In this document: positions 1 to 27,933 of the stretch, one piece after another | Position numbering within the stretch: the stretch's first letter is position 1 | Layout: each line of letters starts with the position of its first letter | IMG/VR virus record: IMGVR_UViG_3300031513_000005 | Span: 1 to 27,933 of that record | Strand: one strand, 5' to 3' | Length of the DNA stretch: 27,933 nt | DNA from: a virus | The notes under the pieces: model-generated | Database searches by the model: none | The model's input: the letters and a program-made list of their open reading frames with translations, nothing else | Told to the model about the DNA's origin: nothing | Made by a program: the position numbers and the translations under genes

Positions 1-139
1 CCACCGCAAATCCGGGGTTATCACCAACGAACCCATCAACGCCGAAGCGCGTGAGGTGCCCCACGCGCCCGGTGGATGTCAAAAGGCGGGCAAGCGACGG
101 ATCGCTCACCCGCCCGAACGTGGCTTGTAAAGCCTTCAG
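1..139 (-). CDS. Possible partial gene running off the left edge (doubtful)
   Basis: An open frame on the minus strand continues past position 1. Its only start near the strong purine-rich ribosome binding site (AAAGGAGAGGAG, about 143-154) is a CTG at 139-137. The next in-frame starts are GTG codons near 109 and 64, without a convincing ribosome binding site. The predicted N-terminus begins LKALQATFGR and later reads TGRVGHLTRFGVDG, which resembles no family I recognise. Third codon positions are roughly 70% G or C, compatible with coding. Against it, a 13-bp hairpin (81-117) that looks like the terminator of the preceding gene lies inside the frame. It could be a real gene with a rare start, or chance. 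Confidence 0.25.
   Translation of the reverse strand, partial: MKALQATFGRVSDPSLARLLTSTGRVGHLTRFGVDGFVGDNPGFAV
81..117 (-). terminator. Hairpin terminator after the SSB-like gene
   Basis: On the minus strand a 13-bp stem (arms GGCGGGTGAGCGA and TCGCTTGCCCGCC, two wobble pairs) closes a TCCG loop and is followed by TTTTG. It lies about 60 bp after the stop of the SSB-like gene. The T run is short, so termination may be partial. Confidence 0.55.
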
Positions 140-176
140 TACGCTCCTCTCCTTTCTTTTCCAGCGAGGTTCACTT

Positions 177-650
177 TTAGAACGGCACTTCGTCAATCGG
201 CTTCTCCTTCCGCCGCGCGCGAACGGGGGCGATGTGGACGATCTCAACCCACCCGGAGGGTTTCGTCTCCAGTGTGAGTTGATACTGCCGTCCAATCGCC
301 TCCTTCTCCACAAATTCTTCTGCGTTCTCCAACTGTGCGTCCGACATCTGAACGACGCCGTACAGCGCCGCCAGCGTCTTGTACAGGTTTGTGACCTTCC
401 CGCCGTTTGGATGCGTCAACCTTTTCGGTTTGCGCACCCACTTCGAGACGCGGATCGGTTCGTCAAAGTCGGCGTCTACAACCTCAAACTCGAAGACAAA
501 AACGTCTTCGAACGTCGGCTCCGGGTCGTTCCTCGTCTCGAAGGTCGGTCGTTGACGCTGGGACACGCCGCGAAAGATCGCTGTGTACGCACCGTTCAGT
601 TCCGGTCGTTCGCGTCCGTTGCCGGAGTTGCTGATGAGTTCCTTGAACAT
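177..650 (-). CDS. Putative phage single-stranded DNA-binding protein
   Basis: 157-residue protein, probably binding single-stranded DNA during phage replication. The middle has the pattern of phage OB-fold ssDNA-binding proteins: an N-terminal beta-rich half (about 20-75), then a lysine/threonine region reading THPNGGKVTNLYKTLAALYG (about 79-98), then an IGRQYQLTLETK strand (about 118-129). The protein ends in the acidic-hydrophobic tip PIDEVPF, like the DDDIPF tail by which bacterial SSB recruits partner proteins. ATG at 650 follows an AGGAAG ribosome binding site. It is the last gene of the replication group and has its own promoter (699-727) inside the end of the nuclease gene, so it may be made in excess of the enzymes. 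The SSB call rests on pattern, not on a recognised full-length family. Confidence 0.55.
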   Translation of the reverse strand: MFKELISNSGNGRERPELNGAYTAIFRGVSQRQRPTFETRNDPEPTFEDVFVFEFEVVDADFDEPIRVSKWVRKPKRLTHPNGGKVTNLYKTLAALYGVVQMSDAQLENAEEFVEKEAIGRQYQLTLETKPSGWVEIVHIAPVRARRKEKPIDEVPF

Positions 651-689
651 AGCCTTCGCTTCCTTTCTTACTGTTTCGGCACAACCGCC

Positions 690-1382
690 TTAGTCCGCAG
701 TATACTCCAGAACACCCGTTTTGTCAAGCGGCTCACACCGTTTTCTGAACGGACACCACCGGCACTCCTCCGTTCCCCACGCCGTCGCTTCTGCAATATA
801 CCCCTCCAGCGCCAGCGACTGAAGTCGCAACGCCTTGTAGAGCAGCGCCTCCGCGCGGGCGCGGTCGATCTCGAAACGCAGTTCCTCCATCTCGCCCGTA
901 TCACGATTGACCAGCAGCACAACCCCCGTCTGCGCTTCGACCAGCGCCGCGTAGACGCTGATCTGATCGATATACTCCTCGACCTTCGAGCGCGTCGCCC
1001 ACTCGCGCGCGCTGACGGTTTTGATGTCAACGACCGTCAGCGCGTCGTTGTCGTCAAGCAGCAGCGCGTCGATCCGCCCCGACACCGCAGCGCTCATCAC
1101 CCGAACCTCTGTTTCAACGCGCCCCGGATACGCTTCCTTCAGCAGCGCTTCTAAGTGCGCGTGGATCGCGTCGCCCAGCAGTGCAGACGGACTATCCGCC
1201 CTCGGCGCGTCCGGTTCGCATCCCAACAGCGCGAAGGTGATGCGTCGGTCACAACCGGAAATCTCGCTCGCGTACACCCGATCCCGCGCCGCAACTGGGC
1301 GACGTTTCGCGGCGACGGTTGCGCGGATAGCGTCAACAATCGGCTGTTGTCGTTGTATTTTTACTCCAAAGAACTCGCTCAT
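690..1382 (-). CDS. Cas4/RecB-like PD-(D/E)XK nuclease with Fe-S cysteines
   Basis: 230-residue nuclease of the Cas4/AddB/RecB family, expected to resect or trim DNA ends in replication or recombination. Visible motifs: His74 (GDAIHAHLE), Asp105 (GRIDALL), the D-x-K pair Asp119/Lys121 (VVDIKT) and the Q-x3-Y motif Gln140/Tyr144. A four-cysteine set, Cys44 (ISGCDRR) with Cys207, Cys210 and Cys216 (CRWCPFRKRC), is the usual 4Fe-4S ligand arrangement. Its ATG overlaps the polymerase stop by one base (TGATG), so translation is probably coupled. Phage Cas4-like proteins normally act as nucleases rather than in CRISPR adaptation, and no CRISPR genes are present here. The family call is firm; the exact role is inferred. 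Confidence 0.85.
   Translation of the reverse strand: MSEFFGVKIQRQQPIVDAIRATVAAKRRPVAARDRVYASEISGCDRRITFALLGCEPDAPRADSPSALLGDAIHAHLEALLKEAYPGRVETEVRVMSAAVSGRIDALLLDDNDALTVVDIKTVSAREWATRSKVEEYIDQISVYAALVEAQTGVVLLVNRDTGEMEELRFEIDRARAEALLYKALRLQSLALEGYIAEATAWGTEECRWCPFRKRCEPLDKTGVLEYTAD
699..727 (-). promoter_or_regulatory. Sigma70-type promoter for the SSB-like gene
   Basis: On the minus strand TTGACA (727-722), a 17-bp spacer and TATACT (704-699) form a near-consensus promoter about 50 bp before the start at 650. It overlaps the last codons of the Cas4-like gene. Confidence 0.75.
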
Positions 1383-3676
1383 CAGTATTTCCTCCAGTTC
1401 TTAGAAATCGGATTGGTTTCCACCGCAGGCGGGCACTGCGTCATATATCGCTTCGCTGCGTTGAGCATCGTCTGCTCCAACCAGCGCTGCGCTTCCTCTT
1501 CCGGCAGCGACGCAGGTACAATAGCAAGCGCCTCATCGTAAATCGGCGCAACGATCATTCGTTCGATCCCCAACGTCGCCTCAACGTCGCCCTCGCGCGG
1601 CTCGCAGAGACGGAACGCATCCGCCATCGCGCGCGCCATCACCACCGCGTTTCCGCCCTGGCAAGGGTGGTTCATCGCTTGCCTCTGGATCGCGCCGCGC
1701 TGCTTCCACTGCTCGTTGCTCGACGCAGCGGGCTTCGGCAGCGTGAACCAGCGCCGCAGACCGGCATACGTCGTGATGTACCCGGCGGTTGACCCGTCGG
1801 CGCGCTTCACCGACTGCTCGAACGGCGCGCGTCCGCAGTCGGTGAACCAGCGCGAGAGCGTCGGGTACGCAGCGCGGAAGTCGCGGAAGAACTGCGCCGC
1901 CTCTTCGACCGGTATATGCAACTTTTTCGACAACCCGACCGGGGTTCCGCCGTAGAAGAACAGAAATGCGACCGTCTTCGCAACTTGCCGCGTCGTCTTC
2001 TTATACGTCTTCCCGATCTTCTCCATCAGCCCGCTCTCGATGATGAACTGCACCGTTCGCTGAGCGTCCCAGCCCGCCGGGATGATATATCCTTCAACCG
2101 GCGTCTGCTGGAACATCAGCGTCGTCGGTTCCTGTTCCGCCACATCCCCGCGTTTGAGGTGGAACATCAACGCAGCGGTAACGCTGTGATTGTCGCCGCC
2201 CGCGCGGAAGAGCGATAGCAGCGCCGGGTCTTCCGACAAATCCGCTGCGATCCGCTGCTCCATCGCCGAGTAATCGGCGTTGACGAAGACGTACCCTTCC
2301 GGTGCGACGAAGGCGCTGCGGAAGTCGAGGTCGTCGCCCTCGCCGCGCGGGATGTTCAGCAGATTCGGTTCGCCGCACGCGAACCGTCCGGTGTCCGTCC
2401 CGGCTATTTTTAGGTTTGGGTGCACCCGTCCGGTGAGCGGGTGGATGTGCGCCAGAAACGAACGCCCGTAGGTCGAAACGCGCTTCTGCCAGTGCGACCA
2501 CCGGCGGTACAACTCGAAGAAGCGATGTTTTTCGGGGTCGTCTTCGTATTCGCGCTCGACCTCGCCGAGTTCTTGTTTATCCAGCGAATTGACGTCAATC
2601 CCGCGCATCTTCGCAGCGGTCTTCACCAACTCGCGCTTCGTCAACTCATTCGGTTCGACGCCGAGGTACTCGGCAAACTGCTCTTCGGCAGCGCGCAGAC
2701 GCCGTTCCGCCTCGTCTGCTAACTCGTTCCAGCGGGCGGCGTCGATACGCAACCCGCAGTACTCGACGGCGGCAGTCGGGACGGTGAGGGCGGTGAACAA
2801 CTCAACCGCTTCCGTTACTTCAAGTCGTTTCGCGCGTTCGAGTTGACGGTTGTAGATCGGAAACAACACCTCCACATCTTTGAGTGCGTACTCGATCTGC
2901 TTCGGCGTCGGCTCCAGCGCATATGGCGTCGCGAACGTCTCTCGCACGCTCTTATCAAGCGTTTCCCCCGCCCAGCGCTCGGCGACAGCAGCGAGCGAAT
3001 GCGGAACGTCGAGACCGAGCGTGATGACGCGGTCGGCAACGACCACATCCCACGCAACCCGCGGGAAAACACCGGTGGTGTGCAGTACGAACTGCACATC
3101 AAAGGTTAGGTTCGCGCCGATAAGCGGTACGCGCTCGAACACTGGAAGGAAGATATCCAACCCGACCCGCAGCGCGTTGAAGCAGTAGGCGTCACCACGC
3201 GGGGTTGCGAATTGAACGAGGAAGACGCGCGAGGTGCGCGGGTCGAGACCGGGGCGCACCGGGTCGTTAGCGTAGTCGCCGGTCTGCAACAGCCGGGCGA
3301 CGTGCCGCATCACCCACGCCGGCGCGGGTTCGTCTTCAAGCGCCTCAAGCGCGCGCTCCAGATCGTTCAAGCGCCGGTTCGCCGTCTTCCCGCTACGCGG
3401 GGCGGCGGCGAGGAGACGTTGCAAGCGCTGTTTCTCGGCGAGATGATCCACCGGCGGCGGCAGCGGGTCGGGGAGATCGTCGGGGTCGGGGTCATACGTC
3501 AGACCCCAGCGGTTACGCTTGAGGTACTCGAAGTACGCTCGGTACTCCGATTTCGTTCGTTTTGAGGGGTATGGAAACAGCGGTTGCGTCTCGATGTCGA
3601 ACGCAAGCGCCTCGCATTCGAGTAACTTCTGCACCGCTTCAAGCGCTTCTTCTCTGTCGTTGATGTACTTCCTCAA
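1382..3676 (-). CDS. polA: Family A DNA polymerase with 3'-5' exonuclease domain
   Basis: 764-residue phage replicative polymerase. Exonuclease motifs: Exo I DIE (27-29), Exo II NLTFD (189-193), Exo III YALKD (263-267). Polymerase motifs: TGRF (429-432), motif A DYSAMEQR (468-475), motif B R563-x3-K567-x3-F571-x3-Y575-G576, the NHPCQGG segment (669-675), and motif C YDE (713-715), where most relatives have HDE. There is no 5'-3' exonuclease domain. Two insertions stand out: about 100 charged, proline-rich residues between Exo I and Exo II (about 40-140), and an extended segment between motifs A and B (about 508-558). The TTG start at 3676 is required because an in-frame TGA lies two codons upstream; it overlaps the preceding nuclease gene by 38 bp. 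Confidence 0.95.
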   Translation of the reverse strand: MRKYINDREEALEAVQKLLECEALAFDIETQPLFPYPSKRTKSEYRAYFEYLKRNRWGLTYDPDPDDLPDPLPPPVDHLAEKQRLQRLLAAAPRSGKTANRRLNDLERALEALEDEPAPAWVMRHVARLLQTGDYANDPVRPGLDPRTSRVFLVQFATPRGDAYCFNALRVGLDIFLPVFERVPLIGANLTFDVQFVLHTTGVFPRVAWDVVVADRVITLGLDVPHSLAAVAERWAGETLDKSVRETFATPYALEPTPKQIEYALKDVEVLFPIYNRQLERAKRLEVTEAVELFTALTVPTAAVEYCGLRIDAARWNELADEAERRLRAAEEQFAEYLGVEPNELTKRELVKTAAKMRGIDVNSLDKQELGEVEREYEDDPEKHRFFELYRRWSHWQKRVSTYGRSFLAHIHPLTGRVHPNLKIAGTDTGRFACGEPNLLNIPRGEGDDLDFRSAFVAPEGYVFVNADYSAMEQRIAADLSEDPALLSLFRAGGDNHSVTAALMFHLKRGDVAEQEPTTLMFQQTPVEGYIIPAGWDAQRTVQFIIESGLMEKIGKTYKKTTRQVAKTVAFLFFYGGTPVGLSKKLHIPVEEAAQFFRDFRAAYPTLSRWFTDCGRAPFEQSVKRADGSTAGYITTYAGLRRWFTLPKPAASSNEQWKQRGAIQRQAMNHPCQGGNAVVMARAMADAFRLCEPREGDVEATLGIERMIVAPIYDEALAIVPASLPEEEAQRWLEQTMLNAAKRYMTQCPPAVETNPISKNWRKY

Positions 3677-4085
3677 CCTTCACCAACCTTTCTGAGATGT
3701 CGTATTCTCGATGTTTCCGCAGCGCCCCGCGCCGCGTGCGCAGCCAGCGCGCGGTCGAGGGCGTGCGCAGCACATCGAATACTGCCAGTCCGTCGAGGAA
3801 GAGAATAGCAGCAAACGTTGGAACTGTCAAGCGCCTCGCCGCGTCAACGACGGATTGCGGCAGAATGGTGGTGCGGTACGTATCGGATCGGATCGAGCGA
3901 CGCTTGACTTCCAGCGCGGCGACCGGTCGCCCGCCGTCAACGATCAGAAAATCCAGCGGCGCGTAGGCGCCCAGTCGCACAAGCGCCAGATCGAGACGCT
4001 GCGGGTAGAGCAGCAGCAGCGCCGTCTGCGCGATCAAGTGTTCGTAGGGCAGACCGAACGCGGCTTGTTCATCAAACGAGCGCAC
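3639..4085 (-). CDS. Small PD-(D/E)XK nuclease-like protein
   Basis: 148-residue protein with a minimal PD-(D/E)XK core: Asp45 in APLDFLIVDG, then Glu59-Val-Lys61 in AALEVKRR, the usual D...E-x-K spacing across a beta hairpin. A later hydrophobic strand (TFAAILFLDG) and basic C-terminus fit this fold. Such proteins act as restriction-like, resolvase-like or repair nucleases; the substrate cannot be told from sequence. A GTG start at 4085 lies nine bases after the primase-helicase stop, and the 3' end overlaps the polymerase start by 38 bp, so it is embedded in the replication operon. A Holliday-junction resolvase role would suit the position but is inference. Confidence 0.6.
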   Translation of the reverse strand: MRSFDEQAAFGLPYEHLIAQTALLLLYPQRLDLALVRLGAYAPLDFLIVDGGRPVAALEVKRRSIRSDTYRTTILPQSVVDAARRLTVPTFAAILFLDGLAVFDVLRTPSTARWLRTRRGALRKHREYDISERLVKVEEVHQRQRRSA

Positions 4086-4094
4086 CGCCGCCCC

Positions 4095-7010
4095 CTAGTG
4101 TGCAGCAGTAGCAGCCGTCACAGCAGCAGTCTTTCTTTTATTTCTATGATGTGTTGTGACAGCGGTCTGTTGTGACGACCCAAGGAACTCGAACACCGGC
4201 GTATTCCGCTCTTGATGACGCTTGCGGATGCCGGTCGCCCGCGCCCGCGCCCGGTCAACGTTGACCAGCCGGTAGACGCGCGTTCTCTTCCCGCCTTCTA
4301 CGCGCTGTTGTTTCCCCTCGATGCCGACGCCGATGCGCGCAAAAAGCGCGCTGACGAAGGACATCGGTTTTTGTCTGAAATCGGCGCGCACTTTGATCCC
4401 CAGCGCGGCTTGGATCAGCAGCCGGTTGCGGTCTACGAGATCGAGAAACTCTTCGGTGATTACAATTTCTGCACCCTCTTCGATCCGCAGCCGCAGCGCG
4501 GTCAGCAGCGTGTTGAACCAGAACGCGAACAGCGCGAACAGGTTGCGGTCGGCGCTGAACCGCCGCGTGCGCTCGGTCTCGTCCAGCGCTTTTGCAATCT
4601 CTGCGTCCTCCACCGCCGCGAACCGTTGCGCTTGTCCGTATGCGCCGCGCTCGTCGTCGAGCACCAGATCGGCATCGACATCGATCCCGTAGCGCTCTTC
4701 TAACTCAACCTTCCTCTCCGCGTCGCGCTTCTCTTCTTCCGTCTTCGCCTCGTCCGGCGTCGGCGCAGCAGCGATGCGTTCAGCGCGGGCACGCTCTTGC
4801 GCCTCGCGCTGCTCGCGCAGTGACTTCGCCAGTTCGCGGCGACGGTCGGTCGGCAGTTCCGGCTTATCGCGGTCATCCCAAACCTTGACGCCTTCAGTCG
4901 CGTATGCGCCGGTAAGGTTCTCAAGAAACCGGTTCTTCTGCGCGGCGGTCTTCGCTTTGACGACGCAGTAGAGGTCAAGGTAGACGCGATCCCATTCCGT
5001 CGCCGGTTCCGCCGCGCCGGACGCCCGTGAAATGCGGAAGTCCTCTTCCAGTTCGCGCAGTTTGGTGAGGTCGCGGTAGGCGTCGGGCGAGGTCGGTTCG
5101 TTCATTCGCTTCGTCTCGACGTAGACGTTGATCTCACGCTCAAACGGGTTGCGGATACGCCCCAACTGCTGGCGGAAATCGTCAACGTCGCCGACGCCGA
5201 CGCCGTTGCGTGCGATGCCGAACAACGCGAACCCCTCAACGTCAATCGAGACGCCGGTGCCGACCGACGGCGAGTAGATGAACACATCAACGTCTCTCAG
5301 AATAGCGTTGATGCGCTCCAGCGTCTCGTTGTTATTCTCGCTTGTTTCCGACGTAATCTTCAGTATTCGCGCGTCCGGCAGAAACCGGCGGTAGAACAGT
5401 TCGGCTCGGTCGGCGTCGGCGCGGGTGTTGCACGCGATCGCGATTTTACACCCGTTGGAGTTGTACCAATCCAGCGACTTCTGGAGGACATCTTCCGGCG
5501 ACGGCAGCAGTACGAAGTGATCAATCATTCGATGCGCGTACTCGTTCTCAACGTAGGCTATCGGCTGGTCGGGAAACGCAGATTGAATAAACGTCAACGT
5601 CGCCTCGCCAACGTCGGCGTCGGCGAGGATGATCAACCGCGCCTTGCGGAGATGCTCTATCAACGCACCGAACGCCTGAACTTTTCTGTTTTTGAGATTG
5701 CGGTCGCCGACGATTGCCTTCAGCACTTGTTCGATCTCGTCGATGATTATGAGTTCATACGGTTCTTTCACTTCGAGTTTGTCGAGACTGTGGATGGTGG
5801 TAGCGATACGCGGCGCGTCGGTGATCCACTTCCCGTCTTCGTAGTACGGCGTGAGGTTAAGGCGCGCCGCGCTCTGGCGCACCAGCGAGACGCGGTGCCC
5901 CACCGACAACACGCGCGGGTAGCACTTCGCCGCCTCCGCCAACCACTGTGTTTTCCCGGTTCCTTTTGCGGAACGAATTACAACGATGTTGGGGTACTGA
6001 TCGTCGGGGTCAATCTCGATGTCGAGGTAGCGCTGATTGATGCGCATCGCGTCGGGCAGTTCCGGCGACGTAACGTACCCGCCGCGCAGACCGGGGATCG
6101 TCCCCTCGAACCCTCGCTCGCGCGCCAAATTGACCAAAACACCGATCCCGCTATCGACGTGATCGGGTTTTTGGTGCTTTTCCCAATCATACGTCCACTG
6201 ATCCAATACCTCAGCCGCGTCCTCTTCCGGCAGCGCGGACTGGATCGCCCAGACCGCTGCTAACCACTTATTGTACTCCAGACCGTCTCCCGGTATATAC
6301 CGCAGCAACGTCTCGATTGTCTCGCGCGTCGCTGCGCCCCCCGTCCGGCGCGGGGCGAGCAGCGGGCGACGGGCGAACGCGGCGAATTCGGTGAGGTCGT
6401 AGTAGCGGTCGCTGTTGCGGATAATCGCAACCGGTTTCTTTGTCGGGCGCTGCTTCCAGTTGTACGATCCGATCACGCGAATCGACCGTGCGGCGTCGCT
6501 GGTGTTGTCCAACGTCCAGCCGTAGCGCGCTGCTGCGAGACGCAACTGTGCTTCAACGCCCGCTTGTACCGGCGCAACGTCATTGACCCAACGCGGTTCG
6601 CGCAGAACCCACATCGGCATCAGACCGTTGCCGGTGTGGACGATCAGCGTCGGTTCCGGCAATCCGCTTTCTGTGATGAGTTTCAGCGCGTCGTCTTTGG
6701 ATCGAGGCAGCGTCTGCGTTTTGTGAGCGTCGGATTGGATATCGATGTCAGCGGTGATGACACGCTGGCGGTAGGCGATCTCTGCACCGCCGGATGAACC
6801 GCGATCTGGTTTCACGTATTGCGAGGAACGTTTAATATAGATGTCGTAATTGAGGTTTCGTTTAATATGATCAGCGATCTCGGCGCGTTGTGAGAGCGAG
6901 AATGTCTGGCAGTCGAAGCGACCATCGGCGCGCTTGACGCTGACGGTCGTATAGGCGGCGGTGTCATCGCCGTAGAGTAAGTCAAGGTAATCCGTAATTG
7001 TGATAGACAT
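4095..7010 (-). CDS. AEP-type primase fused to SF2 helicase
   Basis: 971-residue replication initiator-like fusion. Residues about 1-215 resemble archaeo-eukaryotic primases: metal-binding DID (88-90), a GNG strand-turn (127-129), and SIRVIGSYNWK (176-186) matching the basic R...G..N.K motif. Residues about 228-300 look like a primase C-terminal linker domain. Residues 340-635 are an SF2 helicase of the type seen in origin-binding proteins: Walker A SAKGTGKT (347-354), Walker B IIIDEIEQ (421-428), motif V-like SPSVGTGVSI (580-589), motif VI QQLGRIRN (614-621). A charged, coiled-coil-prone stretch follows (about 690-790). About the last 21 residues are encoded by a 44-bp repeat and its flank. 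The ATG at 7010 follows GGAGGAGAAAGGAG. Confidence 0.85.
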   Translation of the reverse strand: MSITITDYLDLLYGDDTAAYTTVSVKRADGRFDCQTFSLSQRAEIADHIKRNLNYDIYIKRSSQYVKPDRGSSGGAEIAYRQRVITADIDIQSDAHKTQTLPRSKDDALKLITESGLPEPTLIVHTGNGLMPMWVLREPRWVNDVAPVQAGVEAQLRLAAARYGWTLDNTSDAARSIRVIGSYNWKQRPTKKPVAIIRNSDRYYDLTEFAAFARRPLLAPRRTGGAATRETIETLLRYIPGDGLEYNKWLAAVWAIQSALPEEDAAEVLDQWTYDWEKHQKPDHVDSGIGVLVNLARERGFEGTIPGLRGGYVTSPELPDAMRINQRYLDIEIDPDDQYPNIVVIRSAKGTGKTQWLAEAAKCYPRVLSVGHRVSLVRQSAARLNLTPYYEDGKWITDAPRIATTIHSLDKLEVKEPYELIIIDEIEQVLKAIVGDRNLKNRKVQAFGALIEHLRKARLIILADADVGEATLTFIQSAFPDQPIAYVENEYAHRMIDHFVLLPSPEDVLQKSLDWYNSNGCKIAIACNTRADADRAELFYRRFLPDARILKITSETSENNNETLERINAILRDVDVFIYSPSVGTGVSIDVEGFALFGIARNGVGVGDVDDFRQQLGRIRNPFEREINVYVETKRMNEPTSPDAYRDLTKLRELEEDFRISRASGAAEPATEWDRVYLDLYCVVKAKTAAQKNRFLENLTGAYATEGVKVWDDRDKPELPTDRRRELAKSLREQREAQERARAERIAAAPTPDEAKTEEEKRDAERKVELEERYGIDVDADLVLDDERGAYGQAQRFAAVEDAEIAKALDETERTRRFSADRNLFALFAFWFNTLLTALRLRIEEGAEIVITEEFLDLVDRNRLLIQAALGIKVRADFRQKPMSFVSALFARIGVGIEGKQQRVEGGKRTRVYRLVNVDRARARATGIRKRHQERNTPVFEFLGSSQQTAVTTHHRNKRKTAAVTAATAAH
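4117..4160 (+). repeat. 44-bp inverted-ended repeat, copy G (inside a gene end)
   Basis: Left arm GTCACAGCAG (degenerate), core containing TTCTTTTATTTCTATGAT, right arm GTGTTGTGAC. It lies within the last codons of the primase-helicase, encoding part of its Thr/Ala/Lys-rich tail. An extra half-site TGTTGTGAC follows at about 4167-4175, and the left flank (4100-4116) resembles that of copies C and D. Confidence 0.85.
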
Positions 7011-7058
7011 ACGCTCCTTTCTCCTCCTCCTAAGCCGGGGTCTGATGACCCAAGCGTT

Positions 7059-7087
7059 AGCCTAGTACACAAGTTCCTATTTGTCAA
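7059..7087 (-). promoter_or_regulatory. Promoter for the replication operon
   Basis: On the minus strand TTGACA (7087-7082), a 17-bp spacer and TAGGCT (7064-7059), about 50 bp before the primase-helicase start. The -10 box is weaker than in the accessory promoters. It diverges from the promoter at 7124-7152; the -35 boxes lie in a 9-bp inverted repeat (TGTCAAGGG ... CCCTTGACA). Confidence 0.6.
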
Positions 7088-7123
7088 GGGCTTTCGGCGG
7101 GAATTTTGGTTGAGATTTGTCCC

Positions 7124-7152
7124 TTGACAGACGGGCGGGCGTGTGGTAGAGT
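7124..7152 (+). promoter_or_regulatory. Promoter of first moron-like gene
   Basis: TTGACA (7124-7129), a 17-bp spacer ending GTGTGG, then TAGAGT (7147-7152), 42 bp before the ATG at 7195. Confidence 0.7.
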
Positions 7153-7194
7153 ATGGGTGCGACAATCATCTATATCGAAAAGGAGGTAAGAGAA

Positions 7195-7548
7195 ATGGTC
7201 ACTTCGGTAAAAGTCGAACGGTTCAAGGAGTATTCCGAACTGGTTCGGGTCGTGTCGCGCGCCGAAAAGACGCCCGCGACGAACAAAGACCGGATCGTTC
7301 CGCTCAACTATGAACTGCTGGTCGGGTCTCATTTGCCCGAACCAGATTGGCATCGCTTGGGCGCGCTGATTGTCACCCTCTTCCGCAGTTTCGCCGTTAT
7401 CGATGTCGAGATTTGGCAGACCGACGCCGGTCTCTGGGTCGCCGACGCGCTCGTTGCTTTCGGCGACCGTCGGCGGCTGCGGAAGGGCGAGGGCGACACG
7501 CCGCTTGCAGCGGTGATCGAACTCATCACCGACATTCAGCGCTACTAG
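7195..7548 (+). CDS. Small accessory protein, family A, copy 1
   Basis: 117-residue protein of unknown function. ATG at 7195 is chosen over an upstream ATG at 7153 because AAGGAGG stands eight bases before it and 7153 lies directly at the promoter. It is paralogous to the next two genes: shared features are a VKVER N-terminus, a conserved P-x2-Y segment (VPLNYELL), and a C-terminal IDVEIW...LWVADALV...GDTPLAAVIEL block. That block has the strand-strand-helix pattern of HicB-like partial RNase H folds (G-x-WVA, then GDT followed by a helix), but this is a pattern inference. It is transcribed alone from its own promoter to its own terminator, against the flanking operons, as expected of a phage moron. 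Confidence 0.8.
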   Translation: MVTSVKVERFKEYSELVRVVSRAEKTPATNKDRIVPLNYELLVGSHLPEPDWHRLGALIVTLFRSFAVIDVEIWQTDAGLWVADALVAFGDRRRLRKGEGDTPLAAVIELITDIQRY

Positions 7549-7569
7549 CCCGCGCTTCTCCCGCCTTCT

Positions 7570-7604
7570 GCGCTCCACACCAAATGCGGGGCGCTTTTCT
7601 TTTC
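7570..7604 (+). terminator. Rho-independent terminator
   Basis: Stem GCGCTCC / GGGGCGC (one wobble) followed by TTTTCTTTT. The T tract runs almost directly into the -35 box of the next promoter at 7609. Confidence 0.75.
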
Positions 7605-7608
7605 CCTC

Positions 7609-7637
7609 TTGACAACCCCGCGAAAGCGGGGTATACT
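7609..7637 (+). promoter_or_regulatory. Promoter of second moron-like gene
   Basis: TTGACA (7609-7614), a 17-bp spacer, then TATACT (7632-7637). The spacer contains a small inverted repeat (CCCCGC / GCGGGG). Confidence 0.8.
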
Positions 7638-7680
7638 ATTTGCGTAACGATTTTACTCTACTCAGAAAGGAACCACTCTT

Positions 7681-8046
7681 ATGGCATCCCTCACCGTCAA
7701 CGTCGAGCGCTGGCAAGGAACGGATATGGCGTTTGTCCGCTCACGCGCTTCCGACGCGCCGGAAGCGGACAAAGACGTTATCCGCCCGATTGACTATGAC
7801 ATCTTCAGAGATACGTGCCTTCCCGCAGAACACCAACTTCGCGCGGGGGCGTTGGCGGCGCTGATGATGCACTATCCGAAGCGGGATGTGTTGCTCATCG
7901 AACTCAAGGCGTTCCGCAACGGCCCCCTCTGGGTGGCGGAAGCCCAGATCGCAGAGGACAGTCAGGTTGTCTACCGACGCGGTGTCGGGGCAACGCCGGT
8001 GGACGCGCTGGTTGACCTCGCGTTTGATGTGCAGATGTTAGATTAG
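7681..8046 (+). CDS. Small accessory protein, family A, copy 2
   Basis: 121-residue paralogue of the genes at 7195 and 8173, function unknown. Similarity to copy 1 runs along its length: NVERW, SRAS...P-x-ADKDVIRPIDYD, LPAE...GALAAL, and the C-terminal block LLIEL...PLWVAEAQI...GVGATPVDALVDLAFDVQ. The last block is the best conserved and is compatible with a HicB-like fold. No signal peptide or membrane segment is visible. ATG at 7681 follows AGAAAGGAA. The gene has a private promoter (7609-7637) and terminator (8064-8099). Confidence 0.85.
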   Translation: MASLTVNVERWQGTDMAFVRSRASDAPEADKDVIRPIDYDIFRDTCLPAEHQLRAGALAALMMHYPKRDVLLIELKAFRNGPLWVAEAQIAEDSQVVYRRGVGATPVDALVDLAFDVQMLD

Positions 8047-8063
8047 ACGCCCCCGCTTTCTTC

Positions 8064-8099
8064 GCGCCTCAGCATCTCGCTGAGGCGCTTTTTCTTTTT
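8064..8099 (+). terminator. Rho-independent terminator
   Basis: Perfect stem GCGCCTCAG / CTGAGGCGC followed by TTTTTCTTTTT. The -35 box of the third promoter starts at 8105. Confidence 0.9.
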
Positions 8100-8104
8100 C
8101 CCTC

Positions 8105-8133
8105 TTGACAACCACGCTTCGTTGCGGTATACT
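8105..8133 (+). promoter_or_regulatory. Promoter of third moron-like gene
   Basis: TTGACA (8105-8110), a 17-bp spacer ending TTGCGG, then TATACT (8128-8133). Confidence 0.85.
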
Positions 8134-8172
8134 ACAAGCGTAATCGCAATACACACATAAAGGAGGTCAACA

Positions 8173-8559
8173 ATGAAGACGGTTTATCACACGAAAGACG
8201 TTTATTTTCCCGCATTCTCGATCAAGATCGAACCAGAGCCGGGAACCTGGTTCGCGGATGTCTATGTACGCTACACGAACGCCCTGAATGATAAATACAA
8301 CGCTTACATCGGCGCAAATGATTTCCTAGCCGGGACGCCTATTCCGGCGCGCGACCGTCGTGACTTAGCGAAGGCTATCGAGAGTCTCGTATTTGATTAC
8401 GGTCTTGTCGATCTTGTTATCTATCCCACTCGCGAGGGATGGGGAGTGAGCATCACCCTCTGCCCCGAACTCGAAAATCAATACCTGCACGGGACGGGCG
8501 CAACGCCCGCCGACGCAATCCGCAACAGCAATTATCCGCCGCCGCTGCGTGACCTGTGA
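8173..8559 (+). CDS. Small accessory protein, family A, divergent copy 3
   Basis: 128-residue protein of unknown function, the most divergent of the three tandem paralogues. The shared part is the C-terminal half: a DLVIYPTREGWGVSI strand pair aligned with the IEIW...LWVADA block of copies 1 and 2, then GTGATPADAI matching GVGATPVDAL. The terminal helix is replaced by a short proline-rich tail (YPPPLRDL). The N-terminal half is aromatic and beta-rich and does not align clearly. ATG at 8173 follows AAAGGAGGT. Promoter 8105-8133 and terminator 8581-8615 make it an independent transcription unit. Confidence 0.8.
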   Translation: MKTVYHTKDVYFPAFSIKIEPEPGTWFADVYVRYTNALNDKYNAYIGANDFLAGTPIPARDRRDLAKAIESLVFDYGLVDLVIYPTREGWGVSITLCPELENQYLHGTGATPADAIRNSNYPPPLRDL

Positions 8560-8580
8560 CGCCCGCCCCACCTCGACCGC

Positions 8581-8615
8581 GCGCCTCAGTGAACAACTGG
8601 GGCGCTTTTCTTTTT
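8581..8615 (+). terminator. Rho-independent terminator, overlapping a convergent gene end
   Basis: Stem GCGCCTCAG / CTGGGGCGC (one wobble) followed by TTTTCTTTTT. It overlaps the last codons of the convergent minus-strand gene 8586-8747. Confidence 0.8.
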
Positions 8616-8747
8616 CCTCACCCGTCGCCATCGTTCAATCCGCGTCACCAGCAGCACCAGTACCGCCGTCGCTGCGACTTGCGCCGCGTCGGGGTGAACG
8701 AACGCGAGTGCGAATGCGCTGATAAGCAACAGAACGTCGAGTTTCAT
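8586..8747 (-). CDS. Small membrane protein, possible holin component
   Basis: 53-residue protein with two short hydrophobic segments (about 4-17 and 23-38) separated by the polar turn HPDAAQ, and a basic C-terminus (RIERWRRVRKKK). This is the layout of a small class II holin. ATG at 8747 overlaps the stop of the preceding membrane-protein gene (ATGA) and follows GGAGGCGGAG. It is the last gene of the late operon, immediately after another membrane protein and the endolysin, which supports a lysis role. An antiholin or an accessory lysis membrane protein is equally possible. Confidence 0.6.
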   Translation of the reverse strand: MKLDVLLLISAFALAFVHPDAAQVAATAVLVLLVTRIERWRRVRKKKSAPVVH

Positions 8748-9073
8748 CTCCGCCTCCGTTCCACAAACCAAGCGATCTTGTCGATCAGCGCCGGTAGCAG
8801 CGTCGGCGCAACGACGCCCGCGACAAACGGGACGTAGCCGGAGTAGCCGACCAGCACGCCCGCGCCCGCACCGACCAGCACGCGCCCCAACGCGCCCAAC
8901 TCGACGCTGTGCTGTTCGGGATCGTAACGTGGGAGAAACACCTCGCCGTTGGTGTCGGCGAGGTACGCCGTCGCCGCGCCGATTGCGCCGAAGACCGCGT
9001 TCCAGACGTAATCGATTGCGGTCAGCCCGTTGTGTCCCGCTGCCAACAGCCGGAAGATTTCAATGATGTCCAT
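8744..9073 (-). CDS. Membrane protein, holin candidate
   Basis: 109-residue protein with hydrophobic segments at about 22-38 (WNAVFGAIGAATAYL) and about 62-95 (LGRVLVGAGAGVLVG, then YVPFVAGVVAPTLLPALI), separated by a polar loop (RYDPEQHSVELG), and a basic tail (ERRRR). The glycine/alanine-rich segments and the position right after the endolysin suggest a holin or lysis regulator. ATG at 9073, preceded by GAGAGGAG, is preferred to the upstream ATG at 9115 because it has the ribosome binding site. It overlaps the endolysin stop by 14 bp. Confidence 0.65.
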   Translation of the reverse strand: MDIIEIFRLLAAGHNGLTAIDYVWNAVFGAIGAATAYLADTNGEVFLPRYDPEQHSVELGALGRVLVGAGAGVLVGYSGYVPFVAGVVAPTLLPALIDKIAWFVERRRR

Positions 9074-9542
9074 CTCGTTGCTCCTCTCTCTGCCAACGCC
9101 GAACGAGCGCCACAACGAAATCCGCGTAGCGTTCCGGGTTGTTGCCGTCTGACGACGGCGCGTAGCGCGGCAGCACTTGCCGCAAACGGCACAGCCCGCG
9201 CCGCGTGCAGTACTGTTCTTTCAGCAACTCGCACCAGTCGTTCAACCCGTCCGCCCAGCGCGCGTAGACGGCAAACGGGTGCGGCGTTTGCGCGATCATC
9301 CGCTTGCCGCGCCGGAGGTTGCCCCAATTGCGCGTGCGCACTGCGACGCCGCGCTGCCCGTAACTGCTTTCTTTCGCGAAAAACGCCAGCGCGATGCCGC
9401 GATCTGCGCCCCACGCATCCAGCGCCGCCAGCAGCGCGTCCGTCTCGACAAACGCCGGACTACGCGCGGCGCGCAGCACGCGCCGGAACGTCTCGGCGCT
9501 GATGCTGTGCGGCGCAAAGATCAGCGGGTTATCCTCAATCAT
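9060..9542 (-). CDS. Endolysin, glucosaminidase/lysozyme-like
   Basis: 160-residue peptidoglycan hydrolase candidate. The likely catalytic glutamate is Glu58 in FFAKESSYG, followed by TRNWGNLRRGK (70-80), FAVYARWADGLNDW and the C-terminal YAPSSDGNNPERYADFV. This order is typical of the GH73/lysozyme-like endolysin fold (helix with catalytic Glu, N-x-GN turn, aromatic Y-x-S/R segment, D-x-NNP repeat). There is no signal peptide, so a holin is needed for export, consistent with the two following membrane-protein genes. ATG at 9542 is chosen over GTG at 9545 for spacing to GGAGG. It overlaps the methylase end by 8 bp. Confidence 0.75.
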   Translation of the reverse strand: MIEDNPLIFAPHSISAETFRRVLRAARSPAFVETDALLAALDAWGADRGIALAFFAKESSYGQRGVAVRTRNWGNLRRGKRMIAQTPHPFAVYARWADGLNDWCELLKEQYCTRRGLCRLRQVLPRYAPSSDGNNPERYADFVVALVRRWQREEQRDGHH

Positions 9543-10437
9543 CACCGCCTCCCCCGCAGTGCGGGCTGAACCAGATGCATTCCTTATCCTTATACTGCCC
9601 TAACCCGCTGCGTCGCCAGACGAACCGACGCCACGAGTGCGGAAACAGCGCGTCGCTGTCGGCGTCGTTGTAGCCGCAGATCGCAATGCGCAGTTTGGGA
9701 TTGTCGCCGTTGGCGACCGCCCAGCGCGCCGCGCGGTTCCAGATGTCCGCGTCGTCGGTGTCGTAGTCGTAATCCCGCAGATGGCGCGGGTAGGGCGGGT
9801 CGAGAAGGATACCGACAACGCCGAACTCGGAACGGTCTGCCTTCTCAACGACAACCTCAAAATCATTCCACCACACTTGAACGCCGCGTAGCCGTTCAGA
9901 GAGCGCCGCGACGTATTCGGAAACCCGACGCTCTTTGACGAGCCGAGCGAGGACGCGATGCGTGGTTGTCATACTGCCGCGTATTCGCCCCTCGCCGCGC
10001 GCGTACATCAATCGCCCGTCGCGCACCAGCCAGCCGCCGGGTTTTTGCAGCGACGGGTCGAGTTTGTACGCCATCACATACGCCCAGCGTGCGGCGAGGA
10101 TCGGATCGTAGTAGTCCGGGTCGCCGCCCAGCCGCGCGACAAGTTCGGGCAGTTTGTCTTTAGTGTAGTGGTGATACGCGATCAACTCCAGTTCGGCGCG
10201 CGGGAAGTCGAGAAGCTGCGCTACCACCTCTGGCGCGTACTTGACCGCGCGCAGATAGTTGACAACGTAACCGTCCAAATCGTTGACGATCTCGTATGCG
10301 ACCGGCGGCGACGCGAGTATCCAACTCGACGATCCGGTGAACGCATCGATGCGCGTCGTAATCGCGCCGAAGCGTCGGTTGATCTCCGGCGCGACGGTGT
10401 ATTTGCCGCCGACATACGGAAATAATTGTCGAGGCAT
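9535..10437 (-). CDS. dam: DNA adenine methylase, D12 (Dam) class
   Basis: 300-residue N6-adenine methyltransferase. D12-class signatures in order: PYVGGK near the N-terminus (7-12), an SAM-binding DAFTGSSS segment (31-38) in place of the usual F-x-G-x-G, NDLDGYVVNY (52-61), and catalytic DPPY (213-216). Target specificity cannot be read from sequence; D12 enzymes often methylate GATC. ATG at 10437 follows GAGGAAGGAG; the frame is open 18 bp further upstream. It lies between tail-tip genes and the endolysin in the late operon with no restriction partner, so it may protect packaged DNA from host restriction. Confidence 0.85.
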   Translation of the reverse strand: MPRQLFPYVGGKYTVAPEINRRFGAITTRIDAFTGSSSWILASPPVAYEIVNDLDGYVVNYLRAVKYAPEVVAQLLDFPRAELELIAYHHYTKDKLPELVARLGGDPDYYDPILAARWAYVMAYKLDPSLQKPGGWLVRDGRLMYARGEGRIRGSMTTTHRVLARLVKERRVSEYVAALSERLRGVQVWWNDFEVVVEKADRSEFGVVGILLDPPYPRHLRDYDYDTDDADIWNRAARWAVANGDNPKLRIAICGYNDADSDALFPHSWRRFVWRRSGLGQYKDKECIWFSPHCGGGGDD

Positions 10438-10451
10438 CGAACGCTCCTTCC

Positions 10452-11897
10452 TCACAGCAGCGCGGTTACGAAATCATCGGGATTGAACGAGACGGTATAC
10501 GTCGTTCGGTCGCGCGTGATGGTGCGTGATGTAATCTTCGCGTTGCGGAAATAGCCCGACACAATCGCGTAATCGCTGACATCAGCAGCCCAGTTCGGCA
10601 CCGTCACGCCCTCGCGCGTCATCAGTTCGTAGCGCGAATTGTCGAGTTCGATTGTCAGCGGCGCGATCTGGCGATCCAGCGCGACCGCCGCCTCATCCCG
10701 GCGCGTTTCTGCAATTGACGTATTGTCGTACGCTCCGACGCTTGCGAAGCGCTTGGCAAGATGTCGGCGCGTTTCGAGCGACTGGATCGTTGTCGGCGCA
10801 GTCAAATAATCCGCCAGGTACCCAGGATACTGGGCGTAAACGCGGTTCGGCGCTTTGGAAATATCAACGACGCGAGTTGTTTCGGGGAAGCGCCACACGA
10901 GCGGACTGTCTGTGCGAAAATCGATTGTCGGGCGCGGGCGGTCTCGAAGAAAACGCTTGATGTGGTATCTGGTTGTAGTGTCTTCTGCGTTCTCAATAAT
11001 ATCGCGTACGTTCGCGTCTGGTTTTGTGATGCTCGCCTTTGTGTTGGCTGGTAAATGAATAGTACAACACCCGCCGCGTACGAGCAGCGCTGTTGAGAGT
11101 AACGTTTCGTCGATTGCGCCGGACGTTAGATTGTTAATCTCCGCGCGAACCCAAACCGATGTCAAACCCGCAGTCGTTTCGTTGCCGGACGCGCGTACGC
11201 CGATCACCCAACCGAAGCAGTTTCCTGCAATTACGCTTCCGCTGGTGTTGATACTGTTAAATGTTCCGAGTGCTAGTTGGTATGTGGTGGTTTGTACCAC
11301 AGTCACCACCGGCGCAACCCAAACGCCGCTCGCCAATCCAGAAGAAGATTCATATACGAATATACGCTCGATGTTTTCGATTTTATAGTAATGTTGCGGC
11401 TGGTCGAACAGATACGCGATGAAGAAAAGCGTCGTGTTTGAAATCGTAAATGTCTTCTTTGTTCGTATGTGTACTAATACATACCCGCTGTACGAAACGA
11501 GTTCGTGTTCCCACAAATCCCCGCGTGAATCGTACCCGCTGCCCGCCATAAACCCCGCGCCGACCGGTTGCCAGCGCGTCATATCGCTCATATTCCGCAC
11601 CACCGAAATCCGCGCATCGCGCTGGAGCGCGCCGAACCCCAGCGCGTGCCAGGTGATGCTTCCGTCTTTCGCTTCTTCGATCCGCTCAATCTGCCCGCGC
11701 CAAATAGTGCGCGACAGTTGCGTGCAGTAGACGATCAACTCATCGCCGATCTGCGTCATCACGCCGGATCGCGCGTAGACCGGCGGCAGCGTGACGCGCC
11801 CGCGCTCGTCGCCGTCATCGGATGTCGAGAATTCGTAGTCGGCGACGGTGAGCGGAATGGTAAACTGTTGATGCGGTTTGGCGATTGCAACGAGCAT
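10452..11897 (-). CDS. Tail-tip / baseplate hub-like protein
   Basis: 481-residue structural protein. The first 80 residues (FTIPLTVADYEFSTS..., then GDELIVYC...IWRGQIERIEE) resemble the beta-barrel start of siphovirus tail-hub proteins. The C-terminal 180 residues (TRYHIKRFL...ITSRTITRDRTTYTVSF) also fit a hub. Between them, about residues 95-300, is a beta-rich, Ser/Thr/Val-rich region whose DNA is clearly richer in A+T than its neighbours, perhaps an inserted receptor-binding domain. ATG at 11897, preceded by GAGGAG, is preferred to an upstream in-frame ATG at 12020. The order tape measure, distal tail, hub is the usual one. Assigned by position and pattern only. Confidence 0.55.
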   Translation of the reverse strand: MLVAIAKPHQQFTIPLTVADYEFSTSDDGDERGRVTLPPVYARSGVMTQIGDELIVYCTQLSRTIWRGQIERIEEAKDGSITWHALGFGALQRDARISVVRNMSDMTRWQPVGAGFMAGSGYDSRGDLWEHELVSYSGYVLVHIRTKKTFTISNTTLFFIAYLFDQPQHYYKIENIERIFVYESSSGLASGVWVAPVVTVVQTTTYQLALGTFNSINTSGSVIAGNCFGWVIGVRASGNETTAGLTSVWVRAEINNLTSGAIDETLLSTALLVRGGCCTIHLPANTKASITKPDANVRDIIENAEDTTTRYHIKRFLRDRPRPTIDFRTDSPLVWRFPETTRVVDISKAPNRVYAQYPGYLADYLTAPTTIQSLETRRHLAKRFASVGAYDNTSIAETRRDEAAVALDRQIAPLTIELDNSRYELMTREGVTVPNWAADVSDYAIVSGYFRNAKITSRTITRDRTTYTVSFNPDDFVTALL

Positions 11898-11907
11898 ATT
11901 CGTCTCC

Positions 11908-13122
11908 TCACGCAAACGCGGCGGGTTCGATCCGGCGCGAACCGATAAACAACGTTGCGGATGCACTTGCGAGCGTCGGCGACATCGCGCCGTGAAACAC
12001 CGCCAAGTAGCGACTTGCAATACATCCCGGCGCGCCGTAGACGGTTCCGGGCGGGCTGGTACCGAGCGGTCTCGAAGCGGCGCTTTGGAAATCGTAGACG
12101 GTGAAGGACAGCAAAGTCGGCGGCGTGATAACGTTCCAGACGTATGCGCCGTCGGTCGGGATGAGAACGATCGGCATCACGAGCGTCCCAGTCGGCACGT
12201 TCTGGACGTTGAGCGTAATCGATGACATCGAGTTGCCGCGTTTAAACAGCGCCGGCATATACCACGAGCGATCCCCGACTATCGTTTCCGCGATTTGCGG
12301 TTGTACGTCCCAACTCACGAGATAGCGCGCGTTTGCTGATGGGGCAGTTGGGCAGAAAATCTCGATAAACAGACGATAGATATCGCGCGAAAATGCGGCG
12401 GGATCGACGGTGTAGGTGATCGTTCCGGTTGTTGTTGACGTAAATTCTGCGCGCGTCAGCGTCGCCCATCCCGCATTCCAGTTTTGCGTCGTAATCCCCC
12501 AGGAGACCGTCGCCGGATTGATAACGGCGATGCGACTTGTCGACGTCGCGCTCTCTCGTTCCTCAAACACAATCAGCGCGTTGTATAACCCCGTCATCGA
12601 GTTCGTAGAGTAGTCAAAACTATGCCTATACAGATACGCATCGCTCAATCCCGACAGCGCGACAACGCGGCGTTCGTATGGTAAAAGCGTTGAGAGCGTA
12701 TTTGGCGTAAACGCAGGAGTGAAGAACGAACTGACCAGCGTCCCCGTCACCCGCACCCGCGCGATGACGCCGGTTGCGGTCGTCTCGATGCTGAGCAACG
12801 TTACGCTGCTATCGCGCAGATACGCTCGCAACGACGCGTCGCCCGCTGCGTCTTCAACTACCACCAGCGCGCCGCCCGCGACGGCAAAGCGCTCGTCTTG
12901 CCGTCGCTGCGCGTAACTGTACAGTTCGCGCGCGAGTGCGTTCACTGCGTTCAGTGCGTCTTGCCGCGTCGCGCGCCGGAACGCGATCTCGACCGCGAAC
13001 GGCTGCGGGTCAAAAAGATCGTTTGTGCGAAATCCGACGCCGGGCGCATCTTGGTTGATTGCGTCAACAACGATGTTCGTATCGTTGTCAAACACGAGCG
13101 TGCCGATTTGTCGTACTCTCAT
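11908..13122 (-). CDS. Distal tail-like / minor tail protein
   Basis: 404-residue protein directly after the tape measure, the usual place of the distal tail protein. The N-terminal part (LVFDNDTNIVVDAINQ, then EIAFRRATRQDALNAVNALAREL) has the alternating beta and helix layout of distal-tail N-domains. The rest is Ser/Thr-rich beta structure, as in carbohydrate-binding or adhesion domains, but I recognise no specific family. Its ATG follows the tape-measure stop with no gap, and GGGAGG inside the tape-measure end serves as ribosome binding site. It may also contribute receptor binding, since no separate tail fibre gene is visible. Confidence 0.55.
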   Translation of the reverse strand: MRVRQIGTLVFDNDTNIVVDAINQDAPGVGFRTNDLFDPQPFAVEIAFRRATRQDALNAVNALARELYSYAQRRQDERFAVAGGALVVVEDAAGDASLRAYLRDSSVTLLSIETTATGVIARVRVTGTLVSSFFTPAFTPNTLSTLLPYERRVVALSGLSDAYLYRHSFDYSTNSMTGLYNALIVFEERESATSTSRIAVINPATVSWGITTQNWNAGWATLTRAEFTSTTTGTITYTVDPAAFSRDIYRLFIEIFCPTAPSANARYLVSWDVQPQIAETIVGDRSWYMPALFKRGNSMSSITLNVQNVPTGTLVMPIVLIPTDGAYVWNVITPPTLLSFTVYDFQSAASRPLGTSPPGTVYGAPGCIASRYLAVFHGAMSPTLASASATLFIGSRRIEPAAFA

Positions 13123-15387
13123 TTATACCCTCCCGAAGCGCGCCAGCCGCGTAAGGTTGTCAATCTCACTGCGCACCAACGTTGCGACGCGGTGTTCATC
13201 CATTCCCGGCGCTGCGTTGACCGTAATTCCTCCGACGTTGACGGTTGACGTTGCGGGCTGTGCGGTCACCGCGTCGCGGGTGAGCAGCGGCAACGGCGCT
13301 AATCCTTCTGTCAGACCGCGCAAAATACCCTCAGCGAGCGGCACACCCACTTCCTTCGCCGCAACGCGCGACGGCGAGCTGATGCCGAGCGCCGCCTTCG
13401 CCGCATCGAGCGCCGCCTTCGCCGCCCGCGCCGCTGCTTCCGCCAGCCCGCGCGCCGCGCTCTCCACGCCGCTGCGTATCCCGTCAATCAACGCCGCGCC
13501 GAGTGACGGCGCAGCCGCAATCGCCTCCCGGAACGCACTCTCCAGCCGCGGGTAGAGCGTCTGGAACAACGAGGACAGCGTACTCATCAGATTTTCCGCC
13601 GACGCTTTTATTCCGTTCCAGAGTGCTTCGGCGATGCCTTTGATTGCCGTCCAAGCAGCGTCCCAATCACCGCGCAGCGCTGCGGTTCCCGCGTCAAACA
13701 ACCCGCGCAGCACTGCAAGCGCGGTTTCGGTCAGCGTCTTGACCAGATTCCACGCAAACTGCGCGACGGTGGTGATCTCGTTCCCGAAATTCGCCCATAT
13801 CCACTGCGCCGCCGCAACCAACGCCTCGATCGCGGCTTGAACGAACCGCGCCGCCGCGCTGACGACGCTCATTATCCCTTGCCAGGTACGTTGCGCAAAC
13901 GCGAGAATGTCAGCGCCGTGCGCGTTCCAGATTTGCACCACCAGCGCAGTCGCAAACGACACCGCTTGCTGCACTGCTGCGAGTGCAGTCTGCACCGTCG
14001 ACTGCACCGCGCTCCACGCCTCTTGTGTCGACGGCGCAAGTGCGGAGCTCAGTGCACCCCACGCCGCGAAGATCGCAGCAGCGGCAGTAGTGATCATCTG
14101 CTGCACGCCTTCGGTCGTCACGCCGACCAGCCCGATCTGCGCCGCCAACGCCGCAACGGGATCGGCGGCGCTCAGAATGCCGGAAGCCCACGCAGTGAAT
14201 GCGTTGACGCCTTCCGCCGCCGCCGCAACTAACTGCGTCAAATACGGCAACAGCGCACTCCCAATTGTGATCTGCAACGTCTCCACTGCAGCGTTGAATT
14301 GATCGAGCGTGAAACTGTACCCTTGCTGCATTATCGCAGCCGCTGCCGCCGCGCCGCCCGCGTCGCGCATCGCCTGTCCCATCTCGTTGTAGCCCGCCGC
14401 GCCCGCTTCGGCGATTGCAGCAGCGGCGCGGATCGCGTCACTGCCAAAAATGGTGTTGAACGCCAAAAACTTCTGCTCTTCACTGAGATTTTTCGTTGCG
14501 TCGTGCAGCAATTTTGCCGCTGCCTCCATTCCGATAAAACTACCCGTCGCATCGAAGAACTTTGACTTTCCGTCCTTCGTCGCCAACCCAAGTTTGATCA
14601 TCATCTGCGTTGCGTCTTTCGTTGTCGGAATCAGACGCTGGAGGAATGTTTTCATTGACGTACCGGCGTCGGCGGCGCTGCTGAACGAGGGTGCAATCAA
14701 CGCCATCGTCTGCACCGTTTCCTCAAACGATAGTCCGGCGACTTTTGCGCTTCCGCCGACGTTCGCCAACCCCAACGCGAGTTCCTCGACGTTGACGGTA
14801 CTCGCGTTGGCGGCGGACGCGAGCAGATCGGCGACGTTCGCGGCGCTCACCCCCGTCTCGCCCCAGACGCCGAGTTGTTTGGCTACTATCGTAGCCGCGT
14901 TTGCGAGATTGAGTTGCGCCGCCGCCGCGAGCGCGAGCGTCGCATCCGTCGCGTCGCCCAGCACATCTTTGACGTTGATTCCGCCCTTCACTAACTCGGT
15001 CATCGCGTCCAGCGCTTGCTGTGCGCTGAACTGCGTTGACGATCCGAGTTCGAGCGCTTTTTGTTTTACGTCATCAAACGACAGTCCGGCTTTGGTCAGC
15101 GAATCGCCCGCCACTGCTTGGAACTTGAAAAGCGCGCTCTCGAAGTTCGCCGCAACGTCAATGCTTGTGCGCAGTTGATCTCCAAGCGCAGCGATCCCCG
15201 CCGCCGCCAGATTGACCGCCGCCGCGCCGATCTGCCGTAGCGCGCCGACTGCCACCTGCTCCAGCACGCCGAACGCGCCGTGCTGCGCGCTTGCGGCTTG
15301 TCCGACACCGCGGACATTCTGGGCGACGCGCTCCAACACACCGCTTGCAGCATCAATTGCGCTCAGTTTGATGACGACATCGCTCAT
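13123..15387 (-). CDS. Tail tape measure protein
   Basis: 754-residue tape measure that sets tail length. Residues about 110-370 match the phage tape-measure core: SSTQFSAQQALDAMTELVKG, repeated Ala-rich helices with GLSFEETVQTMALIAP, TSMKTFLQRLIP and FNTIFGSDAIRAAAAI. The middle is Ala/Trp-rich with hydrophobic segments (about 400-560). The C-terminal quarter contains a SSLFQTLYPRLESAFREAI helix and ends in a short beta tail (VNVGGITVNAAPG). The size is modest for a siphovirus and suggests a tail of about 110 nm by the usual rule of 0.15 nm per residue. ATG at 15387 overlaps the stop of the chaperone extension frame (ATGA). Confidence 0.93.
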   Translation of the reverse strand: MSDVVIKLSAIDAASGVLERVAQNVRGVGQAASAQHGAFGVLEQVAVGALRQIGAAAVNLAAAGIAALGDQLRTSIDVAANFESALFKFQAVAGDSLTKAGLSFDDVKQKALELGSSTQFSAQQALDAMTELVKGGINVKDVLGDATDATLALAAAAQLNLANAATIVAKQLGVWGETGVSAANVADLLASAANASTVNVEELALGLANVGGSAKVAGLSFEETVQTMALIAPSFSSAADAGTSMKTFLQRLIPTTKDATQMMIKLGLATKDGKSKFFDATGSFIGMEAAAKLLHDATKNLSEEQKFLAFNTIFGSDAIRAAAAIAEAGAAGYNEMGQAMRDAGGAAAAAAIMQQGYSFTLDQFNAAVETLQITIGSALLPYLTQLVAAAAEGVNAFTAWASGILSAADPVAALAAQIGLVGVTTEGVQQMITTAAAAIFAAWGALSSALAPSTQEAWSAVQSTVQTALAAVQQAVSFATALVVQIWNAHGADILAFAQRTWQGIMSVVSAAARFVQAAIEALVAAAQWIWANFGNEITTVAQFAWNLVKTLTETALAVLRGLFDAGTAALRGDWDAAWTAIKGIAEALWNGIKASAENLMSTLSSLFQTLYPRLESAFREAIAAAPSLGAALIDGIRSGVESAARGLAEAAARAAKAALDAAKAALGISSPSRVAAKEVGVPLAEGILRGLTEGLAPLPLLTRDAVTAQPATSTVNVGGITVNAAPGMDEHRVATLVRSEIDNLTRLARFGRV

Positions 15388-15590
15388 CGGCGTTTCCGTT
15401 GATGCGCCGCGACCAGCGCTTGATGCCGCCGCTCTGCGCGCAGCGCTGCGAGGTGCTGCGCGACGCGCCGGAGCGGTTGACGATCAAGCGCGTCGGGCGG
15501 GCAGTGGTAAATGTCCCGGCACAACACCAATTCGGTATACGCGGCGGGCAGCGGCGCGAGGTCGAGCAGACCTAACGCCGTCGCCCGCAC
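15384..15590 (-). CDS. Tail assembly chaperone, frameshift extension (T-like)
   Basis: 68-codon frame between the tail chaperone and the tape measure, the classic place of the lambda T / GT extension. It is probably made as a -1 frameshift fusion to the gene before it: the slippery heptamer GGGAAAC (15602-15596) lies two codons before the upstream stop, and a -1 slip there enters exactly this frame, giving a product of about 218 residues. A stand-alone GTG start overlapping the stop (TAGTG at 15592-15588) is an alternative, without a good ribosome binding site of its own. The content is Arg/Leu/Ala-rich (QHLAALRAERRHQAL), compatible with a helical, tape-measure-binding extension. Confidence 0.75.
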   Translation of the reverse strand: MRATALGLLDLAPLPAAYTELVLCRDIYHCPPDALDRQPLRRVAQHLAALRAERRHQALVAAHQRKRR

Positions 15591-16039
15591 TATTCGTTTC
15601 CCTCATTGCCGATTGTGTCAAAAATCTTTTTGAGCAACAACGCCGCTGCTGCATACGGCTCGTTGAGAATGTCCTCACCGTAGGCTTTGATAAGCAGCGT
15701 CGCGGCGACCGGTGGGAACGCGATCTTCCGTTCGCTGGCGTCGAGAAACTCGTGGTACTCGCCCAACGTAATCTCGCCGACTGCGGGCGTCAGCCCCGCT
15801 ACGCGCGACCGCACCGCCTCGTCCGGCTCGAAAATCTGCGGCAGCACCCGCTCGTACACGCGCTTGAGCGCGCGTAGCGGGAAACGATCCGCCTGATCTC
15901 CAATCGCTTTCCGAACCAGCCGCGCCACCACCGGCGCGGTCAGTTCGTTGTTGAGTACAGACGCGGCTTCGCGGATTGTCAGCGCGCTGCGATCAACGCG
16001 AAGCGCTTCGATGTCGTAAATCTCTGCCGGTGTCGTCAT
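15590..16039 (-). CDS. Tail assembly chaperone (G-like)
   Basis: 149-residue mostly helical protein between the major tail protein and the tape measure, as for lambda gpG and its many analogues. These bind the tape measure and help the tail tube polymerise around it. The sequence is typical in length and composition (helix VARLVRKAIGD, strand GEITLGEYHEFLDAS, helix AAALLLKKIFDTI). The end of the gene carries a -1 slippery site, which supports the role strongly. ATG at 16039 follows AAAGGAGGA. Homology itself is not recognisable beyond this pattern. Confidence 0.75.
   Translation of the reverse strand: MTTPAEIYDIEALRVDRSALTIREAASVLNNELTAPVVARLVRKAIGDQADRFPLRALKRVYERVLPQIFEPDEAVRSRVAGLTPAVGEITLGEYHEFLDASERKIAFPPVAATLLIKAYGEDILNEPYAAAALLLKKIFDTIGNEGNE
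15596..15602 (-). promoter_or_regulatory. Programmed -1 ribosomal frameshift slippery site
   Basis: Minus-strand heptamer G GGA AAC, in the correct zero-frame phase (X XXY YYZ) for a -1 slip. It lies between the glutamate and final codons of the chaperone gene and is followed after three bases (GAA) by the TAG stop. Lambda G/GT uses the very similar GGGAAAG. The shifted frame continues as CGA ATA GTG into the frame 15384-15590. Confidence 0.8.
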
Positions 16040-16050
16040 ATTGTCCTCCT

Positions 16051-16566
16051 TTACGGCGCTGGATTGAGGTTGGTCGGGCTTGATCCAAGCGTGTACCGGC
16101 GCAGCGACGGTGTTCGCACCGTCACCATTGCGACGTAGGGTTCGGCGTCGCTTGGGTCAAGAGCGCTTAGTGTGACGTTGGTAATCACCCCCAAGCCAAA
16201 CGACGTTCCGCCGTCGTTGCTCGTTCCGTATGCCCGCGCCGAACCGACAAGACCGCGCGGTGACCAACGCACACCGAGGCGAGGCGAGGTGCTTTGGAAC
16301 TGATCAAAGATCGTATTCGCCGCAGAGTTCGCATCCTCGTTGTACAGAAACGTCAGCGTAATCTCGACCGGCTCCCGTTTGCCGATGGTGATCGTCGCGT
16401 AGTCGCTCGAACCGCCGACAAACGCTTCGCCGGAAGGTCGGTTCAGTTCAACGTCGTCAATTTTAACGTTCGCGTTTGAAACCGCCGTCCAGGCTGTGTT
16501 GTCGGTCGAAATCTCGACCGCGAAGTTCCCCGCGTAAAGCCCGGCAAGAACTCCAGAGTGCGCCAT
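16051..16566 (-). CDS. Major tail (tube) protein
   Basis: 171-residue beta-rich protein with features of siphovirus tail tube proteins. It opens with an N-terminal GNFAVEISTDNTAWTAVSNA, followed by VKIDDVELNRPSGEAFVG and a central strand pair with ITIGKREPVEITLTFLYNED. The segment after it (NTIFDQFQS...LGVRWSPRG) and the final MVTVRTPSLRRYTLG fit the single beta-sandwich fold. It lies between the tail terminator and the chaperone, the normal place, and is expected to be made in high amounts. ATG at 16566 follows AAGGAGGA. No C-terminal Ig-like domain is present. Confidence 0.8.
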   Translation of the reverse strand: MAHSGVLAGLYAGNFAVEISTDNTAWTAVSNANVKIDDVELNRPSGEAFVGGSSDYATITIGKREPVEITLTFLYNEDANSAANTIFDQFQSTSPRLGVRWSPRGLVGSARAYGTSNDGGTSFGLGVITNVTLSALDPSDAEPYVAMVTVRTPSLRRYTLGSSPTNLNPAP

Positions 16567-16584
16567 CTGCTATCCTCCTTCTCC

Positions 16585-17046
16585 TTACGGCGACGGCGCG
16601 CGCACCAGGTGGGCAAATCGCGTGGTCATCACAACGCCCTCATACGCCCGCTCGCCGTATCTGACAACATCCACTATCCCACTGACGTTGAGCAACTGCA
16701 CATCGCCGCGCGCAAGCCAAGCAAAGCGCAGCAGTTCAACGTACTGCTCAATGTAGGCAACCAGCGGCGTTGCCGTATCTGCAACCCCGCGTCCCATTCC
16801 GACATCGCGCACGAGTAGCAGATCGTCGATCTCCCACACCGCCCGCATCGAGCGCGTCGGAGTGTACACCCCGCCCTCGACCAGACGCAAACCGCCGAGC
16901 GCGGGGATGATCCTCACCGGCAGTTCCGCCGCGTCCGTCCAGTTCGGCTGTGTCGTCAAACGTTGGACGGGAACGGCGTTGCCGTCAAACTGCACCACCA
17001 ACCCCGCCAGCAACTCCACAATATCAACGAGCGTGCTAAACGACAT
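16585..17046 (-). CDS. Putative tail terminator / completion protein
   Basis: 153-residue protein between the head-tail connector and the major tail protein, the usual position of the tail terminator that caps the tube and joins it to the head. The N-terminal helix (FSTLVDIVELLAGLVVQFDG), central strands (ELPVRIIPALGGLRLVEGG) and C-terminal helix (PLVAYIEQYVELLRFAWL) with a final beta segment (YEGVVMTTRFAHLV) fit this alpha/beta family. Assigned by position, length and pattern. Its ATG overlaps the connector stop region by 11 bp. Confidence 0.55.
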   Translation of the reverse strand: MSFSTLVDIVELLAGLVVQFDGNAVPVQRLTTQPNWTDAAELPVRIIPALGGLRLVEGGVYTPTRSMRAVWEIDDLLLVRDVGMGRGVADTATPLVAYIEQYVELLRFAWLARGDVQLLNVSGIVDVVRYGERAYEGVVMTTRFAHLVRAPSP

Positions 17047-17611
17047 CGCGGTAACGCTCCAGTATCAGTCTCACGTCATCCGGCAGCGCCGACGGCAGCA
17101 GTACTAATCCGCCGTCGGCAACCGTCGGGCGGTCAGGGTCGTTCGCCGTTCCGCGCTGGCGGTACAACCACGCCGCGAGTCGGATCGTTGCGTGAACGAT
17201 GTCGTCTGGCGGGGCGATGCTGTACCTCCAGATCGCAGTGATTTCCGCCGTCTGCGTTCTGCCGCACCAGCGCTTATCGCGCCGCGCGAGGACGGTGTAC
17301 GGCGCGTCGGGCGGGTGTTTATCTATTTCCGTCAGCGGAATCGCCGCGCCGTCGCCGTCTTTCGCGCCGGTGAGGGCAGCAATATAGCAACCCGACGGCA
17401 GCAGCAGATAATCCCGCTTCATCACGCCGTCCCACAGCATCGCCTCGCGCCCGAACTCGCGCGCGGTCGAGGTCAGAGTTCCGGCGAACGCCTTGCGCGT
17501 CATCTGCTCGATAACTGCAGTTGCGCGCTCCAGCAAATCCGTCAGCAGCGCATCGTCTGCGGTCGATGTGATGCTGAGATAATCTTTCAACTGCGCCAGC
17601 GTCGCGTACAT
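17036..17611 (-). CDS. Head-tail connector, gp6-like
   Basis: 191-residue adaptor protein of the head-tail interface. The N-terminal 40 residues (ATLAQLKDYLSIT, then DDALLTDLLERATAVIEQMTRKAF) are the characteristic start of gp6-like connectors: a short LKDYL helix followed by a helix ending in a basic/aromatic turn. The later TAIWRYSIAPPDDIVHATIRLAAWLYRQR segment, and a LPDDVRLILERYRDVV C-terminus, also match. It is expected to form the ring that binds the portal. ATG at 17611 and the stop at 17036 overlap the next gene by 11 bp. Confidence 0.8.
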   Translation of the reverse strand: MYATLAQLKDYLSITSTADDALLTDLLERATAVIEQMTRKAFAGTLTSTAREFGREAMLWDGVMKRDYLLLPSGCYIAALTGAKDGDGAAIPLTEIDKHPPDAPYTVLARRDKRWCGRTQTAEITAIWRYSIAPPDDIVHATIRLAAWLYRQRGTANDPDRPTVADGGLVLLPSALPDDVRLILERYRDVV

Positions 17612-17619
17612 CGCTCATC

Positions 17620-18033
17620 TCACAGCACGCGCGTCCAGTTCGCCGGAAGCGACGCGGGAATATCGCGTCCGGGGAACGCCGAAATCTCAATCGAGATCGG
17701 TACAGTTGCGGTATCCGTTACTTCCACTTGTACAAACAGATATGCCGCGTGTGCCATTGCTGCGTATACCTCTGCGCCGGTCACGAAAATCTCGTAAGAC
17801 GAATCTGAAGCAAGCGACGTAATCGCCTTATCCGTCAACTGCGTTGCACCCGACGTTGAGTTTGTGGTATTGACGAACACCCGCAGCGCCGCCGTTCCCG
17901 TTACCGTTCCTGTGTGCGCAACAATGCGCACTGCCTGTGTGTTGGCGATGCTGATCACCGCCGTATCCGTATCTGCAGTGATGTTCGCGTTGAAGTAGCG
18001 CAGCAGCGGCTGGATGGTCTCCTGAACAAGCAT
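17620..18033 (-). CDS. Beta-rich structural protein, possible head decoration
   Basis: 137-residue protein of unknown family, rich in Thr, Ala and Val with alternating polar/hydrophobic strands (TDTAVISIANTQAVRIVAHT; GAEVYAAMAHAAYLFVQVEV). It lies between the major capsid gene and the connector, where decoration or head-fibre proteins often lie, so a capsid surface role is likely but inferred. ATG at 18033 follows GAGGAGGAG. Its upstream region (18034-18297) contains three 44-bp repeats rather than a promoter. Confidence 0.5.
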   Translation of the reverse strand: MLVQETIQPLLRYFNANITADTDTAVISIANTQAVRIVAHTGTVTGTAALRVFVNTTNSTSGATQLTDKAITSLASDSSYEIFVTGAEVYAAMAHAAYLFVQVEVTDTATVPISIEISAFPGRDIPASLPANWTRVL

Positions 18034-18057
18034 CGTATGCTCCTCCTCTAGTGCGCC

Positions 18058-18101
18058 GTCACAACACCTGCATCTCTTTTATTTATAGAGCGTGTTGTGA
18101 C
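18058..18101 (+). repeat. 44-bp inverted-ended repeat, copy A
   Basis: Perfect 10-bp inverted ends GTCACAACAC and GTGTTGTGAC around a 24-bp asymmetric core containing TCTTTTATTTATAGAG. One of three copies in the gap between the major capsid gene and the next gene (about 260 bp, no other content seen). Confidence 0.95.
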
Positions 18102-18140
18102 AGCGCCCGTTGTGTGTTCAACCGTTGATCCGTAACCGCC

Positions 18141-18184
18141 GACACAACACCGCATCTTCTTTTCTTTCTATGCAGTGTTGTGAC
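18141..18184 (+). repeat. 44-bp inverted-ended repeat, copy B
   Basis: Ends GACACAACAC (one mismatch to consensus) and GTGTTGTGAC; core contains TCTTCTTTTCTTTCTATG. Same orientation as A and C, separated from A by 39 bp. Confidence 0.95.
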
Positions 18185-18241
18185 AGCCCGCCTCACCCAA
18201 ACGTAGTACTCCCCACCGCCGGTGTCATCAGCAGTAGCAGC

Positions 18242-18285
18242 GTCACAACACAGCATCTTCTTTTAATTAAGAGATGTGTTGTGAC
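18242..18285 (+). repeat. 44-bp inverted-ended repeat, copy C
   Basis: Perfect 10-bp inverted ends; core contains TCTTCTTTTAATTAAGAG. It lies 13 bp beyond the major capsid stop. The left flank (18221-18241) reads TCATCAGCAGTAGCAGC, shared with copy D. Confidence 0.95.
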
Positions 18286-18297
18286 ACTGCGCTTGTA

Positions 18298-19455
18298 TTA
18301 CGATCCAGCCTCGATCTCGACGAACGGGCTTACCGTGTTGTTCCCCGCGCCGTCAGCCAAAATCAGCGGCGCGTTGACGAGCGGCGCGCCGTCAATCCGC
18401 ACCCCGAACAGCCAGACGGATTGACGCTTGAGGAACCTTACGTGCTCGCTGAACGCGACGCTGAACGATGCGCGTTCCACCATTGCGTAGTACGACAAAT
18501 CCGCCAGCACCAGCGATCCGGCGCTGGTCACCGTCGGCAGATGCTCGCTGTAGGCAATCGGAATACCCGCCAAAGTATCACCGTAGACGAGCGACTGCCC
18601 GTTGACGGTATAGAGCAGCGTCTCGCTGAGTCTCGTCGCCATCAAGCGCGAGCGCCAGAACGGATGGGCAATCCAGACGGCGGTTGCGCTGCCGGGCAAC
18701 AAGCGCTGGATCATTTGCAGAATAGTGTTCGTATCGTTTTCGACCTGCGTGCCGCCCGTCGCCCGCGTCACGCTGATCGCCGCCGGGTGCCCGACGATCC
18801 CGCGCGGCTGCCCGACGCCGGTTCCGCGCAGCATCACGCGCGCCTTCAACACCGCGTAGGCGCGCCCGAACAACGAAACGAGCGTATCCTCCAGCGCCTG
18901 CGGCGCGTCGGTGATGAGTTCCGTTGCTGCCGCAACGTAAGCGTCCGCCGAGTGCGGGCGGAAAATCCTTTGCTCAAACTTCGGCTCGCTCTCCTGAACA
19001 TCAGCACTCTGTTCACGCCAGATAAGCCGCACCCCGCCCACCAACGCGCTGCTCTCAACGTTCGGCGCTTGGTCTTGCTCCAGCACCGGGAGCGCCAGTT
19101 CTGCAGCGTTGGTGCGCAGTATCAGCGGACCGCGCCCGGCGGCGACCAACTGGTCGAACAACATCGGCGCGCCGACCGCGCGGATGCGCTCCTCAAACTG
19201 CGTCGGCACCAGAAACCCACCGCTTGCGCCGGTCGTTTCATCCAGCGCTTTCGTACTCTTGTACACCGCGCGCAGACGCTGAACGTCGCCGGTTGCAACG
19301 CACTTCAAGAAGTCGCCGAACGAACCCTCGCCTTCGGCGACGGGTGTTGTCACCACCCCAACGCTCTGCGCCTTCACCGCCGCCGCCACCTCGTCACGCA
19401 GCCGCGCGGCGATCTCGGCAGCGAGTTCCGACTGGTTCATTACGATTTCCGTCAT
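18298..19455 (-). CDS. Major capsid protein, HK97 fold
   Basis: 385-residue capsid subunit. An N-terminal helical scaffolding-like region (QSELAAEIAARLRDEVAAAV, about 8-27) precedes a FGDFLKCV segment and the typical start of the mature HK97 core (ALDETTGASGGFLVPTQFEE, about 69-88). Then come the E-loop/A-domain regions with RGTGVGQPRGI, TAVWIAHPFWRSRL, GIPIAYSEHLP and DLSYYAMVERASFSVAFSEH, and the C-terminal FGVRIDGAPL. It is one of the clearest assignments in the window. ATG at 19455 follows AAGGAGGAGAAGGAAG. It lies directly after the prohead protease, which cleaves the N-terminal region. Confidence 0.95.
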   Translation of the reverse strand: MTEIVMNQSELAAEIAARLRDEVAAAVKAQSVGVVTTPVAEGEGSFGDFLKCVATGDVQRLRAVYKSTKALDETTGASGGFLVPTQFEERIRAVGAPMLFDQLVAAGRGPLILRTNAAELALPVLEQDQAPNVESSALVGGVRLIWREQSADVQESEPKFEQRIFRPHSADAYVAAATELITDAPQALEDTLVSLFGRAYAVLKARVMLRGTGVGQPRGIVGHPAAISVTRATGGTQVENDTNTILQMIQRLLPGSATAVWIAHPFWRSRLMATRLSETLLYTVNGQSLVYGDTLAGIPIAYSEHLPTVTSAGSLVLADLSYYAMVERASFSVAFSEHVRFLKRQSVWLFGVRIDGAPLVNAPLILADGAGNNTVSPFVEIEAGS

Positions 19456-19473
19456 CTCTTCCTTCTCCTCCTT

Positions 19474-19953
19474 CTACTTGATGACTAACCGATAGACGTT
19501 TCGTAGCATTGTGCGCGGCTCTGCGGGCGTCGGCGTAATACTCGCGTCCAACCCCAGCAACCAGCGTTTGATGAATGTCGCTTTTCCGACCGCTTCACGC
19601 ATTACCAGATGCGCCGCAGTGCCGCTCGACCAGCCCAGTTCCGGCGCGATCTGGGCGAGGTAGCGATACTTTGCATCAAGCAGCCCGCGAATGATCACCC
19701 CCTCATCGGTGATCTCCAGCGCGCCGTAGCCGATCGGCTCTTCAACGAGAATCACCCCCGACGCGGTTTTGACGGGTTGCGCGTGGTTCAACCAAATCGG
19801 CGTTTCGCGTAGACGCCCGAAGTCGGTATCTCTCGTGAAAAACTCGTTTTCGAGATCGGTTGCGTCGGGGCTGCCGAACACCACCAGCAGTCCTTCAACG
19901 TCGCCGGTGTATGCCGCCTTCAGTGCCGCGCCGGGCGCGGTCTGCCACTCCAT
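19474..19953 (-). CDS. Prohead maturation protease (HK97 gp4/S78-like)
   Basis: 159-residue serine protease that trims the capsid protein during assembly. Visible features: a strand GLLVVFGSPDATDLENEFF, catalytic His57 in WLNHAQPV, catalytic Ser109 or Ser110 in GWSSGTAAH, and the family ending GLDASITPTPAEPRT. The length is short but within the usual range for a protease without a fused scaffold. ATG at 19953 is a few bases after the gp10-like gene stop at 19957. Order protease then capsid protein is the HK97 arrangement. Confidence 0.88.
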   Translation of the reverse strand: MEWQTAPGAALKAAYTGDVEGLLVVFGSPDATDLENEFFTRDTDFGRLRETPIWLNHAQPVKTASGVILVEEPIGYGALEITDEGVIIRGLLDAKYRYLAQIAPELGWSSGTAAHLVMREAVGKATFIKRWLLGLDASITPTPAEPRTMLRNVYRLVIK

Positions 19954-19956
19954 CTC

Positions 19957-20313
19957 TCACCTCCCCCTCTCCTTCAGCACCGCAAGCGCTTCCTTCAGCG
20001 CCGCCTCTGCCGCGTCCTTCAGCGACACCCAGCGTCCGCGATGGACGCGCGCTTGCGGCATTCCGTACACAAACCGCGCGTAGGATGCGGTGTTCTCGAC
20101 GATCCTCGACGTTTTCGACAGTTTCTTGATCCGCAACTTCTGCCGCAGATTCCCCGTTCGCCGATACCGCGATCCGGCGGGCGGGGGCGGGTAGACCTGC
20201 ATCACACCGTGCGCCGCTGCCGCGCCCGCGTCAAGCGCCGCCTCAATCTGCGCCGAACGCGGCAGCAGTTTGCGCAGTGCGTTGTCGAGATCGACAGAGA
20301 CGCTAACCCGCAT
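19957..20313 (-). CDS. HK97 gp10-like head-tail protein
   Basis: 118-residue protein matching the gp10-like pattern: helix DLDNALRKLLPR, then YPPPPAGSRYRRTGNLRQKL with the family's T-G-N/R-L-R turn, a strand IVENTASYARFVYG and a basic ARVHRGRWVSL segment. These proteins normally complete the head-tail joint and lie after the connector; here it lies between portal and protease. ATG at 20313 overlaps the portal-MuF stop by 11 bp, so it is co-translated with it. A role tied to the MuF protein is possible. Confidence 0.7.
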   Translation of the reverse strand: MRVSVSVDLDNALRKLLPRSAQIEAALDAGAAAAHGVMQVYPPPPAGSRYRRTGNLRQKLRIKKLSKTSRIVENTASYARFVYGMPQARVHRGRWVSLKDAAEAALKEALAVLKERGR

Positions 20314-22216
20314 TTACCCGCTCCAGTCTGACGCCGCACCGACAGCGCGGGTGTGCGGGCGGACCGGAACGCCCGCCCCACTCGTCTTCACGCTTGCCGT
20401 GAAGCGCGCCGCATATCGGGCAGACGCGCTCGTCGTTTGCGGTTTCCCAGATCATCACGTACTCCAGATTATGCTCTGCGCGCATCCCTTCACGATACGC
20501 CCGCACGCCCGCGGTCGCCGCCTCGGTCGCGGCGGTGATGGCGACGGTCTCGGCGCGCTTCGCTCCAACGACCGGCTCGATCATTGCAACGAGTTCGGCG
20601 CGGTCGGCGTTCGGCATCCGACGCCAAGCAGCAACCGCGCGGGCGATGTAGTCGCGCGTGTACGGGTAGAGTAACTCCTCAACTTGCCGCCGCGTCGCTT
20701 CCTCCGCCCAGTCCGCCAGCAGCGCATCAACGTTGACCGCAACGCCGACCTCAACGCGCATCTCGTCTGCGAACAGACGCGCAATCGTCTCGATATTGCG
20801 GCGCATCGCCGGATACAGCGCTTCGTTGAACATCTGCGCCGTAATCTCGTCTGCGCCGTCGAGCATTACCTGACGTAGTTGCAGAAACGCGCGCTTGAGG
20901 TCGCGGTACAGTTGCACCTCGTGCGGCATCAGTTCCGGTTCGGCTTCGTCTTTCTTCAGCGACTTCGCTTCAACGTCCGCCGGTTCCTCACCCGCCGCGC
21001 CGTTGACGCCCGCCAGCCGCAGCGCTGTTCTTACGTCGAGACCGGCAGCAACTGCTTCCCGCGCAATCGCCAACCGGTTACGCAGACGCAGTAGTTCTTG
21101 GTCTGCCGCGTCCTCAACGAACTGCGGGAGGTCAAGCCGCGCCCGGGCTTCGTTCAGCGTCAGAACGGGCTGCCCGGTGAGTCTCTGGATCGCTTCCGCT
21201 TTTTCCAGTTCCGAGTTTTGCACCGCGTCAATGCGCGCTTCGTTGCAGCGCAGCGTTTGGTTGTACGCCGTAAAGTGCGGTTGCAGCATCGCCGCAATTT
21301 CGCGTGCTCTGGTCAGTATTGTGAGAAGAACAAACGTTTGGTAGTCGCGCAGCGCGGTTGCGTAGTTGCTGGCGTTGCTGAAGACCAACGACATCGGAAC
21401 CTGGAACGCAGTCAACATCAACTCCGCCGCGCGCTGGAGCAGTTCCGGCTGAATAACGTCGGAAAGTTTGTCGCCCAGCGTCACCGTTTTGATCTCGCTC
21501 GACAGCGCGAGGTGCCGGAACGCATTGCGGATGCCGCTGACGAGTTGCCGCAACCACTGCTCGAACCGCGAGCGCTCCGCATCGGTGGGACGCTGGGCGA
21601 ACATCCACACCGTCGGACGCACCGCGCCACGCTCGAAATATGCGCTCTGGTACCGCTCCGCCGCAAGCAGTGTGCGGGCTTGCAGCAGCGCAGTCGTCAC
21701 CAGACCGACGCCGGGTTCAACCTCACTTCTTACCGACGGTTCCCATATGTGCAGTAGTTCTGTTTCCGGTTCAAGTCGAACTTCAACGTTGTTCACGCGG
21801 CGCGTAAACCCGACCAGCCCGCGCTTCGCGTCGGTGATCGGAATGATGGTGCGGGGGTGCAGACGACGCAACCCCAGCGGCGCTGCGGGATCGCGCAGGA
21901 GATACGCCGCGCCGTACAGACAAAGATCAATCTCAATCCCGCGAATGAGCGCCGCCAGTCGCTCGGCGTCGAATGCGACCAGCGTACCGCGCCGCGTCGT
22001 AATCTCCCACGGCAGCGACGCGAGGGCGTTGGCGCGCAGCGTCACCGCCGTGCGCACCACCGCGACGCGCTCATACGCCGTCTCTACGTCAACCGCGTCG
22101 CCGTCGCCGGTAAACACGCTTGTCCACGCGGTCGGAAGGAAATCCTCCAGATTGAGCGCCTTGATCTCGTAGCGCTCGCTCTGCGACAGCACCAGTTGTG
22201 CAACCGCTTTAGACAT
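20303..22216 (-). CDS. Portal protein fused to MuF-like C-terminal domain
   Basis: 637-residue fusion. The first about 390 residues are an HK97-type portal (AYERVAVVRTAVTLRANALASLPW; GLRRLHPRTIIPI; ELLHIWEPS; AFQVPMSLVFSNASNYATALRDYQTF), forming the dodecameric DNA channel. The remainder is helical and ends in a MuF/SPP1 gp7-type domain (DERVCPICGALHGK, then PPAHPRCRCGV) with a Cys-x2-Cys and His/CRC metal-binding pattern. Fusion of portal and MuF is known in some phages; usually they are separate genes. ATG at 22216, preceded by GAGGTG, is chosen over the open frame upstream and overlaps the terminase stop. Confidence 0.88.
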   Translation of the reverse strand: MSKAVAQLVLSQSERYEIKALNLEDFLPTAWTSVFTGDGDAVDVETAYERVAVVRTAVTLRANALASLPWEITTRRGTLVAFDAERLAALIRGIEIDLCLYGAAYLLRDPAAPLGLRRLHPRTIIPITDAKRGLVGFTRRVNNVEVRLEPETELLHIWEPSVRSEVEPGVGLVTTALLQARTLLAAERYQSAYFERGAVRPTVWMFAQRPTDAERSRFEQWLRQLVSGIRNAFRHLALSSEIKTVTLGDKLSDVIQPELLQRAAELMLTAFQVPMSLVFSNASNYATALRDYQTFVLLTILTRAREIAAMLQPHFTAYNQTLRCNEARIDAVQNSELEKAEAIQRLTGQPVLTLNEARARLDLPQFVEDAADQELLRLRNRLAIAREAVAAGLDVRTALRLAGVNGAAGEEPADVEAKSLKKDEAEPELMPHEVQLYRDLKRAFLQLRQVMLDGADEITAQMFNEALYPAMRRNIETIARLFADEMRVEVGVAVNVDALLADWAEEATRRQVEELLYPYTRDYIARAVAAWRRMPNADRAELVAMIEPVVGAKRAETVAITAATEAATAGVRAYREGMRAEHNLEYVMIWETANDERVCPICGALHGKREDEWGGRSGPPAHPRCRCGVRLERVNAG

Positions 22217-23420
22217 CAAACAACACCTCAGCGCCGCGCGCCGCGCCCCACACCGCCAGCGCCAGCGCAATTACGCCGTCATCGTGACATCCTTCCGGCG
22301 CGCTGTAGCGGGCGCGTCCGGACGCGGAAATATCGACGCTGTACATCTCTAACTCGTTGAGCAGCCACTCCAGCGAGGGCAGCACAATCGTTCGCTGCTC
22401 CAACGCGAGCGCGAGGGTGTCAATCAGCAGCGGTTTTGTCGCTGCGGTCGTCGTAAACGCCTGGACGGGAAGCCCGGAGCGCTGCAATTCTTCGATATTC
22501 GGCGCGCCGATGCTGTTCGCTTCTGCAAGCACCGCGCCTCCGCCGTTCCGCTTCCAGAATGCGACCAGCGCGCGGCGCTGCGCTGCGAAATCCACATCAA
22601 CCAGACGCTCAACGTCAACGACGCAGCGCGTCTGCGGATCGAGCGCGGCGAACACCGTTGCGTCCTCGTAGCGCCCCCAGTCAACGCCGATCACCGCTGC
22701 TTCGTTGCTGCGCTCGATTGTTCCGACGCACGCGCGGACGTTGCGGAACACCGCGCCGCCGTCATCGAGGAACTCGGCGTCCAACTCTTGGCGCGCGGCG
22801 CGTTCGGTCATTGCAGATCGCAGCAGCGCGATGTCGGCGGGATCGAGACGCGGGTTGTCGCTGGTCGAACGCCGGATCGTCACCCAGCGCGGGTCTTCGG
22901 TTGCCGTCTGGTAGATGCGCCAGAAATCCCCCTTCCCCTTCGGCGTTCCGGCGAGAACGGCGCGCCCGCGCCGATCCAGCAGCGCGGGGATAAGGTTCTC
23001 GCGCCAGAGTGTTTCGAGATTGCGCACTAACCCCGCCTCGTCCACCACAATCAGATCGTACCCGCGCGACCGACCGGCGTTCTCGTTATCGAGCGACCAA
23101 AACTCAACCCGCCCGCCGGTCGTTGTATCAATCCTACGCTCCGCTTTATACTCATCCGCAACCGGCGCGCGCAGTACGCGCCGCACTTTTTCCCACACCG
23201 GCAGCATCAGTTTGTACGTCGGGGCGAAATACCCGACGGTCTGGCGGTGCACCAGCGCGGCTTCGACCAGCATTCGCGCCAGCAGATGCGACTTCCCCCA
23301 CCGCCGCCCGGCGCGCAAGTGTACGAACCGCGCGCTTCTGGTCTGTTCCGCAACCGCGCGTTGATCGGCGTGCAATTGCGGCAATCGCACCTCATACCGT
23401 TTTGACGAACGCCGCCTCAT
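22209..23420 (-). CDS. terL: Terminase large subunit
   Basis: 403-residue DNA-packaging motor and nuclease. ATPase: Walker A RAGRRWGKS (36-44), Walker B LIVVDEAG (123-130), coupling motif LAGTPKGKGDFW (157-168). Nuclease: Asp247 in GVDWGRYEDA, Glu300 in LAEANSIG, and Asp380-Asp381 in GCHDDGVIALALA. The protein is compact compared with the usual 450-600 residues, but no motif is missing. ATG at 23420 is preferred to the TTG at 23423; the start overlaps the upstream small gene by 29 bp, which fits a small-subunit/large-subunit pair. Confidence 0.95.
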   Translation of the reverse strand: MRRRSSKRYEVRLPQLHADQRAVAEQTRSARFVHLRAGRRWGKSHLLARMLVEAALVHRQTVGYFAPTYKLMLPVWEKVRRVLRAPVADEYKAERRIDTTTGGRVEFWSLDNENAGRSRGYDLIVVDEAGLVRNLETLWRENLIPALLDRRGRAVLAGTPKGKGDFWRIYQTATEDPRWVTIRRSTSDNPRLDPADIALLRSAMTERAARQELDAEFLDDGGAVFRNVRACVGTIERSNEAAVIGVDWGRYEDATVFAALDPQTRCVVDVERLVDVDFAAQRRALVAFWKRNGGGAVLAEANSIGAPNIEELQRSGLPVQAFTTTAATKPLLIDTLALALEQRTIVLPSLEWLLNELEMYSVDISASGRARYSAPEGCHDDGVIALALAVWGAARGAEVLFDV

Positions 23421-23595
23421 CAACGATCACCAGCACGTTCTGATCGGCGTTCGGATGTTCCTCGAACTGCGACAGAAACAACCGCGCCGCAGCGACGCGC
23501 GCGCTTGCCGGCTCGTTGTCGTTGACAACGATCATAAACAGCGCACGCAACACCGCAGCGCGGGCTTCGTCTGTCAGCAGTTCGTCTACGGTCAT
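23392..23595 (-). CDS. Putative small terminase subunit (very short)
   Basis: 67-residue protein immediately before the large terminase and overlapping it, the usual place of the DNA-recognising small subunit. The helical segment EARAAVLRALFMIVVNDNEPASARVAAARLFLSQF (about 10-44) resembles the central helices of terminase small subunits, but no N-terminal helix-turn-helix is visible and the protein is far shorter than the usual 120-180 residues. It may be a truncated or minimal form. Its ATG overlaps the stop of the upstream membrane-protein gene (ATGA). Confidence 0.45.
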   Translation of the reverse strand: MTVDELLTDEARAAVLRALFMIVVNDNEPASARVAAARLFLSQFEEHPNADQNVLVIVDEAAFVKTV

Positions 23596-23816
23596 TTGCG
23601 GTAGAACGTCTGAGCGATTGCTTTAGCCTCAACCTCACTTAGCGGGATGTGATACGAGACGACGTACCCGATCATCACCGTCAGCGCCGACTGCACCTCG
23701 GCGGGAAGGTCAATCCCCGCGAACTCACGCAGCGCCCACGCAAGCACAACGACAGTTGCCGCCGCGAGCGCGCCGAAGGTGATTTTATCCAGCGGTCGTG
23801 TGAAGGGAAGGTTCAC
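23592..23816 (-). CDS. Small membrane protein, holin-like
   Basis: 74-residue protein with two hydrophobic segments, about 14-30 (FGALAAATVVVLAWALR) and about 42-60 (QSALTVMIGYVVSYHIP), linked by FAGIDLPAEV. The linker and second segment resemble a common small phage membrane protein often annotated as holin. GTG at 23816 with AGGAGG eight bases upstream is preferred to the ATG at 23933, which would read through the promoter region. It is the first gene of the late operon, far from the endolysin, so a lysis role is less certain than for the genes at 8586-9073. Confidence 0.6.
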   Translation of the reverse strand: MNLPFTRPLDKITFGALAAATVVVLAWALREFAGIDLPAEVQSALTVMIGYVVSYHIPLSEVEAKAIAQTFYRK

Positions 23817-23871
23817 GCGGTTTCCTCCTACTGCTCCTCTCTCAGCGGGGCGCTGTACACCCCTCATTTTA

Positions 23872-23900
23872 ATTATACCGGGAACGCCCCGCGTTTTCGT
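23872..23900 (-). promoter_or_regulatory. Probable late operon promoter
   Basis: A perfect -10 box TATAAT on the minus strand (23877-23872) lies 56 bp before the first late gene. No TTGACA-like -35 is present: at 17 bp the hexamer is ACGAAA. Weak or activator-dependent promoters of this kind are common for late phage genes. Confidence 0.5.
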
Positions 23901-23928
23901 ACGCCAGATCGCGGGCGCGGCGCGGGGT

Positions 23929-23972
23929 GTCACAACACTCTATAGAAATAAAAGAGAAGAAAGTGTTATGAC
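23929..23972 (-). repeat. 44-bp inverted-ended repeat, copy D (opposite orientation)
   Basis: Ends GTCACAACAC and GTGTTATGAC around a core that on the minus strand reads TCTTTTATTTCTATAGA, so it is inverted relative to the other copies. The adjoining 23973-23993 is the reverse complement of the left flank of copy C. Confidence 0.95.
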
Positions 23973-24004
23973 GCTGCTACTGCTGATGACAACTGCGGCG
24001 CGGG

Positions 24005-24039
24005 AAAAAAAAAAGCCCCGCGCTTGCGGGGCGCGGGGC
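24005..24039 (-). terminator. Strong rho-independent terminator
   Basis: On the minus strand, stem GCCCCGCG / CGCGGGGC followed by a run of ten T, just after the stop of gene 24056-24349. It lies immediately before repeat copy D in the direction of transcription and insulates the late operon promoter. Confidence 0.95.
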
Positions 24040-24055
24040 TTGAAGGTGTTGCTGG

Positions 24056-24349
24056 TTAGATGAGGTTCATCCTTTTGAGCACCGGGCGGAACCCGCGCTG
24101 CGCAGCGGTTTCCAAACTGTCATACTCGAACAACGATGCGCAGTCGCCCTCACCCGGGACGTTTGACCAGTCGTAGACGTGGATGATAATTCTACCGTCC
24201 GACTTCCGGTACGCGCGGTAGATGAGACCGCGCCGGTCGTCTCTGTCCTCGCACTCGCCGAGTTTCTCGGCGTATATCTCGATGATTTCGTTCTCTTTGT
24301 GCTCCTCACCGACCCACAGTTCGTACCTTGGTAGGGGTTTACGTCGCAT
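24056..24349 (-). CDS. Small accessory protein, family B
   Basis: 97-residue protein of unknown function, one of at least five related genes in this arm. Family pattern seen here: an N-terminal YELWVGE, a glutamate-rich strand ending EKLG (aligned with E-F-D-G-E-x-L-G in relatives), then YRKSDGRIIIHVYDW, then a helix LETAAQRGFRPVLKRMNLI. The layout suggests a small alpha/beta domain; no catalytic motif is visible. ATG at 24349 follows GAGGAGGT. It has its own consensus promoter (24388-24416) and strong terminator (24005-24039), as in moron genes. An anti-defence or host-takeover role is possible but unproven. Confidence 0.8.
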   Translation of the reverse strand: MRRKPLPRYELWVGEEHKENEIIEIYAEKLGECEDRDDRRGLIYRAYRKSDGRIIIHVYDWSNVPGEGDCASLFEYDSLETAAQRGFRPVLKRMNLI

Positions 24350-24387
24350 TTCTGACCTCCTCTGCGGTGATTGATTATTGTGACTAG

Positions 24388-24416
24388 AGTATACCGCGCA
24401 AATCGCCGGTTGTCAA
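24388..24416 (-). promoter_or_regulatory. Promoter for family B gene 24056-24349
   Basis: Minus strand TTGACA (24416-24411), a 17-bp spacer ending GCGCGG, then TATACT (24393-24388). Confidence 0.85.
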
Positions 24417-24445
24417 GAGGTGAGTTTGAGAAGGTGGCGCGGGGC

Positions 24446-24489
24446 GTCGCAACAGCAGTCGTTCTTTTATTTCTATAGAGTGTTGTGAC
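24446..24489 (+). repeat. 44-bp inverted-ended repeat, copy E
   Basis: Left end GTCGCAACAG (degenerate), core with TTCTTTTATTTCTATAGA, right end GTGTTGTGAC. It lies just beyond the terminator of gene 24553-24891 on the minus strand; the flank after the right end (CACTGCTGAAAGCAGAAAC) resembles that of copy F. Confidence 0.9.
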
Positions 24490-24503
24490 ACTGCTGAAAG
24501 CAG

Positions 24504-24529
24504 AAACCCCGCCGGCACCGGCGGGGTTC
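24504..24529 (-). terminator. Terminator after gene 24553-24891
   Basis: Long stem AACCCCGCCGG / CCGGCGGGGTT around CA, followed on the minus strand by TCTGCTTTC. The T tract is interrupted; the hairpin itself is very stable. Confidence 0.75.
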
Positions 24530-24552
24530 TGGAGAGGGGAAGGGGAAGGAGG

Positions 24553-24891
24553 TTACGACAAAACGTACTCAACCAACCACCCGCGCCCGCCCGCCCGCGC
24601 TTCAGCGAGCGAGGCGTACACTTCATAGAAGTAGTACGTGCGCGGGTCTGGGGTCGCGTCTGGGTAGGGATCAACTTCCCACTCAATTTCTTGAATGTAG
24701 ACCGATCCGTCTTCCGCCTCGAAGACGAGGAAAAAGCCGCCGTTCGTCGCCGCCCGCTCCTTGTTCCACGCGGGCGTGTTGTCCCAAACGTAGGGGCGAC
24801 CAAGCGGGCGCGCTTTGATGCGTACTCGCTCGTAGTCCGCAACGCCGTTCTTCGGGATGGGCCCGTTGATGATGATCACATCTTGAAACAT
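24553..24891 (-). CDS. Small accessory protein, distant family B-like
   Basis: 112-residue protein, function unknown. The second half has the same order of elements as family B: a strand NGGFFLVFEAEDGSVYIQEI (aligned with YR-x2-DGR-IVVHV), a polar loop with DPYPDATPDPRTY, then FYEVYASLAEARAGG leading to the C-terminus. The first half (MFQDVIIINGPIPKNGVADY, then VRIKARPLGRPYVW) is distinct. It may be a remote member or a convergent look-alike. ATG at 24891 follows AAAGGAGG within the end of the preceding gene, so both are translated from one message starting at 25142. Confidence 0.7.
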   Translation of the reverse strand: MFQDVIIINGPIPKNGVADYERVRIKARPLGRPYVWDNTPAWNKERAATNGGFFLVFEAEDGSVYIQEIEWEVDPYPDATPDPRTYYFYEVYASLAEARAGGRGWLVEYVLS

Positions 24892-25107
24892 CTACGCCTC
24901 CTTTCCCCGCTGCGCGTCCTCGTACCTCAGCGTCTCGACCAGCCGCCGCGCCTCGGCTTCGGTCGGTCGCCAGCCGACCGGCTCGCCGCGGTACTCGACC
25001 GCGTAGTCGCGCGTCTCGCGGTCGAACAGAATGCGGAAGTCCCCGCCGGACGCAACGACAATTTCGCGCTCGCGTGCGGGTTTTGGCGCTGAACGTCGCT
25101 TGGGCAT
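24892..25107 (-). CDS. Small basic protein, unknown
   Basis: 71-residue protein with a basic N-terminus (PKRRSAPKPARERE, about 2-15), two short strands (FRILFDRETRDYAVEYRGEPVG split across a turn) and a terminal helix (TEAEARRLVETLRYEDA). This beta-beta-alpha pattern with a basic tail could bind nucleic acid, but no family is recognised. ATG at 25107 follows AAAGGAG. First gene of a two-gene unit with 24553-24891; the stop and next ATG are adjacent. Confidence 0.7.
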   Translation of the reverse strand: MPKRRSAPKPAREREIVVASGGDFRILFDRETRDYAVEYRGEPVGWRPTEAEARRLVETLRYEDAQRGKEA

Positions 25108-25141
25108 CAGATGCTCCTTTCCGGTAATCGATCACACTCAC

Positions 25142-25170
25142 AGTATACCGCACCCGGCGCGGGTTGTCAA
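25142..25170 (-). promoter_or_regulatory. Promoter for the 25107-24553 gene pair
   Basis: Minus strand TTGACA (25170-25165), a 17-bp spacer ending GTGCGG, then TATACT (25147-25142). It is followed by TGAGTGTGATCGATT (25140-25126), nearly identical to the leader of gene 26469-26825. Confidence 0.85.
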
Positions 25171-25208
25171 GCCCGCAAAATTCGCGGGAAAATATCGAAA
25201 ATTGGGTA

Positions 25209-25237
25209 TTGACAAGTCGCGCGGGGTGTGGTATAGT
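25209..25237 (+). promoter_or_regulatory. Promoter for gene 25282-25578
   Basis: TTGACA (25209-25214), a 17-bp spacer ending GTGTGG, then TATAGT (25232-25237). Divergent from the promoter at 25142-25170. Between the two, 25172-25188 is an imperfect palindrome with arms CCCGC / GCGGG around an A/T centre, a candidate operator. Confidence 0.85.
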
Positions 25238-25281
25238 ATAGTCACAGAAAACAAACACACAAACACAAGGAGGCACACAAA

Positions 25282-25578
25282 ATGGAGACGTACAAAATCT
25301 GGAGCGGAACTCGAACCTTTCTGCCGGGCGACGACAGTGAGTATACGGTTGAGGAGATTGTCGCTGAGGACATCGGATGGTTTATAGACTTGCCAGACGA
25401 CGGTTTTATTGGAAAAACGTACAGCGTCTACCGGACGGAGAGTGAGATCGTCATCCACATAGTTCAAGAAGCCGGTCTTGGCGACCCCAACACCGGATCA
25501 ATTCACCGCTACCGCAGCCTTGAGGAAGCGGCGGCAGACGGCTTCGATCGGGTGTTGAGGGAGATGCGACTCATCTAA
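25282..25578 (+). CDS. Small accessory protein, family B (plus strand)
   Basis: 98-residue family B protein, the only complete member on the plus strand. Matches to the 24056 gene: ETYKIWSG N-terminus, EEIVAEDIG strand, YSVYRTESEIVIHIVQEAG (the DGR turn is replaced by ESE), and SLEEAAADGFDRVLREMRLI, which closely resembles the 24056 C-terminus (both end in R/N-L-I). ATG at 25282 follows AAGGAGG. It is transcribed alone from 25209 to the terminator at 25596-25632, against its neighbours. Function unknown. Confidence 0.85.
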   Translation: METYKIWSGTRTFLPGDDSEYTVEEIVAEDIGWFIDLPDDGFIGKTYSVYRTESEIVIHIVQEAGLGDPNTGSIHRYRSLEEAAADGFDRVLREMRLI

Positions 25579-25595
25579 ACGACAACGACCGACCG

Positions 25596-25632
25596 AACCC
25601 CCGCGCCTCGCAAGCGCGGGGTTCTTTATTTT
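25596..25632 (+). terminator. Rho-independent terminator
   Basis: Stem CCCCGCGC / GCGCGGGG followed by TTCTTTATTTT, shortly after the stop of gene 25282-25578. Confidence 0.9.
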
Positions 25633-25652
25633 CACCCACCCGCGCCGCCGGT

Positions 25653-25696
25653 GTCACAACACAGCATCATCTTTTATTTCTATAGCGTGTTGTGAC
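25653..25696 (+). repeat. 44-bp inverted-ended repeat, copy F
   Basis: Perfect 10-bp inverted ends and a core with TCTTTTATTTCTATAG, closest to the consensus. It lies between two convergent terminators (25596-25632 on plus, 25711-25737 on minus). Confidence 0.95.
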
Positions 25697-25710
25697 AGCG
25701 CTGAAAACAG

Positions 25711-25737
25711 AAACCGCCAGGCGCGCGCCCGGCGGTT
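25711..25737 (-). terminator. Terminator after the clamp-like gene
   Basis: Stem AACCGCC / GGCGGTT with a GC-rich inner part, followed on the minus strand by TCTGTTTTC. Confidence 0.75.
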
Positions 25738-25756
25738 CCGGCGTTTGTACCGCGGG

Positions 25757-26404
25757 TCAGTCGCGCTTGACGAACGGGGTGACGGCGAACAATCTGCCCC
25801 AATCGTCGCGGAACGACAGCCATCCTTGTTCGTTCCGAAACACGCTGACCGCATCCCGCGCTCTGAACAGACGCAATCCTTCGCGCAACTGTCGGACGCT
25901 GTACCAGACCTTTGCGTTCGGCATCTTTCGCTGAAACAACTCGCTGCCGCGCTTTGGCGCGTCAACGAGTTCAACGAATTCGCTACTGCGTAAGGTTTTC
26001 ACGAGTTTCAGCGACGGCGCTTCGCACAGCAGCGTTGCGTCCGGCGGCAAGCAGCGCGGCAGAAACGACTCGATGCGTAGAACGCGGCACGCGAACGGCG
26101 GAAAACTCACAATGAGACGCTCAGAGCGATCCTCGTACTGTTCCCGCGTGACGAGATTGACAGCAGTCCCGTCAACCTCGATGTAGTCCAGATACACATC
26201 GTTCGCGAGCGCCGCCAGCGCCCTCGCGGTCGCGGGCGGGATCATCCCCTCGCCGCGAATATACTCGCTGCTCAGTCGGTACGCAACCAGCACCACGCCG
26301 TCGGACGCCATCAGCGTTCCGTTCGTCACGCGAACGCCCGCGTAGGCGGGCGTCTGGAGATCGAGGGCGACATTCAGAAACTGTGCGAGCATTGAGTCTA
26401 CCAT
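25757..26404 (-). CDS. Sliding-clamp-like protein, two-domain (candidate)
   Basis: 215-residue protein whose sequence pattern resembles DNA sliding clamps. Residues about 1-75 follow the clamp-domain order: helix LAQFLNVALDLQ, strand GVRVTNGTLMASDGVVLVAYRL (cf. the T-D-x2 strand of beta clamps), GMIPPATARALAALA helix, then LDYIEVDGTAVNLVT strands. The C-terminus (VWYSVRQLREGLRLFRA, AVSVFRNEQGWLSFRD, LFAVTPFVKR) looks like a second clamp domain ending with the usual proline-containing last strand. The size is close to T4 gp45 (two domains, trimeric ring). ATG at 26404 follows AAAGGAAC. It would complete the replisome encoded at the left end. Homology is inferred from pattern only. Confidence 0.5.
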   Translation of the reverse strand: MVDSMLAQFLNVALDLQTPAYAGVRVTNGTLMASDGVVLVAYRLSSEYIRGEGMIPPATARALAALANDVYLDYIEVDGTAVNLVTREQYEDRSERLIVSFPPFACRVLRIESFLPRCLPPDATLLCEAPSLKLVKTLRSSEFVELVDAPKRGSELFQRKMPNAKVWYSVRQLREGLRLFRARDAVSVFRNEQGWLSFRDDWGRLFAVTPFVKRD

Positions 26405-26425
26405 TTTCGTTCCTTTCTGAGTAAT

Positions 26426-26458
26426 AGAAAAACGCGGCGTGCGAGGGTTCGCAGCCGC
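26426..26458 (-). terminator. Terminator between family B gene and clamp-like gene
   Basis: On the minus strand, stem GCGGCTGCGA / TCGCACGCCGC (one bulge) followed by GTTTTTC. No promoter is visible between it and the clamp-like gene, so that gene may depend on read-through. Confidence 0.75.
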
Positions 26459-26468
26459 GCCTGTCGGT

Positions 26469-26825
26469 TTATTCCTCTTCCTCAACCCGCCGCAACCAAC
26501 CGTCCAAATCGTACGTCGGCGCGTCATATGCACCAACACGCACCAGATCGTTACGATAGTAAAACGCCGCGCGTTCAAGAGTGTTGTAGACCTCGACTAC
26601 GCCGATGTCGTAATCCCCCGCGCTCCAGTCACCGTAGCGGTGCTCGGCAACGACAATACGACCGTCAAGCGTTCGATAGAATGAACGTTCGGTGGGTTTC
26701 CCATCAGACACGCACCGCAGCGTTCCGAGATGTTCACCGTCAAACTCCAACCAGACGAACTGTGAAACGTCTTTATTGCCGTGAACCGCTCTCCAACCGT
26801 CCCAAACTCGAATTTTCGTAGCCAT
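26469..26825 (-). CDS. Small accessory protein, family B (longer)
   Basis: 118-residue family B protein. Matches to relatives: ATKIRVWDGW N-terminus, VWLEFDGEHLG strand, FYRTLDGRIVVAEHRYGDW core, and NTLERAAFYYRNDLVRVG helix; the remainder is an extra acidic tail (DLDGWLRRVEEEE). ATG at 26825 follows AGAAAGGAAC. A consensus promoter lies at 26868-26896. Acidic small proteins made from strong early promoters are typical of phage host-interaction genes, but no function is recognisable. Confidence 0.85.
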   Translation of the reverse strand: MATKIRVWDGWRAVHGNKDVSQFVWLEFDGEHLGTLRCVSDGKPTERSFYRTLDGRIVVAEHRYGDWSAGDYDIGVVEVYNTLERAAFYYRNDLVRVGAYDAPTYDLDGWLRRVEEEE

Positions 26826-26867
26826 AGCAGTGTTCCTTTCTATGTCGGTCAAGTCGATTACACTCAT

Positions 26868-26896
26868 ACTATACCACAACCCGCACCGTTTGTCAA
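26868..26896 (-). promoter_or_regulatory. Promoter for gene 26469-26825
   Basis: Minus strand TTGACA (26896-26891), a 17-bp spacer ending TTGTGG, then TATAGT (26873-26868). The leader TGAGTGTAATCGACT (26866-26852) matches that of the promoter at 25142. Confidence 0.85.
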
Positions 26897-26914
26897 TACC
26901 CAACTCTCAAGACA

Positions 26915-26945
26915 AACAAAAAGCGCCGGACGTTCGCCCGGCGCT
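26915..26945 (-). terminator. Rho-independent terminator after gene 26967-27293
   Basis: On the minus strand, stem AGCGCCGG / CCGGCGCT followed by TTTTTGTTTG; the next promoter begins about 20 bp later. Confidence 0.85.
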
Positions 26946-26966
26946 CTCCAACGTCAACCCGCACCG

Positions 26967-27293
26967 CTACCTCGCCAGCGCCCACACGCAACGCGCCAGC
27001 GCTTCAGAAAGCGTTGCCGCGTCTTCCTCATACTGCGCCAGCGTGCCCAGACCTTTATGCCAATACGCCACCTCGACGCGCCAACCGCCGCTGCGCTGCT
27101 CGATCTCGACGCACACGACGCGCGGGAGCGCGAACAGCGCGTCGAGCGGCTTGAGCGCGGCGGTGTGGATGTCAAGTGCGAGCGCGTCGATGGCGTCGCT
27201 TGCGCGGGCGACGGTGATGATGCGGTCGCACTCGCCCGCGTCGGTCAGTACGACGCAGATAGCGTGCGGGTGTCGTTCAAACTGGAGTTTCAT
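26967..27293 (-). CDS. Small accessory protein, possible distant family A
   Basis: 108-residue protein. The C-terminal half (VVCVEIEQRSGGWRVEVAYWH, then DAATLSEALARCVWALA) has the same strand-G-W-strand-helix order as family A at 7195-8559 and as HicB-like folds, though identity is low. The N-terminal half (FERHPHAICVVLTDAGECDRIITVARASDAIDALALDI) is another strand-loop-helix unit, so the protein may be two copies of one fold. ATG at 27293 overlaps the previous stop (ATGA), so it is translationally coupled to gene 27290-27610. Function unknown. Confidence 0.7.
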   Translation of the reverse strand: MKLQFERHPHAICVVLTDAGECDRIITVARASDAIDALALDIHTAALKPLDALFALPRVVCVEIEQRSGGWRVEVAYWHKGLGTLAQYEEDAATLSEALARCVWALAR

Positions 27294-27610
27294 AAATCCC
27301 ATCCCTCGAACGTCCGCAGATTCGCCCGACGCGACGGGTGTAAGCCGATCTGCTCCAACACCCAACCAAACCTCCATCTGGCCTCGTCGAGTGTGGAGAA
27401 GAAACATACACACGCGCGCGCTTCCTCGCCTTTCAGACGGGTTTCGTGGATCACATAACGCCCGTCAGACGCTCGGTAAACATCGGTCTTTTTTACGAGT
27501 TTATCTGTCACTTCTTTGACCGAACCGACTTCCTCGCCGTCGAACTCGAAGAGTTCGACATTCTCGAATTCGTCGCCGCGCTTTACTCCTTCCCAAACCC
27601 GTACCCGCAT
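27290..27610 (-). CDS. Small accessory protein, family B
   Basis: 106-residue family B protein: N-terminal RVRVWEGVKRG, strand ELFEFDGEEVG, core DVYRASDGRYVIHETRL, helix STLDEARWRFGWVLEQIGLHP, and a short extra tail. ATG at 27610 follows AAGGAGG. It is transcribed together with 26967-27293 and ends at the terminator at 26915-26945. No promoter is seen between it and the partial gene upstream, so the unit probably starts beyond the right edge. Confidence 0.82.
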   Translation of the reverse strand: MRVRVWEGVKRGDEFENVELFEFDGEEVGSVKEVTDKLVKKTDVYRASDGRYVIHETRLKGEEARACVCFFSTLDEARWRFGWVLEQIGLHPSRRANLRTFEGWDL

Positions 27611-27632
27611 TTTGAACCTCCTTTACAACGAA

Positions 27633-27660
27633 GGGGCGATCCGGCGAACCGGAACACCCC
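27633..27660 (-). other. Intergenic stem-loop without T tract
   Basis: Twelve-base arms GGGGTGTTCCGG and CCGGATCGCCCC (one mismatch, one wobble) around TTCG lie between the partial gene and the start of gene 27290-27610. There is no T run, so it may be an RNA processing or stability element rather than a terminator. Confidence 0.45.
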
Positions 27661-27666
27661 GAACTG

Positions 27667-27933
27667 CTACTCGTCCAGACCGACTGTGAGCGGCGGGATG
27701 AGACCCGCTTTCCTGAGTTCCCGCCAGAACATCGCCGCCGCTCCATTCACCCCTCCCATCGAGGGGAAGACGTGGACATAAGCATATGTCGCCTCGTTCT
27801 CCCAACACGACCACCGGATAACGTGCACCACTATTCGCCCATCCGGGGTGCGGTAGAACGTCGTTTGAGTTCCTCTACTGTTCTCCTCTTCCCAGCACGC
27901 GCCGAGGGTCTCACCCTCGAACTCTTCGTACTT
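27667..27933 (-). CDS. Partial small accessory protein, family B, cut by right edge
   Basis: An open frame of 88 codons enters from the right edge and stops at TAG 27669-27667. It carries the family B signature: KYEEFEGETLG, then FYRTPDGRIVVHVIRW, then a helix MFWRELRKAGLI. About 20 N-terminal residues (the R-V-W-x-G region of relatives) should lie beyond the window. It is missed by start-based ORF finding because its start is absent. Function unknown. Confidence 0.8.
   Translation of the reverse strand, partial: KYEEFEGETLGACWEEENSRGTQTTFYRTPDGRIVVHVIRWSCWENEATYAYVHVFPSMGGVNGAAAMFWRELRKAGLIPPLTVGLDE

Follow-up and report, generated by a model that had tools for sequence, protein, structure and literature searches.

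A family of proteins of about 100 residues in the right arm of the phage record IMGVR_UViG_3300031513_000005 (IMG/VR; positions 1 to 27,933, the whole of the stretch analyzed here, hereafter "the window") is, as judged by sequence profiles, the stand-alone C-terminal β5-α domain of EXLDI proteins (TIGR04342). Its members are homologous, share a predicted fold topology and, in most cases, a promoter anatomy, and are old, non-redundant paralogs that diverge faster than the core genes of the phage. An orphan phage family is thereby tied to a named, uncharacterized regulator family and to plasmid proteins, with a confident predicted fold.

Five Members and a Remote Sixth in the Right Arm

The window encodes a terminase, a portal, a major head protein, a tape measure, a DNA polymerase, and a helicase-like replication protein. 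The family members in its right arm are as follows.

24056 to 24349, minus strand: member a, subtype T7, 97 aa, with its own promoter and terminator
24553 to 24891, minus strand: member b, the remote sixth, 112 aa, predicted to have the same topology; lies second, after 24892, in an apparent operon
25282 to 25578, plus strand: member d, subtype T2, 98 aa, with its own promoter and terminator
26469 to 26825, minus strand: member e, subtype T4, 118 aa from the ATG at 26825; leads an apparent operon that includes the 25757 ORF
27290 to 27610, minus strand: member g, subtype T14, 106 aa
27667 to 27933, minus strand: member h, subtype T1, N terminus missing at the contig edge

The first-pass annotation of this DNA had grouped 24056, 25282, 26469, 27290, and 27667 into one family, and an all-against-all phmmer comparison of nine right-arm ORFs bears this out: all five are present and resemble one another above chance (E-values for the 9-sequence set), from 24056/25282 (E = 1.6e-10), 26469/27290 (4e-10), 24056/27667 (6e-10), and 26469/27667 (3e-9) down to the lowest-scoring member pairs, 25282/27667 and 25282/27290 (0.004–0.007). 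ORF 26967 and the 25757 ORF fall outside the family in the same comparison; a reading of the latter as a "clamp" is a guess that finds support in no library. The start of 26469 was placed at the ATG rather than at the listed TTG (26903), which lies upstream of the 26469 promoter. Pairwise, 24553 goes undetected among the nine ORFs (best E = 0.028); it had been proposed as a possible sixth member, and it does join the family as a remote one, both by comparison of the 24553-family profile with the main-family profile (score 37.4, maximum 18.5 in 100 column-shuffles) and by the order of strands and helix in its AlphaFold model. Members do occupy both strands, as had been noted, here through 25282 only.

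A terminase search of IMG/VR yielded 59 distinct loci, most of them >80% identical. An iterated profile search over related phage loci, with weak members (E > 1e-4) left out, collected 111 family members in 38 clusters at 75% identity; one truncated member (L028:2373) was set aside at a later step. Among the larger contigs chosen, all 23 carry at least one member, in a set that was not blind (22 of the 23 had a prior match). At 50% identity, 14 subtypes, which can be tested singly, are defined among 13 contigs (the window and 12 others, some partial); each contig carries two to six of them, and none is repeated within any contig, so that, on this sequence comparison, the paralogs have long been distinct and are not recent copies; they are kept apart and differently combined from phage to phage. 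An earlier suggestion of repeated duplication within one phage is, as worded, not supported by this result: because the subtypes are common to related phages and none is doubled in the 13 contigs, the duplications predate the source phage. Gene order across contigs suggests that the related phages share one circular map, on which the family array would have the terminase gene on one side and the replication genes on the other. Terminase relatives in genomes, at identities of at most 41% and mostly on MAG contigs, belong to Chloroflexota in 15 of 37 cases; the family itself was found in none of 82 genomes of the Kouleothrix order and in none of 10 genomes with TerL relatives.

The Shared Domain in EXLDI and Plasmid Proteins

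When 81 members were searched against NCBIfam, EXLDI (TIGR04342) was the only family to match repeatedly, with 25 of the 81 at E ≤ 0.1 (best 2.3e-5); the best score, 24.7 bits, is below the curated cut-off of 32 bits. Aligned by hhalign, the EXLDI C-domain and the phage family profile score 54.4, as compared with a maximum of 14.1 in 100 shuffles. EXLDI genes are present in 19 of 301 Chloroflexota genomes, and the phage profile, run against the same draw, finds matches in four genomes, all of them inside EXLDI genes. A scan of viral contigs independently recovered a full EXLDI-like protein (L106).

The homology that profiles detect between the phage and EXLDI proteins spans the β-sheet core, F-x-G-x-x-L-(G/A), Y-x-x-Y-x-T-x-x-G-(K/R)-(I/F)-x-(V/L)-H, and W. 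Unlike EXLDI proteins, the phage proteins lack an N-terminal ribbon-helix-helix (those of the window begin straight away with the domain's first strand) as well as the EXLDI C-terminal end, and their genes are multiplied per genome and do not stand beside ABC transporters. The N-terminal stretch of the cellular proteins is one that we take to be a ribbon-helix-helix, from its sequence pattern as read by eye in the 20 homologs collected. Several cellular EXLDI genes have TATACGTATA-like palindromes upstream (by eye), and, with known EXLDI gene positions as anchors, 10 of the 14 loci examined proved to have an ABC ATPase Walker A motif downstream of the gene by 159–663 nt and in the same orientation (L182, among the 14, is of the stand-alone type represented by the Chloroflexota protein P0002). 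Together, the N-terminal reading, the palindromes, and the ATPase suggest that cellular EXLDI proteins may be regulators of an exporter, the domain shared with the phages being the putative non-DNA-binding half. The downstream ATPase is also the layout of a ligand-responsive exporter regulator, as it would be if the C-domain of EXLDI sensed a small molecule and the phage copies, one per subtype, sequestered host signals; with no ligand known for EXLDI, and with the conserved residues W12, G14, G31, G52, and A82 looking structural, we consider such ligand traps improbable. A limited literature search on EXLDI and the phage family found nothing on topic.

P0002 is a stand-alone form of the shared domain, and further relatives are found on four plasmid records (E. 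coli NZ_OY019090, Halomonas NZ_CP080628, Shewanella NZ_CP050315, and Ahniella NZ_CP027861). P0002 and the plasmid proteins are recognized by the phage profile, with E-values from 3e-7 to 2e-4 (25-sequence set), and share with the phage family the motifs F-x-G-E, (R/K)-T-x-G-(K/R), and R-x-W-x-G-E. Three of the four plasmid proteins, unlike the phage family, carry an extra ∼140–150 N-terminal residues, and the plasmid hypothetical proteins and P0002 are single copy, unlike the multiplied phage genes. The E. coli relative is encoded in the leading region of a conjugative plasmid, between psiB/psiA and relaxase/mobilization genes. Conjugative leading regions are described in one report as an anti-defense hotspot (PMC11541004); this being one plasmid and a remote homolog, the position is only a hint.

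Predicted Fold

The AlphaFold model of the main family (24056; pLDDT 94.5, pTM 0.84) has five strands (residues 8–15, 20–36, 40–49, 54–62, and 70–76) and a helix (79–93). The model of 24553, from 14 sequences of the 24553 family (pLDDT 82.9, pTM 0.75), has its strands (3–12, 21–37, 50–59, 64–72, and 84–92) and helical end (95–111) in the main-family order. In structure comparisons, the PARP WGR domain matches both models at Z = 5.2 (24056: 78 aligned, rmsd 3.5; 24553: 83 aligned, rmsd 3.6), and PUR domains match at Z = 5.9 (24056, 65 aligned) and 4.6 (24553, 53 aligned); the tool describes Z scores under 8 as possibly reflecting a common arrangement. The order of strands and the final helix in the predicted models are like those of WGR (PF05406; PARP1/2/3) and PUR. 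These nucleic-acid-binding domains are, weakly (Z of about 5 to 6), the nearest solved folds; unlike WGR, the phage family has no W-G-R motif and no Pfam match, and the Z scores are weak. At the sequence level, a WGR test with a single sequence was negative; repeated with eight, the WGR profile scored 20.7 against the family (maximum 15.4 in 60 shuffles), with an hhalign probability of 8%, and EXLDI-C against the eight-sequence profile did not rise above the null. The listing of Pfam matches at E ≤ 1 for 81 members comprises 23 families, and PF05406 is not one of them. "WGR-like" is here a description of predicted shape, not of family membership.

These matches bear on an alternative in which the proteins are WGR/PUR-like, phage-internal nucleic-acid binders that act on phage or host DNA or RNA, aid phage replication or transcription, and have no host-defense target. 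It would account for the fact that two separate models both list PARP WGR, over nearly the whole domain, together with PUR, for the eight-sequence profile score, and for the position of one divergent subtype, which adjoins the helicase gene in 5 of the 13 contigs. It is harder to reconcile with Z scores below 8, the low hhalign probability, and the null result for EXLDI-C; moreover, the members are acidic (median pI 4.7, median net charge −6.7 per 100 residues; 111 members), unlike typical DNA binders, and their presence varies among contigs, unlike that of a core function. We regard this alternative as somewhat unlikely; if correct, it would represent a phage use of the WGR/PUR-like fold.

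Other libraries returned little. Pfam, PHROGs, PADLOC (a library of defense, not anti-defense, proteins), and PDB sequences gave between zero and scattered weak matches for the 81 members, and Foldseek against PDB and BFVD gave no match at E ≤ 0.001. Anti-CRISPR-titled chains in the structure comparisons (7eni and 8k4m, Z = 4.2 and 4.1, for the 24056 model; 6exp, Z = 3.8, for the 24553 model) were not used, because they score below or level with unrelated entries. Comparison with known families thus turned up no known anti-defense family in the libraries searched, and a match to a family, EXLDI, that has no assigned function.

Promoters and Terminators

The signals around the right-arm genes are as follows.

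24388 to 24416, minus strand: sigma70-like promoter of 24056 (TTGACA-17-TATACT)
25142 to 25170, minus strand: sigma70-like promoter of 24892-24553, serving both genes
25209 to 25237, plus strand: sigma70-like promoter of 25282 (TTGACA-17-TATAGT)
26868 to 26896, minus strand: sigma70-like promoter of 26469
24013 to 24041, minus strand: terminator-like hairpin 3′ of 24056
25599 to 25621, plus strand: terminator-like hairpin 3′ of 25282
25710 to 25739, minus strand: terminator-like hairpin 3′ of the 26469-25757 unit
26917 to 26950, minus strand: terminator-like hairpin 3′ of 26967

A near-perfect TTGACA-17-TATA promoter is present at each of 24056, 25282, and 26469, with a terminator-like hairpin closing each unit, and the whole window has nine promoters of this type (shuffled expectation 0.1). 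The separate promoters earlier ascribed to the members are therefore real for these three genes; 24553 has one in common with 24892, and for 27290 and 27667 none is seen within the window. Across the family, a sigma70-like promoter (≤1 mismatch, ≤150 bp upstream) precedes 68 of 104 members, at a median of 42 nt from the start, and is not detectable in the other 36 (two members with <120 bp upstream and duplicate upstreams were excluded from the count). Such a promoter occurs in 1 of 2080 shuffled upstreams, and the same search at core genes gave 0 of 24 for TerL, 0 of 37 for capsid, and 0 of 14 for tape measure (0 of 75 together); the neighbor gene 24892 has one in 26 of 27 cases. The natural inference is that the region of the family array is early and transcribed by the host polymerase, and each copy, being built like an early gene, probably acts on the host soon after infection.

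Rate of Change

Between contigs, reciprocal-best pairs of family members have a median identity of 54% (999 pairs), as compared with 92% for terminase and capsid, and a median dN/dS of 0.29 (maximum 0.87), as compared with 0.087 and 0.088, respectively (identical sequences excluded from both comparisons). The unrelated neighbors 24892, 26967, and the 25757 ORF have medians of 0.269, 0.271, and 0.256, so that the right arm is fast as a whole and the family is not singled out within it; the value for 24553 is 0.151. The reciprocal-best pairs show no sign of positive selection in the family, and selection against a variable host target, as had been put forward to explain the paralogs, is not supported by these values. 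What stands of that interpretation is a set of real, individually promoted paralogs outside the head-tail genes that change faster than core genes; duplication within a single phage and host-target selection find no support. The similarity of family and neighbors (0.29 vs 0.26–0.27) is what would be expected if old duplicates with subdivided minor roles were drifting fast in an arm under weak constraint throughout; purifying selection persists, however, and promoters are kept in roughly two-thirds of the members, which makes drift of this kind rather unlikely.

Possible Roles

The reading that we tentatively prefer, from the sequence evidence as a whole, is that the family may consist of accessory proteins that are made early and serve host takeover or counter-defense by binding, and a defense interpretation is plausible. 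The right arm would then be a repertoire of early, individually promoted, ∼100-residue single-domain proteins, expressed from host sigma70-type promoters shortly after the DNA enters the cell. Without a ribbon-helix-helix, whether it was lost or never present, they would be binding modules and would not act by recognizing an operator, as EXLDI regulators are expected to do. Each subtype may have a different host partner (a regulator, a nuclease, or a nucleic acid), and if there is one partner per subtype, the whole set would serve takeover or counter-defense. By general analogy, anti-CRISPR and anti-restriction clusters (PMC7648647, PMC11541004) are likewise small acidic proteins in an accessory early region, several per genome; unlike them, the phage family has no sequence match to described inhibitors in the libraries searched. 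If the proteins are inhibitors, a single fold directed at many host targets would offer easy access to new anti-defense proteins.

A wider version of the preferred reading, which we put forward as speculation and think unlikely, is that phages and conjugative plasmids have made the EXLDI sensor-like domain into a stand-alone inhibitor kit, a counter-defense or host-takeover superfamily with one host target per subtype, carried as promoter-gene-terminator cassettes. In one phage subgroup, these cassettes alternate with a phage-specific 44-bp palindrome, which may serve to mark them or to exchange them.

A 44-bp Palindrome

The palindrome, GTCACAACAC-N24-GTGTTGTGAC, occurs in seven copies in the window and in 5 to 13 in ten other stretches examined; a shuffled-arm control gave 1 match in 20 scans of the window. 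Right-arm copies are the following.

23929 to 23972, no strand assigned: 44-bp palindromic element, downstream of 24056
24446 to 24489, no strand assigned: 44-bp palindromic element with 2 arm mismatches, in the gap separating 24553 from the promoter of 24056
25653 to 25696, no strand assigned: 44-bp palindromic element, in the gap separating the end of 25282 from that of 25757

Among viral contigs, 84 stretches contain exact copies, and the element is phage-specific; an origin in a host repeat found no support, with a copy in 0 of 400 Chloroflexota genomes, and Rfam gave no match. Systematic flanking of family genes was not supported over all loci: 38 of 111 members have a copy no more than 250 bp away, whereas the null averages 30.4 and 81 of 1000 rotations gave as many or more. 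Proximity is confined to the divergent contigs L231, L054, and L076; in L231 and L054, the palindrome alternates with family genes at a spacing of ∼0.6 kb.

A Dispersed Palindrome in the Phage Group

The phage group to which the window belongs carries a dispersed 44-bp palindrome, in which 10-bp arms of almost constant sequence (GTCACAACAC/GTGTTGTGAC) flank, at almost fixed spacing, an A/T-rich, TATAGAAATAAAAG-like middle of 24 bp; it is possibly a binding site for a phage protein. The window copies are as follows.

4117-4160, 44-bp palindrome
18058-18101, 44-bp palindrome
18141-18184, 44-bp palindrome
18242-18285, 44-bp palindrome
23929-23972, 44-bp palindrome
24446-24489, 44-bp palindrome
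25653-25696, 44-bp palindrome

Copies also lie in frame within a coding gene, a 550-aa ORF of the related phage contig L069 (2541-4193), and at similar spacings in three further related contigs (L074, L084, and L086). The L069 copies are listed here.

L069 2760-2803, palindrome inside the ORF
L069 2868-2911, palindrome inside the ORF
L069 3750-3793, palindrome inside the ORF

In the divergent phage L231 (7296-11485), palindromes (at 8990, 9596, 10205, 10824, and 11441) alternate with four genes of the right-arm family, one of them a weak member, with a period of 0.6 kb, an arrangement that resembles a cassette array.

Among the 14 Chloroflexota EXLDI loci (L170-L183), promoters of several cellular genes carry TATACGTATA-like palindromes, as read by eye, and an ABC ATPase follows immediately downstream in 10 loci; these EXLDI proteins are likely autoregulated repressors of an exporter.

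Other Genes of the Right Arm

The fast-evolving ORF at 25757-26404 (roughly 215 aa), found in one or two copies per related phage (two in both G006 and G014), had no match in library searches; by eye only, it resembles a sliding clamp. The 71-aa protein encoded at 24892-25107, for which family searches gave no clear match, is conserved in the arm, and its gene is preceded by a strong promoter of its own in 26 of 27 cases.
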